NCBI GenBank assembly: GCA_029167225.1
Contig: JARFNK010000003.1
Coordinates: 62,001-126,000 of the forward strand
Reading direction: 5' to 3'
DNA length: 64,000 bases
From: Sphingobium arseniciresistens
Lineage (GTDB): Bacteria > Pseudomonadota > Alphaproteobacteria > Sphingomonadales > Sphingomonadaceae
This document shows positions 1 to 64,000 of this stretch, one piece after another; positions within the stretch are counted from its first letter, which is position 1, and every line of letters starts with the position of its first letter. The position numbers and the translations under genes are program-made. The notes beneath the pieces are model-generated. The model saw only the letters and a list, made by a program, of their open reading frames with translations, was not told the DNA's origin and did no database searches.

Positions 1-316
1 CACCACCGAGGAACTGGTGTTCGACGACAAGGGCCGGTTGCTGAGCCATGCGCCGTCCACCTACAAGATCCCCACTGCCAGCGACCGGCCCGCGCATATG
101 GACATCCGCCTGTGGGATGGCGGCTGCGCGAACGTGCCGACCATCCATCGGTCGAAGGCCGTGGGTGAGCCGCCCTTCATGCTGGCGCTCTCGGTGCTGT
201 CGGCGCTGACCCATGCTGTCGCCGCCGCCGTGCCGGGAAAAGGATTGCCCGCGCTCGATGCACCGGCGACGCCAGAACGCATCCTCGGCGCCATCGCGGC
301 GTTGCGGGCGGGGTGA
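1..316 (+). CDS. xdhB: Xanthine dehydrogenase molybdopterin-binding subunit, C-terminal end (partial)
   Basis: The window opens inside this gene and only about the last 104 codons are present, read from base 2. The segment has the conserved tail of the large molybdenum subunit of bacterial xanthine dehydrogenase: TTEEL, then APSTYKIP and HRSKAVGEPPFML. The enzyme oxidises hypoxanthine and xanthine to urate in the cytoplasm. The stop codon TGA (314-316) overlaps the start of the XdhC chaperone gene, the usual xdhA-xdhB-xdhC order. The upstream subunit gene lies outside the window. The identity is secure from the tail motif and the xdhC neighbour, but nothing can be said about its start or promoter. 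Confidence 0.93.
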   Translation, partial: TTEELVFDDKGRLLSHAPSTYKIPTASDRPAHMDIRLWDGGCANVPTIHRSKAVGEPPFMLALSVLSALTHAVAAAVPGKGLPALDAPATPERILGAIAALRAG

Positions 317-1248
317 TGGCGGTGCTCGACTGGGCGGAAGAGGCGCTGCGGGGATTGGCGCATGGGCCTACCGCGATGGTGACGGTGCTGGCGACGGAGG
401 GCTCCGCGCCGCGCGGGCCGGGCACGCGCATGGTGGTCACGGAACATGGGCTTTCCGGCTCGATCGGTGGCGGCATGCTGGAATATCGCGCCGCCGAGCA
501 GGCGCGCGCGATCCTTGCCCTTCCGCCCGGAAGCTGGCGGGTGCAGGATTACCCCCTCGGTCCACTGCTCGGTCAATGCTGCGGCGGCAAGGTCCGCCTG
601 CTGGTCGAGCGGCTGGACGAGGACGCCGCGACCTGGCTGCGCGCCGCCGATTTCGGCACCGTCTGGGAGGCGCGCTTCGGCGGCGACCGGATCGTGCGCG
701 CGCCGCTGGACACCGATGCAACCGCCGCGCTGCCCTCTGCTCGTGATCCGCGCCCGGAGCCGGGCGCCGTGCTCGCCGAGCGGCTTGGCACGGCGCCGCG
801 CCCCGTCATCATGCTGGGCGCGGGCCATGTCGGGCAAGCGATCGCGCGCGCCGCCCATGGCCTACCCTTTGCCTTCGCCTGGTATGACAATCGCGCCGAG
901 GCGGCCGGGATCGCCGGCGTCACCCATGCGCAGGAGGAAGAGATGCTCTGCGCGATCGGCGCCGCGCCGCGCAATGCCGCCATCCTCATCCTTACCCATG
1001 ACCATGGCCTCGACTTCCGTTTGACGCAGGCGTCGCTGCCCCGGTCTTTCGCCTTTACCGGAGTCATCGGGTCCGCCACCAAGCGCGCCCGCTTCCTCTC
1101 GCGCCTGCGCAAGGCGGGCATGGATGAGGAGGCGCTTGGCCGCATGGTCTGCCCCATCGGCATGGCCGGCATCAACGGGAAGGAGCCCGAAGTGATCGCC
1201 ATCGCCGTCCTCGCCCAGCTGCTCGCGCTCGCGGGGCCGCGCGCATGA
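316..1248 (+). CDS. xdhC: XdhC, molybdenum cofactor insertion factor for xanthine dehydrogenase
   Basis: XdhC-family proteins bind the molybdenum cofactor, help sulfurate it and deliver it to xanthine dehydrogenase. The protein (about 310 residues) has the N-terminal XdhC/CoxI domain (ATEGSAPRGPGTRM, then QCCGGKVRLL with the paired cysteines) and a C-terminal Rossmann-type domain starting at RPVIMLGAGHVGQA. I chose the ATG at 316, which overlaps the xdhB stop as TGATG; a GTG one codon earlier (313) is also possible. The end overlaps guaD by four bases (ATGA), so xdhB, xdhC and guaD are translationally coupled parts of one purine-degradation operon. Confidence 0.93.
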   Translation: MAVLDWAEEALRGLAHGPTAMVTVLATEGSAPRGPGTRMVVTEHGLSGSIGGGMLEYRAAEQARAILALPPGSWRVQDYPLGPLLGQCCGGKVRLLVERLDEDAATWLRAADFGTVWEARFGGDRIVRAPLDTDATAALPSARDPRPEPGAVLAERLGTAPRPVIMLGAGHVGQAIARAAHGLPFAFAWYDNRAEAAGIAGVTHAQEEEMLCAIGAAPRNAAILILTHDHGLDFRLTQASLPRSFAFTGVIGSATKRARFLSRLRKAGMDEEALGRMVCPIGMAGINGKEPEVIAIAVLAQLLALAGPRA

Positions 1249-2555
1249 GCCTGGCCGGTTATCGCGCCGAAATTCTTGCCGTGCCCCATGATCCCGCGCA
1301 GGCGGGTGCGGAGGCGATCGTTCATTACCCAGACGGCCTGCTGGTCGTGGACGACGGCATCGTCGTGGCGCTGGGCGATCATGGGAGACTTGCGCCCCGA
1401 TACCCTGACGCGCCGGTCACGGCCTTCCCCGGCGGGCTGATCGTGCCGGGCTTCATCGACACCCATATCCATTATCCGCAGACCGAGCGGATCGCCGCCC
1501 ATGGCGCGCAATTGCTCGACTGGCTGGACCGGCACATCTTCCCTGCAGAGATGGCCTTTGCCGATCGCGCCCATGCCGATGGGGTCGCCGCCTTCTTCCT
1601 CGATGAACTGCTGCGCAACGGCACGACCAGCGCGCTGGTGTTCTCCACCATGCACCCCGCTTCGGTCGATGCGCTGTTCGAGGCGGCGCTGGCACGGAAC
1701 ATGCGGATCGTGTCGGGCAAGACGATGATGGACCAGTGCGCGCCGGACGCCCTGTGCGACACGGCCGAGGGATCGCGCGCCGAGAATGAAGCGCTCATTG
1801 CCCGCTGGCGGGGGCGTGGCCGGCTTGGTTATGCGATCACGCCGCGTTTTGCGCTCACCTCCTCCGACGCGCAGTTGCAGGTGGCGGGCGATCTGCTCGC
1901 GGCCCACCCGGATGCGCTGCTGCACACGCATCTGTCGGAAAATCGGGGCGAGATCGCCGCAGTGGCCGCGCGCTTCCCGCACGCGATCGACTATCTCGAC
2001 GTCTATGACCGTTTCGGGCTGGTCGGCGACCGGTCGGTCTTCGCCCATGGCGTGCATCTGGACGACCGGGCGATGGGCCGCATGGCGCAGGCCGGCGCTG
2101 GCATCGCTTTCTGCCCCACCTCCAACCTGTTCCTTGGCTCCGGCCTGTTCGACCTTGCCCGCGCCGACGCGCATGGCGTGAAGGTGGGCCTGGGCACGGA
2201 TGTCGGCGCTGGCACCAGCTTCTCGCTGCTTTCGACCATGGGGGAAGCGTACAAGGTCTGCCAGATGCGCGGCGCCAGCCTCGATCCCTTCCGCGCGCTC
2301 CATCTGGCGACGGCTGCGGGCGCGCGGTTGCTCGGCATGGCCGACCGGGTCGGCGCGCTGCAGCCGGGACAGGAGGCGGACTTCGTCGTGCTGGATGGCG
2401 CGGCGACCCCGCTGCTCGCCCGCCGTACCGCCGGACGGCCGCTCGCCGAGCGCCTGTTCGCGCTGCAGATACTGGGTGATGACAGGGCGGTTGCCAGCAC
2501 CTATGTCGCGGGCCGAAGGGTGCATGCCCGTTCTGCCAAGGATGCAACAGCATAA
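1245..2555 (+). CDS. guaD: Guanine deaminase
   Basis: This amidohydrolase converts guanine to xanthine and so supplies the substrate of the xanthine dehydrogenase encoded just upstream. The 436-residue protein shows the metal-dependent amidohydrolase signature: DTHIHYPQTE near residues 72-81 with two metal-binding histidines, HTHLSENRGE with another metal-ligand histidine, FAHGVHL, and GLGTDVGAGTS with the catalytic aspartate. Length and motifs match the GuaD family rather than cytosine deaminase or chlorohydrolases. The ATG overlaps the xdhC stop by four bases. Its own stop overlaps the next small gene, so all of these are probably on one transcript. Confidence 0.93.
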   Translation: MSLAGYRAEILAVPHDPAQAGAEAIVHYPDGLLVVDDGIVVALGDHGRLAPRYPDAPVTAFPGGLIVPGFIDTHIHYPQTERIAAHGAQLLDWLDRHIFPAEMAFADRAHADGVAAFFLDELLRNGTTSALVFSTMHPASVDALFEAALARNMRIVSGKTMMDQCAPDALCDTAEGSRAENEALIARWRGRGRLGYAITPRFALTSSDAQLQVAGDLLAAHPDALLHTHLSENRGEIAAVAARFPHAIDYLDVYDRFGLVGDRSVFAHGVHLDDRAMGRMAQAGAGIAFCPTSNLFLGSGLFDLARADAHGVKVGLGTDVGAGTSFSLLSTMGEAYKVCQMRGASLDPFRALHLATAAGARLLGMADRVGALQPGQEADFVVLDGAATPLLARRTAGRPLAERLFALQILGDDRAVASTYVAGRRVHARSAKDATA

Positions 2556-2746
2556 TGACGATGTTCTGGACGGTGGCGATCGTGCTCGCGGGCTTCTATT
2601 GCCTGGCGCGCGGATTGTTCGACCTGCGGCAGAAGCGCTATCTGTGGGGCGTGCTCGGCCTGTGCTGCGGCGCGATCATCCTGTTGACGCCCATTCCGAC
2701 GCAGGTCGTGACGGTCGATCTTCCTTCCTCTGCGGCGACGCATTGA
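2555..2746 (+). CDS. Small two-helix membrane protein, function unknown
   Basis: A 63-residue protein starting at an ATG whose A is the last base of the guaD stop codon, so translation is probably coupled. It has two hydrophobic stretches (about residues 4-20 and 29-45) separated by a basic loop, RQKR, which predicts a small inner-membrane protein. I do not recognise a family. Its place between guanine deaminase and a bile-acid:sodium-symporter-family transporter hints at a role near purine uptake or simple co-expression, but this is inference from position only. Confidence 0.6.
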   Translation: MTMFWTVAIVLAGFYCLARGLFDLRQKRYLWGVLGLCCGAIILLTPIPTQVVTVDLPSSAATH

Positions 2747-2776
2747 TCGCCTGGTTCAAGATTGCGTGGGAATGAC

Positions 2777-3748
2777 ATGATGGCGCGACTGAAGGGCCTG
2801 CTCGATCCGTTCATCCTGATGCTGCTCGGCACGGTGTTGCTGGCGAGCATATTGCCGCCGCGCGGCTGGGGTGTGCCGCTTTTCGGTGGGATCGCGGATG
2901 CGGCGATTGTGCTGCTGTTCTTCCTGCACGGCGCCAAGCTCTCGCGCGAGGCGATCTGGGCCGGCGCGCGCAACTGGCGGCTGCACGTCGCGGTGCTGGC
3001 GACGACCTTCGTGCTGTTTCCGCTGCTGGGTCTGGCGATCGGCAAGATCCCGTTTCTGCCGCCCATATTGGCGGCGGGCATGCTTTACCTGACCATGCTG
3101 CCGTCCACGGTGCAGTCGTCCATCGCCTTCACGGCCATGGCGCGGGGCAATGTCGCGGCGGCGGTGTGCAGCGCTTCCTTCTCCAACATCCTGGGCATCT
3201 TCGTGACGCCGCTGCTGGTTGCGCTGCTGATGGGCGGGGAGACGGGCGCGGTGTCCTTCTCCTCGGTGGAGAGCATCGCGCTACAACTGCTGCTGCCCTT
3301 CATTTCGGGCCATCTGCTGCGGCCGGTGATCGGCGGCTTCGTGGCCCGGCACAAGTCGCTGGTGACGGTCGTCGATCGGGGGTCGATCCTGCTGGTCGTC
3401 TACACCGCTTTTGGCGCGGCCGTGGTCGAAGGGCTGTGGAGCCGGGTTTCCGCGGGCGAACTGGGGCTGATCGCGCTCTTGTGCGTGGTGCTGCTGGTCT
3501 TGGTCCTGCTCATCACCTGGGGCTTAGGCAAGCTGCTGGGGTTCAGCCGCGAGGATGCGATCGTGCTGCTGTTCTGCGGATCGAAGAAGAGCCTCGCCTC
3601 GGGCGTGCCGATGGCGGGCGCGTTGTTCCCTGCCGCGCAGGTCGGGCCGATCATCCTGCCGCTGATGTTGTTCCACCAGATCCAGCTGATCGCCTGCGCG
3701 CTGCTGGCCCGGCGCTTCGCCGCGCAACCCGACGAGGGCGCGCGCTGA
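2777..3748 (+). CDS. Bile acid:sodium symporter family transporter (YfeH-like)
   Basis: A polytopic inner-membrane protein of about 323 residues with roughly ten hydrophobic segments, belonging to the SBF-like/YfeH branch of the bile acid:sodium symporter fold. Typical segments include LTMLPSTVQSSIAFT and FCGSKKSLASGVPMAG, the latter the second crossover-region motif of the family. A TTG at 2762 opens the frame, but ATG at 2777 (or 2780) is the more natural start. It follows the purine catabolic genes by about 30 bases and may be part of that transcript. The substrate is not predictable; members of this branch carry organic anions, and transport of a purine breakdown product is only a guess from context. 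Confidence 0.85.
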   Translation: MMARLKGLLDPFILMLLGTVLLASILPPRGWGVPLFGGIADAAIVLLFFLHGAKLSREAIWAGARNWRLHVAVLATTFVLFPLLGLAIGKIPFLPPILAAGMLYLTMLPSTVQSSIAFTAMARGNVAAAVCSASFSNILGIFVTPLLVALLMGGETGAVSFSSVESIALQLLLPFISGHLLRPVIGGFVARHKSLVTVVDRGSILLVVYTAFGAAVVEGLWSRVSAGELGLIALLCVVLLVLVLLITWGLGKLLGFSREDAIVLLFCGSKKSLASGVPMAGALFPAAQVGPIILPLMLFHQIQLIACALLARRFAAQPDEGAR

Positions 3749-3756
3749 TACAAGAA

Positions 3757-3783
3757 CCCTCCCCCACAGGAAGCGGGGGAGGG
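3757..3783. terminator. Hairpin between convergent genes
   Basis: CCCTCCCCC (3757-3765) pairs perfectly with GGGGGAGGG (3775-3783) around a 9-base loop. It lies between the converging ends of the symporter gene (+) and the hydrolase-like gene (-). No T-run follows, so it may be a factor-assisted or bidirectional terminator, or a short intergenic repeat of a kind common in high-GC genomes. Confidence 0.5.
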
Positions 3784-3822
3784 CTGGAAGTCGGGGGCTC
3801 GGGGCAGCCCGTCGGGATTGGC

Positions 3823-4482
3823 TTAGAGTGACAGGTCGATGGGCGGCTTGGCCGCCTTGGGGAAGCCGATGACCTCTGCCTCGCCGCGCGGCGTCGCCAC
3901 GACGCCCTCTCCATCCTGCGCGATCAGCCAGTTCAGGATGTCGCGGCCATGGCCCCAGCGGCCAAGATCGGCAGCGTCGTTCGCCGAGCCGATCTCGCCG
4001 CCATCGACGCTGTGGCTGCCCCACAGCCGGGCAAGCGCCTGCGCCCCGGCATAATCCATCCGATGATCGTTGCGACTGGCGACGACCACGCTGGGGAATG
4101 GCAGCAGCACCTTCGCCGCAGGGCCGAAGCTGATGAGGCGCAGGTCGTCGCTGGCGGTGTCGATACGCGGCGGTGCGACCAGCATCGCGCCGGCCACGGG
4201 TGTACCATAGGCCGGGCTCTCCAGCGCTGCCCACCAGGCGACGGCATGGGAGGCCAGGCCGCGCGCTACCAGTACGACCGGCCGGTCTGCATTGCGGATG
4301 GCCATGTTCAGGGCGGTGACCCAGGCGTTGCGATTGGGGCTGGACCACAGGCCCAGGTCGACGGGCCGGCAATCGTCCAGATCCTCGTTCCAGCGGCTCA
4401 GCCAGTGGCCCGACCCCGGCTGTTCCATACCCGCCAGCGTCAGGATGATGGGGGTTCGGTCGGTGACATTCTGCTTGGTCAT
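3823..4482 (-). CDS. RBBP9/YdeN-family hydrolase fold with catalytic Ser and His replaced (probable pseudoenzyme)
   Basis: The 219-residue protein is clearly homologous to the RBBP9/YdeN serine hydrolases and to the intact paralogue at 32327-32992. Both have LT-x-x-G...SGPGHW or GSGHW near the N-terminus, LG-x-W-(A/S)SPNRN-x-WV, AWW and VASRND. The nucleophile elbow AHSLGC of the paralogue reads ARGLAS here, so the serine is Gly75. The paralogue's GHSGHIN, with the catalytic histidine, reads GEIGSAN (Glu163, Ser166). The aspartate of SRND (Asp139) is kept. I chose ATG 4482 because AGGAGGAG lies just upstream; the frame runs on to 4542. A TGTCTA-N9-TAGACA palindrome at 4521-4541 precedes it. 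Hydrolysis looks impossible; a binding or regulatory role is inference. Confidence 0.88.
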   Translation of the reverse strand: MTKQNVTDRTPIILTLAGMEQPGSGHWLSRWNEDLDDCRPVDLGLWSSPNRNAWVTALNMAIRNADRPVVLVARGLASHAVAWWAALESPAYGTPVAGAMLVAPPRIDTASDDLRLISFGPAAKVLLPFPSVVVASRNDHRMDYAGAQALARLWGSHSVDGGEIGSANDAADLGRWGHGRDILNWLIAQDGEGVVATPRGEAEVIGFPKAAKPPIDLSL

Positions 4483-4520
4483 GACATCGCTCCTCCTGTT
4501 GATTCGTGAGGATGATGTTA

Positions 4521-4541
4521 TGTCTATTGTTGGAGTAGACA
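4521..4541. promoter_or_regulatory. Palindromic operator TGTCTA-N9-TAGACA upstream of the hydrolase-like gene
   Basis: TGTCTA (4521-4526) and TAGACA (4536-4541) form a perfect 6+6 inverted repeat with a 9-base spacer, 40 bases upstream of the start at 4482. Read along the gene, TTGTCTAC and AATAGA recur at the same spacing upstream of the paralogous gene (32273-32293), 34 bases before its start. The likely role is a binding site of a dimeric regulator shared by both genes. Confidence 0.55.
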
Positions 4542-4591
4542 AGATGGTGGAGCCGAAATGAACCGGCTTTGCGCCAGTCCGTTAAATTGCC

Positions 4592-7500
4592 TCAGTCCGC
4601 CCCATAGCCGCCACCGCCCGGCGTCTCGATCACGAAGACGTCGCCCTCCTCCATCGCCACGGAGGCGGTCGCGGGCAGGCTTTCCGTCCGCCCGTCGGCG
4701 CGCTCCACCCGGTTGATCCCCGGCGCGCCTGGTGCCCCGCCCCGAAGGCCGAAGGCGCCAGCCTCGCGATTGTTGGAGAGGATGCCGGCGAACATCGGCT
4801 GGCGGAAGCGGATGCGCCGCACCGCGCCGTCGCCGCCGCGATGGGTGCCCGTGCCGCCCGATCCCCGGCGGATGGAAAAGCGCTCCACCAGTACCGGGAA
4901 GCGGCTCTCCAGCACTTCGGGATCGGTCAGCTGGCTGTTGGTCATATGCGTCTGCACAGCATCGGCGCCGTCGAAATCCGGTCCTGCGCCAGACCCGCCC
5001 GCGATCGTCTCATAATATTGATGGGTGGCATCGCCGAAGGTCAGGTTGTTCATCGTCCCCTGCGATCCCGCCAGCGCGCCCAGTGCCCCCAGAAGCGCAT
5101 CCGTCACCGCCTGGCTGGTCTCCACATTACCGGCGACGACGGCGGCGGGGCGGCGGGGGTTCAGCATCGATCCTTCGGGAATGTGCAGGGTGACGGGCCG
5201 CATGCAGCCGTCGTTGAGCGGGATCGGCAGGTCGACCAGCAGCCGCATGACATAGAGCACGGCAGCGCGCACCACCGCGACCGGCGCATTGAAATTGTCC
5301 GCCCGCTGCGGGCTGGTGCCGGCGAAGTCGATGGAGATCCCGCCGGCATGATGATCCACCCGCACGGCCACGCAGATATGGCTGCCGCCATCCATCGGGT
5401 AGGTGAAGTTGCCGTCGCGCAGCCGGCCCGCCAACGCGCGCACGGCCGCCTCGGCATGATCCTGCACATGGCCCATATAGGCGCGAACGACCTGCGCGCC
5501 CTGATCGGCGCACAGATCGAGCAGCGCCTGCGCGCCGCGCCGGCAGGCGGCGATCTGCGCGGCGAGATCGGCGATGTTGCGGTCTGGCTTGCGTGCCGGC
5601 CATGGCCCGGAGGCGAGCAACTGGCGCAGTTCCGATTCCTTCAGCACGCCGTCCTCGACGATCAGCATCGCGTCGAGCACGATGCCTTCCTCCTCGATGC
5701 TGACGCTGTCGGGCGGCATCGAGCCGGGGCTCTTGCCGCCGATATCGGCATGATGCCCGCGCGCGGCGACGAAGAAGGCGGGGACTTGCTCGTCCTCGAC
5801 GAACACCGGCGCGATCACGGTGATGTCGGGCAGGTGCGTGCCGCCCTGATAGGGATCGTTCAGCGCATAGACGTCACCCGGCCGGATGCCACGGCCATCG
5901 CTGCCCCTGCGGGTGATGACGGTGCGGATGCTCTCGCCCATCGACCCCAGATGGACCGGAATATGCGGCGCGTTGGCGATGAGGTTGCCGGCGCCGTCGA
6001 ACAGCGCGCAGGAGAAGTCCAGCCGCTCACGGATGTTCACCGAGGCTGCGCTGTGGCGCAGCGCCGCACCCATCTCCCGCGCGATCGCCATGAACAGGCC
6101 GGAGAAGATCTCCAGGCGCACGGGGTCGAGTGCGGTGTCGGCCTTGACCACTGCCCGCGCGGCGGCGCTGCGCTCCAGGATCAGGCAGCCCTCGGCATCG
6201 ACCCGCGCACTCCAGCCCGGCTCGATCACGCTGGTCGCCACCGGATCGACGATCAGTGCAGGCCCGGCGATCCGCGCACCTTCCGCCAGTGCGTCGCGGC
6301 AATGGACAGGGGCATCATGATCGACCCCCGCCATCCGTATGCGGGCATGGGCGGCAGGGGGCAGGGTCCGCTCGGCGGCAAGCGTAGGCGCACCGATTTC
6401 CGCAGCGTCGGATATGGCCTCCACGCTCAGCATGTCGACGATCAGCCCGCCGGGCAGCGCATAGCCGAAACGTTGGCGATAGCGCTCGATGAAGGCGGCA
6501 TGCATCGTCTGCGGATCGGCCATCGGCACTGCAATGCTGCTATCCACCCCCTCGGCGCGCAGATGGGCGAGGGCTTGGGTGTGGATCACGGCCGGGGCGA
6601 TGCCCTGCGCTTCAAGCGCGGCGCGGGCGTCCGCATCCAGCCCGCTCAGTGCTGCGTTGATGGCGTCCATATTGCCGGGGTCCAGCGGGATGGCGACGGT
6701 GCGTTCGCGCATCGCGCGCCGGTCGGCCAGCCCCATGCCATAGGCGGAAAGCACGCCGGCCAGCGGATGGATGAGCACGGTCTCGATCCCCAGCGCATCG
6801 GCGACCAGGCAGGCATGCTGCCCGCCCGCGCCGCCGAAACAGGCGAGCGCGAACTGCCGCACATCATGGCCGCGCGATATGGAGATGGCCTTGATGGCGT
6901 TGGCCATGTCGGCAACGGCAATGGCGATCAGCCCTTCGGCAAGGTCCAGTGGCGCGGGCGTGCTGCCGGTCGCCGCACCGACGGCGGCGCAGAGTTCGCT
7001 CATCTTCGCAGCGGCGGCATCCCGGTCCAGCGGCGCGTCGCCGCCAGGCCCGAACAGGCGGGGGAAGAAATCGGGTTGCAGCTTGCCCAGCAGCAGGTTG
7101 CAGTCGGTGACGGTCAGCGGACCGCCGCGCCGGTAGCAGGCCGGTCCGGGCACGGCGCCCGCCGAATGCGGCCCAACCGACAGTGTGGTCCCTGCGCCCT
7201 GGCCCGCCACCGCGCAGATCGATCCGCCGCCCGCCGCCACTGTATGGATGCGCAGCATCGGCGCGCGGATATGGACGCCCGCCACCTCCGCCTCATGGTC
7301 ATGCTCGTGCTGCCCGGCATGCAGGGAGATGTCGGTCGAGGTGCCGCCCATGTCGAAGCCGATGACGCGGGTGAAGCCTGCCCGCTCCGCCGTCTTCGCC
7401 ATGCCGACGATGCCGCCCGCCGGGCCGGACAGGATCGCATCCTTGCCCCGGAAGGCGCCGCCGCTGGTAAGGCCGCCGCTCGACTGCATGAACAGCGGGG

Positions 7501-8257
7501 CGTTCTCCTCGCCCAGTGCCGCGTCCAGTCCCGCCACATAGGCGTGCAGCGCCGGCGAGAGATAGGCATCGACCACGCTTGTCTGCGCGCGGGGGATCAG
7601 GCGGATGAGCGCGCCGACCTCATGGCTCACGGAAATCTGCGTGAAGCCCAGTTCCCGCGCGATCCGGGCCAGCGCCCTTTCATGCGCGTCATGGCGGTAG
7701 CCGTGGAGCAGGGCGATCGCGATCGCCTCGATCCCGCGGGCTCGTGCCGCGGAAAGGGCTGCGCGGGCAGAGTCCTCGTCCAGCGGCTGCAGCACTTCTC
7801 CCTGCGCGCTCATCCGCTCGTCGATTTCGGCGACGTCCATGTAGAGCGGCGCCGGCTTCACGATATGGCGGGCGAAGATGTCGGGTCGCGCCTGCGTGCC
7901 GATCGCCAGCGCATCGCCAAAGCCGCGCGTGATCGCCAGCAGCACCGGCGCACCCTTGCGCTCCAGCAGCGCATTGGTGGCGATGGTGGTGCCGATGCGG
8001 ATGTCTGCGCGCGGCAGCGGCCCCTGCGGCACGCCCGACAGCATGCGGATCGCGGCGATCGCGGCGTCGTCATATTGGCCGGGATTGTCGGACAGCAGCT
8101 TGGCCGTCGCCAGCTTGCCGTCCGGCCCGCGCGCCACCACATCGGTAAAGGTGCCGCCCCGATCGATCCAGAAATGCCAGTGGGGCTCCGTAGCCGGACG
8201 GGAAGATGCTGGCTGGGGCTCTGACAGAGGTTGGGGCGCTGGGGTGAGGCTGTTCAT
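4592..8257 (-). CDS. 5-oxoprolinase (fused HyuA-HyuB type, ATP-dependent)
   Basis: A 1221-residue protein that joins the two hydantoinase/oxoprolinase subunits in one chain, as in eukaryotic OPLAH. The N-terminal half (about residues 30-690) is the HyuA ATPase-like domain, with DRGGTFTD near residue 33, TNALLERKG and FDMGGTSTD. The C-terminal half (about 705-1221) is the HyuB domain, starting near [14 protein letters not shown] and ending with [11 protein letters not shown]. The reaction expected of this form is ATP-driven opening of 5-oxoproline to glutamate, a salvage step of glutathione turnover. The ATG at 8257 gives the full family length. It stands alone, followed on the same strand by the hydrolase-like gene after 109 bases. 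Confidence 0.9.
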
Positions 8258-8483
8258 CTTCGCGTCGCTGATACCGGATATGACGGGTGCCCGCGCAGGG
8301 ATGCCGGGCCGCTACTATATGCAGTGCCAGCCACGAAGATGATCCACAAATTTATTTTCATATTGGAGATTGTCTCTTGCCTTTCATGGACATGAGGAAA
8401 ATCCGCGCGTCGCATGTGGCGGGGGCATGGTTTCCGCCGGCTTGACCACCCGCCGAGTCTTTAAACGGTAATTTACCCTCTTG

Positions 8484-8525
8484 CGTCCCGAACTGGCTAT
8501 GGCACTATCCCTTGTATTCGGGACG
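8484..8525. promoter_or_regulatory. Inverted repeat in the nrdA upstream region, possible NrdR-type site in the loop
   Basis: CGTCCCGAA (8484-8492) pairs perfectly with TTCGGGACG (8517-8525). The 24-base interval contains CACTATCCCTTGTA (8503-8516), which agrees with much of the NrdR box pattern (CAC-W-AT...T-W-GT) as I recall it. NrdR is the usual repressor of bacterial reductase genes. A well-matched second box at the expected spacing is not obvious, so the assignment is tentative; the inverted repeat itself is certain. Confidence 0.4.
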
Positions 8526-8555
8526 ACGGGGGTTACCCAATAGATGGTATAAGGA

Positions 8556-8577
8556 CACGGCGACGTGAGTCGGCGTG
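8556..8577 (+). promoter_or_regulatory. Hairpin in the nrdA leader
   Basis: CACGGCGAC (8556-8564) and GTCGGCGTG (8569-8577) pair at 8 of 9 positions with a 4-base loop. A short GGGGTTTTG follows at 8580. This could be an attenuator-like stem in the transcribed leader if transcription begins at the TATAAG just upstream, but the T-run is too short for a firm call. Confidence 0.3.
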
Positions 8578-8727
8578 ACGGGGTTTTGTCGGCTTTATTG
8601 CAGGCGGCGCCTCGGCCTTTGACGTCTCCATGGTTTGGCCTGTGCGGTTCGAAATATGCTATGCAGGGCGCTTGCCCAGTCATGGCGTGACCGAATCGAA
8701 CGAAATGAGAACAACTGGGGACGCCGC

Positions 8728-10674
8728 ATGGATTTTCGTGAAACGCAGGAAGTGAGTGAGCAGAACGTGGCTACGACGATTGAAGATGTGCTGGAGGCGG
8801 TCGCCGCCGCTCCCGCGAAAGCCGCTGCGAGCGCCGCCAAGGCTGCTGCGGCGCCCCTCGCGTCCAACGCCGTGCTGGAGCGCCGCTTCGCCGTGGCCAC
8901 GGACGCATCGCGCGACGCGCTGCTCACCGATTTCGGCAAGGAGACGCTGCAGGACCGCTATCTGCTGCCTGGCGAAAGCTATCAGGATCTGTTCGCCCGC
9001 GTCGCGGCCGCCTATGCCGACGATCAGGCGCACGCCCAGCGCATCTATGACTATATCAGCCGCCTGTGGTTCATGCCGGCAACGCCCGTGCTGTCGAACG
9101 GCGGCACCGGCCGGGGCCTGCCGATCTCCTGCTATCTGAACTCGGTTTCCGACAGTCTGGAAGGGATCGTCGCGACGTGGAACGAGAATGTCTGGCTGGC
9201 CTCGCGCGGCGGCGGCATCGGCACCTATTGGGGCAATGTGCGTGGCATTGGCGAGCCGGTCGGCCTCAACGGCAAGACCAGCGGCATCATCCCCTTCGTG
9301 CGGGTGATGGACAGCCTGACCCTCGCGATCAGCCAGGGGTCGCTGCGCCGTGGTTCGGCCGCCTGCTATCTCGACGTCTCCCATCCGGAGATCGAGGAGT
9401 TCCTTGAGATCCGCAAGACCTCGGGCGATTTCAACCGCAAGGCGCTGAACCTGCACCATGGCGTGCTGCTGACCGACGAGTTCATGGAAGCGGTGCGCGA
9501 CGGCACGGATTTCCACCTGCGCAGCCCCAAGGACCAGTCGATCCGCGGCACGGTGAACGCGCGCGCACTGTTCCAGAAGCTGGTCGAGGTACGCCTGGCC
9601 ACCGGCGAGCCCTATATCGTCTTCAACGACACCGTGAACCGCACGATGCCCAAGCATCATCGCGACCTGGGCTTCAAGGTTTCGACCTCCAATCTCTGCT
9701 CGGAAATCACGCTGCCCACCGGTGTCGATCATCTCGGCAACGACCGCACGGCGGTCTGCTGCCTGTCCTCGCTGAACCTGGAAACCTGGGATCAGTGGAA
9801 CGGCGAGAAGCAGTTCATCGAGGATGTCATGCGCTTCCTCGACAATGTGCTGCAGGACTATATCGACCGCGCGCCCGACGAGATGGCCCGCGCGAAATAC
9901 AGCGCCAGCCGCGAGCGTTCGGTTGGCCTCGGTGTCATGGGCTATCACAGCTTCCTGCAGGCGCGCCTCATCCCGTTCGAGAGCGCGATGGCGAAGAGCT
10001 GGAACCTCAAGATGTTCAAGCACATCAACACGCAGGTGAACGAAGCCTCGATGATGCTGGCGCATGAGCGCGGGCCGTGCCCGGACGCCGCCGACATGGG
10101 CGTGATGGAACGGTTCAGCTGCAAGATGGCGATCGCGCCCACCGCGTCCATTTCCATCATCTGCGGCGGCACCTCGGCCTGCATCGAGCCGATCCCGGCC
10201 AATATCTATACGCACAAGACGCTGTCCGGCAGCTTCTCGATCAAGAACCCCTATCTGGAAAAGCTGCTGATCGAGAAGTCGAAGGACAGCACCAATGTCT
10301 GGAACTCGATCCTGGAAAATGGCGGTTCGGTCCAGCATCTCGAATTCCTGAGCCAGGAAGAGAAGGATGCGTTCAAGACCAGCTTCGAGATCGACCAGCG
10401 CTGGCTGCTGGAGCTCGCCGCCGACCGCACGCCCTATATCGACCAGGCGCAGTCGCTGAACCTGTTCATCCCCGCCGACGTCGAGAAGTGGGATCTGCTG
10501 ATGCTCCACTTCCGCGCCTGGGAGCTGGGCGTGAAATCGCTCTATTATCTCCGCTCCAAGTCCGTGCAGCGCGCGGGCTTTGCGGGCGGCGTCGAGGCGG
10601 ACAACACCAGCGAGGCGCCGAAGTTCGAAATCGGTGAGAGCACCGACTATGACGAATGCCTTGCCTGTCAGTGA
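8728..10674 (+). CDS. nrdA: Ribonucleotide reductase class I, alpha (catalytic) subunit
   Basis: The cytoplasmic enzyme reduces ribonucleoside diphosphates to deoxyribonucleotides using the radical of NrdB. The 648-residue protein has the redox cysteine in PISCYLN (Cys135), the catalytic N-x-C-x-E motif (Asn322, Cys324, Glu326), the second redox cysteine in AVCCLSSLN, and a C-terminal CLACQ thiol pair for re-reduction. I chose ATG 8728, preceded by GGGGA; the frame opens at 8635 but the extra 31 residues look non-coding. The N-terminus is an Ala-rich segment leading straight into the reductase core, with no ATP-cone that I can see, so classical dATP shut-off through an ATP-cone should be absent. 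nrdB follows after an intervening opposite-strand gene. Confidence 0.96.
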   Translation: MDFRETQEVSEQNVATTIEDVLEAVAAAPAKAAASAAKAAAAPLASNAVLERRFAVATDASRDALLTDFGKETLQDRYLLPGESYQDLFARVAAAYADDQAHAQRIYDYISRLWFMPATPVLSNGGTGRGLPISCYLNSVSDSLEGIVATWNENVWLASRGGGIGTYWGNVRGIGEPVGLNGKTSGIIPFVRVMDSLTLAISQGSLRRGSAACYLDVSHPEIEEFLEIRKTSGDFNRKALNLHHGVLLTDEFMEAVRDGTDFHLRSPKDQSIRGTVNARALFQKLVEVRLATGEPYIVFNDTVNRTMPKHHRDLGFKVSTSNLCSEITLPTGVDHLGNDRTAVCCLSSLNLETWDQWNGEKQFIEDVMRFLDNVLQDYIDRAPDEMARAKYSASRERSVGLGVMGYHSFLQARLIPFESAMAKSWNLKMFKHINTQVNEASMMLAHERGPCPDAADMGVMERFSCKMAIAPTASISIICGGTSACIEPIPANIYTHKTLSGSFSIKNPYLEKLLIEKSKDSTNVWNSILENGGSVQHLEFLSQEEKDAFKTSFEIDQRWLLELAADRTPYIDQAQSLNLFIPADVEKWDLLMLHFRAWELGVKSLYYLRSKSVQRAGFAGGVEADNTSEAPKFEIGESTDYDECLACQ

Positions 10675-10726
10675 GGCCTTTGCACGGCATGTTGGCGCGG
10701 CAGATGATGCCGCCGCGCCGCCTGCC

Positions 10727-10972
10727 TTATTTTTCCTCTTCGAAAAGAACGGCGTTTGCGCCGGTCGCGCTCAATCGCACCGTGCCGTCATTCTCGACGT
10801 CGGCGATCAGCCCTTGGGAGATATAATGGTGATGCCCCTTGTGGGATCCTTCTCCGCTGTCCTTCTTGGTCAGCTTGATACGATCTCCGTCGACATGGTC
10901 GACGGTGCCCACATGCACGCCGTCCGCGCCGATGATTTCGGCATGTTCCTTGATGCTGCTCAGATCAACCAT
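10727..10972 (-). CDS. DUF2171 domain protein
   Basis: An 81-residue protein with the DUF2171 pattern: MVDLSSIKEHAEIIGADGVH-GTVD, a central basic stretch, then an HHHYI-like segment and a conserved ending around GLIADVENDGTV. The start at 10972 is preceded by AGGAGC. It is encoded against nrdA and nrdB and fills most of the gap between them. A GCAAC-N16-CGTT element on its own strand (11031 to 11007) differs from the sigma-EcfG consensus by one base and would give a leader of roughly 30 bases, so stress induction is likely. The molecular function is unknown; DUF2171 proteins are small and probably soluble. Confidence 0.85.
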   Translation of the reverse strand: MVDLSSIKEHAEIIGADGVHVGTVDHVDGDRIKLTKKDSGEGSHKGHHHYISQGLIADVENDGTVRLSATGANAVLFEEEK

Positions 10973-11006
10973 GATATTGCTCCTGTGCCGGGGGTGGCGG
11001 GTCATC

Positions 11007-11031
11007 AACGCCCCGCCCACGCACAGGTTGC
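11007..11031 (-). promoter_or_regulatory. Near-consensus sigma-EcfG promoter of the DUF2171 gene
   Basis: On the minus strand, GCAAC (11031-11027) is followed after exactly 16 bases by CGTT (11010-11007). The consensus is GGAAC-N16-CGTT, so only the second base differs. It lies about 35 bases upstream of the start at 10972. Confidence 0.5.
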
Positions 11032-11059
11032 GCTCACCCATTAAAGCGGAGCCCGTCCC

Positions 11060-12112
11060 ATGCCTCTTCTCCAAGCCTCCAAGCAGTACAAGCCCTTCGA
11101 ATATCCCTGGGCCTATGAGTTCTGGAAGCGCCAGCAGCAGCTGCACTGGCTGCCCGAAGAAGTGCCGCTCGGCGAGGATTGCCGTGACTGGGCGCAGAAG
11201 CTGTCCGACCATGAGCGCAACCTGCTGACCCAGATCTTCCGCTTCTTCACCCAGGCGGACGTGGAAGTGCAGGATTGCTACCACGAGAAATATGGCCGCG
11301 TGTTCAAGCCGACCGAGGTAAAGATGATGCTGACCGCGTTCAGCAACATGGAAACGGTCCACATCGCCGCCTATTCGCACCTGCTCGACACCATCGGCAT
11401 GCCCGAGAGCGAATACAGCGCCTTCATGCAGTATAAGGAGATGAAGGACAAACACGACTATTTGCAGCAGTTCGGCGTCGATACGGACGAGGATATCGCC
11501 CGCACCCTCGCCATGTTCGGCGGCTTTACCGAAGGGCTGCAGCTCTTCGCCAGCTTCGCCATGCTCATGAACTTCCCGCGCTTCAACAAGATGAAGGGCA
11601 TGGGGCAGATCGTCACCTGGTCCGTCCGCGACGAGACCCTGCATTGCGAGGGCATCATCAAGCTGTTCCACGCCTTCTGCGCTGAACGCCAGTGCCTGAC
11701 CCCGGCGGTGAAGGACGACATCATGGACATGTGCCAGAAGACGGTGCGGATCGAGGATGCGTTCATCGACCTGGTGTTCGAAATGGGGCCGGTGCCCGGC
11801 ATGACGCCCAAGGACATCAAGCGCTATGTCCGCTACATCGCCGACTGGCGGCTGGGCCAGCTGGGCCTCAAGCCCATCTACATGATCGAGGATCACCCAC
11901 TGCCCTGGCTCGCCCCGCTGCTGAACGGCGTGGAACACGCGAACTTCTTCGAGACCCGCGCGACCGAATATTCAAAGGGCGCAACGCGGGGCAACTGGAA
12001 CGACGTGTGGGACAGCTTCGACCGCCGCAAGAAGCTCAAGGCCAATGACAGCGTCAGCACAGACGAGGGCGACGCGGATATGTTCAAGGCGGCGGGGATC
12101 GCCGCGGAGTAA
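11060..12112 (+). CDS. nrdB: Ribonucleotide reductase class I, beta (radical) subunit
   Basis: NrdB houses the diiron centre and the tyrosyl radical that starts catalysis in NrdA. The 350-residue protein shows the diiron ligand motif E-x-x-H (Glu98, His101) in FSNMETVHIAAYSHLL, and Tyr105 sits at the position of the radical tyrosine. Later ligands lie in SVRDETLHCEG. The start follows AGCGGAGCCCGTCCC. As in NrdA, there is no ATP-cone domain at the N-terminus. nrdA ends 385 bases upstream on the same strand; the two are separated by the opposite-strand DUF2171 gene, so nrdB either has its own promoter there or is read through it. Confidence 0.96.
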   Translation: MPLLQASKQYKPFEYPWAYEFWKRQQQLHWLPEEVPLGEDCRDWAQKLSDHERNLLTQIFRFFTQADVEVQDCYHEKYGRVFKPTEVKMMLTAFSNMETVHIAAYSHLLDTIGMPESEYSAFMQYKEMKDKHDYLQQFGVDTDEDIARTLAMFGGFTEGLQLFASFAMLMNFPRFNKMKGMGQIVTWSVRDETLHCEGIIKLFHAFCAERQCLTPAVKDDIMDMCQKTVRIEDAFIDLVFEMGPVPGMTPKDIKRYVRYIADWRLGQLGLKPIYMIEDHPLPWLAPLLNGVEHANFFETRATEYSKGATRGNWNDVWDSFDRRKKLKANDSVSTDEGDADMFKAAGIAAE

Positions 12113-12138
12113 GTCGTTAGTGCAATAGCTTTCAGACC

Positions 12139-12180
12139 GGCAAGGGGGGGATGGATCGTGGATCCATCCCCCCCTTTGCC
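12139..12180 (+). terminator. Strong hairpin downstream of nrdB
   Basis: A stem of about 19 base pairs: GGCAAGGGGGGGATGGATC (12139-12157) pairs with the complementary run at 12161-12180, with a 3-base loop and one bulged base. It starts 27 bases after the nrdB stop. No T-run follows, so it may act as a stability element or with Rho rather than as a classical intrinsic terminator. Confidence 0.6.
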
Positions 12181-12271
12181 ACGCGCGCTGCCTTGTTGTT
12201 TTCCGTTCATGCAACATTCCGACACGCTGTGATGTTGTTGCTCCCAGATCAAAACCATAATGGAGCAAACA

Positions 12272-12838
12272 ATGTCGTTCACCATCAAGGGCGCAATCGC
12301 CGCCTTCTCTCTGGGGGCCATGATGCTCACCGCCGTTCCGGCCTCTGCCGATCCGGGCCATGGGCGGGGCAATGGGCATGGCCGCGACCGGGACGATCGT
12401 GGCGGCAACCGGGGCGACGATCGTGGAGACAGGGGCCATGGCCGCTATGACGAGCGCCACGGCGGCAAGCATTGGGATCGCGACGATCGTGGCCCGCGCG
12501 GCGGCTATGGTCGCCCCGGCCGTGTCGTCTACAATTATGACTGGAACCGGCCGGATCCGCGCTATGGCCGCTACTACCGGCCCGACCGCTATTACCGCGC
12601 GGGTTATGCGCCGATCCGCGTGACGCGCCAGACGCGCATCTATCGCGGCTATGACGATCGCTATTATTGCCGCCGGTCGGATGGCACGACGGGCCTCATC
12701 ATCGGTGCCGCGCTGGGCGGCCTGCTGGGCAGCGAGCTGGATCGCGGCCGGTCCAACACGGCGGGCATCCTGATCGGCGCGGGTGCCGGCGGCCTGCTGG
12801 GCCGGGAGATCGACCGCGGCAATCTCAACTGCCGCTAA
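12272..12838 (+). CDS. Exported glycine-zipper protein with an Arg/Asp/Gly/Tyr-rich central region
   Basis: About 188 residues. It has a signal peptide (FTIKGAIAAFSLGAMMLTAVPASA), then a low-complexity region of repeated DDRG, GHGR and RYYRPDRYYR units, and ends with two glycine-zipper segments (GLIIGAALGGLLGSELDRG and ILIGAGAGGLLGREIDRG). Glycine-zipper 2TM proteins are found in the cell envelope; the Arg/Tyr-rich part resembles RcnB-type periplasmic proteins. I chose ATG 12272 because GGAG lies 7 bases upstream; the ATG at 12260 overlaps that ribosome site. It stands alone between two hairpin-containing gaps. The role is probably envelope maintenance, but the function is not established. 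Confidence 0.82.
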   Translation: MSFTIKGAIAAFSLGAMMLTAVPASADPGHGRGNGHGRDRDDRGGNRGDDRGDRGHGRYDERHGGKHWDRDDRGPRGGYGRPGRVVYNYDWNRPDPRYGRYYRPDRYYRAGYAPIRVTRQTRIYRGYDDRYYCRRSDGTTGLIIGAALGGLLGSELDRGRSNTAGILIGAGAGGLLGREIDRGNLNCR

Positions 12839-12949
12839 GCAGATGATGGAGAGGGGAGGGCTCGTCTCTCCCCCACTCCCCTGGGACAATATGTGCCATT
12901 GAATCCCGCTGGCCGTGCCCGACATAGGCGCCAGCCAAGGAGGGCTCCG

Positions 12950-13387
12950 ATGGAACAAGCAGATGATATCCGCCCCGCAGAGGACGCGATCCGGGGGCGC
13001 AGGCCGCTCTCCCCGATCGAAACGGGCGTCTTTGGCCGATGCCCGCGCTGCGGGCAGGGACATATCTTCGCGGGATTCCTGACCGTGCGCGATCATTGCG
13101 AATGTTGCGGGCTCAGCTATGATTTCGCCGATCCCGCCGATGGGCCGGCCGTGTTCGTCCAGCTCTTCGCCTGCGTGCCCGGCGTCATTTTCATCCTGAT
13201 GCTGGAAATTCTCGTGAGCCCGCCCCTATGGGTGCATCTGCTCGTCGGCGCGCCGGTGCTGGTGCTCACCACGCTGTTGCCACTGCGCCCGATCAAGGGA
13301 TGGCTCATCGCCGCCCAATATGTGAACAATGCGCAGGAGGCCGGGACCGGCAGGCTGTGGGACCAGCTCCACGGCAAGGACGGCTGA
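12950..13387 (+). CDS. DUF983 family membrane protein with zinc ribbon
   Basis: A 145-residue protein with a zinc-ribbon-like pair of motifs, CPRCGQGHIF and CECCGLSYDF, followed by two hydrophobic segments (about residues 68-90 and 94-112). This is the DUF983 arrangement found mainly in Alphaproteobacteria. Members sit in the inner membrane and in some genomes lie beside cytochrome oxidase assembly genes; that context is absent here. The start at 12950 has AAGGAGGG upstream; the frame extends to 12893 without a ribosome site. The function is unknown. Confidence 0.86.
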   Translation: MEQADDIRPAEDAIRGRRPLSPIETGVFGRCPRCGQGHIFAGFLTVRDHCECCGLSYDFADPADGPAVFVQLFACVPGVIFILMLEILVSPPLWVHLLVGAPVLVLTTLLPLRPIKGWLIAAQYVNNAQEAGTGRLWDQLHGKDG

Positions 13388-13467
13388 CCCAAGGCAAGGT
13401 CAAGCGAGGCGGGAAAAGCCTGGGCCTACGCTGCGGAGCCCACATCTACCGCTTGCCCGTCCGCCCC

Positions 13468-13806
13468 TTACTCGTCATCCTCGCTGTCGGTGTCGCCATA
13501 ATAGTCTTCCTCGTCGTCCATCGAGGGTTCGCCGGCGAAGGCGCCGAAATCGATGCGGCCGCTGCGGTCCATCGCATTCATCTTCTCGACGAGGTCTTCG
13601 GTATCGTCGGGCAGCAACTTCGTGGGATCGGAATGCCCGCCGCGCTCGCTGTCCTCCGACAATCCGGTGCGACCTGCGAGCGCATCGGCCGCGACATCCT
13701 GCGCCTGCGTGCCTGCTTCGCTCTGTTCCGCATTTTCGGTTTCCGGAGCGAGCGCGTCCGGCGCAGTGTCGCGATCATCGATGCGGGGCGTGCGGTCGGT
13801 CATCAT
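13468..13806 (-). CDS. Small acidic hypothetical protein under a sigma-EcfG-type promoter
   Basis: A strongly acidic, soluble protein of 112 residues beginning MMTDRTPRIDDRD and ending in an Asp/Glu-rich tail (EEDYYGDTDSEDDE). It has no signal peptide or membrane segment, and I do not recognise a family. The double ATG at 13806/13803 has AAGGAT upstream; the open frame runs further to 14259 but overlaps btaB there and is not coding. An exact GGAAC-N16-CGTT lies on its strand at 13901-13877, about 70 bases upstream, so it should belong to the general stress regulon. The composition suggests an intrinsically disordered protein. Confidence 0.75.
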   Translation of the reverse strand: MMTDRTPRIDDRDTAPDALAPETENAEQSEAGTQAQDVAADALAGRTGLSEDSERGGHSDPTKLLPDDTEDLVEKMNAMDRSGRIDFGAFAGEPSMDDEEDYYGDTDSEDDE

Positions 13807-13876
13807 GGCGATCCTTTGCTGGGTGGCGCGCCGATCGACCCGAAGGGGGGCACAGGCGACCGGCGCGCGCAAGGTC

Positions 13877-13901
13877 AACGGACCATGTGCGTGGGAGTTC
13901 C
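13877..13901 (-). promoter_or_regulatory. Exact sigma-EcfG promoter upstream of the acidic protein gene
   Basis: Minus strand: GGAAC (13901-13897), 16 bases, CGTT (13880-13877). This is an exact match to the promoter recognised by EcfG in sphingomonads and rhizobia, and has the same 16-base spacing as the copy in front of ecfG in this window. Transcription would start near 13870 and reach the ATG at 13806. Confidence 0.75.
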
Positions 13902-13997
13902 GCCGCTCCGAAGCGATCGTGCCCGAAACGGCTGAAAGGTGGAGGATGTGCGTTCGGCAGATTGCTGGTCGCGGAGGCTTGCCGAACACCGGCGGAT

Positions 13998-14696
13998 CTA
14001 TTCGCGCCGTTCCAGCACGGCGCTCCAGGCATAGCCGCGCAGCAAAGGTGTGAAGCGCGGGGTCAGCCGGTGGCGATCGGCCACTTCCTCCGCCACCGCC
14101 TTCAGCGCGCCGCGCGGCGACACGTCGAACTTCGCGAGCCAGGCGAACAGCGCCGCGCGAAAGGGGGCGGGCAGGCGCTCCTGCTGGCCGAAATCGACGA
14201 TGTGGAGCGATCCGCCCGGCGCCAGCAGGCCTGCCGCCATGTCCAGCGCCATTTCCCAAGGCGGGATCATGGAGAGGGTATAGGAGAGCATGATCCGGTC
14301 GAACCGGCCGGTGCCGAACAGTGCGCCGGGATCGAACTCCGCCGCGTCCCCCTGCGCCAGTGCGATGCGGTGGGAAAGCCCGGCGCGATCCACCTGCGTC
14401 CGCGCGGTCTCCAGCATGGCGTTGCTGATGTCGATGCCATGCAACCGCGCATCGGGCCAGCGCTTTGCGGCGCAGATCAGGTTGCGTCCGGTGCCGCAGC
14501 CGACCTCCAGCACCTGAGCGCCCTTCCCGGCATCCAGCGCGTCGATCAGCCGATCCCGGCCCAGCAGATAATATTTGCGGCTGGCGTCGTAGATATGCCG
14601 CTGGCGCGCATAGATGCGGTCCATCAGCGCGCCATGCGACGGGCTCCCGTCGCTGGCCGCGCCGATCGAGAGGCCGCTGCCTGTCCGCATGTCCAT
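13998..14696 (-). CDS. btaB: BtaB, S-adenosylmethionine-dependent N-methyltransferase of betaine lipid synthesis
   Basis: BtaB adds three methyl groups to diacylglycerylhomoserine to form the betaine lipid DGTS. The 232-residue protein has the class I SAM-binding motif VLEVGCGTGRN near residues 62-72, followed by DARLHGIDIS and a late LAPGGSLHIVDFG strand. The frame extends upstream to 14915 inside btaA, but the ATG at 14696 lies 4 bases after the btaA stop, which fits a coupled two-gene operon. Without btaA as neighbour it could only be called a class I methyltransferase; the pairing is what identifies it. Confidence 0.88.
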   Translation of the reverse strand: MDMRTGSGLSIGAASDGSPSHGALMDRIYARQRHIYDASRKYYLLGRDRLIDALDAGKGAQVLEVGCGTGRNLICAAKRWPDARLHGIDISNAMLETARTQVDRAGLSHRIALAQGDAAEFDPGALFGTGRFDRIMLSYTLSMIPPWEMALDMAAGLLAPGGSLHIVDFGQQERLPAPFRAALFAWLAKFDVSPRGALKAVAEEVADRHRLTPRFTPLLRGYAWSAVLERRE

Positions 14697-14700
14697 CCGC

Positions 14701-15954
14701 CTACCAGCCGTCCTTGAGCACATAGAGATGGACACCGCCATAAATGGCCGAGCGGTCGCGCCGGGTATAGTCGGCGGACTGCTCCGCCCGGTAGTCCCAG
14801 GCGCCGAGCAGGCGGTCGTTGACCCGGCCGGGCAGCAGGCTGGGGCCAGCGGCGGTGCGGAAGACGACACGGGCGCCGGCGCGCGCGGTGCGGGTGATCT
14901 GCGTCCACAGGTCATTGAGCTGCGCGTCGCTCATCCAGTCCTGCGCGTCGAGCAGCACATAACGGTCGAAGCTGCCCGGCGCGGCGCTGCGCAGATGCTC
15001 GGTGAAGTTGCGGTGGAGCACGCTCACCCGGTTCACCCGGTCGGCGACCGCGCTGTGATTTTCCGCCTGCAGATAGGGCGGCAACGAGGCGAGCGGCGCT
15101 TCGCCATAGCCGCGTCCGAACGCCTGCCAGGCGAAATAATTGCCGCGAATGTCGAAATCGCAGGCGAGCTTTTCCAGCCGCTGCTTCAGCACGCCGGCCA
15201 TGTCCTGCTTGTCGCCCTCGCACAGCGCGTCGAACTGGGCGGGCGGGATGCCGAGGCCGAACAGTGAAGCGGGCTGCGTCGTGAGCCAGCGCACCAGCTT
15301 CTTCTCGAAGATCGGCGCAAGGCGCGTCTCGAAGATCTGCCGCTGCTCGTCGATGCTGTTGGCCGCCAGCAATTCGCGCGGATCGACCTTGTAGAGGCGG
15401 GCGATCAGATGTGCGCCGCCGATGAACTTGCCGAGCAGGCCGTTGGTGTAGAAATTGCGGGAAAAAGCCCCGATCCGGCGACGTCCGGTCAGGTCGCGCC
15501 CTTCCCAGTAGCGGCGGCTGACCTCGTCCAGATGCGGGCGGACATGCGCGCGATAGGCGGCGATATTCTCGCTTTGGCCGGACTGGGCGAAGAAACGGTG
15601 GAAATCGGCGTGGGTGGGCAGGTGCCGCGCCGCCGTCAGCTTCAGCCGGTTCAGCGCGACATGGGCGGTGTTGAGGTCCAGCGCGGTGATGGATCGCGGA
15701 TCGGCGGTGAGGTAGGAAAGGATGTTGCACCCGCCGCTGGCGATGGCGACGATGTCGCTCTGCGGCCCGATGGCGAGCGCTTCCATGTCGACCACCGGAT
15801 CTTCCCAGATCTGCGCATAGACGAGGCCGCGAAAGGCGAAGGCGAAGGCCCGGTCGAGCAGCCCGGCGGGGCTGAGCTGCTCGTGGCGGATCATCGCTTC
15901 TCCGACCTTCCTGGAGGAAGAGGATGCGCGCGAGGGGAGGAGAGGTGCGGCCAT
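14701..15954 (-). CDS. btaA: BtaA, diacylglycerol 3-amino-3-carboxypropyltransferase (betaine lipid synthesis)
   Basis: BtaA (DUF3419 family) moves the aminocarboxypropyl group of S-adenosylmethionine onto diacylglycerol, giving the homoserine head group that BtaB then methylates. Typical segments are AFAFRGLVYAQIWEDPVVDMEAL, AIASGGCNILSYL (SAM site) and ALDLNTAHVALNRLK. The product is phosphorus-free membrane lipid, classically made when phosphate runs out. The frame starts at 15954; an internal ATG at 15894 with GGAG close upstream is a good alternative start. A repeated GTCAT/GTCAC pair at 11-base spacing lies about 60-75 bases upstream (16012-16031) and looks like a Pho box. Confidence 0.9.
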   Translation of the reverse strand: MAAPLLPSRASSSSRKVGEAMIRHEQLSPAGLLDRAFAFAFRGLVYAQIWEDPVVDMEALAIGPQSDIVAIASGGCNILSYLTADPRSITALDLNTAHVALNRLKLTAARHLPTHADFHRFFAQSGQSENIAAYRAHVRPHLDEVSRRYWEGRDLTGRRRIGAFSRNFYTNGLLGKFIGGAHLIARLYKVDPRELLAANSIDEQRQIFETRLAPIFEKKLVRWLTTQPASLFGLGIPPAQFDALCEGDKQDMAGVLKQRLEKLACDFDIRGNYFAWQAFGRGYGEAPLASLPPYLQAENHSAVADRVNRVSVLHRNFTEHLRSAAPGSFDRYVLLDAQDWMSDAQLNDLWTQITRTARAGARVVFRTAAGPSLLPGRVNDRLLGAWDYRAEQSADYTRRDRSAIYGGVHLYVLKDGW

Positions 15955-16011
15955 GTCGGTTTGTCCGGTCAGCTTGTGATCCGCCTGCCCTAGCCCTCCG
16001 GGATTACGTGG

Positions 16012-16031
16012 CCGTGACCCGGCGATGACGT
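16012..16031 (-). promoter_or_regulatory. Candidate Pho box upstream of btaA
   Basis: On the minus strand CGTCAT and GGTCAC occur with GTCAT and GTCAC exactly 11 bases apart (16029-16025 and 16018-16014). The PhoB box is a direct repeat of CTGTCAT-like units with the same 11-base period. Each unit matches in its core GTCA only, so this is a moderate candidate supported mainly by the known phosphate control of btaAB. Confidence 0.4.
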
Positions 16032-16160
16032 TTTTGCGTCGTGGCGGCGCAGCGAACCGATGCCACCGGCGCCGGCGTTAACGGTGATTTAACCGCGTTA
16101 ACCCCCTTTGTGCGGGTGGCTTTAACTTTTTGTTAAGCTTTGCGGCGCGTAACGCAACAG

Positions 16161-17195
16161 ATGGAAACAGCCGGGAAGGAAAGCGGAAGCAGGCGCCTGC
16201 GCGAGCTTGATGCTCTGCGCGGCATTGGCGCGCTCGCGGTCGTGCTGTTCCATTACACCACCCGTTTCCACGCGATGTTTCCAGCCGTGCCGCATGTGCC
16301 CTATGGCCTGATCGGCGGTAACTATCGGGTGCTGCTGTTCTTTGCGATCTCCGGTTTCGCGATCTTCTTCACCCTCGACCGGATCGGCAGCGCCGCCGAT
16401 TTCGTGATGAACCGTTTCTCGCGGCTTTATCCGGTCTATTGGGCCGCAATCCTGCTGACGGTGCTGGTCGAATATCTGGGCAATGTCACTGCGCTGCAGA
16501 TACCGCCCTGGGCCATCGTCGCCAATTTCTCGATGCTGGAGGGCTTTGCCTTCCTGCCGCAGGTGGACGGCGCCTATTGGACGCTGACGGTGGAGGTCGC
16601 CTTCTACGCCTGCATGATGACGCTGTGGCTGAGCCCATGGCGCAATCGGCTGGAACCCGTGCTGATGCTCTGGCTGGCCTGCAAATGGCTGTTCGCGCTG
16701 TGGCCCGACATGCCCGAGCGGGTCGTGATGCTGCTCATCCTGCGCTATGTCCCCTTCTTCGCCATCGGCATGCTGAGCTATCGCATCTGGTCGGGCCAGC
16801 GGCGCTGGCGGCAGCAATGGCCCTATTTCGTCGCGGTGGTCGCGACGATCGCCATGCTGGACCCATGGGCCTATCTGGTCGCCGGGTTGCTGCTGATCGG
16901 GGGTTTCGCCGCGATGATGGCAGGCTGGCTGCGCTTTATCTGCGTGCGGCCGCTGTTGTGGCTGGGCGGGATCAGCTATTCCCTCTACTTGGTCCACCAG
17001 CATATCGGCTTTGTCGTGATGCTGAAGGCGGATGCCCTTGGCGTCGATCCATGGATCGGCTGCGGGTTGGCGATCGCCGTCGCGCTGGGGCTGGCCGTGG
17101 GGCTCAACCGCCTTGTCGAGCGGCCGGCGCAGCGGTCGATCGAGCGCTGGTGGCGGGCGCGCGGCCTGCGCCGGGCACAATCCGCGCCGGCATGA
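16161..17195 (+). CDS. Acyltransferase 3 family (OafA/YrhL-like) membrane protein
   Basis: A 344-residue integral membrane protein of the acyltransferase-3 superfamily, which O-acetylates or O-acylates surface sugars. It begins with the family signature RELDALRGIGALAVVLFHYTTRF, including the conserved histidine of the first helix, and has about ten hydrophobic segments ending in a basic tail. ISGFAIFFTLDR and RFSRLYPVYWAAI are also typical. The frame opens with a TTG at 16140, but I prefer ATG 16161; no good ribosome site is visible for either. It is monocistronic, and with no polysaccharide genes beside it the substrate cannot be named. Confidence 0.87.
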   Translation: METAGKESGSRRLRELDALRGIGALAVVLFHYTTRFHAMFPAVPHVPYGLIGGNYRVLLFFAISGFAIFFTLDRIGSAADFVMNRFSRLYPVYWAAILLTVLVEYLGNVTALQIPPWAIVANFSMLEGFAFLPQVDGAYWTLTVEVAFYACMMTLWLSPWRNRLEPVLMLWLACKWLFALWPDMPERVVMLLILRYVPFFAIGMLSYRIWSGQRRWRQQWPYFVAVVATIAMLDPWAYLVAGLLLIGGFAAMMAGWLRFICVRPLLWLGGISYSLYLVHQHIGFVVMLKADALGVDPWIGCGLAIAVALGLAVGLNRLVERPAQRSIERWWRARGLRRAQSAPA

Positions 17196-17415
17196 GCCTG
17201 TCGGTTCCCCTGATGGCGACCCTGGCCGTGGGAATGGTGCAGCAAGAGCGCGCGGCGCAGTCCTCTATCCGCTTGATCCGTCGCGGGAAGATGTCGCGAC
17301 GGCCGGTCGTAAATTTGTCCGGCGATGGCCTGATCCATTTGTCGCTTGCCCCCTTGCGCCCATGTGATCGGACGATAGGCTGCGCGCATCAAAATAACAT
17401 AGGGGAATCATAATC

Positions 17416-19050
17416 ATGCGTTCGTCCGCAAAAACCCGCTCCGTCTCCGGGCTTTCCATCCTTGCGCTGCCGGCATTCATGACGCCGCCACTCGCCGCGC
17501 AGCAGGCGGACGAGGTCAATCGCCTGATCGATGAAGGCATGAACCACAGCCAGGTGATGCAGACCGCGCAGGAACTGACGGACGGCATCGGCGGCCGCAT
17601 GACCAATTCGCCGCAGATGCGCCAGGCCGAGGCCTGGGCGGCGAAGCGCTTTGGCGAATGGGGCCTGTCGAACGTTCACAAGGAAGGGTTCGATTTCGGT
17701 CGCGGCTGGTCGATCCAGTCTTCCTATGCGCGCATGGTTTCGCCTCGCCCGATCATGCTGACCGCCATTCCCGTCGCCTGGACGCCGGGCACCAACGGCG
17801 TCATCAGCGCGCCGATCGTCGTCGCACCGATGAAGAAAGAGGCCGATTTCGCCGCATGGAAGGGCAAGCTTGCCGGCAAGATCGTGCTCGTCAGCATGCC
17901 CGGCACCGGCAGCGAGCCCGACAAGGCAGCGTTCCAGCGCCTGTCCGGCGACGACATCGGCAAGCGCGACAGCTTCAGCCAGCCGAGCTACGATCCCGGA
18001 TCGGTCGAAAAGCGCATCAAGCAGGCCGGTTTCGCGCGCAAGCTGGACGCCTTCCTGAAGGCGGAAGGCGCGGTCGCCTGGGCACGGATTTCCTATCGCG
18101 ACGCCAAGCTGGTGCATGGCGAGGGCTACAGTTTTCGCGTCGGCGATACGCCGTCCCTGCCAGGCGTGGAGATCGCGGCGGAGGATTATCGTCGCCTCGC
18201 CCGCCTCGCCAAGACGGGGCCGGCGCCGGTCCTCGAACTCATGAACGACGTGAAGTTCGATGACAGCGACACCAACGCCTACAACATCATCGCGGAAATC
18301 CCCGGCACCGATCCCAAGGCGGGCTATGTGATGGCCGGCGCGCATCTGGACAGCTGGGTCGCGGGAGACGGCGCGGCGGACAATGGCGCGGGCAGCGCGA
18401 TGATCATGGAGGCCGCGCGCATCCTCGCCAAATCGGGCGTACGGCCGAAGCGGACCATCCGTTTCGCGCTGTGGAATGGCGAGGAGCAGGGGCTGCTCGG
18501 CAGCCTCGCCTATGTCGAGAAATATCTGGCGACCCGCGCCCCCGCGCCCGGCGTCGACAAGGAGGGCGGGCTGGAGCAGTTCTACCGCTGGCGCTACCGT
18601 TTCCCGATCACGCCCAAGCCTGGCTATGGCGAACTGAAGGCCTATTTCAACATCGACAACGGATCGGGCAAGCTGCGCGGCATCCATGCGGAGGGCAATG
18701 TCGCCGCCGTGCCGATGCTCAAGGAGTGGATCGCGCCCTTCGCCTCAATGGGCGCGACCGCCGTGGTCGCAGCGCCCACGGGCGGCACCGACCATGTCTA
18801 TATGCAGGCGGTGGGCGTGCCGGGCTATCAGTTCATCCAGGATCCGCTGGATTATGGCAGCCGCGTCCACCACAGCAGCATCGACACCTTCGATCATCTG
18901 AAGGCCGAGGACATGCGCCAGGGATCGGTGGTGCTCGCCGGCGTGCTGCTGAAGGCCGCCAACAGCGAGAAGACCCTGCCGCGCATGCCGCTGCCGACCG
19001 AAGGGGTGCCGACCGATCCGTTCAAATATGACGATCCTGCCGAGGATTGA
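17416..19050 (+). CDS. Exported M28-family metallopeptidase with PA-type insert
   Basis: A 544-residue secreted zinc peptidase. It carries an N-terminal signal (LSILALPAFMTPPLAAQ), a protease-associated-type region around residues 110-270, and the M28 catalytic core. Metal ligands are visible in AGAHLDSW, ADNGAGSA (bridging Asp), WNGEEQG (general base and ligand Glu) and the late HHSSIDTFDHL. Such enzymes are aminopeptidases or carboxypeptidases acting on peptides in the periplasm or outside the cell. The ATG follows AGGGGAATC. It is separated by 404 bases from the ribosomal operon and looks monocistronic. Confidence 0.9.
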   Translation: MRSSAKTRSVSGLSILALPAFMTPPLAAQQADEVNRLIDEGMNHSQVMQTAQELTDGIGGRMTNSPQMRQAEAWAAKRFGEWGLSNVHKEGFDFGRGWSIQSSYARMVSPRPIMLTAIPVAWTPGTNGVISAPIVVAPMKKEADFAAWKGKLAGKIVLVSMPGTGSEPDKAAFQRLSGDDIGKRDSFSQPSYDPGSVEKRIKQAGFARKLDAFLKAEGAVAWARISYRDAKLVHGEGYSFRVGDTPSLPGVEIAAEDYRRLARLAKTGPAPVLELMNDVKFDDSDTNAYNIIAEIPGTDPKAGYVMAGAHLDSWVAGDGAADNGAGSAMIMEAARILAKSGVRPKRTIRFALWNGEEQGLLGSLAYVEKYLATRAPAPGVDKEGGLEQFYRWRYRFPITPKPGYGELKAYFNIDNGSGKLRGIHAEGNVAAVPMLKEWIAPFASMGATAVVAAPTGGTDHVYMQAVGVPGYQFIQDPLDYGSRVHHSSIDTFDHLKAEDMRQGSVVLAGVLLKAANSEKTLPRMPLPTEGVPTDPFKYDDPAED

Positions 19051-19454
19051 TCGCGGGGCTGGCCGAGCGCCATGGGGCGGGTGATCGCGGCGGAAATCGG
19101 GCAGCGGGCGGGCGGCACGAAAGGCTTGTGCTGCCCGCTGCCACCCGAACCTTTTGCCCGATCGCTTTCGATGGTGGAATGAAGGCTGAAAATCAGCTAT
19201 AATGGTTCCAGCCATTCCACAGAGCTGCATTTCCTGCCCTACGGGTGAAATGCGGGGCGCGAAGGCATCCCTGTTTGTCGGCGGCTTGACTCGCCGGGTG
19301 CGACTCTATAATGGCCCTCAATCCCGTCACGTTATGGCAGCGGCAGCGCGTTCTTACAGTGCTGACCGTCTTTCGTGCGTTTCGGGGTTTGTGCATCGCG
19401 CTTTGAGATAGGGTCGGCTGCCAGCCGCCCTGTGGAGCAGGAGATTTTTTACAC
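19051..19454 (+). other. Gap before rpsM holding the ribosomal-operon promoter and leader
   Basis: No gene is evident in these 404 bases. A strong promoter lies at 19286-19312, leaving a leader of about 135 bases before the S13 start. Such leaders often carry ribosomal-protein autoregulatory structure, but I could not identify a specific fold by eye. Confidence 0.6.
19286..19312 (+). promoter_or_regulatory. Housekeeping-type promoter of the rpsM-rpsK-rpoA-rplQ operon
   Basis: TTGACT (19286-19291) and a perfect TATAAT (19307-19312) are separated by 15 bases, slightly short of the usual 16-18. It is the clearest sigma-70-type promoter in the window and lies about 140 bases upstream of rpsM. 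Confidence 0.7.
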
Positions 19455-19823
19455 ATGGCACGTATCGCGGGCGTCAATCTGCCCACCAACAAGCGCGTGA
19501 TCATCGCGCTCACCTACATCCACGGCATCGGCCGCAAGACCGCCGTCGACATCGCCGACAAGCTTGGCATCGACCACGCGCGCCGCGTTCAGGACCTGTC
19601 GGACGCCGAAGTCCTGCAGATCCGCGAGACCATCGACTCCGACCTGACGGTCGAAGGCGACCTGCGTCGCGAGACCGCGATGAACATCAAGCGCCTGATG
19701 GATCTGGCCTGCTATCGCGGCCTGCGTCATCGCAAGGGTCTGCCGGTTCGCGGTCAGCGCACGCACACCAATGCGCGCACCCGCAAGGGCAAGGCGAAGC
19801 CGATCGCTGGCAAGAAGAAGTAA
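19455..19823 (+). CDS. rpsM: 30S ribosomal protein S13
   Basis: The 122-residue protein has the full S13 pattern: [25 protein letters not shown], and the basic tail [21 protein letters not shown]13 sits in the head of the 30S subunit and contacts tRNA and the 50S bridge. The ribosome site GGAGATTTTTTACAC precedes the ATG. It is the first gene of a four-gene operon with rpsK, rpoA and rplQ; the gene usually found upstream of rpsM (adk or secY) is not here, and the operon has its own promoter at 19286. Confidence 0.98.
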
Positions 19824-19913
19824 TTCGTCCCAGCGGCGAATTACTCCGCCGGAGGCAGTTCTCCCCAGGTGAGACGCCTCCAGCACCACAAGATTTAAGT
19901 AGGATAGAGCAAA

Positions 19914-20303
19914 ATGGCACGCGAACCTCAGCGCATCAAACGCCGCGAGCGCAAGAACATTTCGGCCGGCGTCGCGCATGTGAACGCCAGCTTCAACAAC
20001 ACCATGATCACCATCACCGACGCCCAGGGCAACGCGATCTCCTGGTCTTCCGCCGGCATGATGGGCTTCAAGGGCAGCCGCAAGTCGACCCCGTATGCCG
20101 CCCAGGTGTGCGCGGAAGATGCCGGCCGCAAGGCCGCCGAGCATGGCGTGCGTACGCTTGAAGTGGAAGTGAAGGGCCCGGGTTCGGGCCGTGAATCGGC
20201 GCTGCGCGCGCTGCAGGCGGTGGGCTTCACCATCACGTCCATCCGCGACGTGACGCCCATTCCGCACAATGGCGTTCGTCCCTCCAAGCGTCGTCGCGTC
20301 TAA
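19914..20303 (+). CDS. rpsK: 30S ribosomal protein S11
   Basis: The 129-residue S11 sequence is full length, with [35 protein letters not shown] and the conserved end [15 protein letters not shown]. It binds 16S rRNA in the platform of the small subunit. The gap to rpsM is 90 bases. The four genes follow one another without any terminator that I can see. Confidence 0.98.
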
Positions 20304-20417
20304 AACCGCGTCCGTTTCGGTGGGTGGCGGACGCGCCACCCGCCTGCTTTTGCATCGGCCGGGGTCTTATCCACTGACGCAGCGGATCGACCCCCGCCAC
20401 TTTCCCAGGGGAATTAC

Positions 20418-21482
20418 ATGACTGTCAACATGAAGAACTGGCAGGAATTGAAGAAGCCCAACGCGCTTGAAATCAAGGCGAGCGGCGATCCCAAGCGCAA
20501 GGCGACCTTCGTTGCCGAACCGCTCGAGCGCGGCTTCGGCCTGACGCTGGGCAACGCGCTCCGCCGCGTTCTTCTTTCCTCGCTCCAGGGCGCGGCGGTC
20601 ACATCGATCAAGATCGAGAACGTGCTGCACGAATTCTCCAGCCTTGCCGGCGTGCGTGAAGACGTGACGGACATCGTCCTCAACATCAAGCAGGTCGCCC
20701 TGCGGATGGAAGGCGAAGGACCCAAGCGTCTGCAGCTGTCCGCGACCGGCCCCGCCGCCGTGAAGGCTGGCGACATCGCCGTAACCGGCGACATCGAGGT
20801 GATGAACCCCGACCTGGTGATCTGTCACCTGGACGAGGGCGCGAGCCTGAACATGGAACTGACGGCGGATATCGGCAAGGGCTATGTCCCCGCCGTCTCC
20901 AACCGTCCGGCTGATGCGCCGATCGGCCTGATCCCGATCGACGCGCTCTACTCGCCCGTGCGCCAGGTCGCCTACAAGGTGGACAACACCCGCGTCGGCC
21001 AGGAACTGGACTTCGACAAGCTGTCGCTGACCGTCGAGACCGACGGCACCGTCACGCCGGAAGACGCGGTGGCCTATGCCGCACGCATCCTGCAGGACCA
21101 GCTCCAGCTGTTCGTCCACTTCGAAGACGCCCTGCCGGTCGCGGCGCCCTCCGTGGGCGGCACCTCGGCTGCCGCGGCTTCGGAAGGCGAGAGCGACACG
21201 AACCAGATCAACCGCTACCTCCTCAAGAAGGTGGACGAGCTGGAACTGTCGGTCCGCAGCGCGAACTGCCTGAAGAACGACAACATCATCTACATCGGCG
21301 ACCTGGTCCAGAAGACCGAGGCCGAGATGCTCCGTACGCCGAACTTCGGCCGCAAGTCGCTGAACGAGATCAAGGAAGTGCTCTCGTCCATGGGCCTGCG
21401 CCTCGGCATGGACATCCCTGGCTGGCCGCCGGAAAATATCGAGGAAATGGCCAAGAAGCTGGAGCAGGAACTGCTCGGCTAA
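20418..21482 (+). CDS. rpoA: RNA polymerase alpha subunit
   Basis: The 354-residue alpha subunit has the N-terminal assembly domain (residues about 1-235, with [23 protein letters not shown]), a linker rich in Ala, Ser and Glu, and the C-terminal DNA/activator-binding domain (about 262-335, with [12 protein letters not shown] and [12 protein letters not shown]). It nucleates the polymerase core and contacts promoters and activators. It lies in the operon with S13, S11 and L17. A GGGGAATTAC ribosome site precedes the start. Confidence 0.98.
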
Positions 21483-21611
21483 AGGGTTTCGGGCCGGGGG
21501 CATCATTGTTCCCGGCCCGCCTTGCAAACGGGGTTTGGGCGGTGCCCCTTTGTCACCGCCTGGTCCGGGGTACCTTGTACGGCCCCCGAACGAACGTAAG
21601 GAAGAAACGAC

Positions 21612-22037
21612 ATGCGTCATCGCGTAGGCGGCCGCAAGCTGCAGCGTACCTCCAGCCATCGCGCGGCCCTGTTCCGCAACATGGCGGCTGCTCTCATCAA
21701 GCATGAGCAGATCACCACCACCACCGCCAAGGCGAAGGAACTTCGCCCCTATGTGGAAAAGCTGATCACGCTCGCCAAGAAGGGTGGCCTGTCCAACCGT
21801 CGTCTGGCCCACGCCCGTCTCCTGGACGACACGCAGCTGGTCAAGCTGTTCGACGTTCTGGCCGAGCGCTACAAGGATCGCAACGGCGGCTACTGCCGCA
21901 TCATCAAGGCCGGCATTCGCGCTTCGGACGCCGCCCCGATCGCGATCATCGAGTTCGTCGACCGCGACGTGAGCGCCAAGGGCCAGGATTCCGGTCCGGT
22001 CATGGGTGCCGACGAGGACGAGCTGGAAGCGGCCTGA
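21612..22037 (+). CDS. rplQ: 50S ribosomal protein L17
   Basis: The 141-residue protein has the L17 signature [20 protein letters not shown] and [24 protein letters not shown]17 lies near the peptide exit of the large subunit. The C-terminus carries an acidic extension (DEDELEAA) seen in alphaproteobacterial versions. It is the last gene of the operon; a strong intrinsic terminator begins 23 bases after its stop. Confidence 0.98.
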
Positions 22038-22059
22038 TCGCTATCGCCTCACGGCCATG

Positions 22060-22109
22060 AAAAAGGGCCGCCGCGCCAGTCCTCGAAGGACTGGCCGGCG
22101 GCCTTTTTC
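22060..22109 (+). terminator. Intrinsic terminator of the rpsM-rplQ operon
   Basis: A long stem joins GGGCCGCCG...CCAGTCC (22065-22082) to GGACTGG...GGCGGCC (22088-22103), flanked by AAAAA on the left and TTTTT on the right (22104-22108). With an A-run before and a T-run after, it can stop transcription from either side. Confidence 0.9.
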
Positions 22110-22265
22110 GTTACGCTGAACCGGGAAGCGGTCATGCCTGCCCGGCGCGGATCGGGCGGGCCGTCCGGGCAGGCACGATGCAGGCCATTGCTTCTGCGCT
22201 GGCCCCTTGCAGGGAGCCGGTCACAAGCGGTATTCTAACGAAAAGAGAAGTGAAGGAGAGTGCCG

Positions 22266-24542
22266 GTGCGGTGGGCAAGAGCGTTCTTGCTGGCGATGGC
22301 GTTGCCATGCGCCGCTGGCGCCGCCGTGGCCACGGCCCTTGCGGACACCAGCCAGCCGGTGGCTGGCGCCAGTGTGTATGCCGCGGCCGATGCCGCCATT
22401 GGCCTCACCGATGTTTCTCCCCGTCCCGCTCCCACGATCACCTATCCCGTCACACATCGCGACGATCTGATCGAGGACCATTTCGGGATCAAGGTGCCCG
22501 ATCCCTATCGCTGGCTGGAAGGGGACGCGAGCAGCGATCGGGCGGTGCATGACTGGGTGGCGAGCCAGAACGCGCTGACGGCGCATTATCTCAAGACGCT
22601 GCCGGGGCGCGACATCCTGCACGCCCGCATGACGCGCTTCTATAATTATGGTCGCTATTCGACGCCCAGAAAGGCCGGCGGCCGCTATTTCTTCACCTAT
22701 AATAGCGGCCTGCAGAACCAGTCGCCGCTCTTCGTGCGCGAAGGGCTTTCGGGCGAGCGGCGCCTCCTGATCGATCCCAACGCCTTCTCGAAGGATGCCG
22801 CGACGGCGCTCGCCGAATGGATGCCCTCGCCCAGCGGCAAGCTCTTGCTCTATGCCCGGCAGGATGGTGGCACCGACTGGCGCACGCTCAGATTGATCGA
22901 CGTCGATACCGGCAAGCCGCTCGACGATGTCATCAACTGGGTACGCTTTTCGGACCTCAGCTGGGACGCTGACGGGCAGGGCTTCTTCTACTCCCGCTTC
23001 CCGGCGCCCGAAAATGCCGGCACCCGCCTGTCCGCGATCAAGGGCCAGCAGGTCTGGTATCATCGCATCGGCACGCAGCAATCGGCCGACCGGCTGATCT
23101 ACGAGACGCCCGATCGGCCCTCGCTCGGCCACCGCGCGGAAGTGACGGATGATGGCCGCTGGCTCCTCATCACCTCGACCGAAGGCACGAGTGCGAAGCA
23201 TGAAGTGACGCTGGTGTCGCTGGGCGAGGGGTGGCGGGACAGGCCGGTCGCGCTGCGCCGGTTGATCCGCGGGCTCGACAATCAATGGTCGTTCGTGGGC
23301 GGCCGGGGCGACCTGCTGTGGTTCGTGACCGATCGCGGCGCCCCGCGCCAGCGGCTGGTGATCCTGGATGCCGCCCATCCGCGCCGCACACCGGCCGAGG
23401 TAATGCCGCAGCGGCAGGAAACGCTGGTCGCCGGCAATATTGTGGGGGATCGCATCATCCTCGCCTATCTGCACGATGGCCGCACCGTTGCGGAGTTGGT
23501 GGAGCTGGACGGGCGCCGCGTCTCCGACGTGCCCCTGCCCGGCATGGGCACCGCTGCGGGTTTCGGCGGCAAGGGCGGCGATCCCGAGACCTTCTTCAGC
23601 TTCTCCGGCTTCACGCGGCCATCGACCATCTATCGCTTCGATACCGCTACCGGCCGGCTGGAGCCGTTTGCCAAGCCGGACCTCGCCTTCAATCCCGACG
23701 ATTTCGTGACCGAGCAGGTCAGCTATCCCTCCAAGGACGGGACGATGGTGCCGATGTTCGTCATCCGCCGGAAGGATCTGGCGGCGAGCGGCAAGGCCGC
23801 GCCGACGCTGCTCTACGGCTATGGCGGCTTCAACATCGCCCTGACGCCGGGCTTCTCGCCCACGCGCATGGCCTGGCTGGAGCAGGGCGGCGTGGTGGCC
23901 ATCGCCAGCCTGCGCGGCGGCGGCGAATATGGCCGCGCCTGGTACGAGGCGGGCCGGCGCGAGAACAAGCAGAATGTGTTCGACGATTTCATCGCGGCGG
24001 GCGAATATCTCAAGAGCGCGGGCTATACCGGCAAGGATCAGCTGGCGATCGAGGGGCGCTCCAATGGCGGGCTGCTCGTGGGCGCGGTGGTGAACCAGCG
24101 GCCGGACCTGTTCGCCGCCGCCCTTCCGGCGGTCGGTGTCATGGACATGCTGCGCTTCGACCAGTTCACAGCCGGGCGTTACTGGGTGGAGGATTATGGA
24201 TCGCCGGCCAAGGAACAGGATTTCCGCCTGCTCTACGGCTATTCCCCCTATCATAACGTCGCGTCCGGCCGGGACTATCCGGCGATCATGGTGACGACCG
24301 CCGATACCGACGACCGCGTCGTGCCGGCGCACAGCTTCAAATATGCCGCCGCCCTGCAGGCAAGCGGCATCGGCGATCGCCCGCACCTGATCCGCATCGA
24401 CACCCGCGCCGGCCATGGATCGGGCAAGCCGACCGACAAGGTGATCGACGAATATGCCGATATCTATGCCTTTGCTGCCTATTGGACGGGGTTGAAAATC
24501 GCCGAGCCTTCCATCGTTCAGCTGGCCCGTTCAGCACGCTGA
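22266..24542 (+). CDS. Prolyl oligopeptidase family serine peptidase (S9), exported
   Basis: A 758-residue S9 peptidase with an N-terminal signal (ARAFLLAMALPCAAGAAVATALA). The beta-propeller covers about residues 70-480 and the alpha/beta-hydrolase domain follows. The catalytic serine is in GRSNGGLL (about residue 599), the aspartate in DTDDRVVP (about 681) and the histidine in RAGHGSG (about 716). The segment HFGIKVPDPYRWLE is typical of the N-terminal part. It cleaves short proline-containing peptides, here probably in the periplasm. I chose GTG 22266 since AAGGAGAG is 7 bases upstream; the GTG at 22260 overlaps that site. Confidence 0.92.
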   Translation: MRWARAFLLAMALPCAAGAAVATALADTSQPVAGASVYAAADAAIGLTDVSPRPAPTITYPVTHRDDLIEDHFGIKVPDPYRWLEGDASSDRAVHDWVASQNALTAHYLKTLPGRDILHARMTRFYNYGRYSTPRKAGGRYFFTYNSGLQNQSPLFVREGLSGERRLLIDPNAFSKDAATALAEWMPSPSGKLLLYARQDGGTDWRTLRLIDVDTGKPLDDVINWVRFSDLSWDADGQGFFYSRFPAPENAGTRLSAIKGQQVWYHRIGTQQSADRLIYETPDRPSLGHRAEVTDDGRWLLITSTEGTSAKHEVTLVSLGEGWRDRPVALRRLIRGLDNQWSFVGGRGDLLWFVTDRGAPRQRLVILDAAHPRRTPAEVMPQRQETLVAGNIVGDRIILAYLHDGRTVAELVELDGRRVSDVPLPGMGTAAGFGGKGGDPETFFSFSGFTRPSTIYRFDTATGRLEPFAKPDLAFNPDDFVTEQVSYPSKDGTMVPMFVIRRKDLAASGKAAPTLLYGYGGFNIALTPGFSPTRMAWLEQGGVVAIASLRGGGEYGRAWYEAGRRENKQNVFDDFIAAGEYLKSAGYTGKDQLAIEGRSNGGLLVGAVVNQRPDLFAAALPAVGVMDMLRFDQFTAGRYWVEDYGSPAKEQDFRLLYGYSPYHNVASGRDYPAIMVTTADTDDRVVPAHSFKYAAALQASGIGDRPHLIRIDTRAGHGSGKPTDKVIDEYADIYAFAAYWTGLKIAEPSIVQLARSAR

Positions 24543-24615
24543 CAGCAAGGTCATGGCATTGACACCGCAGGATCAAACGGGGGCGCCCGCCTGCGCCATG
24601 GGAAGGACATCGCAA

Positions 24616-25320
24616 ATGCGTAAGATGCGCATGGTCATGGGTTCGCTGGTGGGTGCGGCATTGCTTGCTGGCAGCGTCGCGCCGGCTCTGGCACGGGACG
24701 GCCATGGCTGGAACCGGGGCGGCTGGGATCGGGGTGGCTGGGGCCATCGCCACCATCGCGGCGATGGCTTCGGTTTTGGCGACGCGCTGGGCGTGGCCGC
24801 GCTGATCGGCGCCGTGGCGATCGTCGCCAATTCCGTGAGCAAGGACAAGGCGGAAGCGCGCGACCGTGCATCCCCTCCTCCGCCCCCGCCGGCCGACGAC
24901 CGGGATTATGCGCTCACCGAAGGTTCAGGCAGCGGATATGATTCGCGCCGCGATTCCGGCCGGGAGGGCGGTGGCGACTATGACAGCGCCCCCGCCGATC
25001 ATGCGCCGTCGCGCGGCAGCTATGACAACGGCATTGCCGACGCGGGCCATGATGGTTCGCCCGATCTCGCACGCGAGGATTCTGCGGTCGATGCCTGCGC
25101 CGTCGCCGCGCGCGACCGCGCCGCCGAGCAGGGCGGCTATGCCGAGGTGCGGGAGATCGGATCGCCGCAGGCCACCGATGGCGGCTTCAACATCGACGGC
25201 CGGGTGGAGCGCCGCGCCAGCTATCGCGACACCGGTGGCGAAACCCGCCGCTTCACCTGCTCGGTGAAAAATGGTCGCGTGGCCGAGGTGTATCTGAGCC
25301 GCGACGTCGCGTCGAACTGA
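24616..25320 (+). CDS. Exported hypothetical protein with Gly/Trp/His-rich N-terminus
   Basis: A 234-residue protein. Its signal peptide (MVMGSLVGAALLAGSVAPALA) is followed by repeats of the type W-x-RGGW, a short hydrophobic segment (about residues 57-75), a Pro-rich and Ser/Asp-rich linker, and a C-terminal domain with two cysteines (ACAVAARDRAA and FTCSVKNGRV) that could be disulfide bonded. The C-terminal domain recurs in sphingomonad hypothetical proteins, but I know no function. ATG 24616 has GGAAGGA upstream; the frame opens at 24553. It follows the S9 peptidase by 73 bases on the same strand. Confidence 0.7.
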   Translation: MRKMRMVMGSLVGAALLAGSVAPALARDGHGWNRGGWDRGGWGHRHHRGDGFGFGDALGVAALIGAVAIVANSVSKDKAEARDRASPPPPPPADDRDYALTEGSGSGYDSRRDSGREGGGDYDSAPADHAPSRGSYDNGIADAGHDGSPDLAREDSAVDACAVAARDRAAEQGGYAEVREIGSPQATDGGFNIDGRVERRASYRDTGGETRRFTCSVKNGRVAEVYLSRDVASN

Positions 25321-25624
25321 GGCAGGCGGGATCGGGGCGTTTGCGCCTGATCCCGTCGCCGTTCAGTGTGGCACTGCTGTGTTGCCGAAAGCCCGCGACA
25401 CTTTCGTGATCACACATCATGTTCAGGCGGCTGCACGCATCCATTACGACCAACCCTCAGCAATGACGACGGATCAGCGCTGCAGGTCACGGTCGTCCTG
25501 CCCTGCATCCGGGATATGACCGCCGAGCCGGCAGCGTGGCCAGCCGGGCTTGTTCCGTTCATGCCGGGCAGGTAGGAGGGCACCGCCCCAGCCTGAATGC
25601 GCTCTGGAGGCAAGGAGCCTCCGC
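25321..25624 (+). other. Gap before the MFS transporter
   Basis: These 304 bases hold no convincing gene. Near the left end CGGGATC (25327-25333) pairs with GATCCCG (25349-25355), a probable transcript-end hairpin for the preceding gene. I see no clear promoter for the transporter. Confidence 0.5.
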
Positions 25625-26899
25625 ATGTCCGCCCCGTCCCAACAGCACCCTCCGCTGCCCAAAGCCGCGCCGCATGGTGGGGTTGCGCCGCGTCGCCGGG
25701 CTGCGATCGCGTTCATCATGGTGACGGCCTTGCTCGACATCATGTCGATGGGCATCATCATTCCCGTCCTGCCCCAGCTCATCGAGACGCTGGCCGGCTC
25801 GTCGGCCAAGGCGGGGCTGTGGAACGGCCTGTTCGTGGCGCTATGGGCCGGGATGCAGTTCATCTGCTCGCCCGTCATCGGTTCCCTGTCCGACCGCTTC
25901 GGCCGGCGGCCCGTGATCTTGATCTCCGTCGCCGGGCTCGCCGCCGATTTCCTGCTGATGGCCGTTGCGCCGAGCCTGTGGTGGCTTGCGGTGGGGCGGA
26001 TGCTTGGCGGGCTCACCTCGTCCAGCTTCACCACCGTTTTTGCCTATATGGCCGACATCACTCCGCCCGAAGAGCGCGCGCGGGGCTATGGCCTGATCGG
26101 CGCTGCGTTCAGCGCGGGCTTCGTCGCCGGGCCGCTGGTGGGCGGCGTGCTGGGCGAGGTTTCGCTCCGCGCGCCCTTCTGGGCGGCGGCGGGCCTGAGC
26201 GGCATCGCCTTTCTCTATGGTCTGTTCGTGGTGCCCGAATCCCTTCCGGTCGAGCGCCGCATGGCCTTTTCGTGGCGCCGCGCCAATCCCTTCGGCGCGC
26301 TGACGCTGCTGCGCTCGCATCCCGATCTCACCAGCCTCGCATCGGTCAACTTCCTGCTCTATTTCGCGCATCATCTCTTCTCGGCGGTGTTCGTGCTCTA
26401 TGCGGGCGATCGCTATGGCTGGGGCGCGTGGCAGGTGGGGACGCTGCTCGCCATGGTCGGGCTGCTCGACATGGGGGTTCAGGGCGTGCTGGTCGGCCCG
26501 GTGGTGAAGCGCATCGGCGACAGGCGGACGATGGTGACGGGGCTCAGCTTCGGCGCGATCGGTATCAGCTGCATGGGGCTGGCGCCGACCGGCTGGCTGT
26601 TTGTCGCCGCGATGCTGCCCAATGCGCTCTGGGGACTTGCCATGCCGACCATCCAGTCGCTGATGACCCGGCGGGTCTCCGAATCCGAACAGGGGCAGCT
26701 GCAGGGCGCGAACAACAGCGTGGGGGCCATTGCCGGGATCCTCTCGCCGCTGTTCTTCGGCGCGGTCTATTCCGCATCGGTGGGGGAGGGTGCGCTGCTG
26801 CCCTTCATCGGCACCGCCTTCCTGATCGGCGGCGGCGTGCTGGCGCTGGCCGCGTTCATCGGCCGGAGCGAGCCGGATGCCGCGCAGATGACCGCCTGA
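25625..26899 (+). CDS. MFS transporter, TetA-like (drug:H+ antiporter type)
   Basis: A 424-residue major facilitator protein with about 12 hydrophobic segments. The first loop carries the motif GSLSDRFGRRPVIL between helices 2 and 3, typical of the TCR/Tet family, and a second-half SEQGQLQGANNS segment also matches TetA-like proteins. The likely role is proton-driven export from the cytoplasm, but the substrate is unknown and tetracycline resistance should not be assumed. ATG 25625 has AAGGAG 10 bases upstream; the frame opens at 25550. Confidence 0.88.
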   Translation: MSAPSQQHPPLPKAAPHGGVAPRRRAAIAFIMVTALLDIMSMGIIIPVLPQLIETLAGSSAKAGLWNGLFVALWAGMQFICSPVIGSLSDRFGRRPVILISVAGLAADFLLMAVAPSLWWLAVGRMLGGLTSSSFTTVFAYMADITPPEERARGYGLIGAAFSAGFVAGPLVGGVLGEVSLRAPFWAAAGLSGIAFLYGLFVVPESLPVERRMAFSWRRANPFGALTLLRSHPDLTSLASVNFLLYFAHHLFSAVFVLYAGDRYGWGAWQVGTLLAMVGLLDMGVQGVLVGPVVKRIGDRRTMVTGLSFGAIGISCMGLAPTGWLFVAAMLPNALWGLAMPTIQSLMTRRVSESEQGQLQGANNSVGAIAGILSPLFFGAVYSASVGEGALLPFIGTAFLIGGGVLALAAFIGRSEPDAAQMTA

Positions 26900-26983
26900 T
26901 GCCGCCTGCGCTGGACATTGCGGAGCGGGGGGATTAACCGGCGCGTCATTCCCGGCCCGCTTGCAAATCCGAAAGGCGAATCG

Positions 26984-28543
26984 ATGACGCTGCCCCTCCA
27001 GGATTCCATCCTCATCGTCGATTTCGGCAGCCAGGTGACTCAGCTCATCGCCCGCCGCGTCCGCGAGGCTGGCGTCTATAGTGAGATCGCTCCCTTCAAC
27101 GCCGCCGCAGAAGCCTTTGAGCGGTTGAAGCCCAAGGGCATCATCCTTTCGGGCGGCCCCTCTTCGGTGATGTGGGAAGACAGCCCGCGCGCGCCGCAGG
27201 GTTTCTTCGATGCCGGCATCCCCATCCTTGGCATCTGCTACGGCCAGCAGACCATGATGCAGCAGCTGGGCGGCAATGTGGAAGGCGGCGAGAGCGGCGA
27301 GTTTGGCCGCGCCTTCATCGAGGTGAAGAAGAGCTGCGCGCTGTTCGACGGGCTGTGGCAGCCGGGCGAGAAGCATCAGGTGTGGATGAGCCATGGCGAC
27401 AAGGTGACTCAGCTTGCCGACGGTTTCGAAGTGGTGGCGGTCAGCGACGGCGCGCCCTTTGCAGTCACCGCGAACGAAGCCAAGCGCTTCTATGCGACGC
27501 AGTTCCACCCCGAAGTCGTCCACACTCCCGATGGCGGCCGGTTGCTCGCCAATTTCGTGCGCCATGTCTGCGGCCTTGCCGGCGACTGGACCATGGCCGA
27601 GTTCCGCGCGACCAAGATTGCCGACATCCGCGCGCAGGTCGGCTCGGGCCGAGTGATCTGCGGCCTGTCCGGCGGCGTCGACAGCGCGGTGGCCGCGGTG
27701 CTGATCCATGAGGCGATCGGCGATCAGCTGACCTGCGTGTTCGTCGACCATGGCCTTATGCGGCTGGGCGAGGCGGAGCAGGTCGTTTCGCTGTTCCGCG
27801 AGCATTATGGCATCAAGCTGGTGCATGTGAACGCCGAGGAGCGCTTCCTGAGCGGCCTCGCCGGCCTCACCGACCCGGAAAAGAAGCGCAAGTTCATCGG
27901 CGGCGAGTTCATCGCCGTGTTCGAGGAAGAAGCAGCGAAGATCGGCGGCGCTGACTTCCTGGCGCAGGGCACGCTCTATCCCGACGTGATCGAGAGCGTC
28001 TCCTTCACCGGCGGGCCTTCGGTGACGATCAAGAGCCACCACAATGTCGGCGGCCTGCCCGAGCGGATGAACATGAAGCTGGTCGAGCCGCTGCGCGAAC
28101 TGTTCAAGGACGAAGTGCGCGTGCTGGGCCGCGAACTGGGCCTGCCGGAAATCTTCGTCGGCCGCCATCCCTTCCCCGGCCCCGGCCTTGCCATCCGCAT
28201 CCCCGGCGAGGTGATGAAGGAACGCTGCGACATCCTGCGCAAGGCGGACGCGGTCTATCTGGAGGAAATCCGCACGGCCGGGCTCTATGACGCGATCTGG
28301 CAGGCCTTCGCCGTACTGCTGCCGGTGCGGACCGTGGGCGTGATGGGCGACTATCGCACCTATGACAGCGTCTGCGCCCTGCGCGCCGTGACCTCGACCG
28401 ACGGCATGACGGCGGACATCTACCCGTTCGACGCGACCTTCCTCAGCCGGGTCGCCACCCGCATCATCAATGAGGTGAAGGGCATCAACCGCGTCGTCTA
28501 TGACTATACGTCCAAGCCCCCCGGCACGATCGAGTGGGAGTGA
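26984..28543 (+). CDS. guaA: GMP synthase (glutamine-hydrolysing)
   Basis: GuaA aminates XMP to GMP with ATP and glutamine-derived ammonia. The 519-residue protein has the class I glutamine amidotransferase domain (Cys85 in GICYGQQ, His and Glu in QFHPEVVHT), the N-type PP-loop [10 protein letters not shown] (about residue 229), and the dimerisation domain ending [14 protein letters not shown] 26984 is preceded by AAAGGCG; the frame extends to 26918 without support. It lies 84 bases after the MFS gene. No guanine riboswitch is seen upstream. Confidence 0.97.
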
Positions 28544-28586
28544 AGCGGAAAGAGCGCATGTCCGGGGGACGCGCGCCCGCCTCACT

Positions 28587-28604
28587 CGGCGGCGCAAGCC
28601 GCCG
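28587..28604 (+). terminator. Short GC-rich hairpin after guaA
   Basis: CGGCGGC (28587-28593) and GCCGCCG (28598-28604) form a perfect stem with the stable loop GCAA, 44 bases after the guaA stop. No T-run follows, so termination is possible but not certain. Confidence 0.4.
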
Positions 28605-28733
28605 CAGGGCACGGTAAATCTACGGGCGCCACGTATCGGCGGCCCGCGCTAGGAAAAGACGATCAACGCCATTGATCGGCAAAGGACGACGCAGACCATA
28701 TAGGGCTAACCAAACAACGTATCGAAAGGATGG

Positions 28734-29606
28734 ATGATGAAGGCAATTGGCGTGATCGGTGCAGGGCAGATGGGGGCGGGCATTGCCCAGATCTCCGCAC
28801 AGGCTGGTTATCAGGTCTTCCTTTCCGACGTTGACGTGGCGCGCGCGCAAAAGGGCAAGGACGGCATTGCCAAGCAGCTCGGCCGGCTGGTCGAGAAGGG
28901 CAAGCTGGAGGGCGCGGATGTCGATGTAGCGCTCGGCCGCATCATCCCCGTGGGCGATTATGCGCCGATGTCTGACGCGGGCCTCATCATCGAGGCGGCG
29001 ACCGAGCGGGAAGACATCAAGCGCGTGATCTTCGCGCAGGCCGCCAAGGTGCTGGCGCCGGACGCCGTGCTGGCGACCAACACCTCCTCCATCTCCATCA
29101 CGCGCCTGGCACAGGCGAGCAGCGATCCCAGCCGCTTCGTCGGCATCCACTTCTTCAACCCCGTTCCGCTGATGGCGCTGGTCGAGGTGATCCGCGGCCT
29201 CGCCACGAGCGATGCGACCGCGAAGGTGGCGACGGACTTTGCCGTTGCGGTCGGCAAGCAGCCGGTGGTGGCGAAGGATTCGCCCTGCTTCGTCGTCAAC
29301 CGCATCCTGTTGCCGCTGATCAACGAAGCCTTCTTCGCGCTGGGTGAGGGCGTGGGCTCCGCGCAGGACATCGACCTGGGCGTGAAGCTCGGCCTGGGGC
29401 ATCCCATGGGGCCGCTGACCTTGGCCGACATGGTCGGCCTCGACACGATATTGGAGATCCTGCATGTGCTGCAGCAGGATTTCGGCGACCCCAAATATCG
29501 CCCCGCGCCGCTGCTGGTGAAATATGTCGAGGCCGGCTGGTTCGGCCGCAAGACCGGCAAGGGCGTGTACGACTATTCCGGGCCGGAGCCTGTGCCCTCG
29601 CTCTAG
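28734..29606 (+). CDS. 3-hydroxybutyryl-CoA dehydrogenase
   Basis: A 290-residue NAD(P)-dependent enzyme that interconverts acetoacetyl-CoA and 3-hydroxybutyryl-CoA, in butanoate or fatty-acid and polyhydroxybutyrate metabolism. It starts with the dinucleotide-binding fold [15 protein letters not shown], and shows [16 protein letters not shown] with the catalytic histidine, [11 protein letters not shown] and the C-terminal helical domain with [19 protein letters not shown]. Size and motifs fit the short HbdA/PaaH form rather than the fused FadB. Two ATGs (28734, 28737) follow AAAGGA. It is followed by ridA with a 73-base gap. Confidence 0.92.
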
Positions 29607-29679
29607 TTTCGGTATTACCGCAATTCTTCTTCTGCCGGGCCGTGCTGTCACGGTCCGGCAATCTTCATGACGCAACAGG

Positions 29680-30078
29680 ATGCTCGATCGCATGAACAGC
29701 CGCACGCTCATCTCTTCCGGTTCCCCCTTCGAAGCGCAGGTCGGCTATTCGCGTGCCGTCGTGCAGGGCGACTGGTGCTTCGTCGCCGGCACCACCGGCA
29801 GCGATCCCGAGACGAAGCAGATGCCGGAGGATGTCGCGGCACAGGCGGCCAATGCGCTCAAGATCATCGGCAAGGCGCTTGCGGAAGGCGGCTTCGGCTT
29901 CGAGGATGTCGTGCGCGCCACCTATTACATCACCGACGCTTCCTATTGGGATGCGATCGGCCCGGTCCTGGGGGGCACCTTCGGCGAGATCCGTCCGGCG
30001 GCGACCTGCATCGTGTGCGGGCTCATCAAGCCGGAGATGAAGATCGAGATCGAGGTTACGGCGCTCAAGCGGGGATGA
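29680..30078 (+). CDS. RidA family protein (enamine/imine deaminase type)
   Basis: A 132-residue YjgF/YER057c/UK114 protein. RidA members hydrolyse reactive enamine and imine intermediates made by PLP enzymes. The segments GDWCFVAGTTGSDPET, RATYYITDASYWDAIG and RPAATCIVCGLIKPEMKIEIEV match; the arginine before PAAT is at the place of the conserved substrate-binding arginine. It could start at ATG 29680 or 29692. The stop overlaps the first possible ATG of the next gene (30075), so they are probably co-translated. Confidence 0.9.
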   Translation: MLDRMNSRTLISSGSPFEAQVGYSRAVVQGDWCFVAGTTGSDPETKQMPEDVAAQAANALKIIGKALAEGGFGFEDVVRATYYITDASYWDAIGPVLGGTFGEIRPAATCIVCGLIKPEMKIEIEVTALKRG

Positions 30079-30083
30079 GATCG

Positions 30084-30431
30084 ATGACGATCACCATGTA
30101 CGGCATCAAGAATTGCGACACGATCAAGAAGGCCCGCACCTGGCTGGAAGCGCATGGCATCGCCTATGACTTCCATGACTATAAGGCGCTGGGCGCGGAT
30201 GAAGGCAAGCTGCGCGCATGGGTCGCCGAACATGGCTGGGAGACGATCCTGAACCGTGCCGGTACCACCTTTCGCGCGCTGCCCGATGTCGACAAGAGCG
30301 GGATCGATGCGGACAAGGCGGTGGCGCTGATGCTGGCGAACCCTTCCATGATCAAGCGCCCGGTGCTGGACCTGGGCGACCGCCGCATCGTGGCGTTCAA
30401 GCCGGACGTCTATCAGGCGGCGCTGGGTTGA
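30084..30431 (+). CDS. ArsC/Spx-type small redox protein (YffB-like)
   Basis: A 115-residue thioredoxin-fold protein of the ArsC/Spx/YffB family. The single N-terminal cysteine sits in TMYGIKNCDTIKKAR, and the family's RPVLDLGDR segment is present. The C-x-x-C of Spx and the extra cysteines of true arsenate reductases are missing, which points to the YffB branch with unknown substrate. ATG 30084 is my choice; ATG 30075, overlapping the ridA stop, is an alternative. Its stop shares a base with the next start (TGATG). Confidence 0.87.
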   Translation: MTITMYGIKNCDTIKKARTWLEAHGIAYDFHDYKALGADEGKLRAWVAEHGWETILNRAGTTFRALPDVDKSGIDADKAVALMLANPSMIKRPVLDLGDRRIVAFKPDVYQAALG

Positions 30432-31621
30432 TGCCCGCGGGGCTGATCCGTGCAGGGCTGATCCGTAAGGGCCTGGGCGGGCTGTTGCTGGCCATGGCGG
30501 CGCAATCCGCCGGGGCTGCGGCACAAATTGCCCCGCCCGCCGATCAGCCGACAGCGACGCCGGCTTCAGTTCCCGCAGATGTACCGACGCAGGGCGAATC
30601 TCCTGCTCCGGTCACTGCTGCCCCGTCTTCCGTGGCCCCGGCACCCAAGGACAGGCCCATGCCCCTCATCATCGGCCATCGCGGCGACAGCGGCGAACGG
30701 CCCGAACATACGCTCGCCAGCTATGAGCGCGCGATCGATCAGGGCGCGGATTTCGTCGAGCCCGATCTGGTACCGACAAAGGACGGGATCCTCGTCGCCC
30801 GGCACGAGAATGAGATCGGCGGGACGACCGATGTCGCCGATCACCCAGAATTCGCCGATCGCAAGACGACGAAGACGATCGACGGCCAGCAGATGACCGG
30901 CTGGTTCACCGAGGATTTCACCCTGGCCGAACTGCGCACCCTGCGCGCGCGGGAGCGGCTGGGCGAGGTACGCACGGCCAACCGGCGGTATGACGGCCTG
31001 TATCCCGTGCCGACCTTCGAGGAGGTCATCAGGCTGGTGCAGGCGAAGGAGGCCGAGACCGGGCGCCGCATCGGCCTCTATCCCGAGACCAAGCATCCCT
31101 CCTACTTCGCCGCCCTCGGCATTGCGACGGAACCGGCGCTGCTCGCGACGCTGGCGCGCTTCGGCTATCTGGGCGCCGACGATCCCGTCTTCATCCAGTC
31201 CTTCGAGGTCGGCAACCTGCGCGCCTTGCGGGAGAAGACGCGGCTGCGCCTGATCCAGCTGGTCGATGGCGAGGGCGCGCCGGCGGATGTGCCTGGCACG
31301 TCCTATGCCGACATGATGACCCTGGACGGGCTGAAGACTATCGCCGCCTATGCCGATGGCATCGGCATTCCGGTTTCCCTGGCGATCGGGCCGGACGGTA
31401 CGGACAGCGGCCTGGTGGCGCGCGCGCATGATGCCGGGCTGGCCGTGCATGTGTGGACGTTGCGGGCGGAGAACATGTTCCTGCCGGCCGGGTTCAAGCG
31501 CGGTGACGATCCTGCGGCCCATGGCGACTTTGCCGGGGTCGTGCGGGCGGTCGCGGCGACGGGCGCGGACGGGATTTTCAGTGATTTTCCGGGGCTGGCG
31601 CGCGCCGCGCTGGCGCCCTGA
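30431..31621 (+). CDS. Glycerophosphodiester phosphodiesterase, exported (GlpQ-like)
   Basis: A 396-residue periplasmic enzyme that cleaves glycerophosphodiesters to glycerol-3-phosphate and an alcohol, recovering phosphate from lipid head groups. It has an N-terminal signal (GLGGLLLAMAAQSAGAAAQ), then a Pro/Ala-rich linker, and the GDPD core beginning IIGHRGDSGERPEHTLASYE with the catalytic HR, FVEPDL with metal-binding Glu/Asp, and the second catalytic histidine in LVARHE. The C-terminus has VHVWTLRAEN. The long GlpQ-type insert around residues 150-250 is present. It is translationally coupled to the ArsC-like gene. Confidence 0.92.
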   Translation: MPAGLIRAGLIRKGLGGLLLAMAAQSAGAAAQIAPPADQPTATPASVPADVPTQGESPAPVTAAPSSVAPAPKDRPMPLIIGHRGDSGERPEHTLASYERAIDQGADFVEPDLVPTKDGILVARHENEIGGTTDVADHPEFADRKTTKTIDGQQMTGWFTEDFTLAELRTLRARERLGEVRTANRRYDGLYPVPTFEEVIRLVQAKEAETGRRIGLYPETKHPSYFAALGIATEPALLATLARFGYLGADDPVFIQSFEVGNLRALREKTRLRLIQLVDGEGAPADVPGTSYADMMTLDGLKTIAAYADGIGIPVSLAIGPDGTDSGLVARAHDAGLAVHVWTLRAENMFLPAGFKRGDDPAAHGDFAGVVRAVAATGADGIFSDFPGLARAALAP

Positions 31622-31689
31622 TCGGCTCGGGAACAACAGCGCGCGGGAAAATCGCGTCGCCCATGACTATCCCGATCCTTTTACTTGAA

Positions 31690-31711
31690 ATTCGGCACGG
31701 TTGGTCCGAAT
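31690..31711. promoter_or_regulatory. Inverted repeat just upstream of the Rrf2 gene
   Basis: ATTCGG (31690-31695) and CCGAAT (31706-31711) form a perfect inverted repeat with a 10-base spacer, ending 8 bases before the Rrf2 start codon. A dimeric regulator such as the Rrf2 protein itself could bind here and repress its own gene. Confidence 0.45.
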
Positions 31712-31719
31712 GATGGCCG

Positions 31720-32136
31720 ATGCTTTCGCAGAAGACCCGATACGCCATCCGTGCATTGCAACATCTTGCGGATCGTTTCGGCCAAGGGCCGGTGCCCCTC
31801 ACCCAGATCGCCGAAGAGCAGAATATCCCTGCCAAGTTCCTGACGGTCATCCTCTCCGAAATGTCGCGGGAGGGGCTGGTCGCGACCCAGCGCGGACGTG
31901 ACGGAGGCTATTGGCTGGCGCTGTCTCCCATCGACATTAGCTATGGCGACATCGTGCGGCTGACGCGCGGTTCGCTGGCGCTGACGCCCTGCGCGAGCCG
32001 CTTCGCGCATGAGACATGCACCAACTGCCTGCCGGAGGAGGAATGCCGCCTGCACAAGGTGATGCTCCGCGTGCGGGACGAGACGGCCAAGGTGCTGGAC
32101 GGCATCAGCCTGGCGGAAATGCTGCCGCAACTCTGA
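31720..32136 (+). CDS. Rrf2 family transcriptional regulator with four cysteines
   Basis: A 138-residue winged-helix protein starting MLSQKTRYAIRALQHLA, the standard Rrf2 opening, with the recognition segment IPAKFLTVILSEMSREGLV. The C-terminal part has Cys91, Cys100, Cys103 and Cys109 (spacing 8-2-5), which probably hold an iron-sulfur cluster, as in IscR, NsrR and RsrR, though the spacing differs from IscR. It could sense iron-sulfur status, redox, nitric oxide or sulfur supply. A 22-base inverted repeat directly upstream suggests autoregulation. It lies 191 bases before the intact hydrolase, on the same strand. Confidence 0.9.
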   Translation: MLSQKTRYAIRALQHLADRFGQGPVPLTQIAEEQNIPAKFLTVILSEMSREGLVATQRGRDGGYWLALSPIDISYGDIVRLTRGSLALTPCASRFAHETCTNCLPEEECRLHKVMLRVRDETAKVLDGISLAEMLPQL

Positions 32137-32272
32137 CGATTTGCCGGTGGGCGCAGATTGCCTGCCGCACCCTCCATGCCCCTGTTTTCACGCCGGGATA
32201 CCCCGTCCGCGCGGTGGGCTGGTGCCCGGTTTCCAGTTGCCCAGATTTTGCCACATTTGGGCGCTGGCCTAT

Positions 32273-32293
32273 TGTCTACCAGAAAAATAGAAT
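32273..32293. promoter_or_regulatory. TGTCTA-N9-TAGAAT element upstream of the intact hydrolase gene
   Basis: TGTCTA (32273-32278), 9 bases, then TAGAAT (32288-32293), 34 bases before the start at 32327. Compared in gene orientation with the site at 4541-4521, TTGTCTAC and AATAGA are identical and equally spaced. The right half is imperfect (TAGAAT for TAGACA). Confidence 0.5.
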
Positions 32294-32326
32294 TATCTGT
32301 AGCCTCAGGATAAGAGGAGCAGGTTC

Positions 32327-32992
32327 ATGGACCGATTCGGACATGCAGGTGATGCACGACAGCCCGTGGTGCTGACGATTCCGGGCCTCAACAATAGCGG
32401 GCCGGGCCATTGGCAGAGCATCTGGGAAGAGACGCGCGGCGATTGCCAGCGTGTCGATCTGGGGAGTTGGGCGAGCCCCAATCGCAACAGCTGGGTGAGC
32501 CGGCTGGACGCCGCCATTCGCGATGCCGAAGGGCCGATCGTCCTTGCCGCGCATAGCCTGGGCTGCCTGGCCGTCGCCTGGTGGGGCGCGCTGCAGAGCC
32601 AGCCTTATGGCTGGCCCGTCGCTGGCGCGCTGCTGGTCGCGCCGCCCGATTGCGAGCGGATGGAAACGCCCGAGACGATCGGCGGCTTCGCGCCGGTGCC
32701 GCGCGCGCCGCTGCCGTTTCCCTCGATCCTCGTGGCGAGCCGCAACGACCCCTATATCTTCTATGAACGCGCCCACAGCATCGGCAAGTATTGGGGCAGC
32801 CAGATCGTCGATGCCGGCCATAGCGGCCATATCAACGCCCAGTCCGGCCTCGGCGAATGGCGCTTTGGCCAGGGCCTGCTCGACCGGCTGATCGCGCTTG
32901 CGGGGGATCAGGCCGCGCTCGCCCGGCAGCTTCGGCCTGCGCTGGTTCCCCATGCCGACCGACGGCCGGTGCCGCAGGTGGAGCGGGCCTGA
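32327..32992 (+). CDS. RBBP9/YdeN-family alpha/beta serine hydrolase (intact paralogue)
   Basis: A 221-residue cytoplasmic hydrolase of the RBBP9/YdeN family, with the triad in place: Ser77 in AAHSLGCLA, Asp141 in VASRNDPY and the histidine in GHSGHINAQSG (His168, or His165). The oxyanion region LTIPGLNNSGPGHW lies near residue 20. The physiological substrate is unknown for the bacterial family. The start has AGGAGCAGG upstream. It is roughly 45 percent alike by eye, over most of its length, to the gene at 3823-4482, which has lost Ser and His. It shares an upstream element with it and sits between an Rrf2 regulator and yezD. Confidence 0.92.
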   Translation: MDRFGHAGDARQPVVLTIPGLNNSGPGHWQSIWEETRGDCQRVDLGSWASPNRNSWVSRLDAAIRDAEGPIVLAAHSLGCLAVAWWGALQSQPYGWPVAGALLVAPPDCERMETPETIGGFAPVPRAPLPFPSILVASRNDPYIFYERAHSIGKYWGSQIVDAGHSGHINAQSGLGEWRFGQGLLDRLIALAGDQAALARQLRPALVPHADRRPVPQVERA

Positions 32993-33082
32993 TCCCCGGA
33001 TCATCGCATTGACGCCATGCCTCGGATCGCCCGGATGATGGTGGACATAGCGAAACTTGTTGCCGCCCCATATTTGCTATTT

Positions 33083-33107
33083 TGTCTATCTTATGAGTTG
33101 AGATAAA
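33083..33107. promoter_or_regulatory. Weak TGTCTA-type element upstream of the YezD gene
   Basis: TGTCTA at 33083-33088, then TTGAGA at 33098-33103, the same 9-base spacing but only four of six bases right in the second half. TTTGTCT (33081) also pairs with AGATAAA (33101) at six of seven. It may belong with the stronger sites at 4521 and 32273, or be chance. Confidence 0.3.
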
Positions 33108-33122
33108 CCGGGTGGGAGAGGG

Positions 33123-33314
33123 ATGAATATGAGCGAACAGCAACAGATTCGAGCCGCCCGCGAAGTCCTGGGCGGGCGACATGACATAGAGTTGAGCATC
33201 GATGCGGTACGCAAGGCGCTGGATGCGCTGCGTTATGGATCGATCACCCTGACGGTGCACGACGCGCGCGTCGTGCAGCTCGACGTGACGGAGCGGACCC
33301 GCTTCGCGGGCTGA
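33123..33314 (+). CDS. YezD family small protein (DUF2292)
   Basis: A 63-residue protein with the YezD/DUF2292 core: ALDALRYGSITLTVHDARVVQLDVTERTRF. Members are found widely as single small proteins, often near sulfur-assimilation genes, but no molecular role is known. The start (ATGAATATGAGC) follows GGGAGAGGG. It lies between the intact hydrolase and the TonB receptor, 130 bases from one and 159 from the other. A sulfur link for this neighbourhood is inference from the usual company of YezD. Confidence 0.85.
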   Translation: MNMSEQQQIRAAREVLGGRHDIELSIDAVRKALDALRYGSITLTVHDARVVQLDVTERTRFAG

Positions 33315-33392
33315 CAAGGCCTTCCGCCCGACCGGGAGGCGCCATCAAGACCATGTCCCGAAGTCCGCCGAGCGGCGCGGGAGGCATAATGT

Positions 33393-33414
33393 GGGCAGCG
33401 TTCTGCCCGCGCAT
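33393..33414 (+). terminator. Hairpin with T-run between yezD-like gene and TonB receptor
   Basis: GGGCAG (33393-33398) and CTGCCC (33403-33408) pair around CGTT, with one or two further outer pairs, and TTTT follows six bases later. It may end the yezD transcript or attenuate the receptor gene. The stem is short, so confidence is moderate. Confidence 0.4.
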
Positions 33415-33473
33415 CTTTTCAGGCTTCGACCGGACCACCGGAGACGCCGCAAGATCATATCGAAGGGGATCAT

Positions 33474-35912
33474 ATGACTGCGCGTTTCCTGTTGCTCGCC
33501 ACCGTGGCGAGCGCAACCTTTGCCGTGCCTGCCTATGCGCAGGACGCTGGCACCGCACCCGCGGCCCAAGAGGCATCTCCCGAGGCGGCCGCTGGTGCGC
33601 CTGGTGAGATCGTCGTCACCGCACGGCGGCGCGCAGAAGAAATCCAGGATGTGCCGCTCGCCGTCTCCGTGCTGAATGCAGCGGCCATCGAACAGACGGG
33701 CAGCTACAATATCAGCCGCCTGCAGCAGTTGCAGCCGACGTTGCAATTCTATTCCTCGAACCCGCGCAACAGTTCCATCAACATCCGTGGCATCGGTGCG
33801 CCGCTTGGCCTCACCAATGACGGGATCGAGCAGGGCGTCGGGATCTATGTCGATCAAGTCTATTACAACCGTGTCGCATCGGCGACGCTGGATTTTGTCG
33901 ACATCGACCAGATCGAGGTGCTGCGCGGGCCGCAGGGATCGCTCTACGGCAAGAACACCACGGCCGGCGCCATCAACATCACCACGCGCGCGCCCAGCTT
34001 CAGCTATGAAGGCCAGGCCGAGATTTCCGTCGGCAACCTCGGCTTCAAGCAGGCCAAGGCATCCGTCTCCGGCCCGCTGACGGATCGGCTCGCGGCGCGG
34101 ATCAGCGTGTCTGCGACCGACCGCAACGGCACCATCTACAATGTCGCCACCGATCGCCGCGTCAATTCGCAGGACAATCTCGGCCTGCGCGGCAGCCTGT
34201 TGTGGAAGGCGACCGATACGCTGAACCTAACGCTGTCGGGTGACTATAATGTGCAGAACCCAGTCTGCTGCGCGCAGATCTATGCCGGTGTCGGATCGAC
34301 CCAGCGTGTCGCCGCACGCCAATATGCCGCGCTGATCGCGCTCTTCCCCGGCTATTCGGTGCCGAGCACCGATCCGTTCGACCGCCTGACCGATCTGGAC
34401 GCGCAGCTGCACGCCCGCAACGAGGTGGGCGGCGTGTCGCTGCGCGCCGAATGGGATCTGGGCCCCGGCACGCTGACGTCTGTCTCCGCCTATCGCTATT
34501 GGGACTGGCAGCCCGCCAATGACCGCGACTTCACCGGCCTGCCGATCACCACCAAGTCGCAGAACCCGACCCAGCAGAAGCAGTGGACGCAGGAAATCCG
34601 CTATGCGCAGAGCAGCGACGCTCTGGACTTCGTCGTCGGCGGCTTCGCCTTCTACCAGAAGATCCACACGACCGGTTCGCAGGTTCAGGGTTCGGCCGCG
34701 AGCCGCTGGTTCCTGACCGGGGCGTTGCGTGGCAACCCCGCCGTGCTGGAAGGGCTGGAAGCGGACAACGACATCCGCCTGAAGAACACCAGCCTTGCCG
34801 CTTTCGGCCAGCTGACCTGGCATGTCACCGACAAGCTCAGCCTGCAGCCTGGCCTGCGGATCAACTATGACAAGAAGGAAGGCAGCTATAATTCCGTCGT
34901 GACCGGCACCTCCTCCACGGGCGTGCGGCAACTGGTGACGTTCACCAGCACCGATCCGTGGATCGTCGCCCAGCGCGGCGTGCTGGCGCCGCAATCCTTC
35001 GACGTGTCGTTCAGCGACTGGAACCTGTCCTACGACTTCACCGCTTCCTATGAATTCTCGCGCGACGTTATGGCCTATGCGACCTATTCGCGCGCCTTCA
35101 AGTCGGGCGGCGTCAACCTGAACGGCGTGCCGCTGAACGCCGCCGGTGTCCCGCAGACGAGTGTGGCAACGGTGAAGCCGGAGAAGGTCAATCATTATGA
35201 AGTCGGCCTCAAGACCCAGTTCTGGGATCGCAAGGCGACGCTCAACCTGTCGGGCTTCTGGACGGAGATCGGCGATTATCAGGCGATCGTGAACGATGGC
35301 CAGAACTCGACCCTGCGTGGCTATCTGGCGAATGCGGACAAGGTACGGACACGCGGCATCGAGGCTGATTTCTCGGTTCGTCCGTCCGATCGGATCAATG
35401 CCTATGCGAACGGCGCCTATACCGATCCGAAATATGTGAAGTTCACCAATGCGCCCTGCCCGCCGGAGCTGTCCGGTGGCGCTTCGGGCACGACGCCCGG
35501 CGCGCCCGGCGTGCCTGGTGCCGTCAGCCCGCTGGTGTGCGACATTTCCGGCCAGTTGCTGCCCGGCATCTCCAAATGGTCGCTGTCCTATGGCGTGGAA
35601 TTCAACGTGCCCACCACCTTCCTGGGGGATGAGGGCGGCGAGTTCTACATCGGCTGGGATGGCAGCTATCGCTCCAAATTCTCGTCCAATGCGTCGCGCT
35701 CCATCTATACGGACATCGACGGCTATTCGCTGAACAACCTGCGGATCGGCTTCCGCCGGGAAAGCGGGCTCAACATCTATGGATGGGTGCGCAACATCTT
35801 CGACAAGGATTATTTCGAGCAGTTGGCGGTCACGCCGAACAATACCGGCCTGATCGCCGGCCAGCCGGGCGACCCGCGCACCTATGGCCTGACGATCAAG
35901 GCGAAGTTCTGA
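33474..35912 (+). CDS. TonB-dependent outer membrane receptor
   Basis: An 812-residue outer-membrane receptor with a signal peptide (FLLLATVASATFAVPAYAQ), a TonB-box-like segment EIVVTARRRAEEIQDVPLAV, the plug domain (about residues 55-165, with LRGPQGSLYGKNTTAGAINI) and a C-terminal barrel ending in AKF with an aromatic last residue. This style (EIQDVPLAVSVL) is typical of the very large receptor family in sphingomonads, where members import siderophores, oligosaccharides, aromatics or organosulfur compounds. The ligand cannot be told. The start follows GAAGGGGATCAT, and a good terminator lies after it. Confidence 0.93.
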   Translation: MTARFLLLATVASATFAVPAYAQDAGTAPAAQEASPEAAAGAPGEIVVTARRRAEEIQDVPLAVSVLNAAAIEQTGSYNISRLQQLQPTLQFYSSNPRNSSINIRGIGAPLGLTNDGIEQGVGIYVDQVYYNRVASATLDFVDIDQIEVLRGPQGSLYGKNTTAGAINITTRAPSFSYEGQAEISVGNLGFKQAKASVSGPLTDRLAARISVSATDRNGTIYNVATDRRVNSQDNLGLRGSLLWKATDTLNLTLSGDYNVQNPVCCAQIYAGVGSTQRVAARQYAALIALFPGYSVPSTDPFDRLTDLDAQLHARNEVGGVSLRAEWDLGPGTLTSVSAYRYWDWQPANDRDFTGLPITTKSQNPTQQKQWTQEIRYAQSSDALDFVVGGFAFYQKIHTTGSQVQGSAASRWFLTGALRGNPAVLEGLEADNDIRLKNTSLAAFGQLTWHVTDKLSLQPGLRINYDKKEGSYNSVVTGTSSTGVRQLVTFTSTDPWIVAQRGVLAPQSFDVSFSDWNLSYDFTASYEFSRDVMAYATYSRAFKSGGVNLNGVPLNAAGVPQTSVATVKPEKVNHYEVGLKTQFWDRKATLNLSGFWTEIGDYQAIVNDGQNSTLRGYLANADKVRTRGIEADFSVRPSDRINAYANGAYTDPKYVKFTNAPCPPELSGGASGTTPGAPGVPGAVSPLVCDISGQLLPGISKWSLSYGVEFNVPTTFLGDEGGEFYIGWDGSYRSKFSSNASRSIYTDIDGYSLNNLRIGFRRESGLNIYGWVRNIFDKDYFEQLAVTPNNTGLIAGQPGDPRTYGLTIKAKF

Positions 35913-35956
35913 CGCTTTAAGCGTCGAACGGGACGGGGGCGTAGGCCTCCCCTCTC

Positions 35957-36006
35957 GGGCAGGAACGGCACTCACAGCTCACCGCCGTTCCTGCCCACAT
36001 CTTTTT
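35957..36006 (+). terminator. Intrinsic terminator of the TonB receptor gene
   Basis: A perfect 13-base-pair stem: GGGCAGGAACGGC (35957-35969) with GCCGTTCCTGCCC (35984-35996), loop of 14 bases, followed within five bases by CTTTTT. It also lies before the end of the convergent XRE gene. Confidence 0.85.
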
Positions 36007-36033
36007 CCGACGCCTGCCGGCCTGCTGGCGCTA

Positions 36034-36249
36034 TCAGTTGCCCCGCCAGGCGAAGACCTCCTCCAGCGGCTTGCCGAACACATGGGCGATGCGGAAGGCT
36101 GCTTCGAGCGAGGGGGAATATTTACCCTGCTCGATGGCCGCGATCGTCTGCCGCGTCACGCCGATGCGCTCGGCAAGTTCGGCCTGCGTCATTTCTCCTG
36201 CCAGAAAGCGCAGCGTGCGGATGTCGTTGCCGATGGGAGGCTTCGCCAT
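36034..36249 (-). CDS. XRE-family helix-turn-helix regulator
   Basis: A 71-residue Cro/C1-type DNA-binding protein that is essentially one domain: EMTQAELAERIGVTRQTIAAIEQGKYSPSLEAAFRIAHVFG. This compact class usually represses its own operon. The start is 6 bases after the stop of the upstream membrane protein, so the two form an operon. A 22-base palindrome (36722-36743) lies in front of that operon, at the place expected for its operator. Similar regulator/membrane pairs are common in bacteria and poorly understood. Confidence 0.88.
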   Translation of the reverse strand: MAKPPIGNDIRTLRFLAGEMTQAELAERIGVTRQTIAAIEQGKYSPSLEAAFRIAHVFGKPLEEVFAWRGN

Positions 36250-36255
36250 GACCGA

Positions 36256-36675
36256 TCAGCCCCGCCGATAGCCGAGAATGAGAAGGCTGTGGCGCAGCAG
36301 TTCCGTCAGCACGATGGCGGCCAGCACCCAGTTCAGCACGCCGAAAATGCTGAAGCCCATATGCGCGGTCGCGGCGGCGGCCATCACCAGCACAAGCAGG
36401 ACGAAATAGCTGTGGGCACAGGCGCGCATGGCGACGTTCCGGTCCCGCTCGTCGGCCGGGGCATTGGCCTCTGCCGGATTGGAAATCGCGATGGCGGTCG
36501 CGCCAACCGTCGTCACGATCGTCAGCAGGATGATCGTGGCGAACAGCAGGCCGATGCTGATCGGCTTCAATGGCGCGTCGAGGGTGTGGAAATAATGGAG
36601 CGTGATGAAATAGGCGCCGAAGGTCAGCGCCATGCCGACAAGCGACAGCCAGGCGATCTTCTCACGAAAGGGCAT
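36256..36675 (-). CDS. Four-helix membrane protein paired with an XRE regulator
   Basis: A 139-residue protein with about four hydrophobic segments (residues 7-27, 40-62, 92-106, 110-130) and a short acidic loop in the middle (PAEANAPADERDRN). I do not recognise a named family; it resembles the small membrane proteins co-transcribed with stand-alone XRE regulators. The start follows GGAGGTGTCCC. The regulator gene comes 6 bases later on the same transcript, which suggests that the regulator controls production of this protein. Confidence 0.75.
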   Translation of the reverse strand: MPFREKIAWLSLVGMALTFGAYFITLHYFHTLDAPLKPISIGLLFATIILLTIVTTVGATAIAISNPAEANAPADERDRNVAMRACAHSYFVLLVLVMAAAATAHMGFSIFGVLNWVLAAIVLTELLRHSLLILGYRRG

Positions 36676-36721
36676 GGGACACCTCCATGTTCATATTATG
36701 CGACTCAATGTATGAAATATT

Positions 36722-36743
36722 TGACATCGTGTCTATGATGTCA
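36722..36743. promoter_or_regulatory. Palindrome TGACATC-N8-GATGTCA in front of the XRE/membrane operon
   Basis: TGACATC (36722-36728) and GATGTCA (36737-36743) are perfect complements with an 8-base spacer. The site lies 47 bases upstream of the membrane-protein start (minus strand) and 47 bases upstream of panB (plus strand). It is the natural candidate for the operator of the XRE repressor and could touch panB as well. Confidence 0.55.
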
Positions 36744-36789
36744 TTCTTGCGCACGGGTTCGGCTGGCTATGCGCGTTCCGGCGCGCTAG

Positions 36790-37671
36790 ATGGCGCGCAT
36801 GTCCACGACCTTCACGCTCGACACGTCAACCAGCCGCGCCAATCCGACCCCCGCGCCGATGAAGCGGCTGACCGTGCCTGCGATCCAGCGCCGCAAGTTC
36901 GAGGGGCGCACGCAAGAGCCGCTGGTGATGCTGACCGCCTATACCGCGCGCCAGGCGCAGCTGCTCGATCCGCATTGCGACATGCTGCTGGTCGGCGATT
37001 CGCTGGGGCAGGTGATCTACGGCCTGCCTTCCACCCTTGCGGTGACGCTGGAGATGATGATCGCCCATGGTGCAGCGGTGGTGCGGGGCAGCTATCACAG
37101 CGTCGTCATCGTCGACATGCCGTTCGGCAGCTACGAAGCCTCGCCGCAGGCCGCCTTTGCGAGCGCGAGCCGGGTGATGGCCGAGACGGGCTGCGCCGGC
37201 GTCAAGCTGGAAGGCGGCGAGGTGATGGCGCCGACCATTGCCTTCCTCAGCCAGCGCGGCATTCCCGTTATGGCACATATCGGCCTGACGCCGCAGGCGG
37301 TGAACGCGCTGGGCGGCTATGGCGCGCGCGGCAAGAGCCAGCAGGAACATGCCAAGATCATGGCCGATGCCCGCGCCGTGGCGGATGCCGGCGCCTTTGC
37401 GATGGTGCTGGAAGGCGTGATGGAACCGCTGGCCGTGGCCGTCACCGACAGCGTCGACGTGCCGGTCATCGGCATCGGCGCGTCGGCCCATTGCGACGGG
37501 CAGGTGCTGGTGAGCGAGGACATGCTGGGCATGTTCGACCGGGTGCCGCGCTTCGTGAAGCGCTATGAGGAAATGGCGGGGATCATCTCCAGCGCGGCGG
37601 AGCGCTATGCGGGCGATGTGCGGGCGCGGACCTTCCCCACCGACGAGCAGGTCTATCGGCCGAAAAAGTGA
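36790..37671 (+). CDS. panB: 3-methyl-2-oxobutanoate hydroxymethyltransferase (pantothenate synthesis)
   Basis: PanB makes ketopantoate from alpha-ketoisovalerate and methylene-tetrahydrofolate, the first step to pantothenate and coenzyme A. The 293-residue protein has [27 protein letters not shown], the metal and substrate sites around VDMPFGSYE and [19 protein letters not shown] and the late [14 protein letters not shown]. Start at 36790, or 36799 giving MSTTFTLD. It is transcribed away from the XRE/membrane operon. No other pan gene is beside it; coaD of the same route lies 14 kb away. Confidence 0.95.
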
Positions 37672-37746
37672 TTTTCCTTCCGGGCGCGCATCGCTAAGGT
37701 CGCGCGCCGCCCGTCCCCTGTTTCCAGCCCTATCGGAGAATTTCTC

Positions 37747-38457
37747 TTGGCTCTGCCGCCGCAATCGAACGAAGCCTTCATGCGCGAGGTGGATGACGCC
37801 GTCCGGCAGGACCGGCTACTGGGTTTCTGGCGCCGCTTCGGCCGCTGGATCGTGGCCGCCGTGATCCTGGGCCTTGTCGCCTTTGCGGCATGGCTGTGGT
37901 GGGAGGAGCATAGCAACACCCGCTCGGGCGAGACTGGCGAAGAGATGGCGCAGCTGGTCGACATCGCGACTGCCGGTGGTACGCCCGACGCGAAGAAGGT
38001 GGATGCGCTGATCGATGCAGGCCAGCCGGGCTATCGCGCCGCCGCCCTGTTCGTGAAGGCGGCCGCCGCCGCGCAGAAGGGCGACAGCAAGACCGCGATC
38101 GCGACCTATGCGCAGATCGCCGCCGACGAGAAGCTGGACCAGCCCTGGCGCGACCTGGCGCTTGTCAAGCAGACCGCGCTCGAATTCGACCAGATGAAGC
38201 CCGATGCCGTGGTCGCGCGGATGAAGCCGCTCGCCGTGTCCGGCGAACCCTGGTTCGGCACGGCCGGCGAGATGGTCGCCATCGCCTATATGAAGATGAA
38301 GCGGCAGGATCTGGCCGGGCCGATGTATGCGGCCATGGCCAAGGACGAAAAGGTGCCCGCGTCGATCCGTTCACGCGCGCGACAGATGGCAGGCGTATTG
38401 GGTATCGATGCGGTCGAGATTCCGGGTGAGGATGGTGCAGTCAATGCTGGTAGCTAA
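37747..38457 (+). CDS. YfgM-like membrane-anchored tetratricopeptide protein
   Basis: A 236-residue inner-membrane protein with one transmembrane helix (residues about 31-50, RWIVAAVILGLVAFAAWLWW) and a periplasmic part of helical repeats (A-x-x-A-x-Y...KLDQPWRDLALVKQ), the YfgM arrangement. YfgM links the Sec translocon with periplasmic chaperones in E. coli. The frame starts at a TTG (37747) with CGGAGAAT upstream. It overlaps bamB by 14 bases, and der follows: the yfgM-bamB-der order is the same in E. coli, which supports the call. Confidence 0.88.
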   Translation: MALPPQSNEAFMREVDDAVRQDRLLGFWRRFGRWIVAAVILGLVAFAAWLWWEEHSNTRSGETGEEMAQLVDIATAGGTPDAKKVDALIDAGQPGYRAAALFVKAAAAAQKGDSKTAIATYAQIAADEKLDQPWRDLALVKQTALEFDQMKPDAVVARMKPLAVSGEPWFGTAGEMVAIAYMKMKRQDLAGPMYAAMAKDEKVPASIRSRARQMAGVLGIDAVEIPGEDGAVNAGS

Positions 38458-39775
38458 GAAGACGACACGAACGGCGCTGATGCTCGCCCTGTTGGTGAGT
38501 GTGGGCGCCTGTGGCGTGCTGAAGGGCAAGGGCGGCCCCAAGACCCCGGTGGTGGGCAATCGCACATCCATCCTCTCGCGCGAGGAAGGGGTCGAGGTCG
38601 ACCCCGCGATCGCCGACGTCGCGGTGACATTGCCCGAGCCCTTCGCGAATCCCGAATGGGCGCAGCCCGGCGGCAATCCGGCGAAGTCGATGGGCCAGCT
38701 CGCGCTGGGCGCAACCCCGACGAAGGTGTGGAGCGCGTCGATCAACGGCAGCACGCCGCAGGCGAAGCTGGCGGCCGCGCCGGTGGTTGCCGGGGGCAAG
38801 CTCTATGTGATCGATTCCAGCGCGACCGTGATCGCCATGGATGCCAAGACCGGCGCGAAGCTGTGGTCCACGCCCCTGCCGGCGGACGGCAATGGCCGTG
38901 CGCGCTTCGGCGGCGGCGTCAGCGTGCTTGACGACCGTGTCTATACCGCGACCGGACTGGGTGACGTGATCGCGCTCAACGTCGCTGATGGCGCCGTGCT
39001 GTGGAAGAAGCGCCCCGGTGGACCGCTGCGCGGCGCCCCGACGCTGGCGAACGGCCATGTCTATGTGATGAGCCAGGACAACCAGATCTTCGCGCTCAAC
39101 CAGACCGACGGCGAGACCCAATGGACCGAAACCGGCACGCTGGAAGCGACGGCGGTGTTCGGCGTCGCTGCGCCGGCCGCGGCGCAGGGCACGGTGATCG
39201 CGGGTTACAGCTCGGGCGAGCTGACCGCATATCGCTATGAAAATGGCCGCACTTTGTGGGGTGACGCGCTCTCGCGCACCAGCATCGCCACCTCGGTCGC
39301 GATGCTGACGGATATCGACGCGAACCCGGTGATCGACCGTGGCCGCGTCTTCGCCATCGGCCAGGGCGGGCGCATGGCCTCCTATGAATTGGTGAGCGGC
39401 CAGCGCTTGTGGGAAATCAACATCCCCGGCATCTCCACCCCCTGGGTGGCAGGCGAATGGGTGTTCGTGGTGACGAGCGACGCGCGGCTGCTCTGCGTGG
39501 CGCGTGCGACCGGCAAGATCCGCTGGATCAGCCAGCTCAAGCGCTACCACAAGCCCAAGAAGCGCGATGGCGCCATCCGCTGGTCCGGCCCTGTGCTGGC
39601 CGGCAATCGCCTGATCCTGGTCTCGACCGAAGGCGACATGGTCTATGTCGATCCTGCCACGGGCGCGACGCAGGCCGATATCGACATGGATGACGCCATG
39701 TCGATGGCGCCGGTCGTGGCCGATGGCATGCTCTACGTCCTCACCGACAAGGGGCGCCTGACCGCGTTCAAGTAA
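38444..39775 (+). CDS. bamB: BamB, outer-membrane assembly lipoprotein (PQQ-type beta-propeller)
   Basis: BamB is the propeller lipoprotein of the BAM complex that inserts barrel proteins. The 443-residue precursor has a lipoprotein signal with cysteine in SVGAC, and then PQQ-like repeats each ending near Trp (GAKLWSTPLP, DGAVLWKKRPGGP, GETQWTETGT, GRTLWGDAL, GQRLWEINIPG, GKIRWISQL). ATG 38444 is preferred; it overlaps the end of the YfgM-like gene, so translation is probably coupled. A terminator-like hairpin separates it from der. Confidence 0.94.
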   Translation: MLVAKKTTRTALMLALLVSVGACGVLKGKGGPKTPVVGNRTSILSREEGVEVDPAIADVAVTLPEPFANPEWAQPGGNPAKSMGQLALGATPTKVWSASINGSTPQAKLAAAPVVAGGKLYVIDSSATVIAMDAKTGAKLWSTPLPADGNGRARFGGGVSVLDDRVYTATGLGDVIALNVADGAVLWKKRPGGPLRGAPTLANGHVYVMSQDNQIFALNQTDGETQWTETGTLEATAVFGVAAPAAAQGTVIAGYSSGELTAYRYENGRTLWGDALSRTSIATSVAMLTDIDANPVIDRGRVFAIGQGGRMASYELVSGQRLWEINIPGISTPWVAGEWVFVVTSDARLLCVARATGKIRWISQLKRYHKPKKRDGAIRWSGPVLAGNRLILVSTEGDMVYVDPATGATQADIDMDDAMSMAPVVADGMLYVLTDKGRLTAFK

Positions 39776-39801
39776 CACCGCCCGTAAAAAGGCTTTTTGT
39801 C

Positions 39802-39843
39802 CGCCCGCCCGGCGCCCTCTTGCGGTGCCGGGCGGGCGATGTC
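39802..39843 (+). terminator. Hairpin between bamB and der
   Basis: CGCCCGCCCGGC (39802-39813) and GCCGGGCGGGCG (39827-39838) make a perfect 12-base-pair stem with a 13-base loop, followed by ATGTCTTTT. It is a probable partial terminator that would uncouple der from bamB. Confidence 0.7.
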
Positions 39844-39884
39844 TTTTATGCACCGTTATCGGTGAAAGGATGATAAGGGACGCC

Positions 39885-41264
39885 ATGCTGCCCGTAGTCG
39901 CCATCGTAGGCCGCCCCAATGTGGGCAAATCCACCCTGTTCAACCGTCTCGTCGGCAAGAAGCTGGCGCTGGTGGACGATCAGCCCGGCGTCACCCGTGA
40001 TCGGCGCGAAGGGCAGGCGCATCTGCTTGGCCTCGATTTCCGCATCATCGACACGGCAGGCTATGAGGACGAGGACCCGCAGAGCCTGCCCGGCCGGATG
40101 CGGATGCAAACGCAGGCAGCGGTCGAAAGCTGCGATGTCGCGCTGTTCGTGATCGACGCGCGTGCCGGCATTACCCCGCTGGACGAGGAAATCGCGCGCT
40201 GGCTGCGGGAGAGCGATGCGCCGGTGGTGTTGCTCGCCAACAAGGCGGAGGGCAAGGCCGGCGACGACGGCGTCATGGAGGCGTTCAGCCTAGGCCTGGG
40301 CGAACCCATCCCCTTCTCCGCCGAACATGGCCAAGGCCTCGCCGACCTGTTCCAGGGGCTGCTGCCCTATCTGGAAGACGAGGATGCCGAGGACGAACCC
40401 GAGCCCGAAGGCGAACTGAGCGAGGCCGACATGGAGGCCGCGCCGCTCAAGCTCGCGATCGTCGGGCGCCCCAATGCCGGCAAGTCGACCCTCATCAACA
40501 AGCTGCTCGGTGAAAACCGGCTGCTGACCGGGCCGGAAGCGGGCATCACGCGCGACAGCATCGCCGTCGACTGGCTGTGGATGGACTATGAGGGCAATGA
40601 ACGCCCCGTCCGCCTGATCGACACGGCGGGCATGCGCAAGCGAGCCAAGGTGCAGGACAAGCTGGAAAAGCTGGCCGTGACCGACGGGCTCAACGCCGTC
40701 AATTTCGCCGAAGTGGTCGTGTTGCTGCTCGATTCCACCCGCGGGCTGGAGGCGCAGGACCTGCGCATCGCCGACAAGGTGCTGGAGGAAGGCCGCGCGC
40801 TAGTGATCGCGCTCAACAAATGGGACACGGTGGAGCATGGCTCGGCGCTCTACCAGGGCGTGAAGAAGGCGCTGGAGGATGGGCTGGCGCAGGTGCGCGG
40901 CGTGCCTCTGATGACGGTCTCGGCCGCGACCGGCAAGGGGCTGGACGAAATGATCCGCGTCGCCTTCGAAACCCGCACCGCCTGGTCGCAGCGTGTCTCC
41001 ACCGGCACGCTCAACCGCTGGTTCGAGCGCGCGCTGGAGGCCAATCCGCCGCCCGCACCCGGCGGCCGGCGCATCAAGCTGCGCTACATCACGCAGGCGA
41101 AGACCCGGCCGCCCGGCTTCATCCTATTCGGCACCCGGCTGGACGAGCTGCCCGAAAGCTATCGCCGCTATCTGGTCAACGGCATCCGCCGCGAACTGGG
41201 CTTCGGCGCGGTGCCCGTGCGCCTGACGCTGAGGACGCAGCGCAACCCCTATGACAATCGCTAG
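39885..41264 (+). CDS. der: GTPase Der (EngA), ribosome assembly
   Basis: Der carries two consecutive GTPase domains and acts in maturation of the 50S subunit. The first P-loop is GRPNVGKST near the N-terminus, with DTAGYED and NKAE; the second is GRPNAGKST near residue 190, with DTAGMRKRAKV and NKWD. The C-terminal KH-like domain ends near FGAVPVRL. An acidic linker (EDEDAEDEPEPEGE) joins the two G domains. ATG 39885 lies just after AAGGGA; ATG 39870 is an alternative. The stop overlaps the next gene by 14 bases. Confidence 0.97.
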   Translation: MLPVVAIVGRPNVGKSTLFNRLVGKKLALVDDQPGVTRDRREGQAHLLGLDFRIIDTAGYEDEDPQSLPGRMRMQTQAAVESCDVALFVIDARAGITPLDEEIARWLRESDAPVVLLANKAEGKAGDDGVMEAFSLGLGEPIPFSAEHGQGLADLFQGLLPYLEDEDAEDEPEPEGELSEADMEAAPLKLAIVGRPNAGKSTLINKLLGENRLLTGPEAGITRDSIAVDWLWMDYEGNERPVRLIDTAGMRKRAKVQDKLEKLAVTDGLNAVNFAEVVVLLLDSTRGLEAQDLRIADKVLEEGRALVIALNKWDTVEHGSALYQGVKKALEDGLAQVRGVPLMTVSAATGKGLDEMIRVAFETRTAWSQRVSTGTLNRWFERALEANPPPAPGGRRIKLRYITQAKTRPPGFILFGTRLDELPESYRRYLVNGIRRELGFGAVPVRLTLRTQRNPYDNR

Positions 41265-41520
41265 CGAGCAGCCGGCAATTCCACCGGAAGCGGAGCGAAT
41301 TGACGCGCGCGGGCTGCGTTGCCCCTGGCCGGCGCTGCGCGCTGCCCGGGCGATGCGGGAGGGCGCGCGCGCCATTGCCGTGATCGCGGATGATCCGGCC
41401 GCGCCGCGCGAATTGGCGGCTCTGGCGGCAGCGCAGGGCTGGGCCTTTGCGCAGGACGCGGCGCATGAAGGCCCCTGTTTCCTGATGACGCGCCCGGCGC
41501 CGTCCACGGCCGCGCTTTAA
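41251..41520 (+). CDS. TusA-family sulfur carrier-like protein
   Basis: An 89-residue TusA/SirA-fold protein with the active-site motif RGLRCPWPALRA (C-P-x-P), the cysteine that carries sulfane sulfur in TusA. The canonical second residue after Cys-Pro varies; here it is Trp. The C-terminal half keeps the DDPAAPRELAALA pattern that matches DPAA-x-x-D of the family. It begins inside the last codons of der (14-base overlap), so it is co-translated. The partner sulfurtransferase is not in the window. Confidence 0.85.
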   Translation: MTIASEQPAIPPEAERIDARGLRCPWPALRAARAMREGARAIAVIADDPAAPRELAALAAAQGWAFAQDAAHEGPCFLMTRPAPSTAAL

Positions 41521-41589
41521 CCCCGCCTTTACCCCGCCAATCTTACAGTCGGGGTCAGGCAGGTCTTGCTGACGTTGAGGGAGCGGCAG

Positions 41590-42030
41590 GTGGGTTATCA
41601 CGATACCAAGCTGATAAGCTTGCAGGATTTCCAGCAGGCCCGCGCCGAGCTGGGCACCGGCTTCATGCGCCTGCTAGGCTATTTCCGTGAAGACGGCATC
41701 AAGTCGGTCGGCGCGATCGAGGCGGCGATGCGTGCCCGCAATGCCGCTGCGCTGGTGATGCCCGCGCACACGCTGAAAGGCGAATCGCGCCAGTTCGGCG
41801 GCGAGCGGCTGGGCCTGATGGCCGAGGAAATCGAACTGGTGGCGCGCCGCTGCGTCGAGCATCATGAAAATCCCGAGGAACTGATCGAAACGGTGGTCGC
41901 GCTGCGGCGCTGTTTCGAAGAGACGCTCGCGGCGCTGGAAAGCGATTCCAACCCTCTCGTCACGCGCCGTCCGGGCACCTTCGGGCGGCGGGACAATTCC
42001 GTGATGGGGCATGGCTTCGGCCGGGGGTGA
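41590..42030 (+). CDS. Histidine phosphotransfer (Hpt) domain protein
   Basis: A single-domain Hpt protein (146 residues from GTG 41590) with the phosphorylatable histidine in AHTLKGESRQFG (His60), the H-x-L-K-G signature. Hpt proteins pass phosphate between a hybrid kinase and a response regulator. No kinase or regulator is adjacent, so it is an orphan. The start is uncertain: the frame opens with TTG 41566, while GTG 41590 has GGGAGCGGCAG upstream. The tail (RRPGTFGRRDN) is basic and probably flexible. Confidence 0.82.
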   Translation: MGYHDTKLISLQDFQQARAELGTGFMRLLGYFREDGIKSVGAIEAAMRARNAAALVMPAHTLKGESRQFGGERLGLMAEEIELVARRCVEHHENPEELIETVVALRRCFEETLAALESDSNPLVTRRPGTFGRRDNSVMGHGFGRG

Positions 42031-42139
42031 ACAGCCTTTGCCTGCCATATGGCGGGCACAGCTACAGCCTTCCGCTTGATATTTCCCTGAAACGACCGGG
42101 CATGGCGGCATGTCGCGCGCCACGCCCGGCCATATGGTA

Positions 42140-42619
42140 TCAGCCCTCGGCAGCTTCCGACTGCAGCTGGATATAATTCTGGATGCCCATGCGTTCGATC
42201 ATCTCGAACTGGGTCTCCAGGCTGTCGACATGCTCTTCCTCGCTCTCGAGGATATATTTGAAGAGGTCGCGGCTCACATAGTCGCGCACCTGCTCGCAAT
42301 ATTCGATGGCGTCCTTGAGCACGGGCAGGGCCTCATATTCCAGCTCGAGGTCCGATTTCAGGATTTCCTCGACCGTCTCGCCGATTTTCAGGCGGCCCAG
42401 AAGCTGGAAATTGGGCAGGCCGTCGAGGAAGAGGATACGCTCGGCGACCTTGTCGGCGTGCTTCATCTCGTCGATCGACTCTTCATATTCGAACTTGGCG
42501 AGCTTCTTGATCCCCCAATGGTTGAGCATCCGGTAATGCAGGAAATACTGGTTGATCGCCGTCAGCTCATTCTTGAGCACGTCGTTCAGATAGTCGATGA
42601 CCTTGGGGTCGCCCTTCAT
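42140..42619 (-). CDS. bfr: Bacterioferritin
   Basis: A 159-residue haem-containing ferritin that oxidises and stores iron in a 24-subunit shell. All ferroxidase ligands are in place at the usual numbers: Glu18, Glu51, His54, Glu94, Glu127, His130, and the haem ligand Met52. The start at 42619 follows GGAG; the frame continues to 42958 but that part is not coding. The bacterioferritin-associated ferredoxin gene lies 176 bases upstream on the same strand, so storage and release functions are neighbours. Confidence 0.97.
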
Positions 42620-42795
42620 GGGGATGCTCCGCCTGTTATGGAATGGGAATGCCCCATGATAGGCCAGAGTGGGCGGATTGTTAAGGCGCAAACCCTCGGG
42701 AATCCGCCATTTTTTCCTGTGCGACTGCGAATGGATCGCGCAGTGTGCCGTCAGTTCAGATGAGGATGATCCGCATTCCTCATAGCAGGAACGGC

Positions 42796-42966
42796 TCAGA
42801 CGGTCGCGCGCTCCGCGGCGATGATCGAGCGGGCGAAGGCCACGCATTGACCGCATTTGGGCCGGCGACCGAAGCGGGCATAGGCACTGCACGGGCTCTC
42901 CGCGCCGTCGCGCGCTGCCTCCCGAAGGTCCTTTTCCCGAATCGCATTGCAGACACAAACAACCAT
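42796..42966 (-). CDS. bfd: Bacterioferritin-associated ferredoxin
   Basis: A 56-residue [2Fe-2S] protein that passes electrons to bacterioferritin to release iron. The cysteine pattern is that of Bfd: [14 protein letters not shown] at the start and KCGQCV near residues 37-42. The start at 42966 follows AGGAGAG; the longer frame to 43104 is not coding. A 26-base near-palindrome (43011-43036) lies 45 bases upstream and could be its iron-responsive operator. Confidence 0.95.
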
Positions 42967-43010
42967 CAGTCGCTCTCCTGTCACTGGGAGATAGCTATGA
43001 TGATAATGTC

Positions 43011-43036
43011 TCGCAATAGTAAATTTAGTATTGCGA
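43011..43036. promoter_or_regulatory. 26-base near-perfect palindrome upstream of bfd
   Basis: TCGCAATA (43011-43018), TAAATTTA (43020-43027) and TATTGCGA (43029-43036) make a palindrome broken only by G at 43019 and 43028. It spans the stop codon of the DUF418 gene and lies 45 bases before the bfd start. Position and AT-rich symmetry suit an iron regulator of the Fur/Mur or Irr type. It could also fold as a hairpin in the DUF418 transcript. Confidence 0.55.
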
Positions 43037-44284
43037 AGCGGTTCGTCGCATCGGTTGCAGGCGGCGACGGGCCAAAGTGCGCCACAGCCATTCGAACGGA
43101 CCATAGGCGAATCGGTCCAGCCAGGGCTTCGACCACAGCAGCATAAGCACCCATGCGCCGATAACGAACAGATAAAGCGGTGCGCGATCGACCGTGCCGA
43201 ACAAGCCGAGGCCGTAGCCGTAGAAGATCGTGGTCATGACGATGCTGGTCCCCAGATAGTTGGAAAAGGCCGTGCGGCCCACGGCGCGGACGCGCAGCAC
43301 CAGCGGATGATCGGCATGGGCGACCGCGACCCAAGTGAAGAGCGCCGCATAGCCCACGATCAGCGGAATGCGGAACGGGAAGCCATAGAGGATGAACAGC
43401 AGGAAGGTGTCGAGCGTATCGAAGCCGCCATGCCATATCCAGGCCACCAGCAGCGCCATCGGTGGAAAGCCGATGAGGAAGCAGTGGCGCATCGTCCTGC
43501 GATACAGGTCGATCGGCCAGCTGCCAGTCAGGAACCCCGATTTCAGCATCGCCATGCCGAGCAGCATCAGGCCGATGGTGTCGAACAGGTTGAACAGCGT
43601 GCTGCCGACGAACTCCCCCACGAAGCTCTTTACGCTGCGGGCGAGGATGCCGGCATAGCCGCCGGTATAAGTGGCCAGTTCCTCCATGATCGCGGCCGAT
43701 CCGGGCGTGCCGAAGCCCTCGGTCGTCTCGGCGAAGCGGCGGATATTCTCCGCCGTCGCGCCGGGCGCGGTGGCAAGGCCGCGCATCTGGAGCATCGACA
43801 ATGCGAAGAGGCCGCAGAACAGGATATGGATGCCGAAGAAGAGGAAGGCGATCTTGGTGAGGCTGCCCGCAGACTTGCGCGCAAAGACCACGGCAACGCT
43901 CCCGCACAGCGCATAGAGCACCAAGATGTCGCCCCACCAGAGCAGCAGGTGGTGGGCAAGGCCCAGCAGGAGCAGCCAGAAGATCCTGTTGTAATGGACG
44001 GCGCGCGGGCTTTCCCCCGCCATCGCCGCCCGCTCCATCACCAGCAGGATCGAGGCGCCGAACATAAGGCTGAACAGGCCGCGAAACTTGCCGTCGAACA
44101 GCACCTGCATGAAGGCCCAGGTGGAAAGGTCGACCGGATCGGTGCCGCCCCAGGCCCGCGGATTGAAATAGGCGGCGGATGGCATGGCGAAGGCGATGAT
44201 GTTGAGCAGCAAGATGCCCATCACGGCAAAACCGCGCACCACGTCCATGCTGTCGTGGCGCGGCGCTGCGATGATGCTGGCCAT
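43025..44284 (-). CDS. DUF418 family membrane protein
   Basis: A 419-residue integral membrane protein of the DUF418/YeiB type: it starts with RHDSMDVVRGFAVMGILLLNI, has about ten hydrophobic segments, and ends with the DUF418 domain (GRTAFSNYLGTSIVMTTIFYG...WSKPWLDRFAYGPFEWLWRT). The family is related in sequence style to acyltransferase-3 proteins, but no activity is established. ATG 44284 has GGAGAA upstream; the frame opens at 44344. bfd follows on the same strand after 58 bases, with a palindrome in between. Confidence 0.9.
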   Translation of the reverse strand: MASIIAAPRHDSMDVVRGFAVMGILLLNIIAFAMPSAAYFNPRAWGGTDPVDLSTWAFMQVLFDGKFRGLFSLMFGASILLVMERAAMAGESPRAVHYNRIFWLLLLGLAHHLLLWWGDILVLYALCGSVAVVFARKSAGSLTKIAFLFFGIHILFCGLFALSMLQMRGLATAPGATAENIRRFAETTEGFGTPGSAAIMEELATYTGGYAGILARSVKSFVGEFVGSTLFNLFDTIGLMLLGMAMLKSGFLTGSWPIDLYRRTMRHCFLIGFPPMALLVAWIWHGGFDTLDTFLLFILYGFPFRIPLIVGYAALFTWVAVAHADHPLVLRVRAVGRTAFSNYLGTSIVMTTIFYGYGLGLFGTVDRAPLYLFVIGAWVLMLLWSKPWLDRFAYGPFEWLWRTLARRRLQPMRRTASQY

Positions 44285-44433
44285 GTTTCTCTGTTCTCCG
44301 TAACTGGGAAGGCGTGGTGCAGGCGCGACGGCCTCGCTGGGCATCGCAGTAAATCAAATCACGGCATTATGCGATTCCCGCCGGTTCATGCGAGCGCTGG
44401 CCTTGGCGCTCCGCCTCTGCCAGAGGGAAGGCC

Positions 44434-45219
44434 ATGGAAATTGGGCGCAAGCAGCGAATCGGCCATGCGTTCGGCGCGGCGGCGGCGGGCTATGACGACC
44501 ATGCCGGCGTGCAGCGCATTGTCGCGCGCACGGTGGCCGAACTCGCGCAGCGGCAGGCAAATGTGCAGGGTGCCGCCGATCCGCGGCCCCGGGTTCTGGA
44601 AGTAGGGTGCGGCACGGGTTTCCTCACCCGCGACATCCAGGCGACCTGGCCGCAGGCTGAACTGGTCGCGACGGACCTCGCCCCGGAAATGGTCGGTCGC
44701 ACGGCCGATGGGGCGATGCTGGCCGGCACCTTCCTGCCCATGGATGGCGAGCAGCCCTGGTTCGAGGGGCCGTGGTTCGACCTCATCCTCTCCAGCCTCG
44801 CCTTCCAGTGGTTCGATGACATGGCGGGCGCGATCGAGCGGTTGGTGGGGCTGCTGCGGCCGGGCGGCAGCCTGATCTTCTCGACCATGGGCGAGCGCAG
44901 CTTCGCCGCGTGGCGCGCGGCCCATCAGGCATGCGGGGAGGAGACCGGGGTGCCCGCCTATCCCTCGCTGCCGGCGTTGAAGGCCATGCTGGGGCGCTAC
45001 CCGGACGCCTTCGCCTTTGACGAGGACTATCCACTCGCCTGCGGCAGCGCCAAGGGGCTGCTCGCGCATCTCAAGGGCATCGGTGCCGCCGTTCCGGCAG
45101 AAGGGCGGGCGCCGCTGACCCCGTCACGGCTCCGCGCGGTCATGGCGGCCTTCAACGCGGCGGGTGGGCGCGATGGCTATCATGTGCTCTTCGGCCGAGT
45201 GACCCGACTGCCGGGATAG
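44434..45219 (+). CDS. BioC-like S-adenosylmethionine methyltransferase
   Basis: A 261-residue class I methyltransferase with RVLEVGCGTGFLTRDI (SAM motif, about residues 53-68), LVATDLAPEM and SSLAFQWFDDM. The last of these and the N-terminal RKQRIGHAFGAAAAGYD resemble malonyl-ACP O-methyltransferase BioC, which starts biotin synthesis. No other biotin gene is near, so the exact substrate is not proven. The start has GGGAAGG upstream. It is divergent from the DUF418 gene and convergent with the cyclophilin that follows. Confidence 0.78.
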   Translation: MEIGRKQRIGHAFGAAAAGYDDHAGVQRIVARTVAELAQRQANVQGAADPRPRVLEVGCGTGFLTRDIQATWPQAELVATDLAPEMVGRTADGAMLAGTFLPMDGEQPWFEGPWFDLILSSLAFQWFDDMAGAIERLVGLLRPGGSLIFSTMGERSFAAWRAAHQACGEETGVPAYPSLPALKAMLGRYPDAFAFDEDYPLACGSAKGLLAHLKGIGAAVPAEGRAPLTPSRLRAVMAAFNAAGGRDGYHVLFGRVTRLPG

Positions 45220-45245
45220 GCGGCTGCGACAGCAGCGCCGCCCCG

Positions 45246-45926
45246 TTATTTTCGCGTCGGCGGCGGTTTGCGCTGCGGCACCTTGATGAGCCAGGCGCGC
45301 GGGCCGGGCGTCGGCCTTGCCACGCCGTCGAGGCGCCGGGCGGAGATCAGGCGCACCGGCTTCAGGATCATCTGTCCCTTCATCGGCCCGGTGCCGCCGC
45401 CGATCGGCTCGGCCAGGATGCGCCGCACCGTGTCCATGCCGGCCACGACATGGCCGAAGGCGGCATAGCCGGGATAGTCGCCGCGCGCGTCCATATAGGT
45501 GACCGGTCCGACGGTGATGAAGAAATTGCCCATCGCCGTGCCCGGCGGCCCGCCGCGCGCCATGGAGATGACGCCGTCGTCATGATGGATGCCGGTCATG
45601 TTGGTCGGCTCATGCGCGACCGGCGGCAGGGTGCGGCGCGCCTCCGTGCCGATGCCGCCCTGGATGAAGCCGCGCTTCGGGTCCGACTTGCGCGGGGCAG
45701 AGCGATAGAATTTGGTGTCGTCGAAGCGGCCATCATCGACATAGGCGAGGAAGTTGGCCGTCGTCTTCGGCGCCCGCCGGGCATCGAGGGCGACGACGAT
45801 GGGGCCGTCGGACGTGACGATCCGCACGCGAACATAGCCGGGCGTGGGCGTGTTGGCGGGGGGCGCCGCCGCAGCCAGCATCAGCCCGGCGAACAACGGA
45901 ACGAGAAAGCGGCTTGGGAAAGGCAT
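45246..45926 (-). CDS. Exported cyclophilin-type peptidylprolyl isomerase
   Basis: A 226-residue cyclophilin with an N-terminal signal peptide (FLVPLFAGLMLAAAAPPA), hence periplasmic. It accelerates cis-trans isomerisation of prolyl bonds in exported proteins. The core has TTANFLAYVDDGRFDDTKFYRSAP, RGFIQGGIG, GNFFITVGP and YAAFGHVVAGMDTVRRIL. The bacterial PpiA-like features and the long C-terminal tail differ from the second cyclophilin at 51290. It stands alone; the ribosome site is weak. Confidence 0.9.
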   Translation of the reverse strand: MPFPSRFLVPLFAGLMLAAAAPPANTPTPGYVRVRIVTSDGPIVVALDARRAPKTTANFLAYVDDGRFDDTKFYRSAPRKSDPKRGFIQGGIGTEARRTLPPVAHEPTNMTGIHHDDGVISMARGGPPGTAMGNFFITVGPVTYMDARGDYPGYAAFGHVVAGMDTVRRILAEPIGGGTGPMKGQMILKPVRLISARRLDGVARPTPGPRAWLIKVPQRKPPPTRK

Positions 45927-46059
45927 CGAGGGCAGGTCGGGCTCACGAAACGGGGGAATGGCTCATGCTAGAACCATTCCCCCATTCACGAAACCGCATT
46001 CATGCTGCGCTGCCGCATTTTTACGATGGCGGCGGACCTTTGGCCTGCCTGCCGTCCGT

Positions 46060-48225
<2,166 letters not shown>

Positions 48226-48353
48226 TGGTTTGCAGGCGCGATGCGGGGTTGCCCGCGCCTTTAGCGGGCGCGGGGGGGATAGACAACAGTTGCGCGCATT
48301 GGTGTGAATATCCATGTTCCGGCGTGTGGCCGATGATGGATTGGGAGTGTGCG

Positions 48354-48779
48354 ATGGAATGGATGCTTTTGCCGCTGCGCCGCTACACGAAGTTCAGCGG
48401 CCGGGCGCGGCCGAAGGAATATTGGATGTTCGCCCTTTTCGGGATGATCGTCTGTTTTGTCCTTGCCATCGTGGAATCTGCGCTGGGCCTGAGTACGGCG
48501 CAACACTGGATGGAACGTGGGCCTTGGTGGGCGAGTGCTGGTTACAGCACGCAGTTCGGGCCGCTCGTCGGGCTGTTTGTGCTGCTGACTTTAATCCCTT
48601 CGATCGCCGTGGCCGTGCGGCGGCTCCACGATAGCGATCGGCGCGGCTGGTGGCTGCTGATCGGCTTCCTGCCGCTGATCGGCGGCATCGTGCTGCTCGT
48701 CTTTTTCATCATCGGCGGCACGCGTGGGCCGAACCGCTTCGGTCCCGATCCAGTGGAGGTGGGCGAAGCGCCGGCTTGA
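48354..48779 (+). CDS. DUF805 family membrane protein
   Basis: A 141-residue protein with the DUF805 pattern: [20 protein letters not shown] at the start, several hydrophobic helices, [22 protein letters not shown] and [12 protein letters not shown] at the end. It is a predicted inner-membrane protein of unknown function, widespread in proteobacteria. ATG 48354 has GGGAGTG upstream; the frame opens further left inside the purL leader. It is convergent with the MliC-like gene. Confidence 0.9.
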
Positions 48780-48813
48780 AGGCTCTGCCGCCGTTCCGCA
48801 TGGCATGAAAGAA

Positions 48814-48845
48814 AAGGGCCGAACCTGCTGTCAGGTCCGGCCCTT
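48814..48845 (-). terminator. Hairpin between the DUF805 gene and the MliC-like gene
   Basis: AAGGGCCG-A-ACCTG (48814-48827) pairs with CAGGT-C-CGGCCCTT (48832-48845) with one internal mismatch and a 4-base loop. On the minus strand the stem is followed by a T-rich run (TTCTTTC), so it best serves as the intrinsic terminator of the MliC-like gene. On the plus strand it is an A-preceded hairpin after the DUF805 gene. Confidence 0.75.
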
Positions 48846-48899
48846 GCCATGGGAACGCGTAAATTCTGGCGACGTTTTTTGGTTATGCCGAGGCGGCGA

Positions 48900-49280
48900 T
48901 CAGGCCTTGCAGCTCTGCGCGCTCTTGCCGGGAACGGTCGCGGTGATCGTGCTGCCGCTGCCATCGACTTCATAGCCGCCCTCTGCGGTGAAGGGCTTGC
49001 CGGCTTCGGCGGCGACCAGCTTGGTCGCGGCACCGTTCTTTTCGGTGCGCAGGTTGGCCGTGACATCGTCCGACAGGAAGTCGACGAAGATCAGGCTGTT
49101 GTCCTTGCAGCGATAGGTCTTGTTCGCCTTAACCGACGGCGGCAGCGCCACGGGCGCTGCGTTGGCGAGCTGGGTCGCCATCGGATCGGCGGGGCCGCCG
49201 ACGACTTCGGGTTCAGATTTGCCACAGGCCGAAAGCAGGATCAGCGGGGCGGCGACGAGAAGGGGGATATAAAGTTTCAT
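48900..49280 (-). CDS. MliC-like lipoprotein (lysozyme inhibitor domain)
   Basis: A 126-residue lipoprotein: signal LYIPLLVAAPLILLSAC with lipobox LSAC, then a short linker and a domain with the MliC/PliC layout (TYRCKDNSLIFVDFLSDD at the start, a terminal cysteine in AQSCKA that can bridge to the first). MliC proteins protect the wall against C-type lysozyme in the periplasm. The central residues are less conserved than in E. coli MliC, so the activity is a fair inference only. ATG 49280 is my choice; 49292 is possible. Confidence 0.72.
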   Translation of the reverse strand: MKLYIPLLVAAPLILLSACGKSEPEVVGGPADPMATQLANAAPVALPPSVKANKTYRCKDNSLIFVDFLSDDVTANLRTEKNGAATKLVAAEAGKPFTAEGGYEVDGSGSTITATVPGKSAQSCKA

Positions 49281-49499
49281 AGCGAGACTCATATGTGCGG
49301 TTGCAGCATCGCCAGTCAACGAGAAACTGAAGTTTTCTTAGCGGGTGCAGCGGGTGGGCGGCGCAAGGCGTCGGCAACAGGGGCGGCGAAGGCCGGCGAT
49401 ATCGCGCGCGGCCTGATGGATCGGGCAAAGCATCGGTTCCGATCCTGTCTTCATGGTCAAAGGCTTGACCGCGGCTGGCCCTGCGGCCAATGCAGGGCA

Positions 49500-49754
49500 A
49501 TGGATGCTGCAACGGAAGAAGCGGGCTTTGCGGAACTGACGTTCGAGCAGGCCCTGCGCGAACTGGAAGCGATTGTTCGCAAGCTGGAAAGCGGCGACGT
49601 GCCGCTCGACGAATCGATCGCGCTCTATGCGCGCGGCGAGAAACTGCGCGCGCAATGCACCCGCCGCCTAGCCGATGCCGAAGCGAAAATCCAGAAGCTG
49701 ACGGTCGATGCCGGCGGCAATGTGTCCGGCGCGCAGCCTTTCGGCGCCGGCTGA
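49500..49754 (+). CDS. xseB: Exodeoxyribonuclease VII small subunit
   Basis: An 84-residue XseB with the family core LTFEQALRELEAIVRKLESGDVPLDESIALYARGEKL. With XseA it forms exonuclease VII, which degrades single-stranded DNA from both ends. It stands directly before the polyprenyl synthase gene (37-base gap), the usual xseB-ispA arrangement, but xseA and dxs are not here. The ATG at 49500 begins MDAATEEAG; the long frame to the left is not coding. Confidence 0.95.
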   Translation: MDAATEEAGFAELTFEQALRELEAIVRKLESGDVPLDESIALYARGEKLRAQCTRRLADAEAKIQKLTVDAGGNVSGAQPFGAG

Positions 49755-49791
49755 ACCTGCCTCTGGTGGAAATGGGGAAACGGTGGACAGC

Positions 49792-50685
49792 ATGAACGCG
49801 CCGATGATTGCGCAGGCCGCCGCGGAGACCGCGCAGGCCATTGATTCCGCATTCGACGCGCTGCTGATGGTGCCGGAGGATCCGCGCCGCCGGCTGTATG
49901 AGGCGATGCGCCATGCCACGATCGGGGGAGGCAAGCGGCTGCGCCCGTTGCTGGTCCGCGCGACATGCGACCTGTTCAACATCGCGAACGAATCGGCGCT
50001 GCGGGTCGGCCTCGCGGTCGAATGCATCCATGTCTATTCGCTGGTGCATGACGACCTGCCGGCGATGGACGATGACGACTTGCGCCGGGGCAAGCCGACG
50101 GTGCATCGCGCCTTCGACGAAGCGACCGCAATCCTGGCTGGCGACTGCCTGCACGACCTTGCCTTCGAGATCCTGGCCGATCCGCTCGCACATGAAGACC
50201 CGTTCGTGCGCTGCGACCTGATTCGCGCGCTCGCGGTATCGAGCGGCCCGTCCGGCATGGCAGGGGGCCAGATGATGGACCTGGAGGCGGAGAAGGCGAG
50301 CTTCGACCTGCCCACCGTCACCCGCTTGCAGCAGCTCAAGACCGGCGCGCTGATCGGCTTCTGTGTCGAAGCCGGCGCGATCATGGCGCGGCTTCCGGTC
50401 GAGGGACGAACAGGGCTGCATGGCTATGCGCGCGACATCGGCCTTGCCTTCCAGATCGCCGACGACCTGATGGACGTCGAAGGCGATGCTGCGCTCGCCG
50501 GCAAGGCGCTGGGCAAGGATGCGGCGGCGGGCAAGGAAACCTTCGTGTCGCTGCTGGGCGTGGAGCGTGCGCGCGAGCAGGCGGTCATGCTGGTGGAGCA
50601 GGCCAAGGCCCATCTGCACGGCTTCGGCCCGGAAGCCGACCTGCTGCGCGCCATCGCCGACTATGTCGTTAAAAGGGACCGTTGA
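49792..50685 (+). CDS. ispA: Farnesyl (polyprenyl) diphosphate synthase
   Basis: A 297-residue short-chain trans-prenyltransferase that builds farnesyl or geranylgeranyl diphosphate for quinones, carotenoids and cell-wall carrier lipid. The first Asp-rich motif is DDLPAMDDDDLRRG, GGGKRLRPLL lies before it, and the second motif is IADDLMDVEGD. The two-residue insertion in the first Asp motif is the bacterial FPP-synthase type, although chain length cannot be settled by eye. ATG 49792; a GTG at 49783 preceded by GGGGAAACG is an alternative. Confidence 0.93.
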   Translation: MNAPMIAQAAAETAQAIDSAFDALLMVPEDPRRRLYEAMRHATIGGGKRLRPLLVRATCDLFNIANESALRVGLAVECIHVYSLVHDDLPAMDDDDLRRGKPTVHRAFDEATAILAGDCLHDLAFEILADPLAHEDPFVRCDLIRALAVSSGPSGMAGGQMMDLEAEKASFDLPTVTRLQQLKTGALIGFCVEAGAIMARLPVEGRTGLHGYARDIGLAFQIADDLMDVEGDAALAGKALGKDAAAGKETFVSLLGVERAREQAVMLVEQAKAHLHGFGPEADLLRAIADYVVKRDR

Positions 50686-50687
50686 GG

Positions 50688-51206
50688 ATGAGCGAGACAT
50701 ATCAGCCCCGTGTCGGCGTCTATCCCGGCACATTCGATCCCATCACCCTGGGCCATATGGACATCATCCGTCGTGGCGCGAAGCTGGTCGACCGGCTGGT
50801 CATCGGCGTGACCACCAACCCCAGCAAGTCGCCGATGTTCAGCCTTGAGGAGCGGCTCGACATGGTGCGGCGCGAATGCGTGGGGATCGACACGGAAATC
50901 CATGTCGTCGCCTTCGACGCGCTGCTGATGACCTTTGCCGAACGCGAGGGCGCGAGCGTCATCATCCGCGGCCTGCGCGCCGTGGCCGATTTCGAATATG
51001 AATATCAGATGGCGGGCATGAACCAACAGATCAACCCGACCATCGAGACGGTATTTCTGATGGCCGATGTCTCGCTGCAGCCGATCGCATCGCGCCTGGT
51101 GAAGGAGATCGCGCTGTTCGGCGGACCGATCCACAAATTCGTGAGCCCCAAGGTTTGCGAGGAAGTGACGGAGCGGGTAGAGCGTCTGGGACGAATGGGT
51201 TCCTGA
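50688..51206 (+). CDS. coaD: Pantetheine-phosphate adenylyltransferase
   Basis: CoaD transfers AMP to 4'-phosphopantetheine in the next-to-last step of coenzyme A synthesis. The 172-residue protein has the nucleotidyltransferase start GVYPGTFDPITLGHMDII (with T/H-x-G-H), IIRGLRAVADFEYEYQMAGMN and the ISRLVKEIA-like segment (IASRLVKEIALFGG). It follows ispA by 2 bases and is probably translated from the same message, a frequent order xseB-ispA-...-coaD in these genomes. Confidence 0.96.
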   Translation: MSETYQPRVGVYPGTFDPITLGHMDIIRRGAKLVDRLVIGVTTNPSKSPMFSLEERLDMVRRECVGIDTEIHVVAFDALLMTFAEREGASVIIRGLRAVADFEYEYQMAGMNQQINPTIETVFLMADVSLQPIASRLVKEIALFGGPIHKFVSPKVCEEVTERVERLGRMGS

Positions 51207-51289
51207 TCCGCTCAGGGACCGTTCATGAGCGTTGCCATAGGCGCGCTGGAGCCGGTTGCCCCCGTCCGGGGCTGGAGAGAAGTGACACG

Positions 51290-52051
51290 ATGGCGTTTCC
51301 CAAGGGTTTGAAAAGTCTGGCGCTCGCCGCGATACTGGCTGCTGGCGCGAGCGCCACGCCGGCACTGGCGCAGGGTGGCAAGGTGGACGAGGCACGTCAG
51401 GCGCAGTTGCAGCAGGCCGCGGAAGATGCGGCCAAGGTGCTGAACCAGGCGGAGAAGACCAAGATCCCCGACGCGGTGGTGCCGCAGGATCCGCAGAATA
51501 TCTGGGATCTTGACCTGTCGACCGGTGGCCGCGTCCGCATCCAGCTGCGCCCCGATGTCGCGCCGAATCATGTCGCGCGCATCAAGGAGTTGACGCGGCA
51601 GGGCTTCTACAACGGCCTCAAATTCCATCGCGTGATTGATGGCTTCATGGCGCAGGGCGGCGATCCCAAGGGGGACGGCACCGGTGGCTCCACGCTTCCC
51701 GACCTGAAGGCGGAATTCAACATGCTGCCGCATCTGCGCGGCACCGTGTCGATGGCCCGCGCGGCGAGCGAGGACAGCGCGAACAGCCAGTTCTTCATCA
51801 TCTTCCTGCCGCGCATGCAGCTCGACAAGAAATATACGGTCTTCGGCCGCGTGATCGAGGGCATGCAATATGTCGATGCGATCACGCGCGGCGAGCCGCC
51901 GGCCAATCCCTCGATCATCGTGCAGGCGTCGATCGAGGCCGACGGCAAGGCACCGCCCGCCATGCTCGCGCCGCCGCCGCCCGTGCCCCAGACCCTGCCT
52001 TCCACGCCGCTGCCAGCCACGCCGGCGACCCTGCCGCCGCGCAAGCGCTAA
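51290..52051 (+). CDS. Second exported cyclophilin-type peptidylprolyl isomerase
   Basis: A 253-residue cyclophilin with a signal peptide (LKSLALAAILAAGASATPALA), a short coiled segment (DEARQAQLQQAAEDAAKVL) and the catalytic core: VRIQLRPDVAPNHVARIKELTRQGFYNGLKFHRVIDGFMAQGGDP, SMARA, NSQFFI and KYTVFGRVIEGM. The C-terminus is a Pro-rich tail. The core is closer to the classic PpiB type than the protein at 45246. It lies between coaD and queA. ATG 51290 gives MAFPKGLK, with a GAGAAG ribosome site. Confidence 0.93.
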   Translation: MAFPKGLKSLALAAILAAGASATPALAQGGKVDEARQAQLQQAAEDAAKVLNQAEKTKIPDAVVPQDPQNIWDLDLSTGGRVRIQLRPDVAPNHVARIKELTRQGFYNGLKFHRVIDGFMAQGGDPKGDGTGGSTLPDLKAEFNMLPHLRGTVSMARAASEDSANSQFFIIFLPRMQLDKKYTVFGRVIEGMQYVDAITRGEPPANPSIIVQASIEADGKAPPAMLAPPPPVPQTLPSTPLPATPATLPPRKR

Positions 52052-52113
52052 GCGACAGGCATATCGCCGTCCGGCTTGGAAAGGCCGGGTGGTTTGCGGG
52101 ATAGTCTGACGAA

Positions 52114-53154
52114 ATGCGCGTCGATCTGTTCGATTTTGACCTGCCGCCCGAGCGCATCGCCCTGCGCCCGGCCTCTCCGCGCGATTCGGCGCGGCTGCTG
52201 CTGGTCGAAGGGCAGGGGGATGGCCCGGCGGCGATGGCGGACAAGGGTGTGATGGACCTGCCGGCCCTGTTGCGCGCGGGCGACTGCCTCGTCTTCAACG
52301 ACACACGCGTCATTCCCGCCCAGCTGGAAGGCATGCGGGGGCAGGCGCGGATCGGCGCGACCTTGCACAAGCGGCTGGGGCCGCGCGCATGGCAGGCATT
52401 CCTGCGCAATGCCAAGCGCGTGAAGGCCGGCGACCGCATCGATTTCGGCGCGGATGTCTTCGCCATTGCCGGGCCGCGCGACGAGGATGGCGGGGTGACG
52501 CTGGAGTTCGAGGGCGACGAGCCGCTTGAACTGCTGCTGGAGCGTGCCGGGCGCATGCCGCTGCCCCCCTATATCGCCAGCAAGCGTGCCGTCGATGCCC
52601 GCGATCGCGAGGATTATCAGACGCTGTTCGCAAAGGAGGACGGCGCCGTCGCCGCACCGACCGCCGCGCTGCACTTCACGCCTGCGCTGATGCAGGCGAT
52701 CGCCGCCGCTGGCATCGGCGTGGAAACGCTGACCCTGCATGTGGGCGCCGGCACCTTCCTGCCGGTCAAGGCGGAGGATACGCAGGACCACCGGATGCAT
52801 GCCGAATGGGGGCGGATCGACGCGGAGACGGCGACGCGGCTGAACACCGTGCGTGCAGCAGGCGGGCGGCTGATCGCGGTGGGCACCACCAGCCTGCGCA
52901 CGCTGGAGAGCGCCACGGGGGAAGATGGCATCATCGCGCCCTTCGCCGATGAAACCCGCATCTTCATCACGCCGGGCTATCGCTTCCGCGCCGTCGATGG
53001 CCTCCTCACCAATTTCCACCTGCCGCGATCGACCCTGTTCATGCTGGTCTCGGCGCTGATGGGCCGGGACGTCATGCAGGCCGCCTACGCCCATGCGATC
53101 GCCGATGACTATCGCTTCTACAGCTATGGGGATGCGTCGCTGCTTCTGCCTTGA
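52114..53154 (+). CDS. queA: S-adenosylmethionine:tRNA ribosyltransferase-isomerase (queuosine)
   Basis: QueA adds an epoxycyclopentanediol to 7-aminomethyl-7-deazaguanine in tRNA, using the ribosyl part of SAM, on the path to queuosine. The 346-residue protein shows [42 protein letters not shown] and [19 protein letters not shown]. In many alphaproteobacteria tgt comes next; here tgt is 5.8 kb further on (58973), after five unrelated genes, which points to an insertion in this spot. Confidence 0.96.
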
Positions 53155-53171
53155 GCGTGAGTATTTTTCTC

Positions 53172-53199
53172 TTGGCACCTTAAAAATTCTCGATAATAA
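53172..53199 (+). promoter_or_regulatory. Candidate promoter of the exported M48 operon
   Basis: TTGGCA (53172-53177), 16 bases, TAATAA (53194-53199), in a clearly AT-rich stretch just after queA. Transcription would begin near 53206 and run into the inverted repeat at 53215-53255 before the first gene at 53281. Confidence 0.45.
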
Positions 53200-53214
53200 A
53201 AGAACATATCGATG

Positions 53215-53255
53215 GGCACGGAGTATTGGCGGGGGCCATGAATGAACTCCGTGCC
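53215..53255. promoter_or_regulatory. Perfect 10-base inverted repeat before the M48 operon
   Basis: GGCACGGAGT (53215-53224) and ACTCCGTGCC (53246-53255) are exact complements, 21 bases apart, between the promoter candidate and the first start codon. It could be an operator, or a leader hairpin that masks or spaces the ribosome site (26 bases before the ATG). Confidence 0.5.
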
Positions 53256-53280
53256 TTGATGTACGTGGGGGAATTGCAGC

Positions 53281-54024
53281 ATGATCAGAAAGTGGGCGCT
53301 TGCGCTCTTGCTTGGTGCTGGGCTTTTGACATCGCCTGTGGCCTATGGTCAGGAAAAGACGGGCATCAAGCTTGGCTTCAGTCTGCCAGCAGGGAGCGCC
53401 CGGATCGTCCTGATGCGCCCGCTGGTCAAGGTCGGAGAACAGTCGACCGGCGGCATGTTCGAACCCAATGCCGACTGGACGACGCAGGCCCGGGAGAATC
53501 TGGCCGTGGCGATCACCGAAATCCAGGGCCGGCTTGGCAACAGCGTCACGCCCTATGACGAAACGGTTGGCCTGACCTCTCCGTTGACGTCTGAATATCG
53601 GTCGCTGTTCACCACTGTCGCCGATTCCGTCCGGGAGTTTCAGTTCTTTCCCGGCAATCGTCTGCCGACACGCAAGCGCAAGGACAGCTTCGAGTGGACG
53701 CTTGGGCCCGATATCCGCAGCCTTCCGGGCCTGGAGGGCGCCGATTATGCGCTGTTCATCACCACTGAAGATCAATTCGGGTCGGCAGGACGCAAGGCCT
53801 TGCAGATTTTTGCGGCGCTGGGCGGTGTCAGCGTGACGTCGGGGCTGCACATCGGCTATGCCGGGCTGATCGATCTCAAGACCGGTGATCTGGTCTGGCT
53901 GAACGCGGATCAGCAGATGGGCGGCGATGTTCGGACAGCGGAAGGTGCCCAAAAGCGAGTCAGCCAACTCTTTGAAGGGTTCCCTGGCCGAACCGTTGAA
54001 GTCGCCAACGCCGCGGCGAAATAA
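53281..54024 (+). CDS. Exported hypothetical protein, first gene of the M48 operon
   Basis: A 247-residue exported protein: signal peptide WALALLLGAGLLTSPVAYG, then a soluble domain with no membrane segment. Notable stretches are GSARIVLMRPLVKVGEQ, DWTTQARENLAVAITEIQ, DYALFITTEDQFGSAGRK and LIDLKTGDLVWLNAD. The last pattern (a Q-x-RENL helix followed by a strand and a late DLKTGDLVW) recalls CsgG/GNA1162-type lipoproteins, but there is no lipobox and I cannot claim homology. The M48 peptidase gene starts one base after its stop codon, so both are surely made together. Confidence 0.72.
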   Translation: MIRKWALALLLGAGLLTSPVAYGQEKTGIKLGFSLPAGSARIVLMRPLVKVGEQSTGGMFEPNADWTTQARENLAVAITEIQGRLGNSVTPYDETVGLTSPLTSEYRSLFTTVADSVREFQFFPGNRLPTRKRKDSFEWTLGPDIRSLPGLEGADYALFITTEDQFGSAGRKALQIFAALGGVSVTSGLHIGYAGLIDLKTGDLVWLNADQQMGGDVRTAEGAQKRVSQLFEGFPGRTVEVANAAAK

Positions 54025-54025
54025 G

Positions 54026-55207
54026 ATGTCGGGATTGCTTCGGGGCAAGCTTCTGCTGCTCGCAGGGCTATGCGGCCTGTCGTCACATGCCGGTGCCGCA
54101 GAAGTAAAGTCTCAGGCGACAGCCCTTGCGCCTTACACCCAGGCCTATGAGCCACAGGGCATCGACGAGCGCGGCATGTGGATGGTCGCGGATGAGAATG
54201 AGCGGCAGACACGCGATTCACGCTTCGTCATAAAGGACGAGGGCCTGAACGCCTATGTGCGCGGTGTCCTCTGCAAGACGGTTGGCGAGGATCGCTGCCA
54301 TGGCGTGCGCCTCTACATAATGCGGGTGCCGGCGTTCAATGCGCAAATGGCGCCCAACGGCATGATGACGATCTGGTCGGGGCTGCTGCTCCGGGCAAAA
54401 AGCGAAGCTGAATTGGGGGCGGTGCTGGGGCATGAGTTCGGCCATTTCGAGCAGCGCCACAGCTTGGAGGCGTTCAAGCGGCAGCGCACAACCACTGACA
54501 TAACGTCGTGGGCATCGATTCTTATGCCGAGCAACCCCAGCCTTTCGATAGGGGTTCTGGGTGGCATGTTCGCCTTCAACCGCGGGCAGGAGACCGAAGC
54601 CGATGTGAAGGGCTTTCAGTATCTGGCGGCGTCTCCCTATCCGGCATCGGCTGCCGCCAATATCTGGGAACGGATGATGGCGGAGCAGGACGCGACGGCC
54701 GCTGGGCGTAAGCGTAAGGTAACGCATCGCTACAATGCCGGCTTCACTGCATCGCATCCCACTGAACTCACCCGGGCGACATATTTGCGGGATCTTGCGA
54801 CAAAGGCGAATGACCCGGGCGACGAGCGTGCGGCCGAATATCGTGTGGGTTTGGCAAAATGGCTGCCCGAATTTCTGGATGATCAGGTCAAGCTCAATGA
54901 CTTTGGCGGTAGCGAATATCTGCTTGGAGAACTGGCGCTTTCTGGTGGCTGGAGCCCTGACCTGTTGTTTGCGCGGGCCGAACTCTATCGCCAGCGTGGC
55001 AATCCGCGAGACTTGACGACGGCCGCACAATTCTACCGGGAGGCAATCGACAAGGGATTGACCCGGCCAGAGGCCAGCCGCGGCCTTGGCCTGGCGCTGA
55101 TGCGCAGCCAGGAGACCGAAAGCGGCAAGCTCGCCTTGCGGCATTATCTCGAACTGAAGCCTGACGCGTCCGATGCATCGATGATTGCGTCTTTGATTGG
55201 AAATTGA
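54026..55207 (+). CDS. Exported M48-family metallopeptidase with helical C-terminal repeats
   Basis: A 393-residue exported zinc peptidase. It has a signal peptide (GKLLLLAGLCGLSSHAGA), the H-E-x-x-H site HEFGH (His136, Glu137, His140) in GAVLGHEFGHFEQRHSLE, the third ligand region GQETEAD (Glu189), and a C-terminal TPR-like part (LLFARAELYRQRGNPRDLTTAAQFYREAI). This is the BepA/LoiP-like layout of periplasmic M48 proteases that trim misassembled outer-membrane proteins, although Gly is more usual than the internal FGHFEQRH order. The flanking genes are exported too, and the three form one operon. Confidence 0.87.
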   Translation: MSGLLRGKLLLLAGLCGLSSHAGAAEVKSQATALAPYTQAYEPQGIDERGMWMVADENERQTRDSRFVIKDEGLNAYVRGVLCKTVGEDRCHGVRLYIMRVPAFNAQMAPNGMMTIWSGLLLRAKSEAELGAVLGHEFGHFEQRHSLEAFKRQRTTTDITSWASILMPSNPSLSIGVLGGMFAFNRGQETEADVKGFQYLAASPYPASAAANIWERMMAEQDATAAGRKRKVTHRYNAGFTASHPTELTRATYLRDLATKANDPGDERAAEYRVGLAKWLPEFLDDQVKLNDFGGSEYLLGELALSGGWSPDLLFARAELYRQRGNPRDLTTAAQFYREAIDKGLTRPEASRGLGLALMRSQETESGKLALRHYLELKPDASDASMIASLIGN

Positions 55208-55217
55208 GGAGCCATTC

Positions 55218-55808
55218 ATGAAGTTTACCGTACCTCTGGCTCTCACGCTGACGGCCTGTATCGCGACGTCGGCTATGGCTGGCAATTCTCTGATCGCGCC
55301 CAATAAGTCGGTCCAGGTTGCCAAAAGCGCGCTTGCCGTGACGCCGTCGAGCGAATGGAACAAGCTGGGCGCACGCCCCGGTTCCAATGGCGAAACCTGG
55401 ACGCTCGACGGCGATGGCCTTAACAAGGTCACATTCTATGGCGGGGTTGTGGACGGCAAGACCCTGTTCCGCGAAGTCGACAAACGCAACAAGCCCCTGC
55501 CCAAAGTGTCCGGCACGATGCTGCCCACCGATATCCCGGTGCTCCTGGAAAGCAGCTATCGCATTGCCTTGGGCACATCGCTCTTTTCGATCGACCATAT
55601 GGAGCCGACCAAGCTTTCGGGCGCTGACGGGGTGAAGTTCAGCTACAGCTTCGTGCTTCAGGATGATGACGTTCGGCGCAAAGGGGAGGGGCGGGCTGCG
55701 ATGAAGAGCGGGCAACTCTACATGATCACCTATGAGGCGCCTGCGCTCTATTATTTCGACCGTACCCTGCCGGCCTTCCAGAAACTCGCCGATAGCATGC
55801 GTTTTTGA
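55218..55808 (+). CDS. Exported hypothetical protein, third gene of the M48 operon
   Basis: A 196-residue exported protein with a signal peptide (FTVPLALTLTACIATSAMA; the internal LTAC could also be read as a lipobox). The mature part has ETWTLDGDGLNKVTFYGGVVDGKTLFREVD and APALYYFDRTLPAFQKLADSMRF, and is predicted globular and beta-rich. I do not recognise a family. It starts 10 bases after the M48 gene with GAGGAG in front. A substrate, chaperone or inhibitor of the M48 enzyme are all possible. Confidence 0.7.
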   Translation: MKFTVPLALTLTACIATSAMAGNSLIAPNKSVQVAKSALAVTPSSEWNKLGARPGSNGETWTLDGDGLNKVTFYGGVVDGKTLFREVDKRNKPLPKVSGTMLPTDIPVLLESSYRIALGTSLFSIDHMEPTKLSGADGVKFSYSFVLQDDDVRRKGEGRAAMKSGQLYMITYEAPALYYFDRTLPAFQKLADSMRF

Positions 55809-55828
55809 TGCTTCACCGCTGCCGCAAC

Positions 55829-55857
55829 GCAATTAGTTGACATTGTCAGGTAATTGC
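55829..55857. promoter_or_regulatory. 29-base operator palindrome over the promoter of the MarR-GNAT gene
   Basis: GCAATTA (55829-55835) pairs with TAATTGC (55851-55857), and TGACA-T-TGTCA (55838-55848) sits exactly in the middle; 12 of 14 pairs match around the centre at 55843. It covers the -35 box TTGACA. This is where a MarR repressor would bind to control its own gene. Confidence 0.65.
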
Positions 55858-55866
55858 TCCTAGCAT
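55837..55866 (+). promoter_or_regulatory. Promoter of the MarR-GNAT gene, probably giving a leaderless transcript
   Basis: TTGACA (55837-55842), 18 bases, TAGCAT (55861-55866). The start codon is at 55874, only 7 bases after the -10 box, so transcription should begin at or next to the ATG and no ribosome site fits in between. Confidence 0.6.
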
Positions 55867-55873
55867 CGTTCCC

Positions 55874-56836
55874 ATGACCGATGCCACCGTTGCGCTGCGC
55901 GCCTTCAACCGATTTCATACCCGCTTCGTGGGCGCGCTCCAGCCGCGTTACATGGGCAGCGACATGGGGCTTACGGCCGCGCGCCTGCTCTATGAGATTG
56001 CGCAGGATGACGGGGTGCTGGCGAGCGCGCTGCAGGATCGGCTGGGGCTCGATTCGGGGTATGTCAGCCGGATGTTGCGGGATTTCGAGAAGCGCGGCTG
56101 GATCGCGCGCGGGCGGGGGGACGATGCGCGGCGACGGCCAATCAGCCTGACGGCGGAAGGAAAGGCGGACCTGGCCGCGCTGGACGTTCGCACCCGCGCC
56201 GATATGGAGGGCGCCATCGCGCTGCTCAATGCCGATCAGCAGCGCAGCCTGATCGAGGCGCTGGCGACGGTGCGGTCACTGCTCGGGGACCGCCCGCGCA
56301 CATGGCATCTGCGCCCGTTCACCGCCGGCGATCTTGGCATGCTGGCCGCGCGGCAGAGCCGTATCTATGCGGGTGGTTATGGCTGGGGCCGGCCCCTGGA
56401 GGAGATCGAATATCGGGTGGTCGCCGACTTTCTGCGCGATTTCCAGCCGGGCCGCGAGCAATGCTGGATTGCCGAGGGGGAAGGCCGGATGCTGGGTTCC
56501 GTGCTGCTCACGCATGACCGTAGTGACGATGTGCCGCCGGAGACGGCGCGCCTGCGGCTGCTCTATGTCGAGGCGGATGCCCGCGGGCTCGGCATCGGCC
56601 AGGCGCTTGTCGCACAGTGCATCGGCTTCGCGCGGGAGGCGGGCTATGCGCGGATCACTCTGTGGACGCACAGCGTGCTGGAAAGCGCGCGGCGCATCTA
56701 TGCCGCTGCCGGCTTCGTGCGGACGGCGGTGGAGACCCACCATCATTTCGACGAGCCGGTCGAGGGCGAGACCTGGATGCTCGAACTGGCGCCGGCGGCG
56801 TCGGCGAATGTAAAAGAGGACATGATTTCAGGCTGA
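55874..56836 (+). CDS. MarR-GNAT fusion protein (regulator plus acetyltransferase)
   Basis: A 320-residue protein with two domains: a MarR winged-helix domain (about residues 5-140, with LQDRLGLDSGYVSRMLRDFEKRGWIARGRGDDARRRP, cut in two here by length rules: LGLDSGYVSRMLRDFEKR is the recognition part), and a GNAT domain (about 145-310) with the acetyl-CoA loop ARGLGIGQAL and the late YAAAGF. Such fusions join transcriptional control with acetylation of a small molecule. A large palindrome on its promoter indicates autorepression. Its messenger appears to be leaderless. Confidence 0.9.
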   Translation: MTDATVALRAFNRFHTRFVGALQPRYMGSDMGLTAARLLYEIAQDDGVLASALQDRLGLDSGYVSRMLRDFEKRGWIARGRGDDARRRPISLTAEGKADLAALDVRTRADMEGAIALLNADQQRSLIEALATVRSLLGDRPRTWHLRPFTAGDLGMLAARQSRIYAGGYGWGRPLEEIEYRVVADFLRDFQPGREQCWIAEGEGRMLGSVLLTHDRSDDVPPETARLRLLYVEADARGLGIGQALVAQCIGFAREAGYARITLWTHSVLESARRIYAAAGFVRTAVETHHHFDEPVEGETWMLELAPAASANVKEDMISG

Positions 56837-56908
56837 TTCGCTTCGACATTTACGAAAAAACAACTCTGGCATGCGCATCTGCTTACGGGCCAATGGAGAC
56901 CCGTTCAG

Positions 56909-58888
56909 GTGCGCGAATTCCTCACCCTCTGGCAAACGCACCGCGCGCGCGGATCGGACTATGACGCCGATGTCCGCCGCAGCCTGATCGAAACGCTCTA
57001 TGCCTCGCCCCGCTCGCTGCTGATCGGATCGCTTGCGGGCTGTGCCGTGGGCATCGCCGTGGCCAGGATCGCGCGCGATCCGGTGATCGATTCGCTGGTC
57101 ATCCTTGTCTGCATCGTCGCGCTGCTGCGCGCCGGCGTCTCGATATTCTTCCACCGGCAGCTCCGGCAGCGGCGCGCCACGGCGTCCCGCTTCTGGGAAC
57201 TGGCCTATGAGCTGGGTGCCTGGATCTATGCGGCGCTGCTGGGCTTGCTGGCCTTTGCCGCGCTGTATCGTTCTGATTCTCCGATCATGCATCTGCTGAC
57301 GGTTTCGATGACGGTCGGCTACGCCGGGGCCTCTTCAGGGCGCAACGCCGGCCGGCTCCAGATCGCCATCGGCCAGAGTTGCCTTGGGCTGTTGCCGACG
57401 GTCGCGGGCCTCTGGCTTCGGGACAGCGAAGGCTATCATGTCCTGGCCGTCGCCCTGACGCTCATGATCCTCGGCCTTGCGGAGGTCAGCCTCACCACGC
57501 ACTCCATCGTGCTCAAGGCGTTTCGGGAACAGCGCGAAAAGGGGCTGATGGCCGATCAATTTGGCGCGCTCGCCCGGTTCGACAGCCTGACGGGGGTGGA
57601 GAACCGGATGGCGATGCAGAACCGGCTCAAGGCGCTGATGGATCGCAACGACCAGCAGCATGATGCGCTGGCGATCCTGTGGATGGATCTGGATCGCTTC
57701 AAGGAAATCAACGATTCCCTTGGCCATATGGTGGGCGACAGGCTGTTGCTGGCCGCCGCGGAGCGATTGGCCATCGTGCTGGGGGACAAGGGCCATGTTG
57801 CCCGCTTCGGCGGCGATGAATTCGTCATCATCTGCCCCGATGCCGGCCGGGCCGAGGCACAGGTCTACGCCAACCGTATCCTTGCCGCCTTTGCCCAGGG
57901 CTTCGATGTGGAGGGGCATTCCCTGGCGGCGACGGCGTCCATCGGCATCGCTGTCGCCCCGCAGGACGGGCGCGACGCCGAGGAAGTGCTGCAACATGCC
58001 GATGTGGCGCTCTATGAGGCGAAGCGTCGCGGGCGCAACCGTGCAGCGAGCTTCACATGGTCGATGAAGGAACGTTTCAGCCGCGATCATGATCTGGAAA
58101 CCGGACTGCGCCGTGCGATCGAGAATGGCGAGATGAGCGTCGTCTTCCAGCCGATCGTCGCCCTGGAAAGCGGCGAGATCACCTCATGCGAGGCGCTGCT
58201 GCGCTGGAACCATCCGGTCATGGGCCATATCTCGCCGGTCGAGTTCATTCCGGTGGCCGAAAGCATCGGGCTCATCGAACCGATCACCGCATGGGTGGTG
58301 CAGCAGGCATGCGAAGCGGCGGTGCGCTGGCCTGATCCTGTTCGGGTTGCCGTCAATATCTCGGCCGCGTCGCTGAAATCCGGGGAATTGTCCGCCGCCG
58401 TCTTCGGCACCTTGCTCGCGACCGGCCTGCCCGCGCGCCGGCTTGAGCTGGAAGTGACCGAATCGGTGTTCCTCGACCAGAGCGGCTATACCAGCCGGAT
58501 GCTCGACGATCTCCGCCGCATCGGCCTGCGGCTCGTGCTCGACGATTTCGGCACCGGTTATTCCTCGCTCAGCTATCTGCGCGCGCACCGCTTCGACGCG
58601 ATCAAGGTCGATCAGAGTTTCATGGCCGGCATTGGCGACAGCCGTGAGGACCAGGCGATCGTCCATGCCATCGGATCGCTGGCCCGCGCGCTGGATATGG
58701 AGACCGTGGCCGAGGGGATCGAGACGGTAAGCCAGCTCCATTATGCCCGCGCCGCAGGGTTCACCAGCGCGCAGGGTTTTCTCCTGTGCAAGCCGCAACC
58801 GCAGGCGGTGCTCGAAGCGATGATCGTCAATGGCACGGTGCTGAACGAGATGGCAGGTGCGGGCAGATCGGAGCGCTTCATCGCCTGA
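56909..58888 (+). CDS. Membrane GGDEF-EAL protein (cyclic di-GMP turnover)
   Basis: A 659-residue protein with about six N-terminal hydrophobic segments (residues 32-200), then a GGDEF domain with an intact signature ARFGGDEF (about 300-304), and an EAL domain with SCEALLRW (Glu428), DDFGTGYSSL and KVDQSF. Both catalytic motifs look intact, so it could make and break cyclic di-GMP; the EAL parts AEGIET and the final GFLLCKP are also present. No inhibitory RxxD site precedes GGDEF. The start is a GTG at 56909. It is encoded 72 bases after the MarR-GNAT gene and 84 before tgt. Confidence 0.93.
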   Translation: MREFLTLWQTHRARGSDYDADVRRSLIETLYASPRSLLIGSLAGCAVGIAVARIARDPVIDSLVILVCIVALLRAGVSIFFHRQLRQRRATASRFWELAYELGAWIYAALLGLLAFAALYRSDSPIMHLLTVSMTVGYAGASSGRNAGRLQIAIGQSCLGLLPTVAGLWLRDSEGYHVLAVALTLMILGLAEVSLTTHSIVLKAFREQREKGLMADQFGALARFDSLTGVENRMAMQNRLKALMDRNDQQHDALAILWMDLDRFKEINDSLGHMVGDRLLLAAAERLAIVLGDKGHVARFGGDEFVIICPDAGRAEAQVYANRILAAFAQGFDVEGHSLAATASIGIAVAPQDGRDAEEVLQHADVALYEAKRRGRNRAASFTWSMKERFSRDHDLETGLRRAIENGEMSVVFQPIVALESGEITSCEALLRWNHPVMGHISPVEFIPVAESIGLIEPITAWVVQQACEAAVRWPDPVRVAVNISAASLKSGELSAAVFGTLLATGLPARRLELEVTESVFLDQSGYTSRMLDDLRRIGLRLVLDDFGTGYSSLSYLRAHRFDAIKVDQSFMAGIGDSREDQAIVHAIGSLARALDMETVAEGIETVSQLHYARAAGFTSAQGFLLCKPQPQAVLEAMIVNGTVLNEMAGAGRSERFIA

Positions 58889-60115
<1,227 letters not shown>

Positions 60116-60145
60116 TGCCCCTGGCGCGGCGGTGCCGAACATTGC

Positions 60146-61672
60146 CTATATGTCGTTGACGGAAATCTCGATCGTGTAGACGCCCTCATGCTCGTCATGG
60201 ACGAGGGGAGCGCGCAATTGCCGCGACAATCCCGTCAGAACGCGCCCGAAGCGATGGTCGAGATGGTGCTGCATGATCTTAGAGGGGCAGAGCGCGCGCG
60301 AGCCGATGCTGAGCGTCGCCCGGCCCGGCATCGACGCGGCATGTACGGCGATCCTCACGGTCGTCGCAGGATCGATCAGCATCGCCAGTTCCACCAGCTC
60401 GGTGATGAGAAAGGCGATCGGCACGGCGACGTCCTGGCTGACATGCAACTGGTCGCTGTCCACCTGAATCACCAGGCCACCGGCTTCACGGGGGCTGGTC
60501 GCCCGCAGGCTGGCGGATAATTCGCTCACAAGCGCGCGGATGCCGACGCCGCGTGTCTGTTCCAGTTCCGCATAATGGTTCCGGTGGACGACGGACAGCG
60601 CATCGACGCGGCGCTGGATGGAGGCATAGGCGTCCATCGCCTCGCGCGCATGGGCGGAGCGGGCGTGGAGGTTGATCAGGCTGGCAATGATCTGCAGGTT
60701 GTTCTTCACCCGATGATGGACCTCGCGGGTCAGCCTGCGTTGCCGCTCGAGGCTCTGCGCCATTTCCTCCTCATGGCTGGCGACATCCTCGCTGATCTCG
60801 CGAAAGGTTTCGCCCAGTGCGGCGATTTCCCGTGCCGGCGTCCGCATCTTCTTGAGTGGCTCGATCACCTCTCCGGGGCGATAGCCGGCGACGGCCCGGC
60901 GCAGCTCCACCAGCGGCCGGATGAGCAGGCGATTGACGAAGAACCACACGATGCCGGCTGCAGCCACCCACATGAACAGAGGCAGGAAGAGGGAAAGTCC
61001 GCGGGCCAATGTGACCGGCGGATCGCTCACCATCATCGTCAGGGTGATGTCGGTCGGCTCGATTCGCGCCGAGACACGCTTGTTCCGTCGGCTTTGGTCA
61101 CTGGGCAGCGCTTCCGGCGTCGATGTGGGATCGGATACGTCGATCCGCATATTGCCCTGTTGCAGCCAGATGCGCCTGTTGGGCACCGCCGCCATCGGAT
61201 CTGTCAGGGTCTGGAGATATTTGCGGCTGTAGAAGGTGAGGGCGACGAGCCGCCCATCATTGCTGAGCATCCGCATCATCAATATCTGCCCACCCGGCAG
61301 CAGCTCCGCGACCGGGCCGGTAAAGCGGCGCATGGATCCGGTGGGAATATCCCTCCCGCGCGATCCACACCGCCGGCGGGCCGACCTGTCGTACACGGCA
61401 AAGCGCGTGTCGCGGCTGGTGCGGGAATGCAGGAAGGTCTCCGCCCGTCCGCACAGGCCGGGATCGGCACGGCCGCTGGCGAGCGTGTTCACGGTCAGCC
61501 GTAAAGCTGCCTGGTCGGACAGCAGTTCTGATGACAGCTTGCGGGCGCTCTGGGTGGTCGCGACGCGCAACAGGGCGGTCTTTTCGAGGTCCGCGGTGCG
61601 GATCGCCTGCAGCGACGAAACCAATGCAACGAGCCCGAGCGGAAGCAGTGCCAGCGTCAGGATGAAGAACAT
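60146..61672 (-). CDS. phyP: PhyP, sensor-histidine-kinase-like regulator of the general stress response
   Basis: A 508-residue protein with two hydrophobic segments (2-24 and about 225-248), an extracytoplasmic part between them, a HAMP-like stretch and a HisKA_2 phosphoacceptor helix with REVHHRVKNNLQIIASL (His320 the expected site). The ATP-binding half is degenerate: ITELVELAM lacks the N-box asparagine, and no D-x-G or GLGL box is found. This fits PhyP of Sphingomonas, a kinase-like negative regulator of PhyR encoded beside nepR. The ATG at 61672 falls inside the first membrane segment; an in-frame-after-indel ATG at 61737 suggests the true start is lost to a one-base change in the C-run 61709-61713. 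Confidence 0.88.
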   Translation of the reverse strand: MFFILTLALLPLGLVALVSSLQAIRTADLEKTALLRVATTQSARKLSSELLSDQAALRLTVNTLASGRADPGLCGRAETFLHSRTSRDTRFAVYDRSARRRCGSRGRDIPTGSMRRFTGPVAELLPGGQILMMRMLSNDGRLVALTFYSRKYLQTLTDPMAAVPNRRIWLQQGNMRIDVSDPTSTPEALPSDQSRRNKRVSARIEPTDITLTMMVSDPPVTLARGLSLFLPLFMWVAAAGIVWFFVNRLLIRPLVELRRAVAGYRPGEVIEPLKKMRTPAREIAALGETFREISEDVASHEEEMAQSLERQRRLTREVHHRVKNNLQIIASLINLHARSAHAREAMDAYASIQRRVDALSVVHRNHYAELEQTRGVGIRALVSELSASLRATSPREAGGLVIQVDSDQLHVSQDVAVPIAFLITELVELAMLIDPATTVRIAVHAASMPGRATLSIGSRALCPSKIMQHHLDHRFGRVLTGLSRQLRAPLVHDEHEGVYTIEISVNDI

Positions 61673-61757
61673 CTTGACGCCGGTCGAACCGGTAATGCTG
61701 GGGACTAGCCCCCGGGAGGGGCGTCGGCCTGGGACATCCTGCTGCGGACCTTCCCAT

Positions 61758-62000
61758 TCAGTCGAGCTTGCTCAGAAGGTCGAGCATTTCCGGCGGGATC
61801 GCCTCGTCGATAGTCTGCTGATAGGCCGAGCGCAGAACATTGCCGACGTCGCCGTCGACGCCCTTCTTGCGGCTGGTCTTGCCAGCGCTGGCCTTGGCGG
61901 CGGGAGCAGTCGCTCCGCTGCCGTCCGCGCTGGCCTCCGCCTTTTTCCCTGCTGACATGTCAGTAGAAGACAAGTTGCGCCCCTTTGCCCGTCCATTCAT
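61758..62000 (-). CDS. nepR: NepR, anti-sigma factor of EcfG
   Basis: NepR holds EcfG inactive until phosphorylated PhyR takes NepR away. The protein (80 residues, or 66 from the internal ATG at 61958) has a Lys/Ala-rich N-terminal arm and the NepR core VLRSAYQQTIDEAIPPEMLDLLSKLD at the end, which matches the family's two-helix segment. It is divergent from phyR and followed by phyP. Candidate sigma-EcfG sites lie upstream at 62056-62080 and 62159-62183. In many relatives nepR is next to ecfG; here it is next to phyP and phyR. Confidence 0.93.
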   Translation of the reverse strand: MNGRAKGRNLSSTDMSAGKKAEASADGSGATAPAAKASAGKTSRKKGVDGDVGNVLRSAYQQTIDEAIPPEMLDLLSKLD

Positions 62001-62055
62001 TCGCCATTGCGTGCCAAATCACTCGAACGTCACTTTCCAACCGCATCTATAGCGG

Positions 62056-62080
62056 ACCGCTTGGGCCATATACTCGTTCC
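62056..62080 (-). promoter_or_regulatory. Candidate sigma-EcfG promoter of nepR (proximal)
   Basis: Minus strand: GGAAC (62080-62076), 16 bases, CGGT (62059-62056). The -35 is exact, the -10 differs by one base from CGTT. The start point would lie about 50 bases before the nepR ATG at 62000. Confidence 0.5.
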
Positions 62081-62158
62081 GTCCACCATAAGGGCCAAGT
62101 CGTCGCAAGGAAAAAGCATTGCGACAAGGGGGCATGGCAAAAAACCGAACGCCTGTGA

Positions 62159-62183
62159 AACAAATCGTCGCGTTGATGGTTCC
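62159..62183 (-). promoter_or_regulatory. Candidate sigma-EcfG promoter of nepR (distal)
   Basis: Minus strand: GGAAC (62183-62179), 16 bases, TGTT (62162-62159), one base away from CGTT. It would give a leader of about 150 bases. The second of two such elements in this region; either may be chance. Confidence 0.35.
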
Positions 62184-62316
62184 CTGTCCGGACGCATTTT
62201 TTCCCGGCGGTCCGCCGGGGCGGAGCGCGGCGGGTGCGGGGACTTGCCAAGGGGGCATGGGCTCTTCATCCTTGACCGTGAATTGCCGCCAATCGGGCAG
62301 GGAGTAATTACGCATC

Positions 62317-63111
62317 ATGTCGCTAGGACAGCAGCTTCATCCTCATCTTCCGTTTCTTCGCCGCTATGCGCGGGCATTGACCGGCACCCAGGCGCATGGC
62401 GACGCCTATGTTCGTGCGACGCTGGAAGCGATTGTGTCCGCGCCCGACCAATTCCCGCGCGATGTCGATCCGCGACTTGGCCTGTACCGGACATTCCATG
62501 CCATCTGGGCATCCTCGCATCAGGACGACGCGCCCGAGCTGGATGACGGCGGCGAGCGGGAAGCGATCGCCCGTGCCCGGCTCGCGCGGATCACCCCGCT
62601 GTCGCGCCAGGCGCTGCTGCTGACGGCGATGGAGGGTTTCACGCCCGAAGACACCGCCTATCTGATGAACCTGCCCAAGGCGGACGTGGACGCGTTGGTC
62701 GGCGAGGCGCTGGGCGAAATCGAATCGCAGACCCGCGCGCGGGTGCTCATCATCGAGGATGAGCCGATCATTGCGATGGATATCGAGACGATCGTGCGCG
62801 ACCTTGGCCATGAAGTGACGGCGATCGCCGTGACTCGTGACGAAGCCGTGCGCGAGGCTATGGCGCAGCGTCCAGGGCTGGTGCTGGCCGACATCCAACT
62901 GGCGGACGATTCCAGCGGCATCGACGCGGTGAAGGACATCCTGACCGAATTTTCGGTGCCGGTGATCTTCATCACCGCCTTCCCGGAGCGGCTGCTGACC
63001 GGTGAACGGCCGGAGCCGACCTTCCTCATCACCAAGCCGTTCCAGCGCGCAACGGTGAAGGCCGCGATCGCGCAGGCGCTCTTCTTCGATCAGGCGACCG
63101 CGCCCGCCTGA
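62317..63111 (+). CDS. phyR: PhyR, general stress response regulator (sigma-like plus receiver domain)
   Basis: PhyR combines an N-terminal EcfG-like domain (residues 1-130, decoy for NepR) with a C-terminal receiver domain (142-255). Landmarks of the receiver are the acidic pair Glu147-Asp148 in LIIEDEPII, the phospho-acceptor Asp192 in LADIQLADDSSG, Thr220 in FITAF and Lys240 in ITKPF. When phosphorylated it binds NepR and sets EcfG free. The 264-residue length is normal. It is divergent from nepR and followed by a small membrane protein and ecfG on the same strand. Confidence 0.96.
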   Translation: MSLGQQLHPHLPFLRRYARALTGTQAHGDAYVRATLEAIVSAPDQFPRDVDPRLGLYRTFHAIWASSHQDDAPELDDGGEREAIARARLARITPLSRQALLLTAMEGFTPEDTAYLMNLPKADVDALVGEALGEIESQTRARVLIIEDEPIIAMDIETIVRDLGHEVTAIAVTRDEAVREAMAQRPGLVLADIQLADDSSGIDAVKDILTEFSVPVIFITAFPERLLTGERPEPTFLITKPFQRATVKAAIAQALFFDQATAPA

Positions 63112-63157
63112 TCCCGAGGTCGAAAACCGTGCCTGCGGGTGAAATTCCCGCCGGCAC

Positions 63158-63182
63158 GGAACTCCCCCCATGACAGGGCGTT
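63158..63182 (+). promoter_or_regulatory. Exact sigma-EcfG promoter before the small membrane protein and ecfG
   Basis: GGAAC (63158-63162), 16 bases (63163-63178), CGTT (63179-63182). This is the full consensus of promoters recognised by EcfG. It lies 24 bases before the start of the 45-residue protein and about 170 before ecfG, so the sigma factor should drive its own gene. Confidence 0.85.
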
Positions 63183-63205
63183 ATTGTTGCGTAACGACAG
63201 GGAGA

Positions 63206-63343
63206 ATGACCTTGCCGAAGGAGCAACATATCAGTGAGGAAAAGGCGCGCGCCGGGTCGACACCGCATATCGTGCGCTATGTCCTTGCGATCTCCATCAC
63301 CTTGGCGATCATCGCCATGTTGCTCGTCTATTGGGTCTTTTGA
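63206..63343 (+). CDS. 45-residue single-helix membrane protein in the stress module
   Basis: A very short reading frame between phyR and ecfG: MTLPKEQHISEEKARAG, then one hydrophobic helix (residues about 22-43, HIVRYVLAISITLAIIAMLL) and a short end VYWVF. It sits directly behind an exact EcfG promoter and 11 bases before the possible ecfG start. The ATG at 63206 lies one base after GGGAGA, so a TTG at 63212 (residue 3), 7 bases from that site, may be the real start. I know no function; it may be a stress-induced membrane peptide, or a coupling device for ecfG translation. Confidence 0.65.
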   Translation: MTLPKEQHISEEKARAGSTPHIVRYVLAISITLAIIAMLLVYWVF

Positions 63344-63354
63344 CCATTTCGGGC

Positions 63355-64000
63355 ATGGCATTCTCGACGCAGCCTATCGGCGCAAACATTCATCGCGATG
63401 ACAGGTCCCATTATCTTGGCTCAACTCGCCTTTCTTCCAGTGACAAGGATCCTGGCAAACCACGCAACCGGAATGCGCGCGTGAACGCCCGTGTCCAGGA
63501 CGAGCCCGACGCGTCCGCTGATGCGCCGACCGAAGTGCTCGTGGCTGAGGAGCGCGAGGCGTTGTCCGATGCGGATTTCAAGCGGGAACTCGCCGCCGTC
63601 ATCCCGCATCTCCGCGCCTTTGGCCGCTCGCTTTCGGGCAACCGGGATACCGCCGACGATCTCGTGCAGGAAACCCTGCTCAAGGCATGGTCGGCGCGTG
63701 CGCGGTTCCAGGCCGGCACCAACATGCGCGCCTGGACCTTCATCATCCTGCGCAATCACTATCTCTCGCAGATGCGCCGTTCGCGCTTTCGCGGCGAATG
63801 GGACGATCTGGCGGCGGAGCGCCTGCTGGCCGCGCCGGCCGGGCAGGACAAGCATGTCGAGCTTTCGGACATGCAACGTGCCCTGCTGCAGTTGCCCCAG
63901 CCCCAGCGAGAAGCCCTGATCCTGGTGGGCGCAGGCGGTTTTGCCTATGAGGAAGCTGCGGAAATCTGCGGCGTAGCGGTGGGCACGATCAAGAGCCGCG
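63355..64000 (+). CDS. ecfG: EcfG sigma factor of the general stress response (partial, runs off the window)
   Basis: Region 2 of an ECF sigma factor is clear: HLRAFGRSLSGNRDTADDLV, QETLLKAWSARARFQAG and NMRAWTFIILRNHYLSQMRR. Region 4 starts with MQRALLQLPQPQREALILVG and runs through YEEAAEICGVAVGTIKSR to the end of the window. This is the EcfG sequence typical of sphingomonads. The start is uncertain: ATG 63355 opens the frame with about 42 extra, poorly conserved residues, and GTG 63481 is nearer to the usual length. Expression from the exact EcfG promoter at 63158 makes a positive loop. Confidence 0.92.
   Translation, partial: MAFSTQPIGANIHRDDRSHYLGSTRLSSSDKDPGKPRNRNARVNARVQDEPDASADAPTEVLVAEEREALSDADFKRELAAVIPHLRAFGRSLSGNRDTADDLVQETLLKAWSARARFQAGTNMRAWTFIILRNHYLSQMRRSRFRGEWDDLAAERLLAAPAGQDKHVELSDMQRALLQLPQPQREALILVGAGGFAYEEAAEICGVAVGTIKSR

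Follow-up and report, generated by a model that had tools for sequence, protein, structure and literature searches.

The window analysed here is a stretch of 64,000 nucleotides from Sphingobium arseniciresistens. It carries two genes of one hydrolase family, which we call the active paralogue and the substituted paralogue, the latter lacking residues of the catalytic triad. Genomes, contigs and loci are denoted by labels of our own, and G000 is the genome to which the window belongs. The features around the substituted paralogue are as follows:

3823..4482, minus strand: gene of the substituted paralogue, a pseudoenzyme of 219 amino acids in the Ser_hydrolase family PF06821 (profile match, AlphaFold2 model and top PDB match 3bdv)
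3985..3987, minus strand: Ser166 codon in the position of the catalytic His (Ser in 6/6 pseudoenzymes, His in 116/116 active relatives)
4066..4068, minus strand: Asp139 codon, the third triad residue, present in the window gene and replaced by Asn in the G458 orthologue
4258..4263, minus strand: Arg74-Gly75 codons in place of the His-Ser of the nucleophile elbow (Arg and Gly in 6/6 pseudoenzymes, His and Ser in 116/116 active relatives)
4490..4497, minus strand: Shine-Dalgarno-like AGGAGGAG ahead of the ATG at 4482
4519..4542, minus strand: candidate operator TTGTCTACTCCAACAATAGACATA, an imperfect inverted repeat TGTCTA-N9-TAGACA before the substituted gene, found by pattern search
4592-8257, minus strand: ORF of 1221 amino acids just upstream of the substituted gene, matching both halves of a caprolactamase/hydantoinase-type enzyme (below cut-offs)

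The active paralogue lies further along the window, on the other strand, within a module that spans 31720-35912:

31720..32136, plus strand: gene of an Rrf2-family regulator, the proposed owner of the operator (PF02082, E 1.7e-34; above the NCBIfam cut-off for the Rrf2 superfamily)
32272..32295, plus strand: operator before the active paralogue, a perfect match to the pattern
32327..32992, plus strand: active paralogue, 221 amino acids, with an intact Ser77-Asp-His triad (profile match and sequence)
33082..33105, plus strand: third operator site, with one mismatch, before the OscA-like gene (pattern search)
33123..33314, plus strand: DUF2292 (OscA-like) protein of 63 amino acids (PF10055, E 2.9e-15, above cut-off)
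33474..35912, plus strand: TonB-dependent receptor gene (PF00593 and PF07715)

Both ORFs match PF06821 over the whole domain, with E values of 1.2e-34 for the substituted paralogue and 7.4e-56 for the active one, and share 47-48% identity in an alignment of about 184 residues, which bears out an earlier note on this DNA that had read them as paralogues with the same fold. The substituted ORF scores 120.2 bits against a curated cut-off of 22. In a profile search of the whole genome, these two ORFs were the only strong PF06821 matches; one further place lies barely above the cut-off (24.7 bits) and two lie below it. The genome, with 6.6 Mb in 120 contigs, is a large one, and its estimated contamination is 6.02%.

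An AlphaFold2 model of the substituted protein, built on an alignment of 35 rows, has a pLDDT of 87 and a pTM of 0.83. The closest solved structure to the model is 3bdv, a YdeN-like hydrolase (E 1.8e-12), and a sequence search of solved structures with the same protein returned 3bdv alone. According to the model, the alpha/beta-hydrolase fold is retained. The protein thus resembles the YdeN/RBBP9 family (PF06821; PDB 3bdv, 1uxo and 9fcr) in its whole-domain sequence match and predicted fold, but departs from it in the replacement of the nucleophile Ser, the catalytic His and proline 17. It is a PF06821 member by descent and fold, not by serine-hydrolase function.

The earlier note had described the divergence at the triad, and the description is exact: AHSLGC, with Ser77, is replaced by ARGLAS, with Gly75, and GHSGHIN by GEIGSAN, where Ser166 occupies the place of His. 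We take the roles of Ser, His and Asp to be those usual in PF06821 proteins. When six orthologues of the substituted protein are compared (their discovery is described below), Gly replaces the nucleophile Ser, and Ser the catalytic His, in all six. The statement that Asp is kept holds for five of them, the window protein included, but not for G458.

The triad positions belong to a wider set of switches. P17A, Q28L, H74R, S75G, H166S and I167A are fixed in 6/6 substituted forms, while the original residue is kept in 113-116 of 116 active relatives (proline 17 in all 116). A161G is likewise fixed in the six, and S171A is found in five. Active relatives have 57 positions with conservation of 97% or more, and 40 of these are unchanged in at least five of the six. 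Twelve of the 17 near-invariant positions that have been lost fall at residues 17-28, 74-77 and 166-169, which we read as the oxyanion loop, the nucleophile elbow and the His loop. The reaction centre is therefore altered alike in all six proteins, and the fold is kept. Residue 78 is Ser in the window protein and Cys in the other five. Judging from these residues, it is very probable that the substituted protein lacks serine-hydrolase activity.

The distribution of the substituted form was examined in 94 genomes of the genus, which yielded 103 match rows in 84 genomes; all rows were inspected save two weak ones (G331 C11 and G273 C129, with 34% and 33% identity, respectively). Six genomes carry it: G000, G397, G436, G422, G458 and G403. 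The form is thus sparse within the genus, and the idea that it is an oddity of one strain is ruled out. In all, 125 distinct ORFs from the genus, from part of the family and from 13 loci of named records were inspected. Two of them together make up a single broken gene of G474; the other 123 comprise the six substituted forms, 116 proteins with Ser, His and Asp, and one protein (L048).

The last two cases deserve separate mention. L048 (L048:8001-8510), a relative from Polymorphobacter glacialis, has lost Ser alone (AHGLGC) and still has His at the His position (GHLG); this Ser to Gly change is separate from that of the six, and no operator was found before the gene within 2 mismatches. The broken second copy of G474 (L159) has lost its frame, yet AHSLGS and GHIN remain in the pieces. 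This is decay with the catalytic residues mostly kept, a pattern opposite to that of the substituted forms.

Outside the genus, 397 genomes of the family were searched in two scans, and the loci inspected revealed no further copy as close as the six. The first scan gave matches in 139 genomes, of which the best 30 loci were inspected. In the second, a profile scan, no match exceeded the active protein of G075 apart from G422, itself part of the profile (275.8 vs 381.4 bits); such a profile is biased towards the sequences it was built from, and the triad was inspected in a minority of the lower rows, so that a divergent homologue beyond the genus may have escaped notice. Plasmid relatives were found in 278 records, all with less than 60% identity; the best 20 of the 278 reach at most 47.7%.

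On a tree of 123 rows that includes all columns, the six form one clade with an SH-aLRT of 99. When columns 17-25, 72-79 and 158-170, which contain most positions of the catalytic loops, were removed, the clade was recovered from 55 rows with support of 97/92 and in 97% of 200 bootstrap trees. G403 has a long branch, and its placement is therefore the least sure. The nearest active relative outside the clade is the G075 protein. The active paralogue is present in 5/6 carrier genomes; it was not found in G458, whose genome is 78% complete.

To measure selection, dN/dS was computed for 6 of the 15 pairs of substituted genes. The pair G422-G458, the only one with dS below 2, gave an omega of 0.073 (dN 0.103, dS 1.40; likelihood ratio vs omega 1 = 158.5). 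G000-G422 gave 0.16 at a dS of 2.17, and the other four pairs were saturated, so that their omega is not usable. For comparison, omega was 0.052-0.151 in the active pairs with finite dS (four of five), and 0.017-0.123 in seven neighbouring gene pairs of G422-G458, five of which lie below 0.073. Between G000 and G397, identity is 60% for the substituted protein vs 81% for the active paralogue. The substituted protein evolves faster than the active one, yet far from neutrally, and purifying selection on the clade is supported, as judged from its one best measurable pair. The check that the earlier note had proposed, a search for a conserved orthologous group with low dN/dS, has thus given both: a monophyletic group in 6/94 genomes of the genus, and a low ratio in the pair that permits measurement. 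Its reading as a selected pseudoenzyme is supported, the form being neither restricted to one strain nor under relaxed selection in that pair.

For the ribosome site that the earlier note judged good, a Shine-Dalgarno-like sequence is present ahead of the start codon, and the conserved promoter element that it mentioned is real. The operator pattern, TTGTCWAY-N8-TAGANWTA with core TTGTCWAYN8TAGA, was derived from nine promoters that include those of both window paralogues; hence, its real test is its rarity in the genome and its occurrence at promoters that were not used. As a control, the pattern was read backwards. In the 6.6-Mb genome, the core is matched perfectly at two sites only, those before the substituted and active genes (control, one). 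The longer pattern with up to one mismatch finds three sites (control, 0); with 2 mismatches, 9 sites are found vs 17 for the control, which is no more than background. Across the 94 genomes of the genus there are 256 operator sites, distributed over 91 genomes, vs 32 control sites.

The element also recurs at other genes of the hydrolase family. A perfect site precedes five of the six substituted genes, and a site with 3 mismatches precedes the sixth (control, none). Upstream of 117 other relatives, 109 sites are found within 2 mismatches and 114 within 3, compared with 0 and 1 in reversed upstream sequences. Control of the substituted gene together with its active paralogue is well supported, and since the operator is common to both, the two proteins are probably made together.

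What the operator responds to can be approached through the genes that carry it. We examined 13 stretches around operator sites in related genomes, hand-picked among the sites listed, so that they represent a choice and not a census. Serine acetyltransferase genes of the EpsC type lie at two sites: L189 (198.5 bits vs an NCBIfam cut-off of 150), with a divergent TauE gene, and L196 (158.9 vs 150). Sulfatase genes lie at L191, divergent from a TonB receptor gene, and at L201. The genes at other sites encode an NMT1-type substrate-binding protein (L190), a NAD_binding_9 protein (L194), and DUF2292 and TonB receptor proteins (L199). L198 and L200 contain the substituted gene of G397 and an active gene with the small protein encoded downstream of it. 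No clear sulfur gene was seen alongside the sites of L192, L193, L195 and L197.

Genes of sulfur metabolism also surround several copies of the hydrolase genes. In G403, the substituted gene follows, on the same strand and at a distance of about 0.5 kb, cysD, cysNC and a cysQ-like gene; the first two exceed their NCBIfam cut-offs, and the third falls below its own. In G436 the neighbour, lying end to end with it, is an EpsC-type gene with a one-mismatch operator site of its own. G397 also has an EpsC-type gene, which shares 83% identity with that of G436; it lies about 1.3 kb from the substituted copy, with a dicarboxylate-symporter-type gene between them. The active relative in G075 is located between an Rrf2 gene (PF02082) and genes for a sulfate ABC transporter, of which the substrate-binding protein and the CysT permease score above cut-off and the ATPase above a subfamily cut-off. 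In the window, the immediate neighbours of the substituted gene are not sulfur genes: they are the fused hydantoinase/caprolactamase-like ORF and a PanS-like transporter gene, both with matches below cut-offs. The copies of G422 and G458 have non-sulfur neighbours too. A second active paralogue in G462 (L084:4569-7289) lies near a gene for uroporphyrinogen-III methyltransferase and a sulfite/nitrite reductase-like gene, the latter with matches below cut-offs.

The substituted gene thus shares its operator with sulfur genes, as a member of a sulfur-limitation regulon would. That the operator marks a sulfur regulon is highly likely on these associations, and TTGTCWAY-N8-TAGANWTA may be regarded as a candidate sulfur operator of the whole genus.

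The module of the window combines an Rrf2 regulator, a YdeN-type hydrolase, a DUF2292/OscA-like protein and a TonB receptor with two operator sites. In G436, G422, G472 and G075, too, the active gene has an Rrf2 gene close by. By its position, the Rrf2 protein is most likely the one that controls the operator; its own gene has no operator site within 3 mismatches. The DUF2292 protein scores 56 bits against the PF10055 cut-off of 22, and reaches 30.8 bits (E 2.2e-07) against a cut-off of 85 in the NCBIfam model for the sulfur starvation response protein OscA (NF033785). In a passage of a study of Pseudomonas protegens, oscA is named among the sulfur starvation genes (PMC12892942).

Altogether, a likely explanation of these observations is that a former hydrolase of the sulfur regulon has been kept as a protein that binds without cutting. 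A duplicate of the YdeN/RBBP9-type hydrolase of the sphingomonad sulfur regulon would have lost the serine-hydrolase machinery, probably once. The Rrf2 protein, whose gene lies next to that of the active paralogue, would act as a repressor that binds the operator and lets go upon limitation of sulfur (cysteine), and both paralogues would then be made together. The substituted one, catalytically silent, would hold a sulfur-related small molecule, the active paralogue or a partner of the latter through the old pocket or surface, and this binding would tune sulfur scavenging. Since the protein has neither a nucleophile nor a base to form an acyl-enzyme, it should act by binding; the most likely reading of its sequence is a non-catalytic binding protein induced by sulfur limitation. 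That its target is a ligand or partner in the pathway of the active paralogue has, in our estimate, about even chances. A more specific speculation is that it may be a receptor for a sulfur metabolite, in which a sulfur compound would sit in the old active site, with help from the clade-fixed Arg74, and the protein would signal to, or gate, the active hydrolase or an uptake system; we consider this version rather unlikely.

One branch of the binding explanation can be stated alone: the substituted protein might pair with the active paralogue in a complex, and inhibit, activate or stabilize it. The common operator, which makes joint production probable, and the presence of the active paralogue in five of the six carriers agree with such a regulatory partner, but the incomplete G458 genome has yielded none, and we regard the branch as somewhat unlikely when taken by itself. 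Less probable still is an altered enzyme, in which other residues (for instance Arg74, Ser166 or Asp160) would serve a different reaction. New chemistry would also give the fixation of Arg74, Gly75, Gly161 and Ser166 in all six, and the sulfur genes nearby offer unusual substrates. However, no conserved set of Ser, His and Asp or Cys is in sight, as Asp139 itself gives way to Asn in G458; Cys78 is nothing new, being Cys in 117/117 other relatives as well as in five substituted forms; and the conserved residues at 17-28 are lost. As for a decaying duplicate, a pseudogene in the making, the lost catalytic residues, the sporadic occurrence and the faster evolution would fit, but six intact frames, the low omega of the best pair, identical new residues fixed in every copy, the kept operator and the reverse pattern of the G474 copy (frame lost, AHSLG and GHIN present) make it very improbable, as the earlier note had argued.

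The binding explanation has parallels among known systems. The alpha/beta-hydrolase fold is already known to include pseudoenzymes. The plant receptor GID1 evolved from a hydrolase, with the fold kept, the triad damaged and a binding role. The substituted clade resembles receptors and pseudoenzymes of the GID1 type in its kept fold and damaged triad, and in the binding role proposed here, but it is of unrelated lineage. In a Foldseek search with the model, receptors of the strigolactone/karrikin type appeared only among general alpha/beta-hydrolase matches. Regarding control, Rrf2 proteins of the CymR type govern cysteine metabolism, and the likeness extends to the combination of an Rrf2 regulator with serine acetyltransferase and other sulfur genes; the window Rrf2 protein, however, scores 66.3 bits against the CymR equivalog cut-off of 195, with its IscR match below cut-off too, and its link to the operator is drawn from gene position. 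A further close relation is the active sphingomonad paralogue, such as that of the window, which has the same operator and about 47% identity but differs in its intact AHSLGC and GHIN motifs and in its seat in the Rrf2-OscA-TonB module.

A literature search that left aside most subscription papers returned nothing on the substituted protein, on YdeN-type pseudoenzymes or on an Rrf2 sulfur operator of sphingomonads. What the sequences suggest as new is the regulon, in which an inverted-repeat operator would tie a substituted and an active hydrolase to sulfur genes. To our knowledge, few pseudoenzymes of bacteria have been placed in a clear physiological setting. Here catalytic loss and selection coincide with a common sulfur-type operator and with an active paralogue that the cell also encodes, so that environmental bacteria could serve for a direct test of what such a protein does. 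The findings further suggest that YdeN-type hydrolases have a part in the sulfur nutrition of sphingomonads, and yield a candidate operator for the sulfur genes of the genus.

A minor observation concerns the C-terminus. The substituted protein ends in a DLSL tail (3826-3837), found in five of the six substituted forms and missing from G403. The possibility that it is a docking peptide peculiar to the substituted form is weakened because an active relative (L060) ends in DLSL too; the termini of other active relatives are DLSI, ELSV or DLGV. The tail may be ancestral, and is possibly an old docking peptide.
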